Assembly (NCBI RefSeq): GCF_030406325.1
Contig: NZ_JAUEQY010000036.1
Span: 1-64,000 of the forward strand
Origin: Actinomadura sp. DC4
GTDB lineage: Bacteria; Actinomycetota; Actinomycetes; Streptosporangiales; Streptosporangiaceae
Direction of reading: 5' to 3'
DNA: 64,000 nt
Numbering within the stretch: the stretch's first letter is position 1; every line of letters begins with the position of its first letter. Positions 1-64,000 of this stretch are shown here, piece by piece. Below the pieces are notes generated by a model. It did no database searches, was not told where the DNA came from, and saw only the letters and a list, made by a program, of their open reading frames with translations. A program made the translations under genes and the position numbers.

Positions 1-770
1 ACCGAGGCGACCGCGAGCACGGCGGCGACGCGCGCGCCGCCGAGGTCGAGCCCGGCGCCGGCCGCGCCGGCCGCGGCGAGGACCAGGGCGACGCCGCCGC
101 CGATGGTGCCGCCGCGACGCAGCGGCGAGGTCAGCCCGAGCGCGACGAGCACCAGGCCGGCCACGACGGCCAGACCGCCCCAGCGAATCCAGTGGCCCCA
201 GGCGTAGACGTCCGTCGCCGACCACAGGGCCAGGCCGCTCAGGGCACCGCCGCCGAGCGTGAGCGCCGTCCCGAGCGGCTCCCGCCAGGTCACGCCGAGC
301 GCCATGCCGGTGACGAGCAGCAGGAACGCGGCCGCCGCCACGACCGCCAGGCCGTCCGCTCCGGGGAGCCGGTGCCGCACGAGCAGACCGGCGGCCAGGC
401 CGAGCGCGACGACGCTGAACGTGGCGGTCCAGCGCCGGGCATGCGGTCCCCAGCGCCAGGCGTACCCGTCGAGGGCGTCGGCCACCACCTCGGGGACCTC
501 GTGCACCACGGGCGCCGGCAGCGGCTCGTCCGCCCGGATGAGCCGGAGCACCGACCCGTCGGGGATGCGCCGGCCGGCGAGGGTGGCGCTGCCGTCGAGC
601 ACCTCACCGGTCGCGGTGACCAGGTGGCGCAGGCGTGGCGGCCGCTCCACCCGGTCGCCGACGAGCTGGAGCACGTCGGGCATGAGCGCGCCGATCGGTT
701 CCTGGGCGGGCAGCACCGCGTCCACCCGCCGCTGGTCACCGATGATCGTGACCCGGCTCCACGAAGCCAC
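1..770 (-). CDS. eccD: Type VII secretion integral membrane protein EccD (partial, 3' end outside window)
   Basis: EccD forms the membrane channel core of ESX/type VII secretion systems. Reading the minus strand from a GTG at 770 gives an N-terminal ubiquitin-like (YukD-type) domain of about 85 residues starting SRVTIIGDQRRVDAVLP and containing DGSVLRLI. It is followed by a linker and then hydrophobic segments from about residue 125 onward, the usual EccD layout. The gene runs off the left edge after about 256 codons; full EccD proteins are about 450-500 residues with 11 membrane spans. The GTG is preceded by a purine-rich AAAGG. It lies 41 bp downstream of the TNT-like gene and reads as the fourth gene of a minus-strand operon with the two WXG100-like genes, which supports the assignment. 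Confidence 0.85.
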   Translation of the reverse strand, partial: MASWSRVTIIGDQRRVDAVLPAQEPIGALMPDVLQLVGDRVERPPRLRHLVTATGEVLDGSATLAGRRIPDGSVLRLIRADEPLPAPVVHEVPEVVADALDGYAWRWGPHARRWTATFSVVALGLAAGLLVRHRLPGADGLAVVAAAAFLLLVTGMALGVTWREPLGTALTLGGGALSGLALWSATDVYAWGHWIRWGGLAVVAGLVLVALGLTSPLRRGGTIGGGVALVLAAAGAAGAGLDLGGARVAAVLAVAS

Positions 771-811
771 TGGCCCGCCTTTCGTCGTTCTTCCGTCCTG
801 TTGGGGACGGG

Positions 812-1786
812 TCATCTGGGGACGGTCGTCACGGCGACGCGTCCGAGGTAGCCGTTGCGTAGCAGCCAGCGGACGGTCGGCAGCGCGGGCGGGTCGGCGA
901 ACAGGCTCGCGCCGAGCGTGAGGCGGACCCCGCCGCCCGGCGACACGAGCGAGGCGTTCGCCCGGAACGACCTGACCACCCGGTAGCGGTGGTAGTTCTT
1001 CGGCGTCTTGGGGTTCACGGTCGCCCGTACGGACCTGGGCTGTCCGCGCTCGCCGAACGGGGTGCCGTCCGGGGACAGCGTCGCCCCGCTCTCCTGGCCG
1101 AAGGCGTCCACGAGACGGCCGGGGTCCAGGGGATAGGCGACGGGCGCGCCGCCGCTCTGCGCGATCTTGTTCTTGGCGTCCTGGACGAGCGCGGCGGTCA
1201 GCGCCGTGGCCTGCTGTTCCTGCGCCGCGGTGAGCCGGGCCGGCGGCGTCTCCCGGATGACGAGTTCGGCGTACAGCCACCGGCACGCCTCGTCCTCGGT
1301 GCCGAACTCACCGCCGATGCGGCCCTGCCGGCCCTCGACGGTCCCGCCCGTGAAGCCGGTCTCGGTCTTGGCCAGCAGGTAGTAGCTCGACGCGCGCGCC
1401 GGCTGCCCGGGCAGGACGTAGAGCGAGGCCGGCACATCCGCCTGGCCGAGGGCCTCGCGGAGCATGGGGAGCGTGACCTGCGCGCCCACCCAGGCGGCCG
1501 GGATCGACACCTCGGCGCCCTCGGGCGCGGAGGTGGTCGGGGAGGTCGCGGGCTGCGCCTGGGCCTGCTGCTGCTTCTTCTGCTTCAGCAACTGGGTCTT
1601 GACGAGCGACCAGCCGACGCAGCCCGCGCACACGACCGCAGCGACGCACAGCCCGATGAGGATCTTGTTGATGCTCTCGTCGAGCGTGCGGCGAGCGCGC
1701 TGCCGTCCGAACAGCAGGGCGTCGCGGAGCCGGCGGCGGCGTACCGCCACCGACTCCAGAAGCTGCGTGTCGTAGTCTCGGGCCAC
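812..1786 (-). CDS. Membrane-anchored TNT-domain-like protein of the T7SS locus
   Basis: The protein has 324 residues: a basic N-terminus, one membrane span (about residues 43-62), a Gln/Pro/Ser linker, and a C-terminal region (about 222-318) resembling the TNT domain, the NAD+ glycohydrolase of tuberculosis necrotizing toxin. Recognisable family blocks are LVDAFG, TLSPDGTPFGER (236-247), YHRYRVV (265-271), PGGGVRL (283-289) and LLRNGYL. In TNT proteins the glycine block is normally GGG(I/V)Q with a catalytic Gln; here that position is Arg288. The domain may therefore be catalytically dead or altered. It lies between a WXG100-like gene and eccD in one operon, so a role at or with the secretion machine is likely. 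The TNT match is from memory of the family pattern, not a search. Confidence 0.6.
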   Translation of the reverse strand: MARDYDTQLLESVAVRRRRLRDALLFGRQRARRTLDESINKILIGLCVAAVVCAGCVGWSLVKTQLLKQKKQQQAQAQPATSPTTSAPEGAEVSIPAAWVGAQVTLPMLREALGQADVPASLYVLPGQPARASSYYLLAKTETGFTGGTVEGRQGRIGGEFGTEDEACRWLYAELVIRETPPARLTAAQEQQATALTAALVQDAKNKIAQSGGAPVAYPLDPGRLVDAFGQESGATLSPDGTPFGERGQPRSVRATVNPKTPKNYHRYRVVRSFRANASLVSPGGGVRLTLGASLFADPPALPTVRWLLRNGYLGRVAVTTVPR

Positions 1787-1819
1787 TCGCGTCCCCCCGG
1801 CCTGCGCGTGCCGCCGGTG

Positions 1820-2125
1820 TCAGATCGCCTCGACCGCCGCGCTCGCCTTGCCGAGCGTGGTCTGCGCGGTGCCGTCGTTGGCCTCGAGCGTGCCCTTGAC
1901 CAGCCGGATGATCTCCCGGACCTCATTCGCGGCGTTGTGCCACTTGAGCTCCTTGGCGCTGTACCGGTCCGAGACCCCGGTGGCCTCGAAGTCGGACATC
2001 GCGGTCGAGACGTCGGTGTCGTGCTGGCCGATCAGGGTCTCGAGGCGGCCGATGATGACGTGGATGTTGGTCTGCGCCTCCTGCGAGGCCCCCGTGTCGT
2101 AGCTGCGCCGTCCATTTCCGCTCAT
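1820..2125 (-). CDS. WXG100/ESAT-6-like small secreted protein
   Basis: A 101-residue, all-helical protein of ESAT-6 size, starting MSGNGRRSYDTGASQEAQTN. The ATG at 2125 follows a clear ribosome binding site (GAGGGG). The two helical halves (about 15-45 and 58-98) are joined by a turn near TGVSDRYS, where WXG100 proteins normally carry Trp-X-Gly; that motif is absent. It begins 14 bp after the previous small gene and precedes the TNT-like gene, so the pair probably forms an EsxA/EsxB-type heterodimer exported by the system whose eccD lies downstream. Assignment rests on size, helicity and locus rather than on a diagnostic motif. Confidence 0.7.
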   Translation of the reverse strand: MSGNGRRSYDTGASQEAQTNIHVIIGRLETLIGQHDTDVSTAMSDFEATGVSDRYSAKELKWHNAANEVREIIRLVKGTLEANDGTAQTTLGKASAAVEAI

Positions 2126-2139
2126 TTCGGTCCCCTCGC

Positions 2140-2481
2140 TCAGGCGCCGGTACGGAACTTGGCGGCGTCGAAGTTGGCCGAGCTCATCCGTGACTGGGCG
2201 TCGTCGGCCATCGTCTGGTCGCCCGTGGAGAAGGCCTTCTCCATGCCGAACTGGCCCGTATTGACCGACCCGAGCCCGGCATTGAGGTCCGCCGTAATTT
2301 GGTCGGCGTGCGCCTTGAAATTGTCGAAGGCCGCCTTGCCTGCGCCGTCGAACTTGCCCGCGAGAGGCTCCGCCGCCTGGATCAACTGCTTCACGAGAGT
2401 GCCCAGCTCCTGCGTCGATCCTTGGGTCCCCCGCGCCAGGGTGACCAGCGTGTGCTGCCCGTGGTCCCATCGCCCTGACAT
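2140..2481 (-). CDS. WXG100/ESAT-6-like small secreted protein (first gene of T7SS operon)
   Basis: The protein has 113 residues and looks fully helical. The central turn FDGAGKAAFDNFK replaces the usual WXG-x-A-xxF pattern (Phe-Asp-Gly for Trp-X-Gly), which still resembles WXG100 proteins. The C-terminal tail MADDAQSRMSSANFDAAKF may hold the export signal. The ATG at 2481 follows AGGTGAGG at good spacing. As the promoter-proximal gene, facing away from the toxin operon that starts near 2727, it is the likely partner of the next gene. Name by family likeness only. Confidence 0.7.
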   Translation of the reverse strand: MSGRWDHGQHTLVTLARGTQGSTQELGTLVKQLIQAAEPLAGKFDGAGKAAFDNFKAHADQITADLNAGLGSVNTGQFGMEKAFSTGDQTMADDAQSRMSSANFDAAKFRTGA

Positions 2482-2654
2482 GTCCTCACCTGCCCACTGA
2501 GTCGTCTTTCATGATCGAATTCGTGTCGGCACCTCTTTGGAACACAGATGTGCGACAGGCCGGTTCGGTTCCCCGCATTGAGATCCGCGCCGGTATATTT
2601 CTCCGTTGGTCTGACAGTGTGTGTCATAGAATAAGCTCATCTTCCTCGACTCCG

Positions 2655-2678
2655 CCGGAACCATTGCTGGTTCCGGCA
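2655..2678. repeat. Perfect inverted repeat in the divergent T7SS promoter region
   Basis: GCCGGAACCA and its exact complement TGGTTCCGGC flank a TTGC loop, in the 245-bp gap between the minus-strand WXG100 operon and the plus-strand toxin operon. No T-run follows. The gap is visibly more AT-rich than the genes around it. The element could be an operator shared by both operons or a hairpin in the leader of the plus-strand mRNA; the sequence does not decide. Confidence 0.5.
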
Positions 2679-2726
2679 CATCCAAATAGCTCCAGGAAGC
2701 GACGCGGATCGACGTTAGGCCAGGTC

Positions 2727-3035
2727 ATGAAGTTCGAGATCGTCGAGCAGTACCAGCGGGGAACGCTGTACGGCGATAATCCTGGGTCCGACAATTCAAT
2801 GACCGAAAACCAGGCATCGGCCGACCCTTTTCAGGATCTCGTGATCGGGGCGGCCCGGCTGGTCTCCGGCGTCCAGGCGGAGGCGCGGCGGATCGACGAC
2901 TGCGTGGCGGAGGCGGCCGATCTCGCCGCCCTGTCCGCCGTGGCCAGGGCCGGGCCGACGACCGCGGCGCGCCCGCCGGCGAGCTTCCGCGCGGCCCGGT
3001 TCGGCGGCCGGCCGACCAGACGAGGACTCTCATGA
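2727..3035 (+). CDS. Small hypothetical protein opening the T7SS toxin operon
   Basis: A protein of up to 102 residues without recognised domain. Residues 25-75 are helix-prone (MTENQASADPFQDLVIGA onward) and the tail is Arg/Ala/Pro rich. Two starts are possible: ATG at 2727 with a weak AGG upstream, or ATG at 2799 with no ribosome binding site. The stop overlaps the next start as ATGA, implying translational coupling with the DUF6507-like gene. By position it may be an export partner or chaperone of the downstream toxin, but nothing in the sequence shows this. Confidence 0.5.
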   Translation: MKFEIVEQYQRGTLYGDNPGSDNSMTENQASADPFQDLVIGAARLVSGVQAEARRIDDCVAEAADLAALSAVARAGPTTAARPPASFRAARFGGRPTRRGLS

Positions 3036-3364
3036 GCGGATGGAGAATCGACCCTCCCGGGGTCAAGAGCGTCGTGACCAAGGTCGGCGGCCACGTCACC
3101 GACGGGCACGGCGGCGGCGACACTCTCGAGCACCATTTCGCGGACTTCGGCGTCCATCTCCAGAACGCCGGCACGGGGACGGCGAGCTCGCCGATCAACA
3201 CCGCGCTGAAGGAGTTCGTCGAGCACTACACGCCGACCCTCAAGGGGATGGCGACCAAGACGGGCAGCTGCGTCAAGGGCGCGGTCGACGCGACCAAGGC
3301 CTACATCCAGGGTGATCTTGAAATGGCCGCCGAGGCGCAGAGAAAAGCGGTCCAGGCGCAGTAG
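3032..3364 (+). CDS. Small helical T7SS-associated protein (DUF6507-like)
   Basis: The protein has 110 residues and begins MSGWRIDPPGVKSVVTKVGG. It ends with an alanine-rich helix containing AYIQGDLEMAAEAQRKA. This start (MSGW-I-P-GV) and the end pattern resemble the DUF6507 family as I recall it: small WXG100-sized proteins found beside ESX substrates in actinomycetes. The start overlaps the previous stop, and the toxin gene begins 32 bp later. The likely role is pairing with or helping export of the large toxin; that is inference from order. Confidence 0.6.
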   Translation: MSGWRIDPPGVKSVVTKVGGHVTDGHGGGDTLEHHFADFGVHLQNAGTGTASSPINTALKEFVEHYTPTLKGMATKTGSCVKGAVDATKAYIQGDLEMAAEAQRKAVQAQ

Positions 3365-3396
3365 GTCTTTCTCGTACGGGGCCTTGGGGGTAGATC

Positions 3397-5694
3397 GTGA
3401 GTGACGTAATCGATCCGAACGCGATCCCGATTCCGGACGTCGATCCGGAGCAGGTGGACACGGCGGGGAAGGCCATCAAGACCGATGGCGTGCACATCGC
3501 GCAGACCGGTCACGACATCGACACCGACTGGCAGGGGCTGAAGCAGTTCTACCATTCGCCGGAGGCGGACTTACTCTTCGCCAAGACCAAACCGGTGGCG
3601 ACGGCCGGCGACAGCATCAAGGTGCCGACGCAGACCGCGGGCGACGCTTTGATCACTTTCGCGGAGACGGCCAAAAAGCTCGTCGCCGACCTCAAGGGTC
3701 TGAAGACGAAGGCCGAGGCGTTCCGTAAGAAGATCGACGGGGACGACGACTGGCGCGAGGACGAGGACAAGGTCAACGAGCACAACAACCTCAACAACGA
3801 CATCCTCGCCAAGCTCGTCGCCTATCAGGCGGCCGAACGCGACTGCGCCAACAAGATCACTGGGCTCTTCGGCGGAACGCACTTCATCGGCACCGACCCG
3901 ACGAAGGACCATCAGCTGATCAAGCTGGGGGAAAAGGCCTACGGCCTGTCCGAGCCGATCAAGGACATCGAGACGCCGTGGGCCAAGCCGCAGCAGTACG
4001 ACGCCCCTTGGTACGAGGACGTCTGGAACGGCGTCAAGGACTTCGGCGTCGGCATCGCCCAGGACGTGTCATCGCTGGTCGGCTTCTACGGCGCGGACGG
4101 CTGGGGCTGGCAGGGCTGGGACGGCCTGGGGGAGAACTGGGAGGCGCTCGCCGGGGGCATCGTCGGCCTGGTCGGCTTCTACGGCCCCGACGGGTGGGGC
4201 TGGCAGGGCTGGGACAACGTCGGCGACAACTGGCTGAACCTCGTGAACGGGTTCGTGCCCTACCGCGAGTGGGACGGCGGCAACGGCGCGGGTTACGTCA
4301 TCACCCAGAGCGTGCTCAACATCGGCTCCTGCTTCGTCGGCGCCGGCATCGTCAAGGGCCTGGTCCGCGTGGGCCGGGCCGGCCGTACGCTCGAGGCGGT
4401 CGAAGGAGCCGGCGCGGTGTCCAAGGCCGGCTTCCTCGGCCGTGAGTTCCTCGCCGGCTTCAAGAGCGCCTTCAAGATGCCGAGCGTCGCGGACCTCAAG
4501 GCGTCGCTGGACAACATCAAGCTCAAGATCGATGACCTGCGCGGCATCGAGCGGACGGTCGACGACGCCGAGAATCTCCACGACCCGGCCGGTGACCTTC
4601 CGGATCAGGACGTACCGGACAACGACCTGCCCGACCGCGACCCGGCACACGTGGGCGGCACCGACGACCCGGGCGCGGGCGGAACCGGCGACCACGGCGG
4701 CGGGGACCATGGGGGCGGGGAGCACGACGGCCCCGGCCAGCCGGGCGACCACGACGGTCCCGCTGATCCGGGCGGGCAGCACGACCTCGGTGGCCAGCAC
4801 GATCCCGGTGGCCAGCACGATCCCGGTGGTCAGCACGATCCGGGTGGGCAACACGACCCGGCGGATCCGGGCAAGGACCATGATCCCGGCACGCCCGACC
4901 CCGATGAGGCCAAGAAGCTCGCCAAGGCGGACAAGCTCGAGGACGGCCTGCGGGACGGGGGCCTCACGGACGACCAGATCGACCGGCTACGAGGCGACCT
5001 GCCCCGTGACAGCCGCCAGTGGCAGCGGCTCGCCTCGGCGCTGCAGCAGGGTTTCGGGAAGAAGGTCAAGGGACTGCTGCATCCCAAGGCCGTGGAGTTC
5101 GCCCTGGACGACGGGCACACCACGAACCCCGAGACGTTCGCGCACCGGTACGAGTACTTCAAGGCGCGCTTCGACGAGCTGCAGGCCCAGGTCACCAAGG
5201 AGGTCAGGGGCGGGCTCAAGCTCGGCAACAAGAGCATCGCGCAGGAGGCCGCCGAGCGGCTGGGCGACCTGGACCTGAAGGCCGACCTCAAGGCCGACAT
5301 CGACGCCGTCCACGCCGAACGCCCCCATCCGGCGTCGGTCGACCCGGACCTGCCCGGGCCGGACCTCGAAGCGGCGGTGCGCGGCAAGGCCGGCGACATC
5401 GACATGGGTTCGGACACCTCGGCCGCGTACCACGTGCGCAAGCACCTTGACGAGATTCCTCCGGACGAGATCACCGGCAACCCGACCCGCGACTACTTCG
5501 ACAGCGCCGAGCGGACCATCCACGACGGCGAGGTCTGGAAGCGAGAGCCGCTGGAGGGCGGCGGCGAGCGCCTCATCTTCCGCCGCGACGTGGTGGACGC
5601 GAACGGAAACCCCAAGCAGCTGGAAGCCATCGTCATCGCCAGGCCGGATGGGAAACTGATTATGACCACGTTCGGCAACGCGAAGGCGAAGTGA
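3397..5694 (+). CDS. Large T7SS-associated candidate polymorphic toxin
   Basis: The protein has 765 residues. In order: a helical N-terminal region (about 1-190) of the kind that targets proteins to type VII secretion; a Trp-rich tandem repeat (227-288); a hydrophobic stretch (about 299-330); a low-complexity Asp/Gly/His linker (about 395-510) with five GGQHDP units; a charged helical part (about 515-650); and a C-terminal domain (about 672-765) with AAYHVRKH, AERTIHDG, RLIFRR and IMTTFG. That final pattern resembles small RNase-type (BECR-fold) toxin tips, with His679, Lys682 and His683 as candidate catalytic residues. The domain is not recognised with certainty. GTG start at 3397 after GGGGG. 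The gene overlaps the following putative immunity gene by GTGA. Confidence 0.7.
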   Translation: MSDVIDPNAIPIPDVDPEQVDTAGKAIKTDGVHIAQTGHDIDTDWQGLKQFYHSPEADLLFAKTKPVATAGDSIKVPTQTAGDALITFAETAKKLVADLKGLKTKAEAFRKKIDGDDDWREDEDKVNEHNNLNNDILAKLVAYQAAERDCANKITGLFGGTHFIGTDPTKDHQLIKLGEKAYGLSEPIKDIETPWAKPQQYDAPWYEDVWNGVKDFGVGIAQDVSSLVGFYGADGWGWQGWDGLGENWEALAGGIVGLVGFYGPDGWGWQGWDNVGDNWLNLVNGFVPYREWDGGNGAGYVITQSVLNIGSCFVGAGIVKGLVRVGRAGRTLEAVEGAGAVSKAGFLGREFLAGFKSAFKMPSVADLKASLDNIKLKIDDLRGIERTVDDAENLHDPAGDLPDQDVPDNDLPDRDPAHVGGTDDPGAGGTGDHGGGDHGGGEHDGPGQPGDHDGPADPGGQHDLGGQHDPGGQHDPGGQHDPGGQHDPADPGKDHDPGTPDPDEAKKLAKADKLEDGLRDGGLTDDQIDRLRGDLPRDSRQWQRLASALQQGFGKKVKGLLHPKAVEFALDDGHTTNPETFAHRYEYFKARFDELQAQVTKEVRGGLKLGNKSIAQEAAERLGDLDLKADLKADIDAVHAERPHPASVDPDLPGPDLEAAVRGKAGDIDMGSDTSAAYHVRKHLDEIPPDEITGNPTRDYFDSAERTIHDGEVWKREPLEGGGERLIFRRDVVDANGNPKQLEAIVIARPDGKLIMTTFGNAKAK
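4075..4260 (+). repeat. Two 93-bp tandem repeats coding a Trp-rich 31-residue unit
   Basis: Each unit starts LVGFYG(A/P)DGWGWQGWD and ends about 15 residues after a conserved (E/D)NW. The units are residues 227-257 and 258-288 of the toxin-like protein. The first 16 residues of each differ at one position only; the second halves have drifted. Confidence 0.9.
4771..4860 (+). repeat. Five 18-bp tandem repeats coding GGQHD(P/L)
   Basis: Five in-frame copies of an 18-bp unit encode GGQHDL followed by four GGQHDP, inside a wider Asp/Gly/His-rich linker. This is a likely site of slippage-driven length variation and separates the N-terminal delivery part from the C-terminal toxin part. Confidence 0.9.
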
Positions 5695-6248
5695 CGATGG
5701 GGTCCAGTGACGGCCCGTCGGCGGAGAGGGTCATGCGGGGGATCGTGTCCGGGCTGGAGAAGGCCGCCCCGGGCCCGCCGAACGGGAACCTTCTCGTCCG
5801 CGACGCGATTGAGGGCCTGCTGACGCTGCGGGGGCTGATCGCCCGCGGTGAGGGGCCGGACGCCGGCGAACTGGCGCGCTTCCGCGAGCGGTTGGTCGAG
5901 TTGCTGGGGAGCGGAGAGAACCCAGGTCAGTTCGGGTGGTTTCTCGGGAGTGTGCTGGTGAAGGCGCAGAAGGGCCGCTTCGACGGGTATGAGCCTGCCG
6001 TGCGGGGCCGCTCGGGACTGCAGATCCTGCGGGAGGACTTCGCCGGCGACCTGTTCGACGAATCGACCCTGGCGATCCTGGAGGAGATCGACGAAGAGCT
6101 GGCCGACGCGGCCGAAGAGGCTCCGCCGATCCTGGACGTGCCCTCGTGGATACCGGAGTCGCACTGGTGGTGGCGGGCGCCGAAACGGACCGACATGAGC
6201 GAAGAGGAACGGCTGCACCGCCTGTACGGCGGGGAGCTCGATGACTGA
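5691..6248 (+). CDS. Putative immunity protein for the adjacent toxin
   Basis: An acidic, soluble protein of 185 residues with no signal peptide, as expected of a cytosolic antitoxin. GTG at 5691 overlaps the toxin stop (GTGA); ATG at 5697 is an alternative start two codons on. The C-terminal part, EEIDEELADAAEEAP then SWIPESHWWWRAPK, resembles the end of the next gene. Immediate coupling to a toxin C-terminus is the main reason for the immunity call; no known immunity family is recognised. Confidence 0.5.
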   Translation: MTMGSSDGPSAERVMRGIVSGLEKAAPGPPNGNLLVRDAIEGLLTLRGLIARGEGPDAGELARFRERLVELLGSGENPGQFGWFLGSVLVKAQKGRFDGYEPAVRGRSGLQILREDFAGDLFDESTLAILEEIDEELADAAEEAPPILDVPSWIPESHWWWRAPKRTDMSEEERLHRLYGGELDD

Positions 6249-6265
6249 CGGGGGAGCGCGAGGCG

Positions 6266-7192
6266 ATGAGTGACGGGCCCGAGCCGGAGCGGATCGCCGC
6301 GGAGCGGCTGCTGGCCGATCCAGGCCTCATACGGGACCGGCTGGCGGCCGATCTGGCGGAGATCACCGCGATGGGCCGTACGGGCGTGCGGGTCGAACCG
6401 GACACGGACGCGGTGACGACACTGCGGGCGAGCGCGGACCGGCTGGCGTTCCGGTCGTCCGTCGAGGCGGCGACGCTCTCGCTGCGGCGCCTGCGCGAGC
6501 TGCCGGTGGCCGAGCGGGGGAGCGGTTCGCCGATCGGCCCGTACCACGCGGCGGCCTCGGCGACCGTCGCGCACGGCGGGGCGACCGTCACTTCGCCTGG
6601 GCGGCTGGTGTTCCGGCGCGGGGCGGCCGAGGTCGCCCGTACGACGGTGCTGCTGGAGACGGTGGTCGAGATCGACGCCGACGACGGCCGGGCGTGGCTG
6701 GAGTCGTTCGGGTGGCCGGAGTCGAGCGACCGGCCGGTCTGGGACTTCGGTGGTTCGGGCGGCGAATATCTGGACCAGGCGGAGAGCGACGCGGGTTCCG
6801 GCATGCCGTTCGACCGCGTCATGGCGATGGTCCTGGGCGCCACGGTGGCCGGTTTCGATCCGGCCGCCGCGCGGGAGCAGCGTGTACGGATCGCCGAGGC
6901 GGTCGCCGCGCGCAGTGGGGAGCTGGCGGCGTACGTGGCGGACGCCGAGTCGTACGCGCTCGCCGTACGGGCGAACGGGTGGTTCGGGGCCTGCCTGTAC
7001 CGCTCGGCGCTGGAGGCGCTGTTCGAGGGCTTCCTCGGCGGTGCGGCCTTCGACCTGGTGGACATGGACGAGATCGATGAGATCGACGAGGCGCTCAGGG
7101 AGGCGGCCGAGGACACCGACCCGATCCCGCCCGGCGCCGTACCGAAGGGCATGCCGTCCCACTACGGGTGGTGGACCCCGAAGGCGCCGTGA
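6266..7192 (+). CDS. Hypothetical protein, C-terminal relative of the preceding putative immunity protein
   Basis: An acidic protein of 308 residues, ATG at 6266 after GGGGAG. The last 60 or so residues (GWF..., DEIDEIDEALREAAED, GMPSHYGWWTPKAP) align with the end of the preceding 185-residue protein, so the two share a domain. The N-terminal 220 residues are unfamiliar. It may be a second immunity protein or an adaptor acting with the first. It is the last gene before a 165-bp gap ahead of the MinD-like ATPase gene. Confidence 0.5.
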   Translation: MSDGPEPERIAAERLLADPGLIRDRLAADLAEITAMGRTGVRVEPDTDAVTTLRASADRLAFRSSVEAATLSLRRLRELPVAERGSGSPIGPYHAAASATVAHGGATVTSPGRLVFRRGAAEVARTTVLLETVVEIDADDGRAWLESFGWPESSDRPVWDFGGSGGEYLDQAESDAGSGMPFDRVMAMVLGATVAGFDPAAAREQRVRIAEAVAARSGELAAYVADAESYALAVRANGWFGACLYRSALEALFEGFLGGAAFDLVDMDEIDEIDEALREAAEDTDPIPPGAVPKGMPSHYGWWTPKAP

Positions 7193-7357
7193 GCATGACG
7201 CGTACGGGCATGGTGCCCGTCGGCACGGCCGCTTACCATCACAGTCACGCGGCGGAAGGGACCCCGTTGAACGCGCACCGACTCCGCCCGCCGGCCCGGA
7301 GCCACCTGCGCGAGTTACGGTTCCGCCCGGCCTGCGAGGGCAGGTGAGGTGACCGAC

Positions 7358-9343
7358 GTGAGCGACGCGACCTGGCCCGCGGCCGGCGACTGGCAGACGG
7401 CGGTACTCGACGAACTCGACGTCGAGCCCGGCCTGACCACCTTCCCGCTCCCGCCGGCCGACCCCACGGCACCCGGAGACCTCCCACCCTCGGCCCCAGA
7501 GCCGGCCGAAGGCACGGGATCGCTGTCGGCGGGTTCGCCGGCCTCCGCCTCCGCGTCAGCTTCGCATCCCGGCCCGGCTCCGGGTGCGGAGGATTCTTCC
7601 GCTCCGCCGTCCGGCCGGGGTGCGGGGTTGTCACCGGAGAGTTCGCAGCCTTCCGTAGCCGGCCCCGGTCCGGCCCCGGCTTCTGCTCCCACCCCGGCCC
7701 CGGGCCCGGCGGACTTGTCCTCGTCGGATGCGGAGTCGACCGGGCCGGCGGACTTCTCCGCTCCGGTTCCGGGTCCGGCCGCGGAGGCCGCGTCGGCGGG
7801 GTTTCCCGATCCGATCCCGGTGGGGGAGACCTCGGGATGGACGGGACCGCCGGTCCCGGGACCGGCCTACGAACCGGCCCCGGCCCCGTACCTCGCCTAC
7901 GACGCGGACCACGGGGGACCGGCCGACCCCCAGGAGCCGCCGCCGGGAGAATCGGCGGCGTCCACAGGGCTCGGCGGACCGACCGAGGCCGTCCCGGGAC
8001 CCGCAGACGTCCCGAATCGCCAGGCGGAAGCCGTGCCGGGGCCGTCGGATCGTCTGGGGCAGCAGGCCGAGGGCCTTCCGGGGCCGTGGAACCGTCTGGA
8101 GCGGCAGGCCGAAGCCCGTCCGGGGCCGCCGGACCACCGGGAGCGACAGGGCGACGTGCCGTTTCCCGCCGGGGCCGTGCCGACCATGCCGGACCGGCCG
8201 CCGGAGGCGGGTGCCGTGGAGCCGGACGGGACCTTCCCGCCGCCGCCCCAGCCCCAGTCTCAGCCTCAGCCCCCCACTCCGCCGACCGCCGAGGACCTCC
8301 CACTGGACCCCGCGGCCTGGCCTTCCGCCGACGAGACCCAGGATCCGGCGGAGGAGACCCGCCGGGACTCCCAGGGGCCGCCGCCGTACCGGGACGTCCA
8401 GTGGGCCGGCCCGTCCTTCCCCGGCCAGGCGCTCGACCCCCTCCACGGACGGCCCGCCCCACCCCCCGAGCCCGGTCACAGGAGCGTGCACGGGGACCCG
8501 CTGCTGCGAAGGGTCGGGCGCGGGGTCCGGCGGGCGGTCGGGGCGTCGGCGGCTCAGGACGTGCACGACTGGGCGGCGGTGGCGGCCGGGCTGCGGCAGC
8601 CGATCACCACCATCCGCCGGATCGTCGTCAGCAGCGTCCGCGGAGGCGCCGGGAAGACGACCGTCGCCGCGCTCATGGCCTCCGCTCTGGCCCGCCATCG
8701 CCCGGACCGGGTGCTGCTCATCGACGCCGACCCCGGGCTCGGTTCCCTGCCGATGCGGTTCGGCATGACCGGGGCCCCCTCGCTGCGGGACCTCGCCGGG
8801 CGGCGGCCGAACTCATTCGAGGAGGTCGCGCCGCATCTCGCCCGTACCGACGGCGGGCTGTGGGTGCTGCCCGGCGTCCGCGGCGAGATGGCCGAGCAGC
8901 CGCTCGACCTGGCGACCTACGCGTCCGCGACCTCCGCCCTGACCCGGTTCTTCACCGTCGTGGTGGTCGACTGCGGCGTCGGCATGGTCGGCGAACTGCC
9001 GGAGGCGATCCTGGCGAGCGCCCACGCGTGCGTGCACGTCGCGCCCGCCACCTCCGACGGGGCGGTCGGCGTCGGCCGTGCGCTGGACTGGATGCGGAAG
9101 AAGGGGTTCGGAGAGCTGCTGCCGCGTACGGTGACGGTGTTCGCCACGCACGCGCCGCACGCGCGGCCCGATCTCAGCCAGGCGGCCGGGCTCCTGCACC
9201 ACAACGGCGTCGGCGTCGCGTACCTGCCCTATGACCGCCATCTCGCCTCCGGGGGCGTGCTCGTCCCCTCGCTTCTCGCCGAGTCCACGCGCACGGCCGC
9301 GCTCACGCTCGCCGCCGACGCGCTGACCAGGGCGAACCGCTGA
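7358..9343 (+). CDS. MinD/ParA-like ATPase with long Pro-rich N-terminus (T7SS-associated, EspI-like)
   Basis: About 430 residues of Pro/Ala/Gly-rich low-complexity sequence precede a SIMIBI-class ATPase domain. That domain shows the deviant Walker A RGGAGKTT, the switch block LLIDADPGLGSL, and VVVVDCGVG as Walker B. The layout matches EspI-type proteins of ESX loci: a disordered N-terminus plus a MinD-like ATPase that modulates secretion. The Pro-rich part holds four 14-residue repeats. GTG at 7358 has AGGTGAGG at 8-nt spacing; GTG at 7349 is also open. It ends directly against the convergent sulfatase gene. Confidence 0.75.
   Translation: MSDATWPAAGDWQTAVLDELDVEPGLTTFPLPPADPTAPGDLPPSAPEPAEGTGSLSAGSPASASASASHPGPAPGAEDSSAPPSGRGAGLSPESSQPSVAGPGPAPASAPTPAPGPADLSSSDAESTGPADFSAPVPGPAAEAASAGFPDPIPVGETSGWTGPPVPGPAYEPAPAPYLAYDADHGGPADPQEPPPGESAASTGLGGPTEAVPGPADVPNRQAEAVPGPSDRLGQQAEGLPGPWNRLERQAEARPGPPDHRERQGDVPFPAGAVPTMPDRPPEAGAVEPDGTFPPPPQPQSQPQPPTPPTAEDLPLDPAAWPSADETQDPAEETRRDSQGPPPYRDVQWAGPSFPGQALDPLHGRPAPPPEPGHRSVHGDPLLRRVGRGVRRAVGASAAQDVHDWAAVAAGLRQPITTIRRIVVSSVRGGAGKTTVAALMASALARHRPDRVLLIDADPGLGSLPMRFGMTGAPSLRDLAGRRPNSFEEVAPHLARTDGGLWVLPGVRGEMAEQPLDLATYASATSALTRFFTVVVVDCGVGMVGELPEAILASAHACVHVAPATSDGAVGVGRALDWMRKKGFGELLPRTVTVFATHAPHARPDLSQAAGLLHHNGVGVAYLPYDRHLASGGVLVPSLLAESTRTAALTLAADALTRANR
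7985..8152 (+). repeat. Four 42-bp tandem repeats in the Pro-rich region of the MinD-like gene
   Basis: Four consecutive 14-residue units follow the pattern E-(A/G)-x-PGP-x-(D/N)-xxxxQ-(A/G): EAVPGPADVPNRQA, EAVPGPSDRLGQQA, EGLPGPWNRLERQA, EARPGPPDHRERQG. The period is exact, without indels. Confidence 0.9.
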
Positions 9344-10789
9344 TCAGACCCGGCACTCCTCACCCTCGCACTTCTCCAGGCGGTGCAGCGTCGCCGTCAG
9401 CCGGCTGAGCCGCGCGGCCGGGACGCCGGAGATCGCGTTGTGGAGCTCGTAAGGGTCCTTCGCGACGTCGTAGTACTCCCGCTCGCCGTCCGCGTACTCC
9501 ACGTAGAGCTCGTGACCGGTCCGTACGGCCGCATAGCTCGGCGGGTTGCCGCTCGCCTTCGTCGGCAGGTCCGGGTCGCCCGCCTGGTGGTCGGGGCCGT
9601 GGTGCTCGATGAGGACCGCGTCGCGCGAGGGCTTCGCGCCGGCTGTGAAGTACGGCTTGAGGGAACGGCCGTCCACCGTGTCGGGGACGGGCACGCCGCC
9701 GAGTGACTCGAAGGTCGGGCACAGGTCGGTGTTCTGCGCGAGCTGGGTCGCCTGGTGACCGGCGGCCACGCCCGGGCCGGTGACGACGAGCGGCACGTTG
9801 ACGTCGGTGTCGTACGCGGTCATCTTCCCCGGCATGAGCCGGTGTTCGCCCATGTGGAAGCCGTTGTCGGAGCCGAACACGACGTACGTGTCGCGGGCCA
9901 CGCCGTTGGCCTTCAGCGCCGCCTGGATGTCGCCGAGCATCTTGTCGACCGCCTGTACGGCCTGCGCGCGTTTGCGGAACGACGTGTCGATCTTGTTGAT
10001 CTGCTCAGCGGTGAGCCGGGGATGGTCCTTGATCCACGCCGGCTTGTCGGACATGTCGGCCTCGTTGAAGGCGGGACCGCGCGGCGCCTTCAGACCGGGG
10101 AACTTGTTCGCGTCCCGTGGGGCCGGCGTGAACGGGCCGTGCGGCGCGAACGTCGCGAGCTCCAGCATGAACGGCTTTCCCGCCTTGACGGACTGGCCGA
10201 TGAAGCTCTGCCCCTTGCGGTTCAGGACGTCGGTCAGGTAGTCATCCGGCTGGTGGCCGTACGTGACGACGCTGCCGTTCTCGTTGAGGGAGTAGTCGAA
10301 CTCGGGATAGCCGTTGCCGGCGACGTCCCACTCGCTCCAGCCGGGCGGCACCGGGTCCTGCGGCTGGTACCCGTTGAGGTACTTGCCCATCATCCCGGTC
10401 CGGTAGCCGGCCGCCTGCAGGGCGGTGGCGAAGGTGTGCCCCTGGTTCCCGTTGGCGTTGAACGCCGCGTATCCGCCGTCGGAGCCGCCGTTGGTGAAGA
10501 CGCCGGTGTTGTGCGGGAACTCCCCGGTGAACGTCGTCGACCGCGACGGGCAGCACAGCGAGTCGGTCACGAAGTAGTCGCCGAACGTCGTGCCCCGCCG
10601 TCGCATGCCCTGGAGCGCCGGCATGTAGTTCACGAGGTTCGCGGCGAGGTCGTCGGTGAGGACGAAGACGATGTTCGGCCGCTCCTGCGCGTGCGCCGCC
10701 GTCGGCTGGGAGGTCCGCTCGGCGGCGTCCGCCTGGCACGAGGCGAGCGCCAGCGAGGCCGCGATGGTCAGTGCTGCGAACCGCTTCAT
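9344..10789 (-). CDS. Secreted sulfatase lipoprotein (arylsulfatase family)
   Basis: The protein has 481 residues. A lipoprotein signal (MKRFAALTIAASLALASC, lipobox Cys18) places it outside the membrane. The alkaline-phosphatase-fold sulfatase domain shows the metal-binding VLTDD (Asp46/47) and the signature C-C-P-S-R (79-83), in which Cys79 is the residue normally converted to formylglycine. Further on are GMMGKYLNGY, FAPHGP and GSDNGFHMGEHR, as in N-acetylglucosamine-6-sulfatase-like enzymes. ATG at 10789 is chosen because the upstream 16 codons precede the signal peptide. The substrate is not evident. No sulfatase-maturase gene is in the window. Confidence 0.85.
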   Translation of the reverse strand: MKRFAALTIAASLALASCQADAAERTSQPTAAHAQERPNIVFVLTDDLAANLVNYMPALQGMRRRGTTFGDYFVTDSLCCPSRSTTFTGEFPHNTGVFTNGGSDGGYAAFNANGNQGHTFATALQAAGYRTGMMGKYLNGYQPQDPVPPGWSEWDVAGNGYPEFDYSLNENGSVVTYGHQPDDYLTDVLNRKGQSFIGQSVKAGKPFMLELATFAPHGPFTPAPRDANKFPGLKAPRGPAFNEADMSDKPAWIKDHPRLTAEQINKIDTSFRKRAQAVQAVDKMLGDIQAALKANGVARDTYVVFGSDNGFHMGEHRLMPGKMTAYDTDVNVPLVVTGPGVAAGHQATQLAQNTDLCPTFESLGGVPVPDTVDGRSLKPYFTAGAKPSRDAVLIEHHGPDHQAGDPDLPTKASGNPPSYAAVRTGHELYVEYADGEREYYDVAKDPYELHNAISGVPAARLSRLTATLHRLEKCEGEECRV

Positions 10790-10909
10790 CTCATGCCTTT
10801 CATCGGTGACATGACAGGCCGTCAGCGTCGCGGACAAGTCTTGGAGGACGATGGGACCGCGCTGGCATCACGATGTGAGGTACGGAAGGTGCGGGTACGC
10901 TCGTCGGCC

Positions 10910-11329
10910 ATGTTCCCTCCGGAGCCGGAAGCCCGCGTACGCAGGGTGCGAAGCCGGCCGCTGCCGCTCCTGATCGCGGTCGTGCTCCTGGCGGCCTTCT
11001 GGATCTCCTCCGCGGGCCTGGCGGCGTGGGAGACCGCCCACGACACTCGCGCCGGCGCCGCCGGAGTGGCGGGAATCACGTTCTGGACCGCGGTGGTCGC
11101 CCTGATGCTCTGGCGGGTGTGGCGAGGCGGCCCGACCGCGACGGCGCTCGCGTCGCGGCTCGCCACGCTGCTCGGCACCGTCTTCTGCGCCGGGACGGTC
11201 GTCCTCACCGTGCTGCTGTTCACCGGCCCGCCGGGCGGCTCGGCGGCCAGGACCGCCCTCGCCCTGCTCCCGGCCCTGCTCGGCGGCGCCGCCCTCCTGA
11301 CGGCCGGGCTCCTGCTACGCCGTCTCTAG
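10910..11329 (+). CDS. Small four-span membrane protein
   Basis: The protein has 139 residues. After a basic N-terminus there are four hydrophobic helices (about 20-42, 54-74, 84-105, 113-136). No motif or family is recognised. The start at 10910 is upstream of the first span and near no strong ribosome binding site. The stop overlaps the stop of the convergent DUF885 gene within CTAG. Confidence 0.6.
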   Translation: MFPPEPEARVRRVRSRPLPLLIAVVLLAAFWISSAGLAAWETAHDTRAGAAGVAGITFWTAVVALMLWRVWRGGPTATALASRLATLLGTVFCAGTVVLTVLLFTGPPGGSAARTALALLPALLGGAALLTAGLLLRRL

Positions 11330-12852
11330 ATCGTGGTCGGGTGGCCGAGGGCGGTGGGCAGGAGGCCGAGGGGCGGGGAGCCGAGCTCGAACATCGCGCG
11401 GTGGAAGCGCTGGACGGAGTAGCCCGCGCCCCACTCGCGGCGGGCGCGTTCGCGCAGGCGCAGGATCTCCAGTTTGCCGTGGGTGTAGCGGCCGTATGTC
11501 GGGTCGAACACCGCGCGCCCGGCCTCCGCGCGGGCCGCGGACCCCGCCAGGTGGGTGTCGGCGGCGAAGCGCCGCGCGCCGTCCTCGACCGTCATCTCGC
11601 CGCTGTGCACGCCGATCGCGCACGCGAGCCGCGTCACGCGGACCAGCGACTCCAGCCACACCCCGATCTCGAACCTCGGGTCGTCGGCCATGAAGCCCTC
11701 CTCGACGCAGAGCTCCTCGGCGTAGTGCGCCCACCCCTCGACGAACGCGTCGGAGAACAGCGTCCGGCGTACGGCGGTCGGCGCGTGGCGCAGGGCGCGG
11801 CCGTGGGAGAAGTGGCCCGGCGCGACCTCGTGCACCGTGATGCCCGGCAGCGTCGTCGCGCTGAAGACCTGTAGCCAGTCCTCGACGTCCTCCGCCGGCC
11901 AGGACGGGTCCGGCGGGGAGACGTGGTACCAGGACGGCGCGTCCGGCTCGCCCGGTGCCGCCCACGACATCATGGCCATGCCCCACCGCCGCGACTCCGG
12001 CGCCGGCCCGACCAGGCACTCGCCGTCGTGGTAGGGCACCAGGTCGTGCTCTCGGGTGAAGGCGAGCGCGCGTTCGGTCCACAGGCGGGAGGCGTCCATC
12101 ACGCCGTCGGTGTCGGGATGGTCCCGTACGAGCTCGCGGCACAGCTCCAGCGGCGGTTTCGTGGCGTCCAGCCGCGCGCACGACTCCGCCAGGAGCGCCA
12201 TGAGCCGGTCGCGCTCGCGGTCGGCCTCGGTGGCCAGGACGCCGAGGTCGACGTCGAGGCCCTCCGCGGCGCTCATCAGCCGGGCCAGCGCGGGCGCGCC
12301 GAGCGCCGCGTCCGGGTCGCCGTGCTCGGCGAGGTCCTCGACGTGCGCCGCGAGCCGGGCGTGCGCCGCCAGCGCCCGGTCGCCCGCCTCGCCGGAGCCG
12401 GAGGGGATGCCCGCGGCCAGTCCGCGTACGGTGCCGAGCAGCGCGCGGGCGACCGGCGCCGGTACCAGATCGAGCGTGCGGACGGCGGCGTCGGCCGCCT
12501 CCGGCCAGGCCGCCAGGTGCCGTTCCCGTACCGCCGCTCGCTCGGCGGGCGGGGCGTACTCCCGGTCGTAGCCGGCCAGGTCGAGCGCGCCCAGATGCTC
12601 GATCGGGTTGCGCCGATGCGCCTCCAGCTCGCCGTAGGCCACCCGTACGAAGGACTCGAAGACGCGCAGATGCGCCTCGTCGTACGGGTCGTCCAGCGGC
12701 GGGCCGTCGCCGACGCGGGCGAGAGCGTCGCGTACGCCGGTGACCGAGTAGTCGGGGATCCGTCCGTCGTACTCGTGCCGGCCGGCGCCCTCGCGCACCC
12801 AGGGCATGAGAAGGTCGCAGACCGCGCGCAGCCGCGATGGCAGATCATCCAT
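11326..12852 (-). CDS. DUF885 family protein (putative zinc metallopeptidase)
   Basis: The protein has 508 residues and no signal peptide. The C-terminal half has HEVAPGH (the HExxPGH zinc motif of DUF885 proteins) and, further on, DAFVEGWAHYAEE, which supplies the third metal ligand in this family. Members are gluzincin-like enzymes, mostly of unknown substrate. It is transcribed divergently from the kinase cluster, with 51 bp between the starts, so the two units share a promoter region. Confidence 0.75.
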   Translation of the reverse strand: MDDLPSRLRAVCDLLMPWVREGAGRHEYDGRIPDYSVTGVRDALARVGDGPPLDDPYDEAHLRVFESFVRVAYGELEAHRRNPIEHLGALDLAGYDREYAPPAERAAVRERHLAAWPEAADAAVRTLDLVPAPVARALLGTVRGLAAGIPSGSGEAGDRALAAHARLAAHVEDLAEHGDPDAALGAPALARLMSAAEGLDVDLGVLATEADRERDRLMALLAESCARLDATKPPLELCRELVRDHPDTDGVMDASRLWTERALAFTREHDLVPYHDGECLVGPAPESRRWGMAMMSWAAPGEPDAPSWYHVSPPDPSWPAEDVEDWLQVFSATTLPGITVHEVAPGHFSHGRALRHAPTAVRRTLFSDAFVEGWAHYAEELCVEEGFMADDPRFEIGVWLESLVRVTRLACAIGVHSGEMTVEDGARRFAADTHLAGSAARAEAGRAVFDPTYGRYTHGKLEILRLRERARREWGAGYSVQRFHRAMFELGSPPLGLLPTALGHPTTI

Positions 12853-12903
12853 GTCCCGGACATTACTCGGAACCCTCGCCGCCCCTCCCGCGTCGAAACG
12901 GTC

Positions 12904-13713
12904 ATGAACGTGATGGGGGTTCGATCACTCGGCTCCTACGACCTGCTGGAGCCGGTCGGGGAGGGCGCCACGTCCGTCGTGCACCGCGCGGTGGACCTGT
13001 TCGGACGCGTGGTCGCGGTCAAGGAACCGCGCCGTGAGCTGGCCGCCGACCCGACCATCCGCCGCCGGCTGGCCCGCGAGGCGCAGGCGATGGCCCGGGT
13101 GCGCAGCCCGTACGTCGCCGAGGCCTACGACGCGTGCCTGTCGGGGGAGCAGCCGTTCATCGTCACCGAGTTCGTCGGCGGCGCGCCGCTGGGCGACCTC
13201 GTGCCCCGGTTCGGCCCGATGCGGGGCGAGTCGCTGACCGTGTTCGCGGGGCGGCTCGCGCAGGGCCTCGCGGCGATCCACGGAGCGGGTCTGCTGCACC
13301 GCGACCTCAAGCCGGGCAACGTCATGGTCCTGTCGGGCGCTCCCAAGATCATCGACTTCGGCATCGCGCAGGATTCGACCGCCGAACAGCACACCCAGGC
13401 GGGTGTGCTGACCGGAACTCCGGGCTATGTCGCGCCGGAACTCATCGACGGCGGGCGGTCCAGCGAGGCCGCCGACGTCTTCTCCTGGGCGGCCACGGTC
13501 GCCTTCGCCGCGACGGGCCGCCCGCCGTTCGGCGCGGGGTCGCTGCACGGCGTGTGTTTCCGCGTGCTCCGCGGCGACGCCGACCTGGACGGAGTCCCCG
13601 AACCGGTGCTGTCGCTCGTACGCCTCGGCCTGCGGCGCGACCCGGCGGCACGGCCGTCGGCGGCCTGGCTCGCCGCCCGGCTTACGCTGGGCGAGGCGAG
13701 ACGGGCCTCATGA
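12904..13713 (+). CDS. Ser/Thr protein kinase, soluble (kinase domain only)
   Basis: The protein has 269 residues, essentially a bare eukaryotic-type kinase domain: glycine loop GEGATSVV, catalytic Lys in VVAVKEP, HRDLKPGN, DFGIAQ and GTPGYVAPE. Unlike the next two kinases it has no membrane region. ATG at 12904 or 12913 are possible starts, neither with a good ribosome binding site. It is 56 bp upstream of the second kinase and shares blocks with it (ARVRSPYVAE, GTPGYVAPE, FGIAQ), suggesting tandem duplication. Confidence 0.85.
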   Translation: MNVMGVRSLGSYDLLEPVGEGATSVVHRAVDLFGRVVAVKEPRRELAADPTIRRRLAREAQAMARVRSPYVAEAYDACLSGEQPFIVTEFVGGAPLGDLVPRFGPMRGESLTVFAGRLAQGLAAIHGAGLLHRDLKPGNVMVLSGAPKIIDFGIAQDSTAEQHTQAGVLTGTPGYVAPELIDGGRSSEAADVFSWAATVAFAATGRPPFGAGSLHGVCFRVLRGDADLDGVPEPVLSLVRLGLRRDPAARPSAAWLAARLTLGEARRAS

Positions 13714-13769
13714 CCTTGTCCTGATTGACACCCGTCGGACCCCACATGCACAGGTATCGTGGCGGAACT

Positions 13770-15392
13770 ATGAAGGGGGTAGACACGTCCGGGCAGAACA
13801 TCGGCCGTTACCGCTTGCTCGAGAAGATCGGGGAAGGCGGTATGGGCGTCGTGCACCTGGCGACGGACCCTCAGGGGCGCCAGGTGGCCGTCAAAGTGCT
13901 GCGGCCGGGCGTCGCCTCCGACCAGACGGCGCTGCGGCGGCTGGCGCGCGAGGTCGACTCGATGCGGCGGGTGCGCAGCCCGCACGTCGCGGAGATCGTC
14001 GACGCGGACGTCACCGCCGAGCCGCCGTACGTCGTCACGCAGTACGTCCCCGGGCGCACGCTCGAGCAGACCGTACGCGACCGCGGCCCGCTGAAGGTCC
14101 ACCAGTTGCAGCGGCTGGCCACCGGCCTGGCCGCCGCCCTGTCGGCCATCCACGACGCCGGGATCATCCACCGGGACCTCAAGCCCGGCAACGTGATGTT
14201 CCTGGACAACGGCGAGCCGGTCGTCATCGACTTCGGCATCGCCCAGGGCGTCGACGCCACGCGGCTCACCGCGACCGGCCTGGTCATCGGCACCCCGGGC
14301 TATCTCGCGCCGGAGATCATCGAGGGCGAGGACGCCGCGGCCCCGGCCGACGTGCACTCCTGGGCCAGCACGATCGCCTACGCCGCCACCGGCCGCGCGC
14401 CGTTCGGCTCCGGCACCTTCGAGTCGATCTTCTACAAGATCATGGAAGGCAAGCCCGACCTCGACGGCGTGCCGCCCGCGCTGCTGCCGCTCGTACGCGC
14501 CGCGATGGCGCGCAACCCGGCCGAGCGCCCGACCGCGCAGGCGCTCGTCGGCCTGACCTCGCGGCTCGACGTCGAGCGGACGATGGTCGACTCGCCGTCG
14601 GCGCCGCGCACCAAACCGCTCACCGCGGTCATCGCGCCGCCGCCGCCGGCCAACCCGCGTGACTTCCGCGGCCAGCTGCCGCCTGTGGCGCCCCCGCCGG
14701 CGTACGGCCGGCAGCAGCCCTACGCACAGCGGCCGCAGCCCGCGCCGCCGCGCGAGCGTCCGCCCGAGCCGCCCAAGCCGGAGGGCCCCAAGCCGTACGG
14801 CCTCTACCGGCTCCTCAGCTTCATGCTCCTCGCCGGCGCGGTCGGGCTGGCCATGGTGCTGCCCTCGATCGCCGTGGTCGTCGTCGTGGTCGTCATGCTG
14901 ATCCTCCGGGTCGCGGACCGCGCCCATCAGAGCCTCACCTCCAAGCGCACACGCCGGGGGCCCAAACCCTCCGACGTCGCCGGGGTGATCGTCCGGTCGC
15001 CGTTCTCGGTGGTCCGCGGAGGCCTCACGATGGCGCTGATCAGCCCGATCGCCATCCTGGCCGGCGTGGTGGTCCTCGTCATCGCCCTGGCCGCCAAGTC
15101 CGAGATGACGATCGCCCGCGCCCTGTCGTTCAGCGCCGCGGCGTTCATCATCACGACCTGCGTCGGACCGGGCAGCGAGCCGTCCCGCCGCCAGCTCTCC
15201 CGGATCTGGGGTGCGGTCGCGCCCCGGCGCGAGCGCGCCTGGATCGTCGTGGGCGTCGTCGGCCTGCTCGTCTTCTTCCTCGTCTCCTTCTCCCTGAGCC
15301 AGACGCCGGAGCTGCGGCCGTTCGACTTCCCGGTGTTCAAACACGACCTGCCGCACCTGCGGCACCAGCTACGCAAGCTGTTCGGGAACTGA
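13770..15392 (+). CDS. Ser/Thr protein kinase with C-terminal multi-pass membrane domain
   Basis: The protein has 540 residues. The kinase domain (about 11-270) has GEGGMGVVH, VAVKVL, HRDLKPGN, DFGIAQ and GTPGYLAPE. A Pro-rich linker (about 285-345) leads to a membrane region with about four hydrophobic segments and the block SRRQLSRI before the last one. Two aligned membrane regions occur in the next kinase and in the stand-alone protein at 16913, so this is a shared module and not the usual PASTA sensor architecture. ATG at 13770 is 10 nt after a possible -10 box (TATCGT, 13755-13760), so the mRNA may be leaderless. Confidence 0.85.
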   Translation: MKGVDTSGQNIGRYRLLEKIGEGGMGVVHLATDPQGRQVAVKVLRPGVASDQTALRRLAREVDSMRRVRSPHVAEIVDADVTAEPPYVVTQYVPGRTLEQTVRDRGPLKVHQLQRLATGLAAALSAIHDAGIIHRDLKPGNVMFLDNGEPVVIDFGIAQGVDATRLTATGLVIGTPGYLAPEIIEGEDAAAPADVHSWASTIAYAATGRAPFGSGTFESIFYKIMEGKPDLDGVPPALLPLVRAAMARNPAERPTAQALVGLTSRLDVERTMVDSPSAPRTKPLTAVIAPPPPANPRDFRGQLPPVAPPPAYGRQQPYAQRPQPAPPRERPPEPPKPEGPKPYGLYRLLSFMLLAGAVGLAMVLPSIAVVVVVVVMLILRVADRAHQSLTSKRTRRGPKPSDVAGVIVRSPFSVVRGGLTMALISPIAILAGVVVLVIALAAKSEMTIARALSFSAAAFIITTCVGPGSEPSRRQLSRIWGAVAPRRERAWIVVGVVGLLVFFLVSFSLSQTPELRPFDFPVFKHDLPHLRHQLRKLFGN

Positions 15393-15402
15393 GCACGCTC
15401 CG

Positions 15403-16854
15403 ATGCCCGACCGCGAGGCGGAGCGCGCCGGGCCGTACCGCCTCCTGGAGTTCGTCGGCGAGGGTGGCATGGGCGTGGTCCGCCGCGCGCTCGGCGGCGA
15501 CGACCGCGAGGTCGCCGTCAAGCTGCTCAAGCCGGAGCTGACCGGCCACGCCGACTTCCGCCGGCGGCTGGCGCGCGAGGTGGACACGATGCGCCGCGTG
15601 CGCAGCCCGTACGTCGCCCAGGTCCTGGACGCCGACGTGGCGGGCGAACGGCCCTACGTCGTCACGCGGTTCATCCGGGGCCGTGCGCTGGACGACGTCG
15701 TACGGGCGGGCGGCCCGCTGTCCGGCGAGCCGCTGCGTCGTGTGGCGGCCGGGCTGGCCGACGCGCTCGTCGCGATCCACGGCGCGGGTGTGGTCCACCG
15801 CGACCTCAAGCCGAACAACGTGATGCTCGTCGACGGCTCCCCGGTCGTGATCGACTTCGGCATCGCGCACGCCGTGGACGCCACGCGGCTGACGCGCCTC
15901 GGGCAGGTCGTCGGGACGCCCGGCTACATGGGACCGGAGATCATCGAGGGCGCGATGCCGGGGCCGCCGGTGGACGTCTACGGCTGGGCCGCGACGGTGA
16001 CGTTCGCGGCGAGCGGCCGGTCGCCGTACGGCAGCGGTTCGCTGGAGGCGGTGCTGGCCCGCGTCGCGGCCGGCCGCCCGGATCTCGACGGCGTGCCGGC
16101 GCGGCTGGAGCCACTGGTGCGCGCGGCGCTCGACCGCGACCCGCGGCGCCGGCCGTCCGCGGCGGAGCTGGCGGCCCGGCTGCGCGACCTCGACCTCCGC
16201 GTCCCCGAGACGGTCGTGGTCCCGGCGACCGTCGTGGTGCCGGAGCGGCGTCCCCCGCTGTTCCTGTACAAGCTGTTCGCCTACGGGACGATCGTGGCCG
16301 CCTCCGCCGCGAGCGCGGTCCTGCCGGTCGCCGCCGTCGCGGGCGTCGTGGTCGCCGGGTGGTACCTACGAGCGGGCGACTCGGCGCTGCGCGGCCGCCG
16401 GGTCCCGATCGAGACCGCCGCCGACCTGACGCTGGCGCCGGCGCGGGCACCGGCCGGCGACCGGCTCCGCGCCGCCGCCGTGCTCCTGCCGACTCTGGCC
16501 TACGCCGGGCTGATCGCGGCGATGGTCGGCACGGCGCTGCACGTGCGCGGGCGGCTCGGCGGCACGATCGGCTCCGGCGCGACCACGAAGTGGACGGCGT
16601 TCGCCTTCGCGTACACGCTGCTGGCCGGTCCCCGCGTGATGGCCCCGCGCCGCCAGCTCGTACGGCTGCTGTCGGGCGTGGCGCGGACCCGGTGGGCGAC
16701 CGCGGTCGCCGGGGTGGCAGTGGCCGGGCTCGCGGCGGGCGCGGTGTTCGCGGGCTGGAGTTCACCGCCGTCCTTCTGGCCCGCTCCCTCCCCGTACCCG
16801 GTGCTCGGCCGGCTCGCCGATCTCGTCGGAGATCTCACCGGGAGACTGCCCTGA
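15403..16854 (+). CDS. Ser/Thr protein kinase with C-terminal multi-pass membrane domain
   Basis: The protein has 483 residues. The kinase domain (about 10-265) has GEGGMGVVR, VAVKLL, HRDLKPNN, DFGIAH and GTPGYMGPE. The membrane region (about 285-465) contains LYKLFAYG, GWYLRAGD and APRRQLVRL, matching the companion proteins on both sides. ATG at 15403 lies 10 bp after the previous stop, so the two kinases are probably co-transcribed. No extracellular sensor domain is visible, so the membrane module itself is the candidate sensor. Confidence 0.85.
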   Translation: MPDREAERAGPYRLLEFVGEGGMGVVRRALGGDDREVAVKLLKPELTGHADFRRRLAREVDTMRRVRSPYVAQVLDADVAGERPYVVTRFIRGRALDDVVRAGGPLSGEPLRRVAAGLADALVAIHGAGVVHRDLKPNNVMLVDGSPVVIDFGIAHAVDATRLTRLGQVVGTPGYMGPEIIEGAMPGPPVDVYGWAATVTFAASGRSPYGSGSLEAVLARVAAGRPDLDGVPARLEPLVRAALDRDPRRRPSAAELAARLRDLDLRVPETVVVPATVVVPERRPPLFLYKLFAYGTIVAASAASAVLPVAAVAGVVVAGWYLRAGDSALRGRRVPIETAADLTLAPARAPAGDRLRAAAVLLPTLAYAGLIAAMVGTALHVRGRLGGTIGSGATTKWTAFAFAYTLLAGPRVMAPRRQLVRLLSGVARTRWATAVAGVAVAGLAAGAVFAGWSSPPSFWPAPSPYPVLGRLADLVGDLTGRLP

Positions 16855-16912
16855 CTCCGTGCGCCCGCGCCTGCCTACGGAAGGGCGCTCGCGCCGGTAA
16901 TGTTGCCTCGCG

Positions 16913-17572
16913 ATGACGTCGGACGAGACACACGCGGCTCCCCTCCTGCGGCCCGCTGACGACCAGGCCGCCGACGCCGTGATCGAAGGCTGGTCACGGC
17001 TCTTCGCCTACCTGGTCGTCGCGATCGTGGTCGGCTTCACCGTCGTGCTGCCCTTCTTCGGGCTCCTGCTCGCGATCGCCACGGCGTCCTACCTGCGCGC
17101 GGGCGACCTGCACGCGCGCCGCCACGCCGGTGGGCTGCTGCGCCTGCTGGCCGGCCCGCTGACCGTGCCCCTCGACCTGCTGCGGGGGACGGGCGGCACC
17201 CTCGTCAGCCTCCCTTACGCGGCGGTGTTCGCCGTGGTCGTGCCGATGCTGGTGATGTCGGTCGCGGCGGTCGGCGTCGAGGTCGCCCCGCTCGTGGGCG
17301 CCGCGTGGGGAGCGGGCGCGGCGGCGTACGTCATGCTCGCCGCCCCCGGCATCCGGGTGCCGCGGCGTCAGCTCATGCGGATCTTCGCCGCCCTCGCCGC
17401 GGAGCCGCGCCGGTTCGCGATCACGGGCGTGCTGCTGTGTGCTCTGTCACTCGGAGCGGTGGCCGGCGCGATCGTTTTGCAGCCGAGGTTCTCCCCGGTG
17501 TACGAGCTGAAGAACTCCATCGCCCAGCAGCTGTCGCAGTTCCAGCACTCCGTCCGCCGGAGCGTTTCCTGA
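16913..17572 (+). CDS. Kinase-less membrane protein homologous to the kinases' C-terminal domain
   Basis: The protein has 219 residues and about five membrane segments. It matches the membrane regions of the two preceding kinases: WSRLFAY near the start, ASYLRAGD after the first spans and VPRRQLMRI before the last span. It lacks any kinase domain. It may be a partner or regulator that hetero-oligomerises with the kinase membrane domains. ATG at 16913 is 9 nt after TAATGT (16898-16903), a possible leaderless promoter. Confidence 0.7.
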   Translation: MTSDETHAAPLLRPADDQAADAVIEGWSRLFAYLVVAIVVGFTVVLPFFGLLLAIATASYLRAGDLHARRHAGGLLRLLAGPLTVPLDLLRGTGGTLVSLPYAAVFAVVVPMLVMSVAAVGVEVAPLVGAAWGAGAAAYVMLAAPGIRVPRRQLMRIFAALAAEPRRFAITGVLLCALSLGAVAGAIVLQPRFSPVYELKNSIAQQLSQFQHSVRRSVS

Positions 17573-17785
17573 GACCAGGCGTTTTGCGCCCAGGCTACTC
17601 ACGGGTAACATCGAGCGTGTCCTTGCCGCGGACCCGGGGCCGAATGTGTTTCGGGTCTTTGGCAGGCTTATGGTGCGAACGCAATGCCCGCGCCGGCCCA
17701 ACCGGGCGCGCCTGTTCTTTCGGCGCAGGCGGCGGCGGGAGGGAGAGAGGCGCGTTATGGAGTGTGCAGGGAGGGCGTACCCGGA

Positions 17786-18565
17786 ATGAACATCGTCGTC
17801 TGCGTGAAGCAGGTGCCCGACACGGCGTCCGAGAGGAAGCTGAAGTCCGACGACAAGACCCTCGACCGCGAGGCCGCCGACGGTGTCATCAACGAGCTCG
17901 ACGAGTACGCCGTCGAAGAGGCGTTGACGATCAAGGAGGCGCACGGCGGCGAGGTGACCGTCCTCACCATGGGGCCGGACAAGGCCGCCGACTCGATCCG
18001 CAAGGCCCTCGCGATGGGCGCCGACAAGGCCGTCCACGTGAACGACGAGGCGCTGCACGGCTCGGACGGGCTGTCGACCTCGTACGCTCTCGCCCAGGTG
18101 CTCAAGAAGATCGGGTTCGACCTGGTCATCCTGGGCTCGGAGTCGACGGACGCGCGTACGGGCGTGCTCGCCGCGATGCTGTCCGAGCGGCTCGGCGTCC
18201 CCCAGGTGACGCTCGCCAACAAGGTCGAGATCGACGGTTCCTCGCTCAAGGCCCAGCGGCTGACCGACTACGGCTTCGACCGGGTCGAGGCGAGCCTGCC
18301 GGCGGTCATCAGCGTGGTCGAGAAGATCAACGAGCCGCGCTACCCCTCGTTCAAGGGGATCATGGCGGCCAAGAAGAAGCCGGTCGAGAAGCTCGCCGTC
18401 GCCGACGCGGAGATCGATGCCGCGCTGGTCGGCCTCGCCGGAGCCTCAACGGAGGTCGTCGACTTCGCCGACGCGCCGCCGCGTGAGAAGGGCCAGATCG
18501 TCAAGGACGAGGGCGACGGCGGCTCGAAGGCCGCCGAGTTCCTCGCGTCGAAGAAGTTCGTCTGA
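17786..18565 (+). CDS. etfB: Electron transfer flavoprotein beta subunit
   Basis: The protein has 259 residues, the normal length for EtfB. It begins MNIVVCVKQVPDTASERKL and contains NELDEYAVEEAL and LVILGSESTDARTGVLA, typical of the beta subunit, which binds AMP and passes electrons from acyl-CoA dehydrogenases to the FAD of the alpha subunit. The ATG at 17786 follows GGAGGG at slightly long spacing. etfA starts 11 bp after its stop, so both are made from one mRNA. A TAACAT box at 17606-17611 is a possible promoter in the 213-bp upstream gap. Confidence 0.95.
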   Translation: MNIVVCVKQVPDTASERKLKSDDKTLDREAADGVINELDEYAVEEALTIKEAHGGEVTVLTMGPDKAADSIRKALAMGADKAVHVNDEALHGSDGLSTSYALAQVLKKIGFDLVILGSESTDARTGVLAAMLSERLGVPQVTLANKVEIDGSSLKAQRLTDYGFDRVEASLPAVISVVEKINEPRYPSFKGIMAAKKKPVEKLAVADAEIDAALVGLAGASTEVVDFADAPPREKGQIVKDEGDGGSKAAEFLASKKFV

Positions 18566-18576
18566 GAGGCGGGAAA

Positions 18577-19527
18577 ATGGCGGAGATTCTCGTTCTCGTC
18601 GACCACGTCGACTCCGAGGTCAAGAAGGTCACCTTCGAGCTGCTCACGCTGGCGCGCAAGCACGGCGAGGCGGCGGCGGTCTGGATCGGGCCGGGGTACG
18701 AAGGTGCCAAGGACAAGCTGGCCGAGTACGGCGCCGCCAAGGTGTACGTCGCCGCCGACGAGGAGCTGACCTCCTACGTCGTGGCGCCGAAGGCGGAGCT
18801 GCTGGCCAAGATCGTGGCCGACGCTTCGCCGGCCGCGGTCCTGGTGGCCGCGACCGGTGAGGGCAAGGAGGTCGCGGGCCGTCTCGCGGTCAAGATCGAT
18901 TCCGGCGTCCTCACGGACGTCGTCGGCCTCGCGGACGGTTTCGTCGGCGAGCACTCGATCTTCGGCGGCGCGATCGTCTCGCACGCCAAGGTGACGAAGG
19001 GCACCCCCATCGTCGCCGTACGGCCCAACTCCACCGCGCCGGAGGCGTCCCCGTCCACGCCGGCCGAGGAGCAGGTGTCGGTGACCCTGTCCGATGCCGC
19101 CAAGGGCGCCAAGGTCGTGGAGAAGGTCGTCCAGGAGAAGGGCGAGCGGCCCGAACTCACCGAGGCCGCGATCGTCGTCTCCGGCGGACGCGGCGTCGGC
19201 GGCGCCGACAACTTCAAGATCATCGAAGACCTGGCCGACTCGCTCGGCGCGGCCGTCGGCGCCTCCCGCGCCGCGACCGACGCCGGCTGGTACCCCCACA
19301 CGTTCCAGGTCGGCCAGACCGGCAAGACGGTGTCGCCGCAGCTCTACATCGCGGTCGGCATCTCGGGCGCGATCCAGCACCGCGCCGGAATGCAGACCTC
19401 CAAGACGATCGTCGCCATCAACAAGGACTCCGAGGCGCCGATCTTCGAGCTGGTCGACTACGGAGTGGTGGGCGACCTGTTCCAGGTCGCCCCGCAACTC
19501 ACCGAAGAGATCACCAAGCGCAAGTAG
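18577..19527 (+). CDS. etfA: Electron transfer flavoprotein alpha subunit
   Basis: The protein has 316 residues. The N-terminal alpha/beta domain begins [19 protein letters not shown]. The C-terminal FAD-binding domain holds [44 protein letters not shown] and GAIQHRAGM, the conserved EtfA signature. Together with EtfB it forms the soluble heterodimer carrying electrons to the respiratory chain. It is followed by a strong terminator. Confidence 0.95.
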
Positions 19528-19540
19528 ACGCGCGTGAGGC

Positions 19541-19577
19541 CAGGACCCGGGCGGACTCCGCCCGGGTCCTGACTCTT
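19541..19577 (+). terminator. Rho-independent terminator after etfBA
   Basis: A perfect 14-bp stem (CAGGACCCGGGCGG with its complement) has an ACT loop and is followed by ACTCTTTTC. It ends the etfBA transcript. Confidence 0.9.
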
Positions 19578-19642
19578 TTCCGGTGGCCGTGCGGCCGCCA
19601 CTCCGCGTCCGCGACCCGCGGACGGGCGGGCTCCGGTGGCCG

Positions 19643-20839
19643 TCAGGCGGCGAGGGACACGGCCTCGCGTTCGGGCTCGCGTTCGCCGGCGATGGCGACC
19701 AGGCGGCGCATCGGGACGTAGCGCGCGCCCGCCGCGATCAGCAGGCCGAGCACGCCCGCCACCCCCAGCCCGACCCGGAGCGAGGAGACGTCCGCCAGGA
19801 AGCCGATCACGACCGGGCCGAGCACCAGGCCGCCGTACCCCATCGCGCCGACCTGGGCCACCGCGCCCGCCGACCGGCCCGGCACCACGGTGCCCGCGAC
19901 CGAGATCGTGGTCGGGATCACCGTGCAGATCGCCAGGCCCGTGAGGACGAACCCGGCCAGCGCCACCTTGGCCGTCGGCGCCAGGACGACCACCGCGACC
20001 GCGACGGCCGTGCCGAGGCCCGCGTACGTCATCAGGCGCCGCGTGCCGATCCGGGTGCGCAGGCGGTCGCCGCCGAGGCGGCCGACCAGCATGGCGGCCT
20101 CGAACAAGGGGTAGCCGAGCGCGCCGACCGCCTCGCCCGCGCCGAGCTCGCGGCTGAGGTACAGCCCGCTCCAGTCGGCGATCGAGCCCTCCATCATGAA
20201 CGCGGCGAACGCCAGCCCGCCCACGATGTAGACGACGAGCGGAAGCCGGCCGCGTGTCCCGGCGGCCTGGGGCGCGGCGGCGTCGGGCAGGTACGTGCGC
20301 CCGACCGTCAGGGAGGCGGGCAGGGCGAGCACGCCGCCGGCGAACAGCGTCTGGCCGAAGGACAGCCCGGCCGAGGCGCTGAGCGCGCCGAGCAGCCCGC
20401 CGGAGATGGCGCCCGCGCACCATCCGGCGTGCATGGCGTTCATCACGGGACGGCCGTGGGAACGTTCCACGGCGCTGCCCTGAGCGTTCATCCCGATGTC
20501 GGTCAGGCCGAAGGCCATGCCGAACATCGCGACGGCCCCGAGCAGCAGCGGCCAGCTCGGGGCGAGCGCGACCAGGGTCATGCTGACGGCGGTCGCCGGC
20601 GCCGCGACCCGCAGGACCGCGCCGCTGCCGGCCCGGGCGATGACGCCCCGTAGCCCCTGCATCGCGATGATGGCACCGATCCCCCAGACGAGGATCGCGA
20701 GGCCGACGGAGCCGTCGCTCAGCCCGAACCTCGCGGCGAGCGCCGGGGTGCGTGACACCCAGATTCCGCAGAGCATGCCGGCCAGGGCGAACGTGAGTAC
20801 GGTGCCCAGGCGCGCCCGGCTGAGGACGCGAGACGTCAT
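19643..20839 (-). CDS. MFS transporter, probably controlled by the adjacent TetR regulator
   Basis: The protein has 398 residues and about 12 membrane spans, starting MTSRVLSRARLGTVLTFALAG. It has the FGLTDIGMNAQG block seen in FucP/YbjJ-like major facilitator proteins. The ATG at 20839 follows a strong AAAGAGGTG. It is 84 bp downstream of the tetR gene on the same strand, with a hairpin in between. The likely role is efflux of a compound sensed by the TetR protein; the substrate is unknown. Confidence 0.8.
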   Translation of the reverse strand: MTSRVLSRARLGTVLTFALAGMLCGIWVSRTPALAARFGLSDGSVGLAILVWGIGAIIAMQGLRGVIARAGSGAVLRVAAPATAVSMTLVALAPSWPLLLGAVAMFGMAFGLTDIGMNAQGSAVERSHGRPVMNAMHAGWCAGAISGGLLGALSASAGLSFGQTLFAGGVLALPASLTVGRTYLPDAAAPQAAGTRGRLPLVVYIVGGLAFAAFMMEGSIADWSGLYLSRELGAGEAVGALGYPLFEAAMLVGRLGGDRLRTRIGTRRLMTYAGLGTAVAVAVVVLAPTAKVALAGFVLTGLAICTVIPTTISVAGTVVPGRSAGAVAQVGAMGYGGLVLGPVVIGFLADVSSLRVGLGVAGVLGLLIAAGARYVPMRRLVAIAGEREPEREAVSLAA

Positions 20840-20880
20840 GATTTCACCTCTTTCATACTTGGTTCGTGCGCACGGAACGA

Positions 20881-20901
20881 CCGGCACCCGATGGGTGCCG
20901 G
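20881..20901. repeat. Hairpin between tetR and the MFS gene
   Basis: CCGGCACCC and its exact complement surround GAT. Read on the minus strand there is no T-run after it, so it is more likely an attenuating or mRNA-processing element, or an operator, than a full terminator. A CGTGCGCACG palindrome lies just downstream toward the MFS start. Confidence 0.4.
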
Positions 20902-20923
20902 CTCGTGGGTTCGTCTTTCGCTG

Positions 20924-21445
20924 CTAGAGCAGGTCGAGCAGCCGTTCGCGCAGCTCTTCGAGCTGCGCCTCGTCGTACAGGCCCGGGTCGTGCATGACGA
21001 CCTCCCAGAGGCCTTCCGCGGCGAGCCGCGCCACGCGCGCCGCCACGGGATCCGGATCGTCGCCCGGATCGACGTCATGCCAGCGATGCATCGCCTCGCG
21101 TACGAGGGCGAGCAGCCCCGGGTCGGCGGCCGCCGCGCTGACCGTCGCCCACCGTCTCAGGAGGCGTGACTGGTCGCGGTCCATGACCACGGCGAGGTTG
21201 GCCTCGACGAAGGCACGGGTGTACGCCCCCGGGCCGCCGGTGTCGTAGGAGGCGATCAACGCGTCGAACTCCTGGACGAGCCGTTCGACGAGACCTCTGA
21301 CCAGGGCTTCCTTGGTGTGGAAGTGGTAGAGCAACCCACCCTTGCTCACCCCGGCGCGGTCGGCGACCGCGGATAGGGTGAGCGCCTGGGTGCCCTGCTC
21401 GCACAGCAGGGCCTCGGCGGCGTCGAGGAGTTCGTCTCTCTTCAT
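20924..21445 (-). CDS. TetR family transcriptional regulator
   Basis: The protein has 173 residues. The N-terminal helix-turn-helix reads LDAAEALLCEQGTQALTLSA then VADRAGVSKGGLLYHFHTKE, a textbook TetR DNA-binding domain; the C-terminal ligand domain is typical in length. ATG at 21445 is chosen because the family HTH begins a few residues after it. A perfect 16-bp palindrome sits 14 bp upstream of the start, pointing to autoregulation and control of the co-directional MFS gene. Confidence 0.9.
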   Translation of the reverse strand: MKRDELLDAAEALLCEQGTQALTLSAVADRAGVSKGGLLYHFHTKEALVRGLVERLVQEFDALIASYDTGGPGAYTRAFVEANLAVVMDRDQSRLLRRWATVSAAAADPGLLALVREAMHRWHDVDPGDDPDPVAARVARLAAEGLWEVVMHDPGLYDEAQLEELRERLLDLL

Positions 21446-21459
21446 GGCGATCCTTACTA

Positions 21460-21475
21460 TACCGTCCGGACGGTA
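21460..21475. promoter_or_regulatory. TetR operator candidate
   Basis: TACCGTCCGGACGGTA is a perfect 16-bp palindrome just upstream of the tetR start, the classic place for an autoregulatory TetR operator. Confidence 0.7.
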
Positions 21476-21601
21476 CATACGGTCAAACCGGACAGACCGC
21501 TCATGCATTCCCATCCGCCCGTACGTTGCGCGACCTGCGACGACCGATGCGGTGACCTGTCACGGCCAGACCACGGCGTCGCCGGGCGGAGGCGGCGCGG
21601 A

Positions 21602-21607
21602 TAGGCT
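21602..21607 (+). promoter_or_regulatory. -10 box TAGGCT of the cysteine desulfurase gene
   Basis: TAGGCT lies 9 nt before the ATG, which implies a leaderless or nearly leaderless mRNA. There is no ribosome binding site before the start. No good -35 is visible. Confidence 0.5.
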
Positions 21608-21616
21608 GAGGCCGCC

Positions 21617-22771
21617 ATGGTGTACCTGGATCATGCGGCGACCACGCCGATGCTGCCCGAGGCGATCGAGACGATGACCGCGGAGTTCGCGCGAGTCGGA
21701 AATCCATCGTCGTTGCACGCTTCCGGCCGCCGGGCGCGGCGTGTCGTCGAGGAGTCACGCGAGATCATCGCGGAGGCGATGGGCGCCCGGCCCAGCGAGA
21801 TCGTCTTCACCAGCGGCGGCACCGAGGCCGACAACCTCGCGCTCAAGGGCATCTACTGGGCCCGGCGCGCCGCCGACTCCACGCGTACGCGCGTCCTCAT
21901 CAGCGCGATCGAGCATCACGCCGTGCTCGACTCCGCCGACTGGCTGGCCGAGCGTGAGGGCGCCACGGTCGAGCCGCTCGCGGTCGACGAGTACGGCCGG
22001 GTGCGGCCCGAGACGCTGCGCGCCGCGATCGAACGCGACCCCGGCTCGGTCGCCCTGGTCAGCGTCATGTGGGTGAACAACGAGGTCGGCACCGTCCAGC
22101 CGGTCGAGGAGCTCGCCGCGATCGCGCGCGAGCACGGCATCCCGTTCCACACCGACGCCGTCCAGGCCACCGCCCAGCTTCCGGTGCGCTTCACCACCGA
22201 CGCCATGACCATCACCGGGCACAAGATCGGCGGACCGGTCGGCGTCGGCGCGCTGCTGCTCGCCCGCGGCCTGGACCCTGTTCCCGTGATGCACGGCGGC
22301 GGTCAGGAGCGCGACGTACGCTCCGGCACGCTGGACACCCCGGCGATCGCGGCCTTCGCCACCGCCATCAGCACGGCCATGGCCCGCCGTGAGACCGAGG
22401 CCGTACGCCTCGCGCGGCTCCGCGACGACCTCGTCGCCCGGATCCGCGAGGAGGTGCCGGACGCCATCCTCAACGGCGACCCGATCGGCCGCCTGCCGGG
22501 CAACGCGCACTTCTCCTTCCCCGGCTGCGAGGGCGACGCGCTGCTGATGCTGCTCGACGCCCGCGGCATCGAGTGCTCGACCGGCTCGGCCTGCTCGGCC
22601 GGCGTGGCCGAGCCCAGCCACGTGCTGCTGGCCATGGGCGCCGACCTGGCGCGGTCGCGCGGCTCCCTGAGGTTCTCCTTCGGGCACACCTCGACCGAGG
22701 CCGACGTCGACGCCACCGCCGAGGCCATCGCCCCGGTGGTCGACCGCGCCCGCCGGGCGGGCGCGGTCTGA
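21617..22771 (+). CDS. Cysteine desulfurase (IscS/NifS family)
   Basis: A PLP enzyme of 384 residues that takes sulfur from cysteine for tRNA thiolation and other acceptors. It has the N-terminal [12 protein letters not shown]-containing IEHHAVLDS, the PLP lysine in [10 protein letters not shown] (Lys203), and the mobile-loop cysteine in [10 protein letters not shown] (Cys326), which carries the persulfide. It lies upstream of mnmA, the usual sulfur acceptor pathway in actinobacteria, with a divergent gene between. Equivalent to M. tuberculosis iscS-type Rv3025c by synteny. Confidence 0.92.
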
Positions 22772-22772
22772 C

Positions 22773-23780
22773 TCACGGACGGTAGGGCGCGAGGGCGGAC
22801 CAGGCGGGATCGGGCTGCGCGCTGACCTTGGCGCGGCCCTCCGACCACGACGCCGCGAGCTGGTCGAGCTGCGCCACCGCGCCCGACGCCGGGTCGGCGT
22901 ACATGTGCAGCACCCGGCGCCCGTCACCGGTCTCGTGCGCGGCGAGTACGGCGCGCGGGCCGAGCGCCTCGACGGCCTCCTCGAACTCCCGCAGCTTCGA
23001 GGCCGACGGCTCGACCGGCAGCCGGTCGGGGTTGGCGTTCGCGTACGGCAGCGTGACCGAGACGTACAGCTCGCAGAGCGGATAGTCCTGCCGGTGCAGC
23101 GGGAAGCGCACCGCGACGCGTGCGGTGTGGTTCAGCGGCGTACGGCCCTCGCCGACCAGCCAGGCGGCCTCGCCGAACGGCGCGGCGATCTGCTCGACCA
23201 CGGTCGGCAGCATGGCCGGCGGCAGCGCGTCCATCGGCTCGTCCGCGACGGTGGCGACCTCGCCGACCCACCGCGCCACGTCGTCCTCGCCGAGCGCCCA
23301 GTCGAGCACGCGGAGTGTGAGCGCGAGCCGGGTCTCGTCGGGGACGAACAGGAAGTCCGGATGGTAGGAGGTGATGTCGACGCGCGCACGCGCCGAGTCG
23401 GCGCGCAGCCCCATCCGTACGTACTCCAGGTCGAATTCGTGCTCGTCGAGCTGGAGCTTGCCGCTGAGCATCGCCGGATCGGCCGGCCGCGCGGCGTGGT
23501 AGTGCCAGTTGTCGTCCTTGGGCGCCCCGAGGAGCCAGCGTTCGGCGATGCCGCGCAACTCGTCCACACCGCCGCCGCTCAGGGTCAGGCCGGGTCCCGG
23601 GCCGATCTCCCATTCGAGGTCCTTGTGGATGGCCTCGACATGCGCGGACATCTCATCGGCGATGTCGGCCGGCGTCGCCTGGTCGAGGCGGCGCCGTGCC
23701 TGCGGCCACCATTCCCAGAAACGTGAGATGGCCTCCGTGTGCGACGCTGCTGCGCCTGGTGAGCGGCGGAAGATTCCCAT
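22773..23780 (-). CDS. Hypothetical protein between desulfurase and mnmA
   Basis: A soluble protein of 335 residues, ATG at 23780. The N-terminus has [20 protein letters not shown] and later [11 protein letters not shown] and [20 protein letters not shown]. Similar proteins of unknown function are, from memory, common in actinomycetes; I do not recognise a named domain. It is convergent with the desulfurase (1 bp between stops) and divergent from mnmA. Confidence 0.65.
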
Positions 23781-23894
23781 AGTGCCGCCAATCGTATTCG
23801 CGCCGGGGCGCGGTGGACGCGTGGGCATTGGGGTTTCTTTGCGCTCGGCGACGTCTGCGATGAAGGCGTTTGCGGACAGGGGTGCCCGACCGCG

Positions 23895-23900
23895 TACCCT
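23895..23900 (+). promoter_or_regulatory. -10 box TACCCT of mnmA
   Basis: TACCCT is 10 nt before the mnmA ATG, with TTGCGG 19 bp upstream (23870-23875) as a possible -35. No ribosome binding site precedes the start, fitting a leaderless mRNA. Confidence 0.4.
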
Positions 23901-23910
23901 CGATGGGGTC

Positions 23911-24987
23911 ATGACTCTTCGCGTACTCGCCGCCATGTCGGGCGGGGTGGACTCCGCCGTGGCCGCCGCACGTGCCGCCGAAGCCGGTCACGAGGTGACC
24001 GGCGTCCATCTCGCGCTGTCCGCCAACCCCAAGTCCTACCGCACCGGCGCTCGCGGGTGCTGCACGCTGGAGGACGCCCGCGACGCGCGGCGCGCCGCCG
24101 ACGTGATCGGCATCCCGTTCTACGTCTGGGACATGGCCGAGCGGTTCGACCGCGACGTCGTCCAGGACTTCGTCAGCGAGTACGCCGCGGGCCGTACGCC
24201 CAACCCGTGCCTGCGCTGCAACGAGAAGATCAAGTTCCAGGCGCTGCTGGACCGGGCGCTCGCGCTCGGCTTCGACGCGGTCTGCACCGGACACCACGCA
24301 CGGCTCGCGGACGGCGTGCTGCGGCGCAGCGTCGACCTGGGCAAGGACCAGTCCTACGTCCTGGCGGTCTGCACGAGCTCGCAGCTCGCGCACGCGATGT
24401 TCCCGCTCGGCGACACGACCAAGGCCGACGTACGCCGGGAGGCGGACCGGCGCGGGCTCGCGGTCGCCGACAAGCCGGACAGCCACGACATCTGCTTCAT
24501 CGCCGACGGCGACACCCGCGGTTTCCTCGCCGACCGGCTCGGCGAGGAGACGGGCCCGATCGTGGACACCTCCGGCGAGGTGCTCGGCTCGCACGAGGGC
24601 GCGTACGCCTACACCATCGGCCAGCGGCACGGCCTGCGGCTCGGCCGGCCCGCGCCGGACGGCCGGCCGCGCTACGTCCTCGACATCTCCCCGGTGACCA
24701 ACACGGTGACGGTCGGCCCGCGCGAGGCGCTCGACGTGCACGAGATCGTCGGGACGCGCCCGGTGTGGCTGACGCCGCCGCCCGTGGAGCCGCTCGCCTG
24801 CCAGGTGCAGCTCCGCGCCCACGGCGAGGTGCACGACTGCACCGCCGAGGTCGCCGGCGACGAGCTGCGGCTGCGGCTCTCCCGGCCCGCGCGCGGCGTG
24901 GCCAAGGGCCAGGCGGCGGTGCTGTACGCGGGGGAGACCGTCCTGGGCTCGGCGACGATCGCGGTGGCCGCGCCGTCTCTTGCGTGA
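23911..24987 (+). CDS. mnmA: tRNA-specific 2-thiouridylase MnmA
   Basis: The protein has 358 residues and thiolates U34 of Lys, Glu and Gln tRNAs. The ATP pyrophosphatase loop [10 protein letters not shown] is at residues 8-17. The two catalytic cysteines are in [12 protein letters not shown] (Cys100) and SHDICFI (Cys195). The GQRHGL block and the C-terminal beta-barrel are present. ATG at 23911 is the only start just before the P-loop. The F420-type oxidoreductase gene follows after 15 bp, so the two are probably co-transcribed. Confidence 0.95.
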
Positions 24988-25002
24988 ACCGTTGGGAGAA
25001 GC

Positions 25003-25821
25003 ATGAAGTTCGGTGTGTCGACGTTCGTGACCGATGAGGGCATCTCGCCCGCCGCCCTCGGGCCCGCCCTCGAAGAGCGCGGCTTCACCTCGCTGTACGT
25101 CGCCGAGCACACGCACATCCCGGTGAGCCGGGAGTCCCCGTACCCGGGCGGCGGCGAGCTGCCCCGCGAGTACTACCGGACCCTGGACCCGTTCGTGACG
25201 CTGGCCGTCGCCGGCGCGGCCACCTCCCGGCTGGAGGTCGGCACGGGCATCGCCCTGGTCAACCAGCGCGACCCGATCCTCCTGGCCAAGGAGCTGGCCT
25301 CCCTCGACCTGGTCACCGGCGGCCGCGCGGTCTTCGGCGTCGGCGCCGGCTGGAACCGCGAGGAGATGCGCCACCACGGCACGGACCCGACGACGCGGAT
25401 GGCGCGCATGCGCGAATACGTCCTGGCCGTACGGGAGATCTGGGAACACGACCAGGCGGAGTTCCACGGGGAGTTCGTGGACTTCGCCCCGATCTTCTGC
25501 TGGCCCAAGCCCGTACGCCGCCCGCCGGTCCTCGTGGGCGGCTGGGGAGAGAAGACGTTCGACCGGGTGCTGGAGTACGGCGACGCCTGGATGCCCGTGG
25601 CCGGCCGCGACCGGCAGGGACGGCTGGCCAAGGCCGTCGCGGACCTGCGCTCCCGCGCGGGGCGGCACGTACCGGTCGTTGCGTACGGCGCGAGCGCCAA
25701 GCCGGACGCGGTGGAGCAGCTGACGCTGGCGGGCGTGGACGAGATCCTCTTCTTCCTCCCGACCGGACCGGCCGACCAGACCCTGGCCCACCTCGACACC
25801 ATGGCCGAACTCACGACCTGA
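25003..25821 (+). CDS. LLM-class (F420-dependent type) oxidoreductase
   Basis: The protein has 272 residues of the luciferase-like monooxygenase fold. It begins MKFGVSTFVTDEGISPAALG and contains LYVAEHTHIP, GVGAGWNREE, and WPKPVRRPPVLVGGWGEKT, typical of actinobacterial enzymes that use deazaflavin F420. The substrate is unknown. It starts 15 bp after mnmA behind GGGAGAAGC. Confidence 0.85.
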   Translation: MKFGVSTFVTDEGISPAALGPALEERGFTSLYVAEHTHIPVSRESPYPGGGELPREYYRTLDPFVTLAVAGAATSRLEVGTGIALVNQRDPILLAKELASLDLVTGGRAVFGVGAGWNREEMRHHGTDPTTRMARMREYVLAVREIWEHDQAEFHGEFVDFAPIFCWPKPVRRPPVLVGGWGEKTFDRVLEYGDAWMPVAGRDRQGRLAKAVADLRSRAGRHVPVVAYGASAKPDAVEQLTLAGVDEILFFLPTGPADQTLAHLDTMAELTT

Positions 25822-26011
25822 GGGGCCTCCGCGGCCGCGTCGGCTCTGTAGGTGGGTCGCGTTCGGGTGAGCGAGGATCTCGCGCACGCCACGGTTCGCA
25901 CCCGCCTTTCGCCCGCGCGCCGTGCCGGCATCAGCCGGCGTTCCCGGCGATGAGGCCGTCTTCCTGGGCGTCCGGCGCTCGCGGCAGGGCGAACCTCGGC
26001 CGGGGCGGCAC

Positions 26012-26017
26012 TAGGCT
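26012..26017 (+). promoter_or_regulatory. -10 box TAGGCT of the methionine-synthase-like gene
   Basis: TAGGCT ends 6 nt before the GTG start, so transcription should begin at or next to the start codon. No ribosome binding site is present. Confidence 0.55.
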
Positions 26018-26023
26018 CGGCCC

Positions 26024-27022
26024 GTGAGTGACTTCCCGTGGGCCGAGGGGTCCGCAACCGGCGTCGGGTCCTTCCCCGGAGAGGACCCGGCCGAGACGCT
26101 GCGGGTCGTCCTCGGCGAGCTGCCGGAGCTGCCGCACCTGCCCGAGCTCCCCGCCCGCGGGCCCGGGGCGGACATGATCGGCCGTACGGCGGGACTGCTC
26201 GTCGACCTGGCCGTCGGGCTGCAGCCGTCCGGCTGGAGGTTCACCGACCACCCCGGCCGCGACACCTCGCGTACCCACGGCTACCTCGCCAAGGACCTGG
26301 ACGTCCTCGAAGAGGTCGCCGCCGACGTCGAGGGCCCGATCAAGATCCAGGTCGCCGGGCCGTGGACCCTGGCCGCCTCCATCGAGACGAGGAGCGGCGA
26401 GCGCGCGCGCGCCGACCCCGGGGCGGTCCGCGACGTGACGTACTCACTGGCCGAGGGCGTCGCCGCCCACGTCCGCGACGTACGCCGGCGCCTGCCGCGC
26501 GCGACCGTGCTCCTGCAGCTGGACGAGCCGTCCCTGCCGGGCGTCCTGTCCGGCGGCGTCCCGACCGCGAGCGGCTTCTCCCGCATCCGCACCGTCGAGG
26601 CGCCGCTCGCCGAGGACCACCTGCGCCGCGTCATCGAGTCCGCCGACGCCTTCACGATCGTGCACTGCTGCGCCCCGCGCGTCCCGTACGGCCTGCTGCG
26701 CGGCGCCGGCGCGAAGGCGATCTCGGTGGACGCGTCCCTCATCCGCGACGAGGACGCGATCGGCGAGGCCGTGGAGGCGGGCACCGGCTTCTTCATGGGC
26801 GTCGTCCCGGGCCGTGACGCCCGCCTGCCGGCCCCCGCCACGTCCACCGCGCGGGTGAGAGAGCTGTGGCGCCGTCTCGGCTTCTCGCCCCGCTCCCTCA
26901 CCGGGTCCGTGGTCCTCACCCCGACCTGCGGCCTGGCCGGCGCCACCCCGTCGTACGCCCGCAGCGCCCTCCGCCACTGCCGCGAGGCCGCCCGCATCAT
27001 CCAGGAGTCCGCCGAGGACTGA
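26024..27022 (+). CDS. Cobalamin-independent methionine synthase-like protein
   Basis: The protein has 332 residues, much shorter than MetE (about 750), resembling only the C-terminal catalytic barrel. Visible blocks are GVGSFPGEDP at the start, LLQLDEPSLPGVL, VHCCAPRVPYGLL and LTPTCGLAG. In MetE the zinc ligands include a His-x-Cys and a late Cys; HCC and PTCGLAG fit these. It lies immediately before ligA, as does Rv3015c in M. tuberculosis. Its true methyl donor and acceptor are not known. Start GTG at 26024. Confidence 0.75.
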   Translation: MSDFPWAEGSATGVGSFPGEDPAETLRVVLGELPELPHLPELPARGPGADMIGRTAGLLVDLAVGLQPSGWRFTDHPGRDTSRTHGYLAKDLDVLEEVAADVEGPIKIQVAGPWTLAASIETRSGERARADPGAVRDVTYSLAEGVAAHVRDVRRRLPRATVLLQLDEPSLPGVLSGGVPTASGFSRIRTVEAPLAEDHLRRVIESADAFTIVHCCAPRVPYGLLRGAGAKAISVDASLIRDEDAIGEAVEAGTGFFMGVVPGRDARLPAPATSTARVRELWRRLGFSPRSLTGSVVLTPTCGLAGATPSYARSALRHCREAARIIQESAED

Positions 27023-29317
<2,295 letters not shown>

Positions 29318-29353
29318 CATGACTCGTCTTATCGCTTTCTGACCTGCAGCAAC

Positions 29354-29367
29354 ATACCGTACGGTAT
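29354..29367. repeat. Perfect 14-bp palindrome upstream of the GGDEF-EAL gene
   Basis: ATACCGTACGGTAT lies in the 236-bp gap between ligA and the diguanylate cyclase/phosphodiesterase gene. It shares the half-site TACCGT with the TetR operator candidate at 21460 but with 4 bp less spacing. It may be a regulator site. Confidence 0.4.
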
Positions 29368-29553
29368 CGTCTGATTACCGTTCAGCGTATTAAGCTCCGG
29401 TTTCGGACGTAACGGAACGTGCCCAATCGGTTTCGCGAAGTTGCCCGAACGTCGTAGTCTCCCCTCAGCACCACCTGTGTCCGTCCAAACACCACCGCAC
29501 TCGTCGAAAGCGGACCGTACCCAAACAACCTGGTGTAACCCCTCGAGGACGTG

Positions 29554-31653
29554 ATGAAGGACCCGAACAACACGCGTGACACGGTCCCTCGGCGCGGATC
29601 GCCGCTGTGGGTCTACATCGTCTGCGTCACTTCGGCCGGTGTCGTGGCCCTCGCCGGCTCGGTCGCCTTCCTCCACGGCGACGACCTGCGTGAGCTGGGC
29701 CGGAACCCGCTTTTCTGGATCCTGGCCGGCCTCATCGTCCTCGGCGAGCTCAAGCCGATCATCACCCCCGGTTCCACCGAGACGACCGGCGCCGCGATCT
29801 CCACCACGTTCACCTTCGCGACCATGCTCTACGTGGGCATGCCCACGGCGCTGCTCCTGCAGGCGGTCGCGACCGTGGCCAGCGGAGTCCTGCGCCGCCG
29901 CGCCATCCATCGCAACGCGTTCAACGTCGGCCAGTACACCCTGAGCTTCACCGCGGCAGGGCTCACCCTGCTCGCCTTCGGCATCACCGCCCGGCCCTGC
30001 CAGGTATGGGTCCCCGACGGCCGCGACCTGCTGCCCATGGCGCTGGCCGGCACCGCGTACTTCCTGGTCAACTCGCTGCTGGTCAACGCCGCGATCGCCT
30101 TCCACGAGCGCGGTTCGATCATCAAGGCCATGCGCTGGAACCTCGGCCTCCAGCTCCTCGTGCACAGCGCGCTGCTGGGCCTGGCGCCGCTGGTCGCCGT
30201 CGCGATGAGCCGGTCCGCGGCGTTCGTGCCGCTGTTCGTGCTGCCGTTCATCGCGGTCTACCTCAACGCCTCGGTCTCGCTCAGCCGCGAGCACCAGGCC
30301 ATGCACGACGCCCTGACCGGCCTGCCCAACCGGAAACTGCTGATCGTCCGCACCGAGGAGGCGCTCGCCAACGCCCGTCACCGGGCCGAGCGCCGGGCCG
30401 CCCAGGGCCGCGTGGTGGATGAGGATCCGCAGCAGCGGGTGGGCCTGTTCCTCCTCGACCTCGACCGGTTCAAGGAGGTCAACGACACGCTCGGGCACCC
30501 CACGGGAGACCGGCTGCTGCAGCTCGTCGCGCACCGGCTGACCCACAGCGTGCGCCCCGGCGATCTGGTCGCGCGGCTCGGCGGCGACGAGTTCGCGGTG
30601 CTGCTGCCCTCCGTACGCGACGCGCGGGCCGCCCGCGAGGTGGCGGCCCGCCTGCGGGCCGCGCTGGGCGAGCCCGTACGCCTCGACGGCAACTCCTTCG
30701 ATCTCGACGGCAGCGTCGGCATCGCGCTCCACCCGGACCACGCGCCCGACTTCGAACTCCTCCTCCAGCGCGCCGACGTCGCGATGTACGTGGCGAAGGA
30801 AAACCGCACCGGGGTAGAGATTTATTCACCGGCCCGCGACCGTAACTCCCCGGAACGTTTGAGTCGCCAGAGCGAGCTGCGGCGCGCGATCGACCGCGGC
30901 GAGCTCGAGCTGCACTACCAGCCCAAGATCTTCCTCGACGACGGCCGCCCGGCCGGCATGGAGGCGCTGCTCCGCTGGCGGCACCCGGCCAAGGGCCTGC
31001 TCACCCCCGACCAGTTCCTCCCGATCGCCGAGCAGACCTACCTCATGCGCGGCATCACCGGATTCGTCGTCGAGGCCGCCCTCGCGCAGGTGGCCGAGTG
31101 GTGGAGGGCAGGCCTGGAGATCCAGGTCGCGATCAACGCCTCCGGCCGCGACCTGCTCGACGCGACGCTCACCGAGACGATCGCCTCCGGGCTGCTGCGC
31201 CACGCCGTGCCCCCGCACTCGCTCCAGCTGGAGATCACCGAGCGGATCCTGATGACCGAGCCGGCCTACGCCGCCGACACGGTCGCGGCGCTGGCCAAGC
31301 TCGGCATCCCGCTGAGCCTGGACGACTTCGGCACCGGCTACTCCTCCCTCGTACGGCTGCGGAGCCTCCCGGTCGAGGAGATCAAGATCGATTCGTCCTT
31401 CGTGGGCCGCCTGTGCGACACGGGCGACGACGCGGTGATCGTGCAGTCCATCGTGGACCTCGTCCACACGCTCGGCCTGCGGTCGGTCGCGGAGGGCGTG
31501 GAGGACGAGAGGACCGTGGGCCTGCTGCGAAAGATGGGGTGCGACGCGGCCCAGGGCTACCATTTCCGGCCGCCGATGGCGGCCGCCGACGCGACCGCCT
31601 GGCTGCGTGAGCGCGCGCACGAGCTGGCCGCACCGGAAGAGGCCGCCTGCTGA
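29554..31653 (+). CDS. Membrane GGDEF-EAL protein (c-di-GMP synthase/hydrolase)
   Basis: The protein has 699 residues. An N-terminal membrane region with several spans (about 20-240) is followed by a GGDEF domain with intact LGGDEFAVLL (near residue 343). A product-inhibition I-site RPGD stands exactly five residues before GGDEF. The EAL domain has MEALLRWRHP, LEITERIL, DDFGTGYSS, EIKIDSSF and VAEGVEDE, so both activities look intact. It would make or break c-di-GMP in response to a membrane signal. ATG at 29554 has GAGG at 5-nt spacing; GTG at 29551 is adjacent. It lies between ligA and gatC. Confidence 0.9.
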   Translation: MKDPNNTRDTVPRRGSPLWVYIVCVTSAGVVALAGSVAFLHGDDLRELGRNPLFWILAGLIVLGELKPIITPGSTETTGAAISTTFTFATMLYVGMPTALLLQAVATVASGVLRRRAIHRNAFNVGQYTLSFTAAGLTLLAFGITARPCQVWVPDGRDLLPMALAGTAYFLVNSLLVNAAIAFHERGSIIKAMRWNLGLQLLVHSALLGLAPLVAVAMSRSAAFVPLFVLPFIAVYLNASVSLSREHQAMHDALTGLPNRKLLIVRTEEALANARHRAERRAAQGRVVDEDPQQRVGLFLLDLDRFKEVNDTLGHPTGDRLLQLVAHRLTHSVRPGDLVARLGGDEFAVLLPSVRDARAAREVAARLRAALGEPVRLDGNSFDLDGSVGIALHPDHAPDFELLLQRADVAMYVAKENRTGVEIYSPARDRNSPERLSRQSELRRAIDRGELELHYQPKIFLDDGRPAGMEALLRWRHPAKGLLTPDQFLPIAEQTYLMRGITGFVVEAALAQVAEWWRAGLEIQVAINASGRDLLDATLTETIASGLLRHAVPPHSLQLEITERILMTEPAYAADTVAALAKLGIPLSLDDFGTGYSSLVRLRSLPVEEIKIDSSFVGRLCDTGDDAVIVQSIVDLVHTLGLRSVAEGVEDERTVGLLRKMGCDAAQGYHFRPPMAAADATAWLRERAHELAAPEEAAC

Positions 31654-31699
31654 CGATCATCGCTGGGTAAACCGGTCGGTGCGGGTGGGCCGCGCCCCC

Positions 31700-31705
31700 T
31701 AGGAT
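31700..31705 (+). promoter_or_regulatory. -10 box TAGGAT of the gatCAB operon
   Basis: TAGGAT is 37 nt before gatC, in the 89-bp gap after the GGDEF-EAL gene. It would give a leader of about 30 nt. No clear -35 is seen. Confidence 0.45.
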
Positions 31706-31742
31706 TGAGGCGAACCCATCGATCGCAGAAAACGGTTTCGAC

Positions 31743-32054
31743 ATGCCTGATGAGCACGCCGCCATCACCCGGGACGAGGTGGCCCACCTTGCCCGGCTGT
31801 CCCGGCTTGCGCTGCGGGAGGACGAGCTCGACCACCTCGCCACCCAGCTCGACGACATCATCTCCGCGGTCGCGCGGGTCCAGGAGGTGACGGCGGAGGA
31901 CATCCCGCCGACCTCGCACGCGCTTCCGCTGACCAATGTCTTCCGCGCCGACGAGGTGCGGCCGGGCCTCACGCCCGAGCAGGCGCTCTCGGGCGCCCCG
32001 GCCTCCGAGCAGCAGCGCTTCAAGGTCCCGCGGATTCTGGACGAGGAGGCGTGA
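31743..32054 (+). CDS. gatC: Asp/Glu-tRNA(Asn/Gln) amidotransferase subunit C
   Basis: The protein has 103 residues, the normal GatC length, with [17 protein letters not shown] at the start and [16 protein letters not shown] later. GatC wraps around and stabilises GatA and GatB. It is the first gene of the gatC-gatA-gatB operon. The start has little ribosome binding site. The stop lies 2 bp before the gatA ATG and overlaps an alternative GTG. Confidence 0.93.
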
Positions 32055-32056
32055 CC

Positions 32057-33556
32057 ATGATCAAGAAGACCGCCGCAGAGCTGGCGGAGCTCATCGCCTC
32101 CGGTGAGACGTCGGCCGTCGAGGTCGCCCAGGCGCACCTCGACCGGATCGAGGCCGTCGACGGCTCGGTCAAGGCGTTCCTGCACGTGGACCCGGCCAAC
32201 GTCCTGGAGCAGGCGCGGGCGGTGGACGCCAAGCGCGCCGCCGGCGAGCGGCTCGGCCCGCTCGCGGGCGTGCCCATCGCGCACAAGGACGTCTTCACCA
32301 CCGCGGACATGCCCACCACCTGTTCCTCCAAGATCCTCGAGGGTTGGCGGCCGCCGTACGACGCGACCATCACCGCGCGGCTGCGCGCGGCCGGCATGGT
32401 CATCATGGGCAAGACCAACATGGACGAGTTCGCGATGGGCTCCTCGACGGAGAACAGCGCGTTCGGCACGACGCACAACCCGTGGGACCTCACCCGCATC
32501 CCCGGCGGCTCCTCCGGCGGCTCCTCGGCGGCGGTCGCCGCGTACGAGGCTCCGCTGGCGACCGGCACCGACACCGGCGGCTCCATCCGGCAGCCCGCCG
32601 CGGTCACCGGCCTCGTGGGCATGAAGCCCACCTACGGCGGCTCGTCGCGTTACGGCGTGATCGCGTTCGCGTCCTCGCTCGACACGCCGGGCCCGCTGGC
32701 CCGTACGGTCCTGGACGCCGCGCTGCTGCACGAGGCGTTCTCTGGGCACGACCCGATGGACTCCACCTCGATCGACGCGCCGGTGCCGCCGGTGGTCGAG
32801 GCCGCGCGCCGCGCCGACGTCGAGGGCCTGCGCATCGGCGTCGTCAAGGAGTTCGGCGGCGAGGGCTACCAGCCGGGCGTCCTGGCGCGTTTCCAGGAGA
32901 CGGTCGAGCTGCTCGAGTCGCTGGGTGCCAAGGTCGTCGAGGTGTCCTGTCCGCACTTCACGTACGCCCTGCCGGCCTATTACCTGATCGCGCCGTCGGA
33001 GTGCTCCTCCAACCTGGCCCGCTTCGACGCGATGCGCTACGGCCTGCGCGTCGGCGACGACGGCACCCGCTCGGCCGAGGAGGTCATGGCGCTGACCCGC
33101 GCCGAGGGCTTCGGGCCCGAGGTCCAGCGCCGCATCATGCTGGGCACCTACGCCCTGTCCAGCGGCTACTACGACGCCTACTACGGCAAGGCCCAGCAGG
33201 TCCGCACCCTCATCGCGCGCGACTTCGACGCCGCGTACGAGCAGGTGGACGTGCTCGTGTCGCCGACGACGCCGACGACCGCGTTCCCGATCGGGGAGCG
33301 CGCCGACGACCCGATGGCGATGTACCTCGCCGACCTGTGCACGATCCCGTCCAACCTCGCCGGCAACGCCGCCATCTCGGTGCCGTGCGGCCTGGCCGAC
33401 GAGGACGGCCTCCCGGTCGGCCTGCAGATCATGGCGCCGGTCCTCGGCGACGACCGCGTCTACCGCGTGGGGGCCGCCGTGGAGAAGGCCCTGTGGGACC
33501 GCTGGGGCGGACCCCTGCTGGCCAAGGCCCCTGACCTCACGGAGGCTGTGAAGTGA
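32057..33556 (+). CDS. gatA: Asp/Glu-tRNA(Asn/Gln) amidotransferase subunit A
   Basis: The protein has 499 residues and is the amidase subunit releasing ammonia from glutamine. Its Ser-cisSer-Lys triad is visible: Lys77 in PIAHKDVF, the GGSSGGSS loop (151-157), and nucleophile Ser176 in [14 protein letters not shown] at 32057 has GGAGG at 7-nt spacing, better than the GTG at 32051 that overlaps gatC. Ends in a 4-bp overlap with gatB. Confidence 0.96.
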
Positions 33557-35049
33557 CGACCACCCTGGTGCCCTACGACGAGGCGCTCGGCCGGTACGAG
33601 CCGGTGCTGGGCATCGAGACCCACATCGAGCTGGGCACGAACAGCAAGATGTTCTGCGGCTGCCCGACGGCGTTCGGCGCGCCGCCGAACACCCAGGTCT
33701 GCCCGGTCTGCCTGGGCCTGCCGGGTTCGCTCCCGGTGACCAACCAGGCGGCGATCGAGGGCATCATCAAGATCGGCCTGGCGCTGAACTGCTCGATCGT
33801 GGAGTGGTGCCGGTTCGCCCGGAAGAACTACTTCTATCCGGACATGCCGAAGAACTTCCAGATCTCGCAGTACGACGAGCCGCTCTGCGTCGACGGCCAC
33901 CTCGACGTCGAGGTCGACGGCAGGACGTACCGCGTCGAGATCGAGCGAGTCCACATGGAGGAGGACACCGGCAAGTCGCTGCACGTCGGCGGCGCCACCG
34001 GCCGCATCCATGGGGCCGACTACTCCCTCGTCGACTACAACCGCGCCGGCATCCCGCTGGTGGAGATCGTCACCAAGCCGATCGAGGCGACCGGCGCGGC
34101 GGCTCCTCTGGTCGCGCGGGCGTACGCCACCGAACTGCGCGAGCTGGTCCGTTCGCTGGGCGTGTCCGACGTGCGCATGGAGCAGGGCTCGATGCGGTGC
34201 GACGTCAACGTCTCGCTGATGCCGTCCGGCACCACGGTCTGGGGCACCCGCTCGGAGACCAAGAACGTCAACTCCCTGCGCTCGGTCGAGCGGTCCGTAC
34301 GGCACGAGATCGAACGCCAGGCGGGCGTGCTCGACGCGGGGGAGCGCGTGGTCCAGGAGACGCGCCACTTCCAGGAGGACAGCGGCACCACGACGAGCGG
34401 CCGGAGTAAAGAAGAGGCGCAGGACTACCGCTACTTCCCCGAGCCGGACCTCGTGCCGATGGCCCCGACCCGCGAATGGGTGGACGACCTGCTGGGCGGC
34501 CTGCCCGAGTTGCCCGCGGCCCGTCGCGTACGCGTGCGCGAGGAGTGGGCGGTCAGCGAGAAGGAGTTCCAGGACATCGTCAACGCCGGGGCGCTCGACC
34601 TCATCGAGGAGACCGTCCAGGCCGGCGCCGACGCCTCCGCCGCGCGCAAGTGGTGGATGAACGAGCTCTCCCGTCGCGCCACCGAGCAGGGCGTGGAGCT
34701 CACGGAGCTGCCGGTGACCCCTTCGGACGTCGTACGGGTGAGCCTGCTCGTCACCGAGGGCACGATCAACGACAAGCTGGCCCGGCAGGTCTTCGACGGC
34801 GTCCTCGCGGGCGAGGGCACGCCGGACGAGGTCGTGGAGAAGCGCGGCCTGAAGGTCGTCAGCGACGAGGGCGAGCTCTCGTCCGTCATCGACGAGGTCA
34901 TCGCGGCCAACCCGGACGTCGCGGACAAGATTCGAGGCGGCAAGGTCGCCGCGGCCGGCGCTTTGGTCGGCGCGGTCATGAAGGCCACCCGAGGCCAGGC
35001 CGACGCGGGCCGCGCCCGCGAGCTCATCATCGAGAAACTCACCGGCTGA
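33553..35049 (+). CDS. gatB: Asp/Glu-tRNA(Asn/Gln) amidotransferase subunit B
   Basis: The protein has 498 residues. It activates the mischarged tRNA by phosphorylation before amide transfer. Conserved blocks: [60 protein letters not shown], and the tail domain (YqeY-like) with [17 protein letters not shown] start at 33553 overlaps the gatA stop as GTGA, after GGAGG. A hairpin follows. Confidence 0.96.
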
Positions 35050-35063
35050 CAGCCGACCTCACC

Positions 35064-35102
35064 GCGCTGACGCCGGACCGGGCTCCGGCCCGGCGTCAGC
35101 GC
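35064..35102 (+). terminator. Hairpin terminator after gatCAB
   Basis: A 13-bp perfect stem, GCGCTGACGCCGG with its complement, encloses a 13-nt GC-rich loop. There is no T-run; such hairpins without T-runs can act as terminators in actinomycetes. Confidence 0.6.
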
Positions 35103-35170
35103 GTGGTGGGGTGAGCGCGTGGGGTGGGTCAGCGCGTGGGGTGAGGTCGGGGTGTGGGGTGAGGCCGGGG
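35100..35170 (+). repeat. Degenerate G/T-rich direct repeats
   Basis: Three or four near copies of GCGCGTGGGGTGA(GG) or GGTGTGGGGTGAGG follow one another with variable spacers. The runs of G on the plus strand could form a quadruplex. Confidence 0.5.
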
Positions 35171-35643
35171 CGTGCCGATGGGTCGGTCGGCGGCTTGCGG
35201 GAGTTCGCGGTCGCCGTGTTGGGCGGCGTCGGGGCGTGGTGGCGGTGACTCCACCTCGTCCGGGCGGCAGCGGGGTGACGCTCACCCGGCTGCTCCTCGT
35301 GACCGCCGCGGATCCGGTGAATCCGCGCCCGCGCGCCGGCATACCCGACCTGTACGGGTCGTACGAGGCCTCTTCCGGACGATCAGGCCGCTCCGGGCAC
35401 GTCGGCTGAGGACGACGGCCCCGTCGTCGGAGCGCTACCGCCAGACACCCCGGCGTGGCTGACCCCCGTTCCGCGCGGATCTGTCCAGCCGCCAGAGCGC
35501 CGCGCACCTGCAGGTAGCGGCCGAACCGGTCTCGCCTGAACCGGTCCCGGCCGTCGCGGGGTCAGATCGGACCCCGGCGGCGCCCGCGGTCACCGGCCGC
35601 TCAACGAGCGCCGCGTCGTCCTCCTGCGCCGGCCGTCATCCGG
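35171..35643. other. Gene-free stretch between gatB and the BrkB-type gene
   Basis: About 470 bp without a convincing gene. Open frames here have Arg/Gly-rich translations, no ribosome binding site and no family likeness. Base composition is GC-rich as elsewhere. Besides the G/T-rich repeats just before it, I see no tRNA-like or phage-like element. Confidence 0.6.
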
Positions 35644-36975
35644 TCATCGCTTCGCCGCACCGGTGTCGGCGGGCAGAGCCGCCTGCTCCGCCGGTACGGG
35701 CTGTTCCGCGTCTGCCGCCCGCTCGGCAGACGCGGGGTGTTGCGCCGACGGTGCCTCTTTCACCGGTGCAGGCTGTTCCGCCGGCTGCTTTCCTACCGCC
35801 ACCGGCTGCTCCGCCGGTACGGGCTGCTCAGTGACAGCGGCCCGCTGCGCGGCTGCGGGCTGCTGCGCCCGCGGTGTGTTTTCCACCGGCGTGGGCTGTT
35901 CGGTCGGCTGCTTCCCTGTCGTTACCGGCAGCTCCACTGATACGGGTTGTTCGGCCCGCGGCCTCTCCGCCACTCCCAGCTGCTCTGCCGCTATCGGCTG
36001 TTCCACGGTCACCACCTGCTCCGTCGGTTTGGGGGGTTCGTCGCGGAAGGCGGAGCGGTGGTTCAGGAGGCGTTCGATCTCGGCGTTGATCTCGGCGCCG
36101 AGCAGGACGATGTAGGACGACAGGTACAGCCAGGTCGCGATGGCGGCGGCGCCGGCGAGGGTCCCGTACGTCGAGCTCCGCCCGCCCGTGTGGGCCACCC
36201 ATACGCCCAGGCCGATCGACATCACCAGCCAGCACGTCATCGCGATGCCCGCGCCCCAGCGGACGGCGTGCCAGTCGGAGTTGGCGCGGTCGGGGCCGTA
36301 GCGGTACAGCAGGATCAGGCCGACGACGACGAGGAGGGCGAGCAGCACGCAGCGGATGCCGAACTCCAGGATGAAGTCGGCGTCCCGCAGCGCGACGTGG
36401 GGTACGGCGGAGACCAGCGCCAGCGAGCCCATGACGGTGGCCACCGCCCCGGCCGCCAGGGCGAACGCCGTGGCGCGGCGCCGGATCACCCCGCGCGTCT
36501 CCGTTTCGTCGATCACGATGTGCAGACCGCTGATCACCGCCCCGACGCCGCGCGCGCAGGTCCACAGCACGCCGAGGAGGCCGATGATCAGAGCCAGCGT
36601 CTGCCCCTGGCCGCTCATGGCCGAGGCGGCGTCGGACAGCTGGCCGGTCAGCGACCGGGCGACCGGACGTGGGAAGATCTCCGCCAGCGGGCCGAGCTGT
36701 GAGCGGATCTGCGCCGGCCCCGAGACGACGGCCGCGACGGCCATCACACCGACGAGCAGCGGCACGATCGACAGGATGGCCCAGAAGGCGACGCCCGCCG
36801 CGACGAGGCCGAGGTTGTCCTCTTTGGCCTCCTTCCGCACGCGCTGGAAGACGACGATCCAGTCCCGTGCCGTGAACCCGTCCCCGGGCCCGGCCACCGC
36901 CCGCCGCATGGCGCCGGTGCCAAGCACTTGCCGGACGAAAATCGCCAACCGTATATGTCGTTTATCGTCTGACAC
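35644..36975 (-). CDS. YihY/BrkB family membrane protein with repetitive C-terminal tail
   Basis: The protein has 443 residues. The membrane domain (about 35-310) shows the family blocks FWAILSIVPLLVG, LWTCARGVGAV, STYGTLAGAAAIATWLYLSS and LLGAEINAEIE, giving about six spans. The family is annotated as YihY/virulence factor BrkB and its function is unsettled. A tail of about 130 residues is Gln/Pro/Glu/Ala rich and contains a 41-residue tandem repeat; such tails are probably cytosolic and disordered. It is separated from the SUFU gene by a hairpin. Confidence 0.8.
   Translation of the reverse strand: MSDDKRHIRLAIFVRQVLGTGAMRRAVAGPGDGFTARDWIVVFQRVRKEAKEDNLGLVAAGVAFWAILSIVPLLVGVMAVAAVVSGPAQIRSQLGPLAEIFPRPVARSLTGQLSDAASAMSGQGQTLALIIGLLGVLWTCARGVGAVISGLHIVIDETETRGVIRRRATAFALAAGAVATVMGSLALVSAVPHVALRDADFILEFGIRCVLLALLVVVGLILLYRYGPDRANSDWHAVRWGAGIAMTCWLVMSIGLGVWVAHTGGRSSTYGTLAGAAAIATWLYLSSYIVLLGAEINAEIERLLNHRSAFRDEPPKPTEQVVTVEQPIAAEQLGVAERPRAEQPVSVELPVTTGKQPTEQPTPVENTPRAQQPAAAQRAAVTEQPVPAEQPVAVGKQPAEQPAPVKEAPSAQHPASAERAADAEQPVPAEQAALPADTGAAKR
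35647..35955 (-). repeat. Tandem 123-bp repeat (2.5 copies) coding an EQP-rich 41-residue unit
   Basis: Residues 341-381, 382-422 and a partial copy from 423 of the BrkB-type protein align without gaps. They share (A/T)EQPV, then VxxGKQPxEQPxPV, then AQxPA and (Q/E)RAA. Confidence 0.85.
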
Positions 36976-37036
36976 GAGAGTGACGATAGAGGCACCGGTG
37001 CCCCCACCGCATCCCGTCCGGTAACCGACCGGCCAC

Positions 37037-37058
37037 GGTCCGCCGAGGTCGGCGGACC
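37037..37058 (-). terminator. Hairpin after the SUFU-domain gene
   Basis: A perfect 10-bp stem GGTCCGCCGA with its complement has a GG loop. It is placed 9 bp beyond the SUFU stop and 62 bp before the BrkB start, without a T-run. Confidence 0.5.
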
Positions 37059-37066
37059 ACGCGGCC

Positions 37067-37615
37067 TCAGACGGCCGAGGACCGGTGCAGGTCCAGGAGG
37101 TCGGTGCCGGCGGACTCCCAGAGTTCGAACAGCTCGCCGGTCTCGTGGTCGCGGAGGTACGCGCCCTCCGCGGCGGTCAGCGGGACCAGCGTCACGAACT
37201 GCAGCCGCAGCTCGCCCTCCGCGTCCCGGTACAGGTTGAACATCTCGTCCGCGTACGGATGGGGCGCAGCGAGGAGGCCGCGGATCGACGTCTCGGCGAC
37301 CAGCGGCTCCTCGACCAGGAAACCGTCGTCGTACTCCACCTCCGACCCGTCCCGTACGGTCAGGTCCGCGAACATCTCCACCAGCCGCGCGGCCTCGTCC
37401 TCCTGGCCCGGCCGTACCGAGCAGGCGAACTCCAGCGGCAGCGGCGACGCCACCGACCGCGTCCGCATGCCGTCGGTCAGGGCCGTCACCATGGACAGCG
37501 TCGCGTGGTCGTGCAGAACGATCGCCACGCCCAGCGTACGCCCGCCGGCCACGGCGGGCCGGGCCCGGCCCAGGTACCGCTCGGCGTGCCCGGCCACAGA
37601 GTCGCTCATCCGCAT
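37067..37615 (-). CDS. SUFU (suppressor of fused) domain protein
   Basis: A soluble protein of 182 residues. The pattern LSMVTALTDGM, LPLEFACSVRPGQEDEA, GLLAAPHPYADEMFNLYRD and LQFVTLVPLTAAEGAYLRDH fits the bacterial SUFU-like family, often an immunity-type or unknown protein. It starts (ATG 37615 or 37609) 8 bp after the sugar dehydrogenase stop on the same strand, so the two are probably one operon. No toxin partner is visible nearby. Confidence 0.65.
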   Translation of the reverse strand: MRMSDSVAGHAERYLGRARPAVAGGRTLGVAIVLHDHATLSMVTALTDGMRTRSVASPLPLEFACSVRPGQEDEAARLVEMFADLTVRDGSEVEYDDGFLVEEPLVAETSIRGLLAAPHPYADEMFNLYRDAEGELRLQFVTLVPLTAAEGAYLRDHETGELFELWESAGTDLLDLHRSSAV

Positions 37616-37623
37616 CACACTAG

Positions 37624-38718
37624 TCAGGTGACCGGGATCACCAGGATCCGGTCGTCGCCCTGCTTCGGGGCGCCGCGGCCGTCGCGGTTGCTCGTGCTCA
37701 CCCACAGCGAGCCGTCCGGCGCGGTGACGACCGCCCGCAGGCGCCCGTACCGGCCGGTGAAGCGGGCCACCGGTTTGCCGACCGAGCCGCCGGCCGACAG
37801 CGGCACCTGCCACAGCCGTGTCCCGCCCAGCGCGGCGGCCCACAGCGAGCCGCGGTCGTAGGCGAGCCCGGACGGCGACGCCTCGTCCGTCGTCCACGTC
37901 AGCAGCGGCGGGGTGTACCGCTTGCGGTCGCCGCCGAACCCCTCGACCACCGGCCAGCCGTAGTTGTGGCCGGCCTCGATCCGGTTGACCTCGTCGAAGC
38001 GGTCCTGGCCGAACTCCGAGGCGAACATGCGCCCCTGCGTGTCCCACGCCAGGCCCTGGACGTTGCGGTGCCCGTACGTCCAGACGCGCGTGCCGAACGG
38101 GTTGCCCGGCGCCGCCTTGCCGTCCAGCGTCAGCCGCAGGATCTTTCCGCCGAGCGAGGACCGGTCCTGGGCCAGGTCGCCGCGGCCGGTCTCGCCCGTC
38201 GAGGCGTACAGGTAGTGGTCGGGGCCGAACGCGAGCCGTCCGCCGTTGTGGATCGGGCCGCGCGGGATGCCGCCGACCAGCGTCTGGACGCCGCTGACGC
38301 CCTTGCCGAGGTAGGGGAACCGTACGATGCGGTTCTCCGAGGCGGCGCTGTAGTAGAGGAACACCCAGTGGTCGCGGGCGAACGTCGGCGAGACCGCCAC
38401 CCCGAGCAGACCGCCCTCTCCGGCGGGAGAGACGCCGGGCACCTTGCCGACGGTGCTCACCTTGCCGCCCGGCGTCACGCGCAGCAGGCGTGCGGTGTCC
38501 CGCTCGGTCACCAGCGCGTCACCGCCCGGCAGGAACGCGATCGCCCACGGAACCGACAGGCCGGTGGCGAGATCGCGCGGAGTGCCGGCCGACGCGGTGT
38601 GCGCCGGAGCCGACGACGGCAGCGGCGGGGGAGTCGAGCCGGCCGCGTGTGACGGTTCGCCCGACGAGCAGCCGGCGAGTGTAAGAGCGCCTAGGGCGAC
38701 GAGGATTCTGAGCCTCAC
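37624..38718 (-). CDS. PQQ-type sugar dehydrogenase lipoprotein (glucose/sorbosone dehydrogenase family)
   Basis: The protein has 364 residues, a lipoprotein signal (VRLRILVALGALTLAGC) and a Ser/Pro linker, then a six-bladed beta-propeller. Blocks are GLSVPWAIAFLPGGDALVTER, GEGGLLGVAVSP, GPIHNGGRLAFGPD and TYGHRNVQGLAW, with the His of PIHNGG typical of the PQQ enzymes. It is anchored outside the membrane. GTG at 38718 directly precedes the signal; TTG at 38727 also has a GGGA upstream. The sugar oxidised is unknown. Confidence 0.85.
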   Translation of the reverse strand: MRLRILVALGALTLAGCSSGEPSHAAGSTPPPLPSSAPAHTASAGTPRDLATGLSVPWAIAFLPGGDALVTERDTARLLRVTPGGKVSTVGKVPGVSPAGEGGLLGVAVSPTFARDHWVFLYYSAASENRIVRFPYLGKGVSGVQTLVGGIPRGPIHNGGRLAFGPDHYLYASTGETGRGDLAQDRSSLGGKILRLTLDGKAAPGNPFGTRVWTYGHRNVQGLAWDTQGRMFASEFGQDRFDEVNRIEAGHNYGWPVVEGFGGDRKRYTPPLLTWTTDEASPSGLAYDRGSLWAAALGGTRLWQVPLSAGGSVGKPVARFTGRYGRLRAVVTAPDGSLWVSTSNRDGRGAPKQGDDRILVIPVT

Positions 38719-38896
38719 TTTGGTCAAGTTCCCATCTCGATCCGGAACGAACTTCTCCTGGCGGCATTGACTCAGAGTGATCGCGGGCCGGGCGCCGGAG
38801 AACGGGTGATCTATGCCTCTTAGCGCCACATCGTCACACCTCGACGTCACGGCGCGGAGGCGACGGCCGTACGATCACAGCCGGAGGTGCGATGCG

Positions 38897-39808
38897 GTGA
38901 GAATATGGGTGCCGGACCAGGAGATGGCGGACTCCGTCGGGGCGATCGACGGCGTCAGCGCCCAGGTCTACGACGGCCGGGGCGGCGAGCTGCCCGGCGA
39001 CCCGGCGGAGGTCGCGTTCTACGTCCCGCCGTTCGTCGCGACCCCGCGCAGCCGCGACATCCTCGCCGAGATGACGAACCTCCAGGTCGTGCAGTTGCAG
39101 GTCGCCGGAGTGGACACCTTCCTCCCGCACATCGCCGACGGCGTCGTCCTCTGCAACGCGCGCGGCGTACACGACGCGAGCACCGCCGAGTGGGTGGTCG
39201 GCGGAATCATCGCCGCGCAGCGCGAATTCCCCGGATTCGCGGGCGCGCAGCGCGAGGGCCGGTGGGACTGGCACATGACAGACGCCTTGACAGACCGGAC
39301 CGTGATGATCATCGGCTACGGTTCCGTGGGCGCGGCGATCGAGCGGCGGCTGCTCCCGTTCGAGACGCGCGTCATCCGCGTCGCGCGCACTGCCCGTGAC
39401 GGTGTGCAGCCGGTCGGTGCACTGCCGGATCTCCTGCCCGAGGCCGACGTCGTGGTGCTCATCGTGCCGTCCACGGCCGAGACCACCGGCATGGCCGGCA
39501 AGGCGTTCCTGTCCCGCATGAAGGACGGCGCGCTGCTGGTCAACGCGGCGCGGGGCACCGTCGTCGACACCGGCGCGCTCCTGGCCGAGCTCGCCGGCGG
39601 GCGGCTGCGGGCGGTGCTCGACGTGACCGACCCCGAGCCTCTCCCCGCCGGGCACCCGCTCTGGACGGCGCCCGGCGTCTTCATCACCCCGCACGTCGGC
39701 GGCTCGACTCCGGCCTCGCGCCGGCGGGCCGTCGCGCTGGTCCGTGAGCAGGCCGGACGCTTCGTGGCAGGGGAGCCGCTGCACAACGTCATCAAGGGCG
39801 ACTACTGA
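38897..39808 (+). CDS. D-isomer-specific 2-hydroxyacid dehydrogenase
   Basis: The protein has 303 residues. The NAD-binding motif is GYGSVG (about residue 139). Catalytic residues appear in LVNAARGTVVD (Arg), DVTDPEPLP (Glu/Asp) and TPHVGGSTP (His). It is shorter than SerA and lacks ACT domains. GTG at 38897 follows GGAGGTG at 8-nt spacing, which fixes the start. It is divergent from the sugar dehydrogenase gene, with a 178-bp shared promoter region. The substrate is unknown. Confidence 0.85.
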   Translation: MRIWVPDQEMADSVGAIDGVSAQVYDGRGGELPGDPAEVAFYVPPFVATPRSRDILAEMTNLQVVQLQVAGVDTFLPHIADGVVLCNARGVHDASTAEWVVGGIIAAQREFPGFAGAQREGRWDWHMTDALTDRTVMIIGYGSVGAAIERRLLPFETRVIRVARTARDGVQPVGALPDLLPEADVVVLIVPSTAETTGMAGKAFLSRMKDGALLVNAARGTVVDTGALLAELAGGRLRAVLDVTDPEPLPAGHPLWTAPGVFITPHVGGSTPASRRRAVALVREQAGRFVAGEPLHNVIKGDY

Positions 39809-39960
39809 TCCGGTAAATCCTGTGCGGCGGCACTTTACGCGCCGGCGGCCGATTACTCGCCGCGATTTTCCCCACTTGATGTGTGTTACCGACAAACCGC
39901 CCAAAACGCCCATGAGGCGGTCACCGAGTGTGTCCGGTTGTCGCCGGGTGGACGCCCGGC

Positions 39961-40186
39961 CTCAATCGGGCCGTGACCTACGGCCCGTACATTGAGCGGC
40001 GAAGCTGACCAGCCTGACTGCCGCGCGAGCCGTGCCGGAAGATCCCGGCAAGGCATCCGCGGGGCGCGAAACATGAACCCGGTGTCCCGCAGGGCGGGGC
40101 ACCCGTCTCGTACAGGATGACAAGGCACTTGACAGCCCGGCGGCCGACCCGCCTCGCAGCGACCCGAGGTCTGTGGAGATCTCGGG
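39961..40186 (+). other. Hairpin-rich leader region before the PAS-GGDEF-EAL gene
   Basis: Four strong hairpins lie in series in this otherwise gene-free 448-bp gap. (1) 39961-39996: CTCAAT plus CGGGCCGT pairing with ACGGCCCG and ATTGAG. (2) 40033-40050: TGCCGG with CCGGCA. (3) 40081-40103: ten pairs, one G-U. (4) 40163-40186: nine pairs, one G-U. They end 70 nt before the start codon. It may be a structured 5' leader; the first may terminate the previous gene. I see no match to known c-di-GMP riboswitch cores. Confidence 0.45.
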
Positions 40187-40256
40187 AGTCATGTGACCGG
40201 TACGAGGCGTTTCCACTGCGGGACAGCTCATGATCAAGTTGCGGGGAGCAAGTTAG

Positions 40257-42977
40257 ATGACCGGGGAGGGGACGGAGCGGCGGCGCTGGGGCATCCCGGT
40301 GGCGTTGCGGCCGTTCGGAGCGCTGGCGGCGCTCGCCTTGATCTATGTCCTCGCACTCGGGCTGGGCTGGGGCGGCGGTCTCTCCGGTGCCTGGATGTCC
40401 GCGTGGGCCGCGGCCGTGGCGGCGACCTCGCTGCTGTACGCCGCGTTGCGCACGCCGCAGACGCCCGCAGGCAAGATCGACCGCGACATGTGGCGATGGT
40501 TCGGCGTCGCCGCGATCGCCTGGTGCGCCGGCGCGACCGTCAACGCGGTGTCCCGGCTGGTGATCAGCCGGGCCGTGGTCACGGTCTCCCCGGCCGACCT
40601 GTTCCTGCTGGTCGCCCCGATCGCCATCACCGCGGGCTTCATCGTCCCCGTACGCCTCCCGCGCAGCCCGCGCCCCTGGCTGCGCTACCTCGCCGACACC
40701 TACGTCTGCGCCTGCGCCCTGTTCGTCGCCGGCTGGGTGGCGATCTTCGACCGGCTTTACCACGTGGCCGGCGAGGGCTGGGGGCAGTTCCTCATCGAGC
40801 TGCGCTATCCGGTCCTCGACGCCGTACTGCTCTGCGTGCTGTTCCCGATGGCGCTCGGCGCCGTACGGGCCAACCACCGGCCCGCCGCCATCGCCTACTG
40901 CGCTCTGCTCGTTCTCACCGCAGCCGACGTCCTGTACGCCGTCCTCCGCCTGAACGACGGCGGCGCGCACGGCGTCCCGGCCGACGTCGTACGCGCGGTC
41001 GGCCTGCTGATCCTGGCCGCCGTGCCCTGGATCGCGCGCGACCGCGGGTCCGCCGACGAACTGCGGCGGCCGCTCGTCGGCCCCGGCCTGGCCCCCGCCG
41101 CGACCGCCGCCGCGGCCGCGATCTTCGTCGCCGGCCACACGCTCACCGCGGCGCGCGGGCTGCGGCCGATCGTCCCGATCATCGCGGGCTCGGCGGTGCT
41201 CGTCGTCCTCGCCCGGCTCGCCGAGCTCGTACGGGAGAACGACCGGCTCGCCCGCGCCGCCGAGAGCGGCGAGGAGCACTTCCGCGCGCTCGCCGAGAGC
41301 ATCAACGACGTCGTGCTCATCTGCGGCCTCGACGGCGTCGTGCAGTACGTCAGCGCGGGCGCCCGGCGGTCCTACCACTACGCCGCCGAGGACCTGCTCG
41401 GCCGTCCCGTGTACGACGTCGTGCACCCGGAGGACCTGCCCCGCGTCGTGGACGCGGTCACCTCCTTCCTGAGCGCCGACTGCGACCTCGACGTCGCGCG
41501 CCTGGCCTGCCGCGTACGGGCCACCGACGGCACCTGGCTGCCCACCGAGTCGACGATCTCCCGGTACGGCCGGGCCGGCGACGGCACCGACCAGCTGCTG
41601 GTCACCACCCGCGACTTCAGCGAGCAGGCCGCGCTGGAGCGGCAGGTCGCCCACCTGACCTTCCACGACGGGCTCACCGGCCTGCCCAACCGCGCCTACC
41701 TCGAAGAACGCGCGCGGGAGAAGGTCGAGCGCGGCCAGGGCCCGGTCGCCGTGATCTTCGTCGACCTCGACGGCTTCACCGCGGTGAACGACTCCATCGG
41801 CCACGCCGGAGGCGACCAGGTGCTCGCCCAGGCGGCCCGCCGGCTCCGCGCCGGCGTGCTGGCCGACGACACGGTCGCTCGCTGGGGCGGCGACGAGTTC
41901 GCCGTGCTCATGGAGAGCGCGACCGACGTGCAGACCGTGGTCGACCTCGGCGAGCGCCTGCTGCGGGCGCTGGCCGGCGAGCCGTACCGCGTCGCCGACC
42001 GGGGCATCGTGCTCACCGCCAGCGTGGGCATCGCCTTCACCGAGGCGGGCGTCGGCGGTCTCGAGCTCATCCGCAACGCCGACATCGCGCTGTCGCGGGC
42101 CAAGGCGATCGGCGGCGGGCGGGTCGAGGTCTTCGCCGCCAAGATGCACGCCGACGTCATGCGTCGCCTCGAACTCGGCAGCGACCTGCAGCGCGCGCTC
42201 ACCGAGCAGCAGTTCGCCGTGGAGTTCCAGCCGGTCGTCGAGCTGGCCACCTCGCGGGTCACCGGCGTCGAGGCGCTGGTCCGCTGGTGGCGCGACGGGG
42301 TCTCCGTACCCCCCGAGGAGTTCATCGGCACCGCCGAGGAGTCCGGCCTGATGGTGCCGCTCGGCAACTGGGTGCTGCGCGAGGCCTGCCGCCAGGTGGC
42401 CGCCTGGCGCGCGGAGGCGCACTGGGACATCGGCCTGTCGATCAACCTCCGCCCGCGCGAGATCGCCGCCGCGCACTTCGTCGACTCGGTCGCCGAGGCG
42501 CTGCGCGAGAGCGGGCTGCCGCCCGAGGCGCTCACACTCGAGGTCGAGGAGGAGGTCCTGGTCGACGGGGCCGACGAGCTGATCAGCCGGCTCTCCGCGC
42601 TGCGCGAGCTCGGCGTCGGCCTGGCCATCGACGACTTCGGCACCGGGTACGCCTCGCTCGCGTTCCTGCGGCAGCTTCCGGTCGACGTGATCAAGATCGA
42701 CCCGTCGTTCGTGGCCGGACTGGGCCGCGACGAGACGCTCACCCTGCTGACGCGCACCATCGCCCGGGTCGGCCGCGACCTCGGCCTGACGGTCGTGGCC
42801 GAGGGCGTCGAGCGCCCGGAGCAGCTCGAGCTCCTGCGGGAGATGGGTTGCCCCCGCGCCCAGGGTTACCTGGTCTCACGCCCGATGGCGCCGAGCGGCA
42901 TCGAGGCGCTCGTCCAGCTCAGCTCGCGCGGCGAGGCGTCCATCCCGCTGCACGGCTCGGTGATCTCGGCGAGCTGA
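40257..42977 (+). CDS. Membrane PAS-GGDEF-EAL protein (c-di-GMP turnover)
   Basis: The protein has 906 residues. About eight membrane spans (15-320) are followed by a PAS sensor domain (about 335-455, starting EEHFRALAESINDVVLICGL), GGDEF with intact WGGDEFAVLM (near 545) and EAL with GVEALVRWW, SINLRPREI, LEVEEEVL, DDFGTGYAS, VIKIDPSF and VAEGVE. Both catalytic sites look intact. Unlike the protein at 29554, the I-site position reads LADD, so product inhibition is probably missing. ATG at 40257 follows GGGGAG. The leader upstream is unusually rich in hairpins. Confidence 0.9.
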   Translation: MTGEGTERRRWGIPVALRPFGALAALALIYVLALGLGWGGGLSGAWMSAWAAAVAATSLLYAALRTPQTPAGKIDRDMWRWFGVAAIAWCAGATVNAVSRLVISRAVVTVSPADLFLLVAPIAITAGFIVPVRLPRSPRPWLRYLADTYVCACALFVAGWVAIFDRLYHVAGEGWGQFLIELRYPVLDAVLLCVLFPMALGAVRANHRPAAIAYCALLVLTAADVLYAVLRLNDGGAHGVPADVVRAVGLLILAAVPWIARDRGSADELRRPLVGPGLAPAATAAAAAIFVAGHTLTAARGLRPIVPIIAGSAVLVVLARLAELVRENDRLARAAESGEEHFRALAESINDVVLICGLDGVVQYVSAGARRSYHYAAEDLLGRPVYDVVHPEDLPRVVDAVTSFLSADCDLDVARLACRVRATDGTWLPTESTISRYGRAGDGTDQLLVTTRDFSEQAALERQVAHLTFHDGLTGLPNRAYLEERAREKVERGQGPVAVIFVDLDGFTAVNDSIGHAGGDQVLAQAARRLRAGVLADDTVARWGGDEFAVLMESATDVQTVVDLGERLLRALAGEPYRVADRGIVLTASVGIAFTEAGVGGLELIRNADIALSRAKAIGGGRVEVFAAKMHADVMRRLELGSDLQRALTEQQFAVEFQPVVELATSRVTGVEALVRWWRDGVSVPPEEFIGTAEESGLMVPLGNWVLREACRQVAAWRAEAHWDIGLSINLRPREIAAAHFVDSVAEALRESGLPPEALTLEVEEEVLVDGADELISRLSALRELGVGLAIDDFGTGYASLAFLRQLPVDVIKIDPSFVAGLGRDETLTLLTRTIARVGRDLGLTVVAEGVERPEQLELLREMGCPRAQGYLVSRPMAPSGIEALVQLSSRGEASIPLHGSVISAS

Positions 42978-43101
42978 CGCGCGTCAAGGGGCGTCGCGGT
43001 AAGAATTCTCCGTGGTGTTACGAATGATCGAAAGCCATTGACGCGCAGCGGTGTCTTCGGCACTCTTACCGCGACCCTCACCGTCAGTGCGGAGGCTGCC
43101 G

Positions 43102-45000
43102 ATGCGCGTGCGACGCCGTACCCTCGTCGCGGCGACCGTGGCCCTGGCCGGTCTTGGAACCGGACAGGCTTACGCCGCCCAGCGACCCAGTCCGGTCCCA
43201 CTCACCCGACAACAGGCCTTCGCCGGCGCGGCGACGACCTACCACGTACCCGAGAAAGTGCTGCTCGCGGTCTCCTACCTGGAGTCGCGATGGGACGCCA
43301 ACCAGGGCCGGCCGAGCGTCAGCGCGGGCTACGGGCCGATGCACCTGACCGACGGCACCCTCACCCCCTCCGGCGAGCACCTCTCCGGCGGCGCCGAGGA
43401 CCCGCGCGGCGACACCTCCCGTACGGCGCTGCACCCCGCGGCCGTGACCGCCCAAGGCCAGGCCGCCGGCGGGCAGACGCTCCAGCAGGCCGCCACCCTG
43501 ACCGGGACCGGGGCCGGTGCCCTGCGCGCCGACCCGGCGGCCAATATCCGCGGCGGCGCCGCGCTGCTCGCCCGCTACCAGCGCGACCTCGGCAGACCGC
43601 TCGGCGGCGACCCGGCCGCGTGGTACCAGGCGGCCGTCCGCTACGGCGGCAGCGCGTGGTTCGCCGGCCAGGTCTTCGACGTCCTGCGTACGGGCGCCTC
43701 CCGCACGACCGACGACGGGCAGAGCGTCACGCTCGCCGCCACTCCGGGCCTGCGGCCGGCCGGGGCGGGCGCAGACGACCCGCGGACCGAGTGCCCGCCC
43801 GGCCTCGGCTGCGAGTGGATCCCCGCGCCGTACGAGCAGCTCGACCCGAGCGACCCCACGAACTACGGCAACCACGACCTCGGCGACCGGCCGAAGAGCC
43901 AGAAGATCCGCTTCATCGTCATCCACGACACCGAGGGTTCCTACCCGGTCACGCTCAACCTGGTGCAGGACCCGACGTACCTCGCCTGGAACTACACCGT
44001 CCGCTCGGCCGACGGGCACATCGCCCAGCACCTCAAGGCCAAGGACGTGGGGTGGCACGCGGGCAACTGGTACATCAACGCCAAGTCGATCGGGATCGAG
44101 CACGAGGGCTTCCTCGCCCAGGGCGGCGCCTGGTACACCGAGGCGATGTACCGCAGCTCCGCGGAGCTGGTGCGCTACCTGACCAAGAAGTACGACATCC
44201 CGGTGGACCGGGCGCACATCCTCGGCCACGACAACGTCCCGGGCATCACCCCGGCCAACGTGCAGGGCATGCACGAGGACCCCGGGCCGTACTGGGACTG
44301 GGCGCACTACTTCACCCTCCTGCGCAGGCCGCTGCACGCCACCGCCGGCCCGCGGTCGGGCATGGTCACGATCCTGCCGGACTACGACAAGAACGTCGTG
44401 CCCTACACCGGCTGCGACGCGGCGAACCCCAGTGCCCCGTGCCCGGCGCACGGCGGCGGGTCGGTCATGCTCCGCACCGCGCCGTCCGCCGACGCCCCGC
44501 TCGTGAAGGACATCGGCAAGCACCCGCCGAACGGCGACGCGACGATGAGCGTGTACGACCACAGCGCCCGCGCCGCGACCGGCCAGACCTTCGCCGTGGC
44601 GGACCGTCAGGGCGACTGGACGGCGATCTGGTACCTCGGCCAGAAGGCCTGGTTCCTCAACCCGAGGAAGCAGCCGGCGGCCGTCGGGGCGCACGGCCTC
44701 GTCGTGACGCCCAAGCCGGGCGCCGCGTCGGTGCCGATCTACGGGCGGGCCTACCCCGAGCCGGAGGCGTACCCGGCGAACGTCCCGGTGCAGACGCTCA
44801 CGCCCATGCAGTACACCTTCGCCGCCGGCCAGAGTTACGCCGTGGCCGATGAGCTCAGTGGGGAGTACGACTACTCGAACACCTTCGACGTGTCCACGCA
44901 CACCGTCGTGCGCGGCAAGCTGAAGTACTACGAGATCCAGTTCGGCCACCGCGTCTACTTCGTCAAGACCGGCGACGTGGTGCTCAAGCGCGTCCTCTGA
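43102..45000 (+). CDS. Secreted peptidoglycan hydrolase: transglycosylase-like plus N-acetylmuramoyl-L-alanine amidase
   Basis: The protein has 632 residues. The signal MRVRRRTLVAATVALAG is Tat-like (RRRTLV) and ends near QAYAAQ. A lysozyme/SLT-like region (about 35-200) has VPEKVLLAVSYLESRWDAN and AGYGPMHLTDG, with a candidate catalytic Glu in YLESRW. An Amidase_2 domain (about 268-415) has FIVIHDTEGSY, VGWHAGNWYINAKSIGIEHE and HILGHDNVPG, the zinc histidines and catalytic Glu. The C-terminal 210 residues look SH3-like (VMLRTAPSADAPLV). ATG at 43102 has GGAGG at 6-nt spacing. Confidence 0.85.
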   Translation: MRVRRRTLVAATVALAGLGTGQAYAAQRPSPVPLTRQQAFAGAATTYHVPEKVLLAVSYLESRWDANQGRPSVSAGYGPMHLTDGTLTPSGEHLSGGAEDPRGDTSRTALHPAAVTAQGQAAGGQTLQQAATLTGTGAGALRADPAANIRGGAALLARYQRDLGRPLGGDPAAWYQAAVRYGGSAWFAGQVFDVLRTGASRTTDDGQSVTLAATPGLRPAGAGADDPRTECPPGLGCEWIPAPYEQLDPSDPTNYGNHDLGDRPKSQKIRFIVIHDTEGSYPVTLNLVQDPTYLAWNYTVRSADGHIAQHLKAKDVGWHAGNWYINAKSIGIEHEGFLAQGGAWYTEAMYRSSAELVRYLTKKYDIPVDRAHILGHDNVPGITPANVQGMHEDPGPYWDWAHYFTLLRRPLHATAGPRSGMVTILPDYDKNVVPYTGCDAANPSAPCPAHGGGSVMLRTAPSADAPLVKDIGKHPPNGDATMSVYDHSARAATGQTFAVADRQGDWTAIWYLGQKAWFLNPRKQPAAVGAHGLVVTPKPGAASVPIYGRAYPEPEAYPANVPVQTLTPMQYTFAAGQSYAVADELSGEYDYSNTFDVSTHTVVRGKLKYYEIQFGHRVYFVKTGDVVLKRVL

Positions 45001-45020
45001 ACGGCGCACCAGCCGCCCCA

Positions 45021-45054
45021 CCGCTCACCGTGATCCCGCGATCACGGTGAGCGG
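45021..45054 (+). terminator. Terminator after the amidase gene
   Basis: A perfect 15-bp stem, CCGCTCACCGTGATC with its complement, has a CCGC loop and is followed by TCTCGT. Confidence 0.8.
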
Positions 45055-45109
45055 TCTCGTATGGTGAGACTTGTCGTCCACCAATTTGACGTGAGGCAGC
45101 AAATTCGCC

Positions 45110-45166
45110 ATGGTTGTGAACGTGAAACGCAACCTGATTCTCGTACTTGGCCGGCGCGCGAGCTGA
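45110..45166 (+). CDS. ilvB leader peptide (attenuation control)
   Basis: An 18-codon frame encodes MVVNVKRNLILVLGRRAS. It is loaded with Val, Leu and Ile codons (nine of 18), which are the end products of the ilv pathway. A weak GAGG precedes the ATG at long spacing. Alternatively translation starts at GTG 45116 or 45122: TTGACG (45086-45091) and CATGGT (45109-45114) at 17-bp spacing would place transcription start next to 45122. It overlaps the first arm of the attenuator. Confidence 0.7.
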   Translation: MVVNVKRNLILVLGRRAS

Positions 45167-45222
45167 CCAAGTCGATCGCTTGCGCGCTCCCCTCGACCGC
45201 CTCACGGCGCGAGGGGTTTTTT
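45154..45222 (+). promoter_or_regulatory. Attenuator of the ilvBNC operon with competing hairpins
   Basis: Three mutually exclusive pairings are visible. Segment 45154-45163 pairs with 45178-45187 (10 bp, one G-U). Segment 45189-45195 pairs with 45210-45216 (CCCCTCG/CGAGGGG) followed by six T, an intrinsic terminator. Segment 45179-45185 can instead pair with 45207-45213 (7 bp, one G-U), which breaks the terminator. A ribosome stalled on the Leu-Ile-Leu-Val-Leu codons would cover the first segment and free the antiterminator. Attenuation of ilvBNC is known in Corynebacterium glutamicum. Confidence 0.75.
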
Positions 45223-45312
45223 GTTGGCCATGACCCCTGGGCCCGTGTGACACGGCGGTAACCCGCGATCACGAGCCCGAGCCTCAGCGCTCAGGAGCAC
45301 AAGGACTAAGCG

Positions 45313-47055
45313 ATGACCGAACGGATGACCGGAGCCCAGGCGCTCGTCAGAGCCTTGGAGCGGGTCGGTGTCGACACTGTGTTCGGAATCCCGGGTGGCG
45401 CGATCCTCCCGGCGTACGACCCGCTCTTCGACTCGCGTCAAGTACGTCACATCCTTGTCCGCCACGAGCAGGGCGCCGGCCACGCGGCGCAGGGATACGC
45501 GCAGGCCACCGGCAAGGTCGGCGTCTGCATGGCGACCAGCGGGCCCGGCGCCACGAACCTCGTCACCCCGATCGCGGACGCGTACATGGACTCGGTGCCG
45601 ATCGTCGCGATCACCGGGCAGGTGACGAGCGCCTCCATCGGCACGGATGCCTTCCAGGAAGCCGACATCGCCGGCATCACGATGCCGATCACCAAGCACA
45701 ACTTCCTCGTCACCGACGCCGCCGACATCGGGCGCACCATCGCCGAGGCGTTCCACATCGCCTCCACCGGGCGGCCGGGGCCGGTGCTCGTCGACATCGC
45801 CAAGGACGCGCTGACGAACCAGACCGACTTCGTCTGGCCGCAGCCGATGCAACTGCCGGGATACCGGCCGGCCATCCGCCCGCACGCCAAGCAGATCCGC
45901 GAGGCGGCCCGGCTCCTGACCTCGGCCCGCCGCCCGGTCCTGTACGTCGGCGGCGGCGTCATCAAGGCGAAGGCGGCGGCCGAGCTGCGCACGCTCGCCG
46001 AGCTGACCGGCGCCCCGGTGATCACGACGCTCATGGCCAAGGGCGCGCTGCCCGACAGCCACCCGCTGCACATGGGCATGCCCGGGATGCACGGCACCGT
46101 CGGCGCGGTCGGCGCGCTGCAGCGTTCGGACCTGCTGGTCGCGCTGGGCGCTCGCTTCGACGACCGGGTCACCGGCCGGCTCGACACCTTCGCCTCCGAC
46201 GCGAAGGTCATCCACGCCGACATCGACCCGGCCGAGATCTCCAAGAACCGCCACGCCGACGTGCCCATCGTGGGCGACTGCCGCGACGTGATCGCCGACC
46301 TCATCGTCGCCGTGCAGAACGAGCACACGGCCGGGCGCAAGGGCGACCGCGAGGAGTGGTGGCAGCAGCTCAACGCCTGGCGCGACACCTACCCGCTGGG
46401 CTATGAGACCCCGGCCGACGGTTCGCTCGCGCCGCAGCAGGCCATCCAGCGGATCGGTCAGATCGCCGGTCCCGACGCCCTTTACGTCGCGGGTGTGGGC
46501 CAGCATCAGATGTGGGCCGCCCAGTTCATCGGCTACGAGCGGCCGGGCTCCTTCATCAACTCCGGCGGCCTGGGCACGATGGGCTTCGCCGTGCCGGCGG
46601 CGATGGGCGTCAAGAAGGGCCGCCCTGACACGACCGTGTGGGCGATCGACGGCGACGGCTGCTTCCAGATGACCAACCAGGAGCTCGCCACCTGCGCCAT
46701 CGAGGGCATACCGATCAAGGTGGCCGTGATCAACAACGGTAACCTCGGCATGATCCGCCAGTGGCAGACCCTGTTCTACAACGAGCGGTACTCCAACTCG
46801 GACCTGCAGTCCCGCCGGATCCCCGACTTCGTCAAGCTGGCGGAGGCGTACGGCTGCGCGGGCCTGCGCTGTGACAGCGTCACCGACCTGGACGCGACCA
46901 TCAACAAGGCGATGGAGATCAACGACGTGCCGGTGGTGGTCGACTTCGTCGTCCACCACGACGCGATGGTCTGGCCGATGGTCGCCGCCGGCACCGGCAA
47001 CGACGAGATCAAGATCGCCCGGGACATGGCTCCGGACTGGGGGAACGATGAGTGA
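45313..47055 (+). CDS. ilvB: Acetolactate synthase large (catalytic) subunit
   Basis: The protein has 580 residues and is ThDP-dependent; it makes acetolactate or acetohydroxybutyrate, the first shared step to Val, Leu and Ile. Visible are [13 protein letters not shown], the ThDP glutamate in [29 protein letters not shown], and the ThDP/Mg motif [15 protein letters not shown] ending in NNGNLGM. It lies behind the attenuator. The stop is 33 bp before ilvN. Confidence 0.97.
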
Positions 47056-47088
47056 GCGCGGCGGACGGCGAGAGAAGGAAGAACGCTC

Positions 47089-47613
47089 ATGAGCAGGCAC
47101 ACGCTTTCGGTGCTGGTGGAGAACAAGCCGGGCATCCTCGCCCGGGTCGCGTCGCTGTTCTCCCGTCGCGGCTTCAACATCGACTCACTCGCCGTCGGCA
47201 CGACCGAGCATCCCGAGATCTCCCGCATGACGATCGTCGTCAACGTCGAGGACCGGCCGCTCGAACAGGTGACCAAGCAGCTCAACAAGCTGATCAACGT
47301 CATCAAGATCGTCGAGCTCGACCCCGGTGCCTCGGTCCAGCGGGAGCTGGTCCTCATCAAGGTGCGCGCGGACCACGAGACCCGCTCGCAGGTGCTGGAG
47401 ACCGTCGAACTCTTCCGCGCGCGGGTCATAGACGTGGCCCCGGACGCGGTGACGGTCGAGGCGACTGGTAGCAAGGACAAGCTCGACGCCTTGATCAGGG
47501 TCCTGGAGCCCTTCGGCATCAAGGAACTCGTGCAATCGGGCATGGTGGCCATCGGCCGGGGTGCCCGTTCCATCACCGACCGCTCGCTGCGCGCCATCGA
47601 ACGCAGCGCGTGA
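47089..47613 (+). CDS. ilvN: Acetolactate synthase small (regulatory) subunit
   Basis: The protein has 174 residues. The N-terminal ACT domain has LSVLVENKPGILARVASLFS then RRGFNIDSLAVG, the valine-binding feedback site; the C-terminal half contains LELVQSGMVAI-like KELVQSGMVAIGRG. It activates IlvB and confers end-product inhibition. ATG at 47089 follows GAAGGAAG. Also called ilvH in some genomes. Confidence 0.95.
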   Translation: MSRHTLSVLVENKPGILARVASLFSRRGFNIDSLAVGTTEHPEISRMTIVVNVEDRPLEQVTKQLNKLINVIKIVELDPGASVQRELVLIKVRADHETRSQVLETVELFRARVIDVAPDAVTVEATGSKDKLDALIRVLEPFGIKELVQSGMVAIGRGARSITDRSLRAIERSA

Positions 47614-47640
47614 CCCGTTTTCCGAAAGAGGTAAGGGCAA

Positions 47641-48633
47641 GTGGCTGAGATCTTCTACGACAAGGACGCCGACCTGAGCGTCATCCAGGACCGCCACGTC
47701 GCGGTACTCGGATACGGCAGCCAGGGGCACGCGCACGCGCTCTCGCTGCGCGACTCCGGGGTCGACGTGCGGGTCGGGCTGCCGAAGGACTCCAAGAGCC
47801 GCGAGAAGGCCGAGAACGACGGCCTCCGCGTGGTCACGCCCGAGGAGGCGTGTGAGGAGGCCAACGTCACGATGGTGCTCATCCCCGACCACCTGCAGCG
47901 TGAGCTGTACGCCTCGGCGATCGCGCCGTCGCTGGTCGAGGGCGACGCGCTGTTCTTCGGCCACGGCCTCAACATCCGCTACGACCTCATCGAGCCGCCC
48001 GAGGGCGTCGACATCTGCATGGTCGCCCCCAAGGGGCCCGGCCACCTCGTACGCCGTCAGTACACCGAGGGCCGCGGCGTCCCGGTGCTCGTCGCGGTCG
48101 AGCGCGACGCCACGGGCAACGCGTGGCCGCTCACCCTCTCGTACGCCAAGGCGATCGGCGGCACCCGTCCGGGCGCGCTGAAGACGACCTTCACCGAGGA
48201 GACCGAGACCGACCTGTTCGGCGAGCAGGCCGTGCTCTGCGGCGGCGTGTCCGAGCTGATCAAGGCCGGCTTCCAGACGCTCGTCGACGCCGGCTACCAG
48301 CCGGAGGCGGCCTACTTCGAGTGCCTGCACGAGATGAAGCTCATCGTCGACCTGATGTACGAGGGCGGCCTGTCCAAGATGCGCTGGTCGATCTCGGACA
48401 CCGCCGAGTTCGGCGACTACACGCGCGGCCGTCGCATCATCACGGACGAGACCCGCGAGGAGATGCGCAAGATCCTCGGCGAGATCAAGGACGGCACCTT
48501 CGCCAAGGAGCTCGTCGAGGAGTTCGACGGCGGGAAGAAGAACTTCCTCAAGCGCCGCGAGGAGGAGCAGCACTCGGCGATCGAGGAGACCGGCGCCAAG
48601 CTCCGCCCGATGATGTCCTGGCTCCAGGACTGA
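47641..48633 (+). CDS. ilvC: Ketol-acid reductoisomerase
   Basis: The protein has 330 residues, class I length. It has the Rossmann motif [17 protein letters not shown] and the KARI domain with [27 protein letters not shown] and [22 protein letters not shown], which holds the Mg-binding acids. It converts acetolactate to dihydroxyisovalerate using NADPH. GTG start at 47641 after GAGGTAAGG. It is third in the ilvBNC operon and followed by a terminator. Confidence 0.97.
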
Positions 48634-48647
48634 GAACGCTCTTCTGA

Positions 48648-48680
48648 AACGGGCGGGCGCCGGCCGGGCGCCCGCCCGTT
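48648..48680. terminator. Bidirectional terminator between ilvC and the PHP hydrolase gene
   Basis: A 14-bp perfect stem AACGGGCGGGCGCC with its complement, loop GGCCG. It lies between convergent stops. Confidence 0.8.
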
Positions 48681-48681
48681 C

Positions 48682-50043
48682 TCAGTGGCCGAGGAAGATC
48701 GGGTTGGTGAGGGCGGCCATCGAGCCGTCCGGATGCCGGACCTCGGCGCGCACGTACGTCGAGACGCGGGGCGTCGTCCGCCAGGCCGCCGTGCCGACCG
48801 GCCCCTCGAACATCTGGCCCTCGTCGGTGAACAGCCGGATCACACCCGCCGGCACGCCTTCCGTCGCCACCGAGACCGTGACCTCCTCGCCCGGCCCGGC
48901 CTCCAGCCGCCCGCCGACGCCGGCGCTCCGCGGGCCGGCCGCGGCCTCGAACGACAGCGACACCGCGGAGGACTCCGCGACGTAGAGCCGCCCGGCCCTC
49001 ACCGCCGACAGGATCGCGCCGCGCTCCAGGTCGTCGGCGAGCACGACGTTCTGCGGCAGGCCGATGACCTGGCCCTCGCGATGCGAGTCGCTGTCGCCGA
49101 CGGCCGGGATCCAGCGGCGCCCCTCGGCCAGCAGACCGTCCCACATCTGCAGCGCCGTCTCGTCGTCGGGCGTCCACGGGCCGTTCCAGACCTCGATCGC
49201 GTCCACCTCGTCGTACCCGAACTTCCACCGGCCGCCGGCGAAGGGGGCGAACGGGTGCGCGGCCACGGCCAGCGCCCCGTGCCGGTGTATCTCCCGCAGG
49301 AAGCGGGGGAGCTCCCCGTCGGCCGCGCGGTGGCGCCAGTCGATCCAGGTGCCCGGCGGCAGGCCGAGCGCGGTGTAGTGGCCGTTGCGCGTGGTGACCT
49401 CCTCGCCGTCGATGATGAGGAGGTCCTCGCGGGCGTGATGCCCCCAGACGCCGGCGGCGCTGGAGGTGTTGTGCTCGGTGGAGACGATGTAGTCCAGGCC
49501 GGACCGCCGGGCGGTCGCGACGACCTGCTCGGGCAGCCATGCGCCGTCGGAGTGGACCGAGTGCAGGTGCATGTCACCGCGGTACCAGGCGCGCCCACGG
49601 CCGCGGGCCCGCGTCGGCGCGTGCGCGGGGACGAACGCCGGCCCCGGCTCGCCGAACCGCAGCGTCACCGTGACCGTCCAGTTCATCCCCTGCGGGGCGA
49701 CGGTGTACGGGCCGAGCGCGACCTGCCAGACGCCGGGCGTCACCGGACCCGGGAGATAGCCGGGGGTGGCCTCCGTACGGCTGATGGTGAAGGAGTCGCG
49801 GGCGCCGCCGGACCAGCCGCGGAAGCCCGCCTCGTCGAAGGCACCGAGGTCGAGCGCGTTGCCCGGCCGCCCTTCCGGGGGCTCGGGCCGGTCGTAGGCG
49901 GAGGTGACCGCGATCTCCCGCACACCGGGCGGCACCGATACGGAGACGTAGGCCCAGTCCGGGGCGCCGGCCTCGAAGCGTCCGGCGACCGTACGGGTCT
50001 GCTCGTCCCCGGGGGCGGCACTCGCGAACGTCAGCGGATCCAA
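48682..50043 (-). CDS. CehA/McbA family metallohydrolase (PHP domain)
   Basis: The protein has 453 residues. An N-terminal beta-rich domain (about 1-145) precedes a PHP-type metal site: GDMHLHSVHSDG, STEHNTSS, AAHPFAPF and GDSDSHREG, which supply the His and Asp ligands. The CehA/McbA group includes hydrolases of carbamates and phosphoesters; its substrate here is unknown. The start is TTG at 50043 with GGAGGT at good spacing; no ATG or GTG fits as well. It is 45 bp downstream of the SseB-type gene on the same strand. Confidence 0.75.
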   Translation of the reverse strand: MDPLTFASAAPGDEQTRTVAGRFEAGAPDWAYVSVSVPPGVREIAVTSAYDRPEPPEGRPGNALDLGAFDEAGFRGWSGGARDSFTISRTEATPGYLPGPVTPGVWQVALGPYTVAPQGMNWTVTVTLRFGEPGPAFVPAHAPTRARGRGRAWYRGDMHLHSVHSDGAWLPEQVVATARRSGLDYIVSTEHNTSSAAGVWGHHAREDLLIIDGEEVTTRNGHYTALGLPPGTWIDWRHRAADGELPRFLREIHRHGALAVAAHPFAPFAGGRWKFGYDEVDAIEVWNGPWTPDDETALQMWDGLLAEGRRWIPAVGDSDSHREGQVIGLPQNVVLADDLERGAILSAVRAGRLYVAESSAVSLSFEAAAGPRSAGVGGRLEAGPGEEVTVSVATEGVPAGVIRLFTDEGQMFEGPVGTAAWRTTPRVSTYVRAEVRHPDGSMAALTNPIFLGH

Positions 50044-50088
50044 CCTGACCTCCGTGGCGGCTGGCCGGGGTCGGCCAGCCGCTCCGCG

Positions 50089-50763
50089 TCAGCGGCGTAC
50101 GACGGCGGCGTCCATCTCGGTGAGGAAGCCCTCGGTCTCCTCGTCGCCGAGGTGGGCGAAGACGGGGATGTCGCTGGCCGGGATGTCCTCCATGGTGGCC
50201 TGGAGGAGCTCGTTGGCCACCTGCGGGTCGGCGTCCTCGGCGACCATGACGTGCAGCATGATGCCCTCGACACCGCTGGGCATCCGCACGTCGGAGATCC
50301 ACACCCGCTCGACGGCGGGGAAGTCCGGAAGCCGCGACGCGATCCCGTCCCGCAGGCTGGGCACCAGCTCGTGCTCGCTGGGCCGGAACGCCACCTCGAC
50401 GTCCTCGTCCACCGTCATGCCCTGGGCGATGAGGTAGCCCTGGATGTCGGTGAAGGGGATGAGGGCCGCGTCGTCGCCCTCGGGGTCGACCACGAGGGCC
50501 TCGACGTCGCCGCTGCGCGCTATCTCGAGCAGCAGTGCCGCGTCGGCCTGCTGGAACGTCTCTTCGTCCGGCTTGTTGCCGTACTTCTCGGGAGAGCTGA
50601 ACGCGGCGAGCACCATGCTCTCGTCCTCGAGCTGCCCGACCAGCACCGAGCCGTCGGGGTTGCTCACGATGAGCACCCCGCCGTCGACCAGCGCACGCAG
50701 AATCTCCTCGGGTTCACCGCGCTGCTCGAGGACCTCGGCCAGCTTCGGGTTTCCATTCGCCAT
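50089..50763 (-). CDS. SseB family protein
   Basis: The protein has 224 residues. The N-terminal half (LVDGGVLIVSNPDGSVLVGQ, FTDIQGYLIAQGM, EDVEVAFRPS) fits the SseB N-terminal domain, and the second half (SLRDGIASRLPDFPAVERVW, then EDADPQVANELLQATMEDIP) the SseB C-terminal domain. Role unknown. ATG at 50763 is preferred because upstream codons are Arg-rich and unlike the family. It is divergent from serA. Confidence 0.75.
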   Translation of the reverse strand: MANGNPKLAEVLEQRGEPEEILRALVDGGVLIVSNPDGSVLVGQLEDESMVLAAFSSPEKYGNKPDEETFQQADAALLLEIARSGDVEALVVDPEGDDAALIPFTDIQGYLIAQGMTVDEDVEVAFRPSEHELVPSLRDGIASRLPDFPAVERVWISDVRMPSGVEGIMLHVMVAEDADPQVANELLQATMEDIPASDIPVFAHLGDEETEGFLTEMDAAVVRR

Positions 50764-51021
50764 GCGCCTGACATTAGTGCGTCGGCGGGACCCCACGCGT
50801 CCCCTCGCGGGCGACATTTCACGGTGTCGCCGTCCGTGGGCCAGAACGCCTCCGGGCGGAAAGTCAATACGGAACCGTGCGGTGTCCGTGTCGCGCGTTG
50901 CAACTTTCAGGAGGGCGGGAACGCCGTCGATAGACTCGGCCGCGGCGAGAGCACGACGGTGTCTCGCAGTTCAACCCCCGGGCTCGGGGTCCAACGCCGT
51001 CCGCTACGCAAGGAGCCTCCG

Positions 51022-52614
51022 TTGAGCAAGCCCGTCGTTCTCGTCGCCGAAGAGCTCTCGCCCGCCGGTATGGCCCTTCTCGAGACCGACTTCGACGTCC
51101 GCCGCGCCGACGGGGCGGACCGCGCAGCCCTGCTCGCCTCGGTCGCCGACGTCGACGCGATCATCGTGCGGAGCGCGACCACGGTCGACGCCGGGGTGTT
51201 CGGGGCCGCGCGGCGGCTGCGGGTGGTCGCGCGCGCCGGGGTCGGGCTCGACAACGTCGACGTCGAGGCCGCGACCAAGGCCGGGGTCATGGTCGTCAAC
51301 GCGCCGACCTCCAACATCGTCACGGCCGCCGAGCACGCCATCGCGCTGCTGCTGGCCTCCGCGCGGAACGTCCCGCAGGGGCACGCCGCGCTCAAGCAGG
51401 GGGAGTGGAGGCGTTCGAAGTACACCGGCGTCGAGCTGCAGGACAAGACGGTCGGCGTGCTCGGGCTCGGGCGCATCGGCGTGCTGGTGGCCAAGCGGCT
51501 CGCGGCGTTCGACATGAAGGTCATCGCCTACGACCCCTACGTCCAGGCGCCCCGCGCCGCCCAGCTCGGCGTGCGGCTGGTGCAGCTCGAGGAGCTGCTG
51601 CGCGAGAGCGACTTCATCACCGTCCACCTGCCCAAGAACAAGGAGACGCTCGGGCTGATCGGCGACCGTGAGCTGCACCTCGTCAAGCCGTCGGTGCGCC
51701 TGGTCAACGCCGCGCGCGGCGGCATCATCGACGAGAGCGCCCTCGACCTGGCGCTGAAGGAGAGGCGCGTCGCGGGCGCCGCCATCGACGTGTTCAGCAG
51801 CGAGCCCTGCACCGACAGCCCGCTGTTCCACCACGACAACGTCGTGGTCACCCCGCACCTCGGCGCGAGCACGCACGAGGCGCAGGAGAAGGCCGGCACC
51901 CAGGTCGCCCGGTCCGTACGCCTGGCGCTGTCGGGCGAGTTCGTGCCCGACGCGGTCAACGTCCAGGGCGGCGGGGTCATCGCCGAGGACGTCAAGCCGG
52001 GGCTGCCGCTGACCGAGAAGCTCGGCCGCATCTTCACCGCGCTCGCGGGCGGCGTGCCGGCCCGCCTGGAGGTCGAGGTGCGCGGCGAGATCACCGAGCA
52101 CGACGTGAAGGTCCTCGAGCTGGCCGCGCTCAAGGGCGCGTTCACCGACGTGGTCGAGGAGTCGGTGACCTACGTCAACGCGCCGCTGCTGTCCCGCGAC
52201 CGCGGCGTGGAGGTGACGCTGACGACGACCGAGGACAGCGCGGACTGGCGCAACCTCATCACGGTCCGCGGCACGATGGCCGACGGCTCGGTCGTCTCGG
52301 TGGCAGGCACCCTCACCGGGCCCCGCCACGCCGAGCGGCTCGTGGAGGTCAACGGCTACGCGATGGAGATCGCGCCGACCGCGCACATGGGCTTCTTCAC
52401 CTACACCGACCGGCCGGGCATCGTCGGGATGGTCGGCCGCCTGCTGGGCGACGCCGGCATCAACATCGCGGGCATGCAGGTCGGGCGGCACAAGAAGGGC
52501 GGCAAGGCGCTCATCGCGCTGACCGTCGACTCCGCGCTCGGCCCCGACCTGACCGACGCGATCGCGGCGGAGATCGGCGCGGAGCAGGGACGCCGCGTCG
52601 ACCTAGACGCCTGA
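51022..52614 (+). CDS. serA: D-3-phosphoglycerate dehydrogenase
   Basis: The protein has 530 residues, the long actinobacterial form. It starts the serine pathway. The catalytic part has GLGRIGVLVAKRL, LVNAARGGIIDE, and TPHLGASTHEAQ. An intervening domain (about 320-450) and a C-terminal ACT domain (about 453-525, FFTYTDRPGIVGMVG) follow, for serine feedback. The start is TTG at 51022 with AAGGAG 6 nt upstream; there is no ATG or GTG that starts the domain as well. The open frame extends far upstream but is noncoding there. Confidence 0.95.
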   Translation: MSKPVVLVAEELSPAGMALLETDFDVRRADGADRAALLASVADVDAIIVRSATTVDAGVFGAARRLRVVARAGVGLDNVDVEAATKAGVMVVNAPTSNIVTAAEHAIALLLASARNVPQGHAALKQGEWRRSKYTGVELQDKTVGVLGLGRIGVLVAKRLAAFDMKVIAYDPYVQAPRAAQLGVRLVQLEELLRESDFITVHLPKNKETLGLIGDRELHLVKPSVRLVNAARGGIIDESALDLALKERRVAGAAIDVFSSEPCTDSPLFHHDNVVVTPHLGASTHEAQEKAGTQVARSVRLALSGEFVPDAVNVQGGGVIAEDVKPGLPLTEKLGRIFTALAGGVPARLEVEVRGEITEHDVKVLELAALKGAFTDVVEESVTYVNAPLLSRDRGVEVTLTTTEDSADWRNLITVRGTMADGSVVSVAGTLTGPRHAERLVEVNGYAMEIAPTAHMGFFTYTDRPGIVGMVGRLLGDAGINIAGMQVGRHKKGGKALIALTVDSALGPDLTDAIAAEIGAEQGRRVDLDA

Positions 52615-52690
52615 CCTGGCGTTTCGCGCCGGGTGTCTCACCTGGTGGGATTTCTGACCGCGAGACGAGACTTCGGCGCGGGGCGAGAGG

Positions 52691-52696
52691 TAACGT
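52691..52696 (+). promoter_or_regulatory. -10 box TAACGT of the micro-gene unit
   Basis: TAACGT lies 10 nt before the 14-codon frame at 52707. It would start a short transcript carrying the two tiny frames that ends at the hairpin at 52962-52996. Confidence 0.4.
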
Positions 52697-52706
52697 GGTA
52701 GTCACT

Positions 52707-52751
52707 ATGCGGCGCCATGTAGTCATCCTTAGCGGCCGCGGCGGGGCCTGA
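52707..52751 (+). CDS. 14-codon upstream frame, possible leader peptide
   Basis: The frame encodes MRRHVVILSGRGGA. It is placed just after a -10 box and 91 bp before the 36-codon frame. Short Arg/His-starting leader peptides are common before regulated actinomycete genes. The evidence is only position. Confidence 0.3.
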   Translation: MRRHVVILSGRGGA

Positions 52752-52842
52752 TCCCTCGGGCAGGCCGGCGACCCGTCGCGGAGTCCGCCGCTGGCCCCAA
52801 GCCCCGAGCGCCCTGGTGCACACAATCACGGAGACGAATCCC

Positions 52843-52953
52843 ATGGACGCGATGTACGTGCTGAAGCCTGCCGAAGACGCCGAGGAAGAAGCCACCCGAG
52901 CCGTCCAGATCGCCCTGGACCGGCGCGACAACGGCGGCGCCGCCAGCAAGTAA
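52843..52953 (+). CDS. 36-residue small protein of unknown function
   Basis: The frame encodes a 36-residue peptide beginning MDAMYVLKPAEDAEEEATRA and ending GGAASK. It has a ribosome binding site (GGAGAC, 8 nt spacing), GC-rich third positions in about 30 of 35 codons, and a perfect 16-bp terminator hairpin 8 bp after the stop. It is predicted helical and acidic at first, basic later. No Cys is present. It is the only protein-like element in the 470-bp serA-MFS gap. I do not recognise a family. Confidence 0.55.
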   Translation: MDAMYVLKPAEDAEEEATRAVQIALDRRDNGGAASK

Positions 52954-52961
52954 CCGACCTC

Positions 52962-52996
52962 CCGGACGGCACCCCGGCTCCCGGGGTGCCGTCCGG
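52962..52996 (+). terminator. Terminator after the 36-codon gene
   Basis: A perfect 16-bp stem CCGGACGGCACCCCGG with its complement, loop CTC. No long T-run follows. Confidence 0.75.
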
Positions 52997-53082
52997 CACG
53001 TGTCCGATGTCCGAAACTGCACGGATGTCGGCGTTTCCGCCACTCGTCAGTGCGGATCCGCCTCGCCAGCATGGCGAGGGTG

Positions 53083-54273
53083 ATGGAAAACGAACGAGAT
53101 CGCGCCTGGTGGCGCGCCGGCCTGGCCGTGACGTCGGTCGGGTGGGGCGCGCAGCAGTTCGCGCCCCTGTTGCTCATGTACCAGTCCCGGCTGGGGCTGT
53201 CCCCGACCGTCATCCAGGCCACGTTCGGCCTTTACATCGTCGGGCTGATCCCCGGCCTGCTGCTGGGCGGCCCGGTCTCGGACCGGTACGGCCGCCGCCG
53301 CGTGATGGTCCCGGCGCTCGTCGTCTCCGTCGCCGCGACCGCCCTGCTGGTCCTCGGCGGGTCGGGCGTCGGCTGGCTGTTCGCCGGGCGGATGCTGGCC
53401 GGCGTCGCGAGTGGCGCCGCCTTCAGCGCCGGCGCCGCGTGGATCAAAGAACTCTCGGCCGCCGGCCAGGGCCCCCGGCGGCTCACCGTCACGATGAGCG
53501 CGGGCTTCGGCCTCGGCCCCCTGGTGGCGGGCATGCTGGCGCAGTGGGCGCCGGCGCCGACCGTCCTGCCGTACGTCCCGCACCTGATCCTGGCGGCCGT
53601 CGCGTTCCCGCTGGTGCTGGGCGCTCCGGAGACCCGCCGGGCCGGCGGGCCGCTGCGGGCGCTGCGCGTCCCGGAGACGCGCGAGCGCCGGTTCCGTACG
53701 GTCGTGGTGCCGCTCGCCCCGTGGGTGTTCGGCTCGGCGGCCATCGCCATGGCGTACCTGCCGGGAGTGGTCGAGACCCACCTCGGCGGGCACGCGCTGG
53801 TGTTCAGCGCCCTGGTCACGCTGCTGACCGCGTTCGCGGGCATCTTCGCCCAGCCGCTGGCCCGGCGCGTGGACGCCCCCTGTCGGCCGCACCTGCTCAC
53901 CACCTCGATGGCGATCGTCGTGGCCGGGCTGCTCGTCGCCGCCCTGGCGGCGGCCACGGTACAGCCGGCGCTCGTGGTGGTGGCCGCGCTCGTCCTCGGC
54001 GCGGGCTACGGCTGCTGCCAGGTGTGCGGCCTGATCGAGGTGCAGCGCCTGGCCGGGCCGGACGGCCTCGCCGGGCTGACCGCGGCGTACCAGGCGGTGT
54101 CCTACCTCGGCTTCGTGGTGCCCCTCCCGCTCGCCGCCTTGGGCCGCGACGTGCCTCCCGGCGTGCTCCTGCTCGGCGTGGCCGCGCTCGCCGTGATCAC
54201 TCTGGTCTGGACGACCGCCCGCGCGCGTACGAGGGCGGGGGAGGCCCTGCCGGAGCGGCAGCCCGTCTCATGA
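53083..54273 (+). CDS. MFS transporter
   Basis: About 396 residues and 12 spans. It has the MFS loop motif GGPVSDRYGRRRVMVP after the second span and GRMLAGVASGAAFSAGAAW. Probably a drug or metabolite exporter; substrate unknown. The start is uncertain: ATG 53083 has a close GAGGG, ATG 53071 and GTG 53050 have none. The stop overlaps the convergent GlxA-type gene by 6 bp. Confidence 0.8.
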   Translation: MENERDRAWWRAGLAVTSVGWGAQQFAPLLLMYQSRLGLSPTVIQATFGLYIVGLIPGLLLGGPVSDRYGRRRVMVPALVVSVAATALLVLGGSGVGWLFAGRMLAGVASGAAFSAGAAWIKELSAAGQGPRRLTVTMSAGFGLGPLVAGMLAQWAPAPTVLPYVPHLILAAVAFPLVLGAPETRRAGGPLRALRVPETRERRFRTVVVPLAPWVFGSAAIAMAYLPGVVETHLGGHALVFSALVTLLTAFAGIFAQPLARRVDAPCRPHLLTTSMAIVVAGLLVAALAAATVQPALVVVAALVLGAGYGCCQVCGLIEVQRLAGPDGLAGLTAAYQAVSYLGFVVPLPLAALGRDVPPGVLLLGVAALAVITLVWTTARARTRAGEALPERQPVS

Positions 54274-55203
54274 GCGGAACGTCCGCCGGTACGCGTCGGG
54301 CGGCACGCCGAGCGCGCGGTTGAAGTGCCGCCGCAGCGTGGCCGCGGTGCCCATTCCCGTACGGGCGGCGACCAGCTCGACGCTGTCGTCGGTGGTCTCC
54401 AGGAGCTCCTGGGCGCGGCGCAGGCGCTGGGTGAGCAGCCACTGCAGCGGTGTCGTGCCGGTGACGGCGTTGAAGTGGCGGCCCAGGTTGCGCGAGCTCA
54501 TGTTGGCCTCACGGGCGAGGTCCTCGACCGTGAGGGGCCGGTCCAGCCGGGCGAGCGCCCACGGGATCAGATCGGCGAGCGGGTGGTCGCGGGGCCCGGC
54601 CACCGGGGCGGGGATGAACTGGGCCTGGCCGCCGGACCGGTGCGGCGGCACGACCAGGCGGCGGGCCAGGTCGTTGGCGACCGCCGCGCCGTGGTCGAGC
54701 CGGACGAGGTGCAGGCACAGGTCCAGCCCGGCGGCCTTGCCCGCGGCGGTGAGGACGTCGCCCTCGTCGACGTAGAGCACGTCCGGGTCGACGTGGACGC
54801 GGGGATGGCGCGCGGCGAGGCGGTCGGCGTACAGCCAGTGCGTGGTGGCCCGCCGCCCGTCGAGCAGCCCGGCCGCGGCCAGCACGAACGCCCCGGTGCA
54901 GATGGAGACCACGCGCGCGCCGGCCTCGTGCGCCGCGCGTACGGCGTCGACCAGGTCGGCGGACGGCCGCTCGTCGACGTCGCGGCAGGCGGGCACGATG
55001 ACGGTGCCGGCCGAGACGAGGGCGTCGAGCCCGTCCGGGGCCTCGACGCGGAACCACCCTCCGACCCGTACCGGGTCCGCGCCGCAGATCGTGAAGTCGT
55101 ACCAGGGGTCGGCGATCCCGCGGTCGACCCCGAACACCTCACAGACCGCGGCGACCTCGAAGATCGTGATCCCGTCGTGGACGGCCAGCGCGATCGAGTC
55201 CAT
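54268..55203 (-). CDS. GlxA family (DJ-1/AraC-type) transcriptional regulator
   Basis: The protein has 311 residues. The N-terminal DJ-1/PfpI-like domain (about 1-190) has FEVAAVCEVFGVDRG and ICTGAFVLAAAGLLDGRRATTHW. The C-terminal AraC HTH (about 215-310) has LAREANMSSRNLGRHFNAVTG and VAARTGMGTAATLRRHFNRA. Such proteins sense a small metabolite and control transport or catabolism genes; the convergent MFS gene is a possible target. ATG at 55203 is 7 nt after a -10 box, so probably leaderless. Confidence 0.9.
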   Translation of the reverse strand: MDSIALAVHDGITIFEVAAVCEVFGVDRGIADPWYDFTICGADPVRVGGWFRVEAPDGLDALVSAGTVIVPACRDVDERPSADLVDAVRAAHEAGARVVSICTGAFVLAAAGLLDGRRATTHWLYADRLAARHPRVHVDPDVLYVDEGDVLTAAGKAAGLDLCLHLVRLDHGAAVANDLARRLVVPPHRSGGQAQFIPAPVAGPRDHPLADLIPWALARLDRPLTVEDLAREANMSSRNLGRHFNAVTGTTPLQWLLTQRLRRAQELLETTDDSVELVAARTGMGTAATLRRHFNRALGVPPDAYRRTFRS

Positions 55204-55210
55204 GTCGGGA

Positions 55211-55216
55211 AGTGTA
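55211..55216 (-). promoter_or_regulatory. -10 box TACACT of the GlxA-type regulator gene
   Basis: On the minus strand TACACT ends 7 nt before the ATG. No ribosome binding site is present, fitting a leaderless mRNA. Confidence 0.45.
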
Positions 55217-55238
55217 CGGGTAGTGGTGTTTCGGACGG

Positions 55239-55598
55239 TCAGCCGACCGCCTTGCACTTGGGGCAGGGGGCCTCGACGTAGCGGGTGGGTGCGCGGTCGG
55301 CGTCGCACTCGACGTGGGCCACCGCGCCGACGCCGAAGCAGTCGGCGCACATGCCGACGCCCGCCACCATGCGGCGGACCGCGACCTGCCGGCGCGTCGG
55401 GGGCAGGCTGCGGACGACGTCGTCGACCTCGTGCTCCTCGCAGTCGATGTGCACGTGGCCCGACCCGTGGCACTGCGGGCACTCGCCGATGCGGAGCACC
55501 TGCGGCGGGCGGCCGTCGAGCGTGACGAGCTCGCCGACCTCCAGGCACATGTCGCAGGGGGTCAGCACACCTCCGAACGTGCCGTCGTCACCGCTCAC
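55239..55598 (-). CDS. Small protein with four DnaJ-like CxxCxxxG zinc motifs
   Basis: The protein has 119 residues. Four repeats CDMCLEVG, CPQCHGSG, CADCFGVG and CPKCKAVG match the cysteine-rich zinc domain of DnaJ (four CxxCxGxG), here without a J domain. The spacing between motifs 2 and 3 is longer than in DnaJ (about 43 residues). A zinc-binding chaperone-like or assembly role is possible. GTG at 55598 follows GAGGTGG. It lies between the GlxA-type gene and a second small zinc-motif gene. Confidence 0.65.
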   Translation of the reverse strand: MSGDDGTFGGVLTPCDMCLEVGELVTLDGRPPQVLRIGECPQCHGSGHVHIDCEEHEVDDVVRSLPPTRRQVAVRRMVAGVGMCADCFGVGAVAHVECDADRAPTRYVEAPCPKCKAVG

Positions 55599-55689
55599 GA
55601 GATGCCACCTCGTACGGGATCGCCGCGTTCGTACCCGTCGCCCATCGCCGCCACCTCCCCGCTCAGCGTCCACACGAGAATTTGGCGCG

Positions 55690-56205
55690 TCAAGACCCGT
55701 CTCCGGGTGCGCCGAAGTTCCATCGTTCCGGCAGTGCGGCGCCGCAGATCGCGCACGCGAAGTGGCCGTCCTTCACGAGGTTGCGCTCGTGGCAGCCGGG
55801 ACACAGACGGAACACGATCGGCGCGGTGAACCGGCCGGGATGCGCCAGGCCGGCCCGGTCGAGCGCGTGCCGTACGGCGGCCCAGGAGGTCAGGTCCGGG
55901 CAGTAGCCGGTCGACTGGTTGCTGATGTCCTCGACCGCCCAGCGCTCGCCGTCACGGGCGAAGGTGATCTCTCCCGCGCCGAGGACGGCCGAACCGCCGG
56001 CGCAGGCCACGTGCTCGCTGCGGCGCGGCGCGAGACGCAGGACCCCGGCGAGGTCGACCACGAACGTGAACGGCTCGGACGACCCCTGTAAGCCCAGCCA
56101 CGCGGCGAGGTCGTCCTGGGAGCCGATCGCCCGGCCCTCGCGGCCGGGCCGTACCGCGGCCAGGACGTCGAGGGGCCCCACATAGCGGTACCGGCGTACG
56201 GTCAC
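55690..56205 (-). CDS. Hypothetical protein with C-terminal zinc ribbon
   Basis: The protein has 171 residues. The first 120 have no known motif. The tail has RLCPGCHERNLVKDG followed by FACAICGAALPERWN, two CxxC pairs as in a zinc ribbon. GTG at 56205 directly follows TACGTT (minus strand 56217-56212) by 6 nt, suggesting a leaderless start. It may be co-transcribed with the next small zinc-motif gene 91 bp on. Confidence 0.6.
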   Translation of the reverse strand: MTVRRYRYVGPLDVLAAVRPGREGRAIGSQDDLAAWLGLQGSSEPFTFVVDLAGVLRLAPRRSEHVACAGGSAVLGAGEITFARDGERWAVEDISNQSTGYCPDLTSWAAVRHALDRAGLAHPGRFTAPIVFRLCPGCHERNLVKDGHFACAICGAALPERWNFGAPGDGS

Positions 56206-56211
56206 ACGGCG

Positions 56212-56217
56212 AACGTA
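56212..56217 (-). promoter_or_regulatory. -10 box TACGTT of the zinc-ribbon gene
   Basis: On the minus strand TACGTT ends 6 nt before the GTG start. There is no ribosome binding site. Confidence 0.4.
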
Positions 56218-56221
56218 GCGC

Positions 56222-57106
56222 TCACAGTGCCTCGACGGCGAGGGCCAGCGCCCCGATGAGGGGCGCGTCGTCCACGAAGCGGCCCGTACGCACCGGCGGC
56301 GGGAACGGCACCGCGCGGGTGACGGCCGCCGCGATGGCGGGCAGGAACGCGGTGGCCATGCCCCCGCCGACGATGACGCGTTCGGGGTCCAGGAACGTCG
56401 CGAGGTTCGCCACGGTCATGCCGATCGTGGCGGCGGCGTCGTCCAGCAGGCTGGCGACGGCGGGCTCGTCCCGGCTCGCCGCCAGGTCCACGGCCGTGAC
56501 CGACCGGCGCAGCAGGGTGGTGCCGCGCGAGGCCAGGCCGCTGCCGGAGGTGTACTCCTCCAGCGGCGCGTGGCCGTGCGCGTACCCGGGCTCGCCCGGC
56601 TCCCGCAGGAGATAGCCGATCTCCCCGGCGGCGCCGTGCATGCCGGGGATGACCCGGCCGCCCACGATCAGCGCGGCGCCCGTGCCGGTGCCGAGGTTGA
56701 CGTACAGGCCGACGTCGGTGCCGGCCAGGGCGCCCCAGTCGAGTTCGGCGGTCGCGGCGGCGTTGACGTCGTTGTCGACCTTCAGCGCCGGGACGCCGAG
56801 GCCCTCCTTGAGGAGCGCGGGCAGCGGCAGGTCCTCCCAGCCGCGCACGTTGGGCGCGAGCTGCACCCGGCCGTCGCGGACCACCCCGAAGGTGGAGACC
56901 CCGGCCGCGGCGAGCCGGCCGGGCGTGTCCTCGACGAGCCGCCGGGCGGCGGCCAGGGTCCGCCGCATGACCTCCTCGGCGCCGTCGGCGGCGCGGGTCT
57001 CGATGCGGGTGCCCCGCAGGCGCTCGCCGGCGGTCGTGGCGGTCGCCAGGGCGATCTTGGTGCCCCCGAAGTCGAGCCCGAGGACGAAGCCGTCGGCCGA
57101 GGTCAT
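56222..57106 (-). CDS. ROK family sugar kinase (first copy)
   Basis: The protein has 294 residues. The phosphate loop LGLDFGGTKIALA is at the start, catalytic Asp in DNDVNAAATAE, then NLGTGTGAALIVGGRVIPG and HGAAGEIGYL. The usual ROK zinc cysteine cluster (CGxxGCxE) is replaced by HAPLEEYTSGSGL, with no cysteines. ATG at 57106 overlaps the permease stop (ATGA), so it is coupled to the permease. The sugar is unknown. It closely resembles the kinase at 58622. Confidence 0.8.
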   Translation of the reverse strand: MTSADGFVLGLDFGGTKIALATATTAGERLRGTRIETRAADGAEEVMRRTLAAARRLVEDTPGRLAAAGVSTFGVVRDGRVQLAPNVRGWEDLPLPALLKEGLGVPALKVDNDVNAAATAELDWGALAGTDVGLYVNLGTGTGAALIVGGRVIPGMHGAAGEIGYLLREPGEPGYAHGHAPLEEYTSGSGLASRGTTLLRRSVTAVDLAASRDEPAVASLLDDAAATIGMTVANLATFLDPERVIVGGGMATAFLPAIAAAVTRAVPFPPPVRTGRFVDDAPLIGALALAVEAL

Positions 57107-58500
57107 GCCGGCGCCTCCTCGGCGTGCTCCACGAAGGCCTCCCGGATCTCCTTGGGGCCGAACGGCCAGGTCCGCTCGGCGCGCGCCCAGATCAGGAACG
57201 CGATGCCGCCGGCGACCAGCCAGACGAGCGAGAGCAGGATCGGCTTGAGCCCGGCCGACTTGTAGATGTAGATCCAGCCGACCAGCGCGACGATGCTGGG
57301 CAGCGGGTAGAGCCACATCTTGTACGGGCGGCGGAGGTTCGGCTGCCGCTTGCGCAGCACGGTCACGGCGACGACCTGGGCGACCGACTGGATGAGCACG
57401 AAGACCGCGGTGAGCATGCTGATCACGTCGGTGAGGGTGAAGAGGCTGCCGACCGCGGTGATGATGCCCATCGCGAACAGGCCGGCGGTGGGGAAGTGCA
57501 GGCGGGGGTGCAGCCGCCCGAACCAGGACAGGAAGACCTTGTCCCGCGCGGCGTTGTAGGGCACCCGCGACCCGCCGAGCAGCCCGGCGAACACCGAGGC
57601 GAACGCGGTGATGATGATCCCGACGGTGAAGATCTGCGCGGCGCCCTTGCCCCAGGCCTTCTCCAGCACGAGCGAGGCGACCGAGCTGGAGTCCTTGGCC
57701 TGCTCCCAGGGCACGACGCCCAGCACGCCGACCTGGAGCAGGAAGTACAGCCCCATGATCCCGACGATGGCGTAGACGATCGAGCGCGGGATCACCCGTC
57801 CCGGGTCCTTGACCTCCGCGCCGAGGTAGGCGCTCGTGTTGTAGCCGAGGTAGTCGTAGATGGCGATGACCAGGCCGGCGCCGAGGCCCGTGAAGAACTT
57901 CGAGGTCCCGTCCGCCGGGAACGTGAACGCCTGGTGCGCGTTGAAGTGCGTGAAGGCCGCGAAGATCACGCCGAGTACCGAGATCAGCATCACGACGAAG
58001 AAGACCGAGGTCATCCGGCCGATGTCGCCGATCCGCCGGTAGAGCGCGAGGATCACGAGCACGACGACGCCGACCGCCGCCAGGTGCCCCCACCAGGACA
58101 GGCCGCCGCCGCTGACGAGGACCGGCCAGAGATACCCCGCGTACTGGACCAGCCCGATCACCCCCGTCGACATGATCAGCGGGATGAACAGCACGGCCGA
58201 CCAGACGAACAGGAACGGCATGAGCCGCCCGGTGCGGTACTGGAACGCCTCACGGAGGTAGAGGTAGCTGCCGCCGGCGCCGGGCATGGCGGCGCCCAGC
58301 TCGGCCCAGACGAGGCCGTCGGCGATCGCGATGATCGCGCCGACGACCCAGCCGAACATCGCCTGCGGCCCCTGCATCGTGGCGATCATCACCGGGATGG
58401 TGACGAACGGCCCGATGCCGCACATCTGGGTCATGTTCACGGTGGTGGCCTGGAACAGGCCGAGACGACGCTCGAACGCCGGCGCGGTGGAACTCGCCAT
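57103..58500 (-). CDS. APC superfamily permease
   Basis: The protein has 465 residues and 12 spans. It has the APC N-terminal block MTQMCGIGPFVTIPVMI, then GGSYLYLREAF, YDYLGYNTSAYLGAEVKDP and RVPYNAARDKVFLSWFG. APC proteins usually carry amino acids or amines. Coupling to a sugar-kinase gene is unusual. ATG at 58500 follows GGAG. Its promoter carries the operator shared with the second kinase. Confidence 0.85.
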   Translation of the reverse strand: MASSTAPAFERRLGLFQATTVNMTQMCGIGPFVTIPVMIATMQGPQAMFGWVVGAIIAIADGLVWAELGAAMPGAGGSYLYLREAFQYRTGRLMPFLFVWSAVLFIPLIMSTGVIGLVQYAGYLWPVLVSGGGLSWWGHLAAVGVVVLVILALYRRIGDIGRMTSVFFVVMLISVLGVIFAAFTHFNAHQAFTFPADGTSKFFTGLGAGLVIAIYDYLGYNTSAYLGAEVKDPGRVIPRSIVYAIVGIMGLYFLLQVGVLGVVPWEQAKDSSSVASLVLEKAWGKGAAQIFTVGIIITAFASVFAGLLGGSRVPYNAARDKVFLSWFGRLHPRLHFPTAGLFAMGIITAVGSLFTLTDVISMLTAVFVLIQSVAQVVAVTVLRKRQPNLRRPYKMWLYPLPSIVALVGWIYIYKSAGLKPILLSLVWLVAGGIAFLIWARAERTWPFGPKEIREAFVEHAEEAPA

Positions 58501-58561
58501 GGAAGCTCTCCGTTCGCGGGGGAAACAAGAAGGCCATACCCAGGGGAAATGTCTTCACATC

Positions 58562-58588
58562 AAATGTAAGGGAGACTCCCTAACGAAT
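58562..58588 (-). promoter_or_regulatory. ROK-repressor operator 1 in the permease promoter
   Basis: The core is an inverted repeat AGGGAG-A-CTCCCT (58569-58581). On the minus strand, TCCATT (58591-58586), then 17 bp, then TACATT (58568-58563) form a promoter, with the operator core filling the 17-bp spacer. 25 of 27 bases match the element at 59571. Confidence 0.75.
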
Positions 58589-58621
58589 GGAACAGGTCTG
58601 CCCGAATGCCTGCCGGTGACG

Positions 58622-59527
58622 TCATGGATCCCCGTTCGCGGTCCGTACGGCGAGGGCGACCGCGCCGATCAGCGGGGCGTCGCCGATGAAGCGCGCGGCC
58701 CGTACGTCGGGAGGGAAGGGCACCGCGCCGGCGACGGCGGCTCGCAGGGCGGGCAGGAAGGCGGTGGCCATTCCGCCGCCGACGACCACGCGCTCGGGGT
58801 CGAGGAAGGTGGCCAGGTTGGCGACGGCCGTGCCGACCGTGGCGGCGGCGTCGTCCAGCAGAGCGGCGACGGCGGGCTCGTCCCGGCGTGCGAACAGGTC
58901 CGCGGCGGTCACGGGCCGGCCGAGGAGCTTCGAGCCGCGCGCCGCGAGGCCGCCGCCGGAGGTGTACTCCTCCAGGGGCGCCCGCCCCGCGGCGTACCCC
59001 GGCTCGTCCGCCTCGCGGAGGAAGTAGCCGATCTCCCCGGCGGCCCCGTGCGTCCCGGGGACCACCCGGCCGCCGACGACGAGCGCGGCCCCGGTGCCGG
59101 TGCCGAGGTTGACGTACAGGCCGACGTCGGCGCCCGCCAGGCCGCCCCAGTGCAGTTCGGCGGTCGCCGCGGCGTTGACGTCGTTGTCGATCTCCAGGGC
59201 GGGCACGCCGAGGCCGTCGCGCAGGAGCGCGGGCAGCGACAGGTCCTCCCAGCCCGGGACGTTCGGCGCGAGCCGCACCCGGCCGTCCCGTACGACCCCG
59301 AACGTCGAGATCCCGGCGGCCACGAGACGGCCGGGAGTGGCCGCGACCAGGTCGTTCGCCGCCTCGACGGCCCGGCGGAGGACCTCGGCGGCCCCGTCCG
59401 AGGCGCGGGTCTCGATGCGGGCGTCGCGCAGGCGCTCGCCGGACGCGGTGGCGGTGGCGAGCGCGATCTTGGTGCCGCCGAAGTCGACGCCGAGGACGAT
59501 GCCCGCCGGGAGCCGTCCACCGGGCAT
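58622..59527 (-). CDS. ROK family sugar kinase (second copy)
   Basis: The protein has 301 residues and aligns with the first copy without large gaps, sharing VDFGGTKIALATAT, AGISTFGVVRDGRV, NDVNAAATAE and GTGTGAAL; the degree of identity is high by eye. It too lacks the ROK zinc cysteines (RAPLEEYTSGGGL). ATG at 59527 follows AGGAAGG. It has its own promoter with the shared operator and lies between the permease gene and the divergent repressor. Confidence 0.8.
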   Translation of the reverse strand: MPGGRLPAGIVLGVDFGGTKIALATATASGERLRDARIETRASDGAAEVLRRAVEAANDLVAATPGRLVAAGISTFGVVRDGRVRLAPNVPGWEDLSLPALLRDGLGVPALEIDNDVNAAATAELHWGGLAGADVGLYVNLGTGTGAALVVGGRVVPGTHGAAGEIGYFLREADEPGYAAGRAPLEEYTSGGGLAARGSKLLGRPVTAADLFARRDEPAVAALLDDAAATVGTAVANLATFLDPERVVVGGGMATAFLPALRAAVAGAVPFPPDVRAARFIGDAPLIGAVALAVRTANGDP

Positions 59528-59570
59528 GGGGTCCGCCTTCCTGGGGCTCGTCCGCAGAGCTACCTTGGGG

Positions 59571-59597
59571 AAATGTAAGGGAGGGTCCCTAACGAAT
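59571..59597 (-). promoter_or_regulatory. ROK-repressor operator 2 in the second kinase promoter
   Basis: The core is AGGGA-GGG-TCCCT (59578-59590). On the minus strand TTGATT (59600-59595), 17 bp, then TACATT (59577-59572) form a good promoter with the core in the spacer. It also lies 68 bp upstream of the divergent repressor gene, so could autoregulate it. Confidence 0.75.
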
Positions 59598-59664
59598 CAA
59601 TACCGGCGATCCGCCCGGTTCCGTGATATGCCAGCTTGTGAGATCGGCGCTGGGGAGGGGACGC

Positions 59665-60876
59665 GTGTCGACCGAGTTCGGTGAGACGGGGAATGTGAAT
59701 CCGACCGCGAACACCACGAGTGTGTTGCGGATCATGAATGAACGGGCGGTCTACGACCGGATCCGGGTGCTCGGCCCGGTCTCGCGGCCGCAGCTCGCCG
59801 CGGCGACCGGGCTCTCGAAACCGACGATCTCGCTGGCCCTGGCCGACCTCGAGCGCGCCGGGCTGGTGCTGGCGGTGGGACACCGTACGGGCAATGCCGG
59901 GCGCGCCGCGGCCCTGTACGAGATCCGCCCCGAGGCCGGCTGGGTGATCGGGCTCGACGTCGGGGCCGAGTGGATCCGCGCCGCGCTGGTCGACCTGAGC
60001 GGCGAGATCGCGGTCCGCGAGGACGTCCCGGCGCAGGCCGGCAGCGCGAACGCCCTGATCGGCCGGCTCGGCGGCATCGTGGACGACCTCGCCGCGACGG
60101 CCCGGGGCGAGGTCACCAACATCGTCCTCGGTACCCCGGGCGTGCACGACGCCGGCGACCGGCGGCTGCGGCTCGCGCCCAACCTGCCCGGCTGGGACCG
60201 GCCCGGCGTCATCGGGCGGCTCGCCGAGCGGCTGCCGGTCCCGTTCGCGATCGAGAACGACATCGCGCTGGCCGCGCTGGGGGAGCAGGGGTACGGCCTC
60301 GGCGCGGGGCTGCGGCACTTCGTGTACGTCTCGATCGGCACCGGCATCGGGATGGGGATCATCGTGGACGGTGAGCTCTACCGCGGCGCGCGGGGCGCGG
60401 CCGGGGAGATCGCCTTCCTGCCGATGGGGGAGACCGACCCGCTCGCCAACACCCCCGGCACCCGCAGGCACGGGATGTTCGAGGCGGTCGCCTCCGGGCC
60501 GGGTGTGGTCGCGACCGCGCAGCGGCTCGGCATGAGCGGCCCGATCACCGCCAAACGGGTCTTCGACGAGGCGCGCGACGGCGACGCCGTCGCCGAGCGC
60601 GCGGTCGCCCACGAGGCCGACCACGTGGCGCGCGCCCTGGCCGGCGTCATCGCGCTGCTCGACCCCGAGCTGGTCGTGCTGGGCGGCGGCATCGGCGGGC
60701 ACGGCGCGGACGTCCTGCTCGGCGCGGTCCGCGACCGCCTGGCGACGATGACGCCGCTGGGCCCGCCGCGGATCGAGGTCTCCCCCCTCGGCGACGACGC
60801 CGTCGTGCTGGGCGCCCTCGCCACCGGCCTGGCCACCGCGCGCGCCCTCGTCTTCGACCGGGCCCTCGCGGGGTAG
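59665..60876 (+). CDS. ROK family transcriptional repressor
   Basis: The protein has 403 residues. A winged HTH (about 25-80) has GPVSRPQLAAATGLSKPTIS then LALADLERAGLV. The ROK sugar-binding domain has VIGLDVGAEWIRAALVD, ENDIALAALGE, SIGTGIGMGIIVDGELY and RGAAGEIAFLP. The zinc cysteine cluster is lost (RRHGMFEAVASG). GTG at 59665 follows GGGGAGGGG. It is divergent from the second kinase and is the obvious candidate to bind the two 27-bp operators. Confidence 0.88.
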   Translation: MSTEFGETGNVNPTANTTSVLRIMNERAVYDRIRVLGPVSRPQLAAATGLSKPTISLALADLERAGLVLAVGHRTGNAGRAAALYEIRPEAGWVIGLDVGAEWIRAALVDLSGEIAVREDVPAQAGSANALIGRLGGIVDDLAATARGEVTNIVLGTPGVHDAGDRRLRLAPNLPGWDRPGVIGRLAERLPVPFAIENDIALAALGEQGYGLGAGLRHFVYVSIGTGIGMGIIVDGELYRGARGAAGEIAFLPMGETDPLANTPGTRRHGMFEAVASGPGVVATAQRLGMSGPITAKRVFDEARDGDAVAERAVAHEADHVARALAGVIALLDPELVVLGGGIGGHGADVLLGAVRDRLATMTPLGPPRIEVSPLGDDAVVLGALATGLATARALVFDRALAG

Positions 60877-60925
60877 CCGCCGGTTCATGGTGTGAGACGA
60901 GTGTTCAGGCACTGAGACGCTCCGC

Positions 60926-60931
60926 TAAGGT
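60926..60931 (+). promoter_or_regulatory. -10 box TAAGGT of leuB
   Basis: TAAGGT ends 6 nt before the leuB ATG, with TTCAGG 16 bp upstream. No ribosome binding site is present, so leuB is probably leaderless. Confidence 0.55.
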
Positions 60932-60937
60932 ACGTGC

Positions 60938-61984
60938 ATGGCTTCCCGCAACATCAGGCTCGCCGTGATCCCAGGTGACGGCATCGGCCCCGAGGTCGTG
61001 GCGGAAGGGCTGAAGGTCCTCGACGCGCTCGGGCTCACCATCGAGCAGACGGTGTACGAACTCGGCGCGACCTACTGGCACAAGACCGGTGAGGCGCTGC
61101 CCGACGAGACGCTGGAGGAGATCCGCGGCCACGACGCGATCCTCCTGGGGGCCGTGGGCGACCCCAGCGTGCCGAGCGGCGTCCTGGAGCGCGGGCTCCT
61201 GCTCAAGCTGCGGTTCGCGCTCGACCACTATGTCAACCTGCGGCCCGTGCGCCTCTACCCGGGCGTCACCACGCCGCTGGCGGGCGTCCGGCCCGAGGAC
61301 ATCGACATGATGGTGGTCCGCGAGGGCACCGAGGGCCCGTACGCCGGTGCCGGCGGCGTCCTGCGGAAGGGCACCTCCCAGGAGATCGCGACCCAGGAGA
61401 GCGTCAACACCGCCTTCGGCGTCGAGCGCACCGTCCGCTACGCCTTCGAGCTCGCGTCCCGCCGCCCGCGCAAGAAGCTCACCCTCGTCCACAAGAACAA
61501 CGTCCTGGTCTATGCGGGCGACCTGTGGTCGCGTACGGTCGATGCCGTGGCCAAGGAGTACACCGGCATCGACGTCGACTACTGCCACGTCGACGCCGCG
61601 ACCATGTTCTTCGTCAGCCGGCCACAGCGTTTCGACGTCGTCGTCACCGACAACCTTTTCGGCGACATCATCACCGACCTGGGCGCCGCGGTGGCCGGCG
61701 GCATCGGCCTGGCCGCGAGCGGCAACCTCAACCCCTCCGGGGCCGCGCCGAGCATGTTCGAGCCCGTGCACGGCAGCGCCCCCGACATCGCGGGGCAGGC
61801 CAAGGCCGACCCCACCGCGACGATCCTGTCGGTCGCGCTCCTGCTGGACCACCTCGGCCTGGCCGACGAGGCCCGCCGCGTCGAGCAGGCGGTGGCCGAC
61901 GACATCATCGAGCGTCAAGGAGCCTGGGCCGCCCGGTCGACCCAGGAGGCCGGCGACGACATCGCGGAACGAGTAACCGCCTAG
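60938..61984 (+). CDS. leuB: 3-isopropylmalate dehydrogenase
   Basis: The protein has 348 residues and makes the third step of leucine synthesis. It has [20 protein letters not shown], the substrate loop [19 protein letters not shown], and the metal/NAD block [21 protein letters not shown], then [12 protein letters not shown]. It shares the far-upstream ilv block's pathway but has its own promoter. A terminator follows. Confidence 0.96.
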
Positions 61985-62014
61985 GGCGCGCCTTCCGTAC
62001 CAGCGGAACCTCTC

Positions 62015-62038
62015 CGGGCGCGCCCCACGGCGCGCCCG
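62015..62038 (+). terminator. Terminator after leuB
   Basis: A perfect 10-bp stem CGGGCGCGCC with its complement, loop CCAC, followed by TTCTG. Confidence 0.65.
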
Positions 62039-62088
62039 TTCTGCGCTGCCGTGACGAAGGAGATAGTAGGACGTCAAAATAAGACAAG

Positions 62089-62135
62089 ATGGGCAAGGGC
62101 GGCGGCAACGGGGCCGCGCCGCGAGAGGACCTCAC

Positions 62136-62139
<4 letters not shown>
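62089..62139 (+). CDS. 16-codon frame overlapping the ilvE start, possible leader
   Basis: The frame encodes MGKGGGNGAAPREDLT and stops in ATGA shared with the ilvE start. It has no good ribosome binding site. It may couple ilvE translation to a leader, or be chance. Confidence 0.2.
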
Positions 62140-63233
<1,094 letters not shown>

Positions 63234-63240
63234 CACCTCC

Positions 63241-63270
63241 GGCCGGTGACCCGCAGGCGGGTCACCGGCC
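63241..63270. terminator. Bidirectional terminator between ilvE and the CU044_5270-type gene
   Basis: A perfect 14-bp stem GGCCGGTGACCCGC with its complement around AG, between convergent stops. Confidence 0.75.
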
Positions 63271-63276
63271 ATCGGG

Positions 63277-64000
63277 CTACTCGACGGGCGGGCGGGCGGT
63301 CCACTCGGCCGTGGGGACCGAGACCGACTGTTTCCCCATCCAGGCGGGAGTGTCCCGGGACGGTGGCGGCGCGGTGATGGTCCAGCCGCGCACCAGGGAC
63401 GTCGCGGGGTCGACGACCATCGTCATGTCCTCCCGGTCGTTACGGATGAGCAGCGTCTGCCCGTCTGGCGTCGATCCGGCTCGGCTGACCCCAGGAAGGC
63501 CGGCGAGCGCACGGAAGGCCGTGGCTCGGACCTTCGGCGGGGCGGGCACCCGCGCCAGCAGCTCCGTCAGGGACTGGACCATCAGAGGGTCACGACCGGG
63601 ACCGACCACGTGGCCCGCCATGCCCCGCTCATCCTCGGTGATCTTGGCCTTCAGCGCGGCGGGATCGGTCGGCAGGCTCTGGATCTGCTCGAAGGTCAGG
63701 TCCATGCTGAAGATCGAGAAGGCCGTCCTCTCGCCGCCGACGCGGACGGGCCGCTTCGATCCGTTCCGGACGTACTGACGGCCGTCCTTGCGGGTCCAGG
63801 ACTCGATGAACTTCGACAACCGCGGATTACGGTAGACCGTCTTGACGTGCCAGTATGCGCCCGAACCCGCCGGGCGCGCCGCGGCGATGGTGGCGGCGGC
63901 GAGCAGGATCTGCCGTCCGGAGGCCGCGACGGGAGGCGGCGGTCCGTTCGGCGTGGCGGTGGGGGAGAGGTCCGAGACGACCACGATCGCGGCGGTCGCC
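63277..64000 (-). CDS. CU044_5270 family protein (partial, 5' end outside window)
   Basis: At least 241 residues, open through the right edge. The edge-proximal part ATAAIVVVSD looks like the end of a membrane span. The soluble part has ILLAAATIAAARPAGSGAYW, then WTRKDGRQYV, LPTDPAALKA and FRALAGLPGVSR, matching my recollection of CU044_5270-type proteins, which are often found next to ECF sigma factors. Such proteins may act as anti-sigma-like membrane sensors. GTG at 63984 is open but is within the span, so it is not the true start. Confidence 0.7.
   Translation of the reverse strand, partial: ATAAIVVVSDLSPTATPNGPPPPVAASGRQILLAAATIAAARPAGSGAYWHVKTVYRNPRLSKFIESWTRKDGRQYVRNGSKRPVRVGGERTAFSIFSMDLTFEQIQSLPTDPAALKAKITEDERGMAGHVVGPGRDPLMVQSLTELLARVPAPPKVRATAFRALAGLPGVSRAGSTPDGQTLLIRNDREDMTMVVDPATSLVRGWTITAPPPSRDTPAWMGKQSVSVPTAEWTARPPVE

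Follow-up and report, generated by a model that had tools for sequence, protein, structure and literature searches.

A kinase-free membrane protein, here called solo, is encoded in a cluster of Ser/Thr kinase genes and is traced by sequence comparison to a kinase-fused paralogue, P, with repeated kinase decay; this tracing is what is new here. The comparison suggests that solo descends from a third kinase that lost its catalytic part while its membrane part stayed under selection. The cluster lies at positions 12904-17572 of the window, the whole 64,000-nucleotide stretch of an Actinoallomurus genome that was analysed, and consists of a soluble kinase (K1), two kinases with a terminal membrane module (K2 and K3) and solo, which is the module alone:

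12904..13713, + strand: K1, soluble Ser/Thr kinase of 270 aa with canonical catalytic residues (HRDLKPGN, DFG, APE)
13770..15392, + strand: K2, Ser/Thr kinase retaining six canonical catalytic positions; it has a Pro-rich linker and, C-terminally, the membrane module
14796..15389, + strand: K2 membrane module (profile E 3.3e-65, with a profile that includes the K2 module itself)
15403..16854, + strand: K3, Ser/Thr kinase that retains HRDLKPNN, DFG and PE, with the membrane module at its C terminus
16261..16842, + strand: K3 membrane module (profile E 1.7e-47, with a profile that includes the K3 module itself)
16913..17572, + strand: solo, module of 219 aa without kinase domain; its orthologue in related genera is the kinase-module paralogue P
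17684..18565, + strand: etfB-like gene directly downstream of solo, a conserved flank of the locus, present next to the kinases in other genera as well
18577..19527, + strand: etfA-like gene, conserved flank

The open frame of K2 spans 13725-15392 from a TTG at 13725, and the ATG at 13770 is the likelier start since the relative in locus L047 opens with an identical MKGV. No obvious Shine-Dalgarno sequence precedes solo. The names of the two flanking genes (17684..18565 and 18577..19527) reflect what we presume them to be, etfB- and etfA-like, and the native start of the former is probably internal to its frame.

All three kinases belong to the Ser/Thr protein kinases (PF00069; 134.3, 146.2 and 131 bits for K1 to K3, cut-off 31.7) and keep the beta3 Lys, the HRD Asp, the Asn and the DFG Asp; the APE reads GPE in K3. 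As proposed in the original prediction, the run is opened by a soluble kinase: the Pkinase match of K1 fills residues 13-255 of 270 and so leaves scant space for a membrane part. The prediction was also right that these are not PASTA-type kinases. They score 152.7, 212.7 and 160.1 bits against the NCBIfam PASTA-kinase model NF033483 (cut-off 450), and the Pfam match list of the cluster proteins contains no PASTA domain. Solo gave no kinase match when Pfam and NCBIfam were scanned up to E 1. In a tree of kinase domains, which included 13 of the 49 S kinases and a selection of K4 kinases, K1, K2, K3 and P each formed one group.

The original prediction held that the two kinases and the adjoining stand-alone gene have a membrane module in common, and a profile match beyond hydrophobicity had been set beforehand as the test of this claim. 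The match was significant: profile-profile comparison gave E-values of 1.3e-25 (solo and K3), 5.8e-14 (solo and K2) and 4.7e-20 (K3 and K2), far below those of solo against five reversed alignments (0.025 to 0.72). A search of the 10.7 Mb genome with solo found only solo itself and the tails of K3 (1.8e-8) and K2 (4.9e-6) among 22 candidates scored, and the module profile found the identical three places among 150. The chance that the resemblance comes from hydrophobic segments only is therefore practically negligible, low as the pairwise identity of solo is (27% to K3 and 22% to K2 of the window), and motifs are common to the three regions at equal positions. The marks quoted for the module were borne out: the LYRLLS or LFAY type (LYRLLS, LYKLFAY, WSRLFAY) and the RRQL type (SRRQLSRI, PRRQLVRL, PRRQLMRI) occur in all three regions, and YLRAGD is present in K3 and solo and is replaced by LRVADRA in K2. 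All three regions match the profile and carry P47, L61 and P195 at fixed places, by which the module was recognised.

Nothing above cut-off was found for the module in Pfam, NCBIfam or the PDB, which supports a membrane module outside the curated families, and a description of the module or of its kinase-free copy was absent from the literature covered, most subscription journals lying outside this coverage. Several sub-threshold matches were seen, namely DUF7059 on residues 272-327 of K3 alone (E 0.0024, 18.4 bits against 27), DUF2627 (E 0.16) and the NCBIfam DVU0150 model (E 0.1) on solo, and PMP22_Claudin on one of 32 modules (E 0.0011).

The module probably has five membrane segments. With loop and segment borders set by hand, the mean net charge is +3.9 in loop 1, +4.2 in loop 3 and -0.2 each in loop 2 and the tail. 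The topology predicted from these loop charges has the kinase inside and the tail outside; between them lie two hairpins, the N-terminal one of which turns at an invariant proline, and then a final helix. Conserved charges lie in the loops taken as cytoplasmic, and none is conserved inside the hydrophobic segments. That the membrane tail of the kinase K4 is one more module copy was considered and is not supported, as its E-values of 0.02-0.18 against five module groups resemble those of reversed controls in a weak comparison (an alignment of seven rows only, three of them short).

Within Actinoallomurus, K2 and solo are each present in eight of eight genomes, and solo is an open, kinase-free frame in all of them. 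K3 is found in six; one of its two losses left a scar of 50 module residues. In A. iriomotensis NBRC 103681, K1, K2 and solo were found, but neither K3 nor K4. The gene neighbourhood, the other test set beforehand, proved to be conserved: of 52 related loci, in which genes were called with a GC-frame script, 46 have an etfB- or etfA-like gene next to the kinases. A functional link to the electron-transfer flavoprotein was discarded, since the etf genes adjoin the kinases only within the family and other families have different neighbours. Judged by their sequences, these appear to be in some cases a trehalose-phosphate synthase together with a CBS protein, in others a citramalate synthase, and in others again a PhoU-like protein with a WYL-type regulator. 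Among the Actinomycetes sampled, eight families have the module fused to kinases. Many Actinomycetes genomes hold a single, partnerless kinase-module match (eight candidates scored per genome), and no partner was present in 19 of 20 Actinomycetes regions inspected, so that a partner is no general need. First-look candidates per genome were at most 8 in the class search and at most 13 in the phylum search, which makes absences there weak; this applies to genus g85, where the module was not matched in the seven genomes listed (at most 13 candidates each).

In the module tree, which held 17 of the 49 S modules, the 7 solo and 13 P sequences fall into a single clade (99/98), within which solo has support of 100/100, while P without solo forms no supported clade (38/3). 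A second tree, for which the 53 P genes of genus g38 were thinned to 14 by taking one in four, again unites solo and P (100/100); the solo of G467 is outside both trees. Solo also sits where P does in its locus, following K2 or K3 and preceding K4 or etfB. By phylogeny and gene order, solo is the orthologue of the kinase-fused paralogue P. K3 is the closest look-alike of solo in the window, yet it is the less conserved member of the cluster.

Comparison of the kinase sequences shows that the kinase decayed repeatedly along the P lineage. At least one canonical position is lost in 59 of the 62 P kinases scored, and three retain all, as against no loss in 97 other module kinases (21 K2, 8 K3, 49 S and 19 single-copy). 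All 53 P kinases of genus g38 lack the beta3 Lys and the catalytic-loop Asn, and all lack the activation segment with APE; the HRD Asp is kept in 15 and lost in 38, and DFG is kept in 25. In the P proteins of L047 and L048, K, D, N and DFG are retained and mainly the activation segment is gone, so a kinase labelled 'degraded' is not thereby proven inactive. Loss or decay in the P/solo paralogue amounts to four changes on the best tree, a count for which branch support is modest in places (85/63, 88/87), and the starred branches alone force only two changes of the 'degraded' label.

The module fared otherwise than the kinase. Over ten pairs of five species, dN/dS is 0.27-0.41 for solo, 0.41-0.91 for the K3 module and 0.32-0.76 for the K2 module, and solo is the lowest in nine of the ten pairs; the exception is L007-L008, with 0.326 for solo and a marginally lower 0.320 for the K2 module. 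These values come from basic Nei-Gojobori counting with GC-rich codons, and the pairs are not independent. The ratios show purifying selection on solo. As the membrane part is still under selection after kinase loss, the kinase-free module probably has its own job beside the kinases.

We propose that the locus would encode a Ser/Thr kinase system of membrane receptor type, with the conserved module as its foundation. In the P paralogue, a duplicated kinase-module protein, the kinase would have become dispensable and the membrane module not. That K2 is the catalytic subunit and P or solo a non-catalytic membrane partner, an ex-kinase paralogue, is on the sequence evidence an even bet. Solo and K2 would assemble via their modules, and such mixed assembly would control the frequency with which pairs of K2 kinase domains come together and trans-phosphorylate; solo would thus tune K2, either as a spacer or damper or as the sensing half. 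K3 would be an accessory active copy, and K1 and K4 optional extra kinases. The whole reading is that of a hetero-assembling receptor kinase. One subunit would retain the kinase and the other would have shed it by several independent routes (point loss, activation-loop deletion, whole-domain removal), the resulting kinase-free subunit serving to sense the signal or as a spacer between the active subunits. To this reading we tentatively assign a probability of about 0.4.

The module could instead be the working part, such as a channel, transporter or membrane enzyme, with the kinases as its regulators and solo as an unregulated or trans-regulated form. We hold this to be unlikely: it would fit the retention of positions such as P47, P145, R152, P195 and of R62, G146 and R156 with or without a kinase, as well as the module outlasting the kinase on several lines, but no transporter or enzyme family scored above cut-off in the three databases, and the conserved charges lie in the putative cytoplasmic loops and not within the hydrophobic segments. 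That solo is a functionless, decaying remnant of a dying kinase gene is improbable given its open frame in all eight genomes of the genus, its low dN/dS and its retained core motifs, even if P kinases have often decayed, the neighbouring K3 is lost from two of eight genomes and the P module of genome G833 is split across two frames. Still less probable is an ancestral solo to which a kinase was fused afterwards. The second tree, which puts solo sister to all P proteins (96/88), would agree with it, but the K3, K2 and S modules branch outside solo and P, and every complete copy there is kinase-fused. Outside Actinoallomurus, moreover, no kinase-free copy was found among the 61 scorable P genes of the family search, in which nine further P genes were unscorable (eight cut at contig ends, one frameshifted).

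Living relatives thus display the steps of decay, from an intact kinase through a damaged kinase and a pseudokinase-like protein to a bare membrane domain. A common idea thereby becomes testable in bacteria: that after duplication half of a kinase pair can work on without catalysis. If the hetero-assembly reading is true, the module, a possible sensor, and not the kinase would be the conserved core of a signalling family across the class Actinomycetes.

K1 to K3 share their kinase domain and catalytic residues with the Hanks-type Ser/Thr kinases of bacteria (PknB and AfsK type). The C-terminal region of K2 and K3 differs, being a membrane module that belongs to no described family, and their Pfam matches include no known sensor domain. 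A run of neighbouring Ser/Thr kinase genes is also found in Streptomyces coelicolor, where SCO4775-4779 encode PkaH, SCO4776, PkaD, PkaI and PkaJ; each gene is transcribed separately, deletion of all five results in aberrant spores, and PkaI phosphorylates MreC and PBP2 (PMC4416010). Compared by description only, the parts of that report available to us mention no common membrane module or kinase-free member (PMC4416010). The ActPs3 pseudokinases of Actinobacteria, according to the portion of the description at hand, have lost all catalytic motifs, have an activation-loop deletion and carry a C-terminal membrane region (PMC12599244). So described, they are like the g38 P proteins in the missing beta3 Lys, Asn and activation segment and in the C-terminal membrane region, and differ in that degradation of P is incomplete (HRD Asp and DFG persist in part); solo differs from them in having no kinase domain at all. 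An assignment of g38 P as an MviN-type pseudokinase was dropped, because no MviN-named entry, used as a proxy, was among the best 60 of 110 PDB matches. The top matches of the P profile were a MAPKK-like protein, PknE, RAD53 and PknB, and PknA was also met among these best 60. In animals, HER3 is the catalytically weak member of a receptor pair, in which an active kinase is joined by a partner that no longer has activity. Unlike such a partner, solo has shed the whole kinase domain and retained the membrane part only.

The original prediction described three kinase genes followed by a membrane gene at 12904-17572, and the translations of the window showed that its coordinates and sequence marks are correct. 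All four genes were translated and scanned for Pfam and NCBIfam matches, and the canonical positions are retained in the window kinases.

12904-13713, + strand: K1, a soluble Ser/Thr kinase
13770-15392, + strand: K2, a kinase with a C-terminal membrane module
15403-16854, + strand: K3, a second kinase with this module
16913-17572, + strand: solo, the module alone

At window positions 7349-9343, a product that we take to be a MinD/ParA-like ATPase has a long Pro-rich N-terminal part; its gene precedes presumably sulfatase-like and DUF885-like genes.

That K2, K3 and solo have one membrane module in common was borne out by profile E-values set against reversed controls and by searches of the 10.7 Mb source genome. 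The solo query found three places, namely solo itself and the tails of K3 (E 1.8e-8) and K2 (E 4.9e-6), and the module profile found the identical three. When alignments of relatives were compared with hhalign, solo matched P, its kinase-fused paralogue in related genera, at E 1.1e-47, K3 at 1.3e-25 and K2 at 5.8e-14, while K3 matched K2 at 4.7e-20; five reversed alignments gave 0.025 to 0.72 against solo. Seven columns (P47, L61, P145, R151, R152, P191 and P195) are invariant among 28 aligned modules, and these shrink to P47, L61 and P195 in a wider set of 32. No Pfam family matched more than one of the 32 modules (best E 0.0011), K3 alone showed a sub-threshold match to DUF7059 at the module start (E 0.0024), and the best match of the module profile in the PDB had an E of 0.072.

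The topology of the module was predicted from charge and hydropathy. Its first hydrophobic stretch of ~33 residues carries an invariant proline mid-way, and over 32 modules the mean charge is +3.9 in loop 1 and +4.2 in loop 3, compared to -0.2 for loop 2 and the tail. With the kinase inside, these charges fit a hairpin, a second hairpin, one final helix and an outside tail.

Solo, used as query, matched 59 of the 100 genomes searched in the family, its own among them, and the module profile matched 84 of 394 genomes of the class, of which 40 (own included) belong to the window's family and 44 to seven other families. In the phylum, 3/246 genomes matched, all three from the class. We fetched 20 regions of the class search, six from the window's family and fourteen from other families. 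An etf-like gene adjoins the kinase in all six family regions. One kinase-module protein was present in 19 of the 20 regions, the remaining one (L130) giving a weak partial match only and no kinase. This distribution suggests that the earlier arrangement was probably one fused protein and that the run of copies is probably confined to the window's family.

The predicted conservation of the neighbourhood was likewise upheld. We set 52 loci (L004-L015 and L045-L084; L045 repeats L010 and L046 repeats L007) beside the window, and an etfB- or etfA-like gene was called in 46 of them. The common order is [K1]-K2-[K3 and/or P or solo]-[K4]-etfB-etfA-MFS-TetR-cysteine desulfurase, with some parts absent in places; K4 is an optional further kinase, and the non-kinase names are presumed from sequence. 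No such gene was called in L010 and L045 (one genome, whose contig stops after K4) or in L058, L061, L064 and L072, which carry a single module kinase elsewhere. K4 lies downstream of solo in L006, L007, L008 and L010, whereas searches found no K4 in the window or in L004, L005 and L247, and no K1 in L010. In A. purpureus, a presumably TnpB-like protein (L006:5320-6504, - strand) lies between K3 and solo, both frames being open. K1 of L011, L012, L014, L015 and L052 lacks the catalytic-loop lysine (HRDVAPGN or HRDVSPGN for HRDLKPGN) and keeps the remaining catalytic positions; the lysine is present in Actinoallomurus K1. Beyond etfA, on the far side, four loci encode a further kinase, which is predicted to have two membrane segments and gave no module match:

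L011:9679-11475, far-side kinase
L014:10959-12677, far-side kinase
L015:9566-11374, far-side kinase
L052:4800-6548, far-side kinase

The 67-module tree unites solo (7) and P (13) in one clade (99/98), which K3 (8) joins at 99/97 for the three, and K2 (22) and S (17), another module-kinase group, lie on the opposite side. P is the second module protein in genera g38 (taken as Actinomadura), g51, g66 and g67 and on MAG contig L009. In the kinase-domain tree (94 rows), P forms one clade (100/99) and K1, K2 and K3 one clade apiece. Together, the module and kinase-domain trees indicate that solo is the counterpart of P, lacking the kinase. Contig L009, deposited as Glaciihabitans sp., has the kinase locus of the etf side. 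It clusters with L047 and L048 of the window's family, and its title is probably wrong.

A solo/P-type module (E below 1e-40) was found in 78 of 341 family genomes. Eight are solo, every one in the window's genus, taken as Actinoallomurus, and 70 are fused (62 in g38, 5 in g67, 2 in g51 and 1 in g66). We scored the beta3 Lys, HRD Asp, Asn, DFG Asp and PE positions in 62 P kinases (61 of the 70 fused, and L009). Only L009, L050 and L053 retain all, and at least one is gone in the other 59. The 53 scored g38 genes have all lost the beta3 Lys (Arg in 52), the Asn and the activation segment with APE; the HRD Asp is lost in 38, and DFG is still there in 25. In contrast, K2, K3, S and single-copy kinases were complete at all positions (97/97 scored). 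On a tree of 38 rows, kinase loss or decay took four changes, with two nodes at only 85/63 and 88/87; the starred branches alone force two changes of the label 'degraded'. Given this modest support and the two forced changes, the kinase appears to have decayed repeatedly in the P lineage, with four events as the best count. In G833:C175:8032-8579 the P module is interrupted by a change of frame, either a true frameshift or an error of sequencing.

Solo is very unlikely to be a relic. Both K2 and solo are present in 8/8 Actinoallomurus genomes, and K3 in 6/8. In G052 a scar of K3 (L010:6781-6930) leaves 50 module-tail residues between K2 and solo (E 4.8e-5; 2.7e-7), and K3 was not found in G468, nor in L005. 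Over ten pairs from five species, dN/dS was 0.27-0.41 for solo, 0.32-0.76 for the K2 module and 0.41-0.91 for the K3 module, solo having the lowest value of the three in nine pairs; three P pairs gave 0.21-0.33. The history of module and kinase is a real, ordered piece of evolution.

Bacterial kinases of this type, such as PknB, are switched on by dimerisation and mutual phosphorylation. Since the kinase half was lost whole in the line of solo, the retained role would reside in the module. Active and inactive subunits with one common module could form a mixed assembly, in which solo would set how often K2 kinases meet each other; alternatively, solo may bear a sensing surface. The main rival holds that the module is active by itself, as a pore or an enzyme, and that the kinases are its regulators. 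A mixed assembly of solo and K2 is a plausible candidate mechanism.

The nearest known kinase run, as far as the available part of PMC4416010 goes, is SCO4775-4779, where both the five-fold deletion and extra copies disturb spores. By description, the g38 P proteins resemble ActPs3 (PMC12599244, available in part), although their decay is less complete; the MviN member of ActPs3 was not favoured as nearest to P by the PDB ranking. Neither source, in its available part, covers a kinase-free module for SCO4775-4779 or ActPs3, and we found no description of the module or its kinase-free copy in the literature that we searched. Runs of Ser/Thr kinases and ActPs3 pseudokinases are known, and, compared to these partly available accounts, a kinase-free module derived from a kinase-fused paralogue appears to be new.
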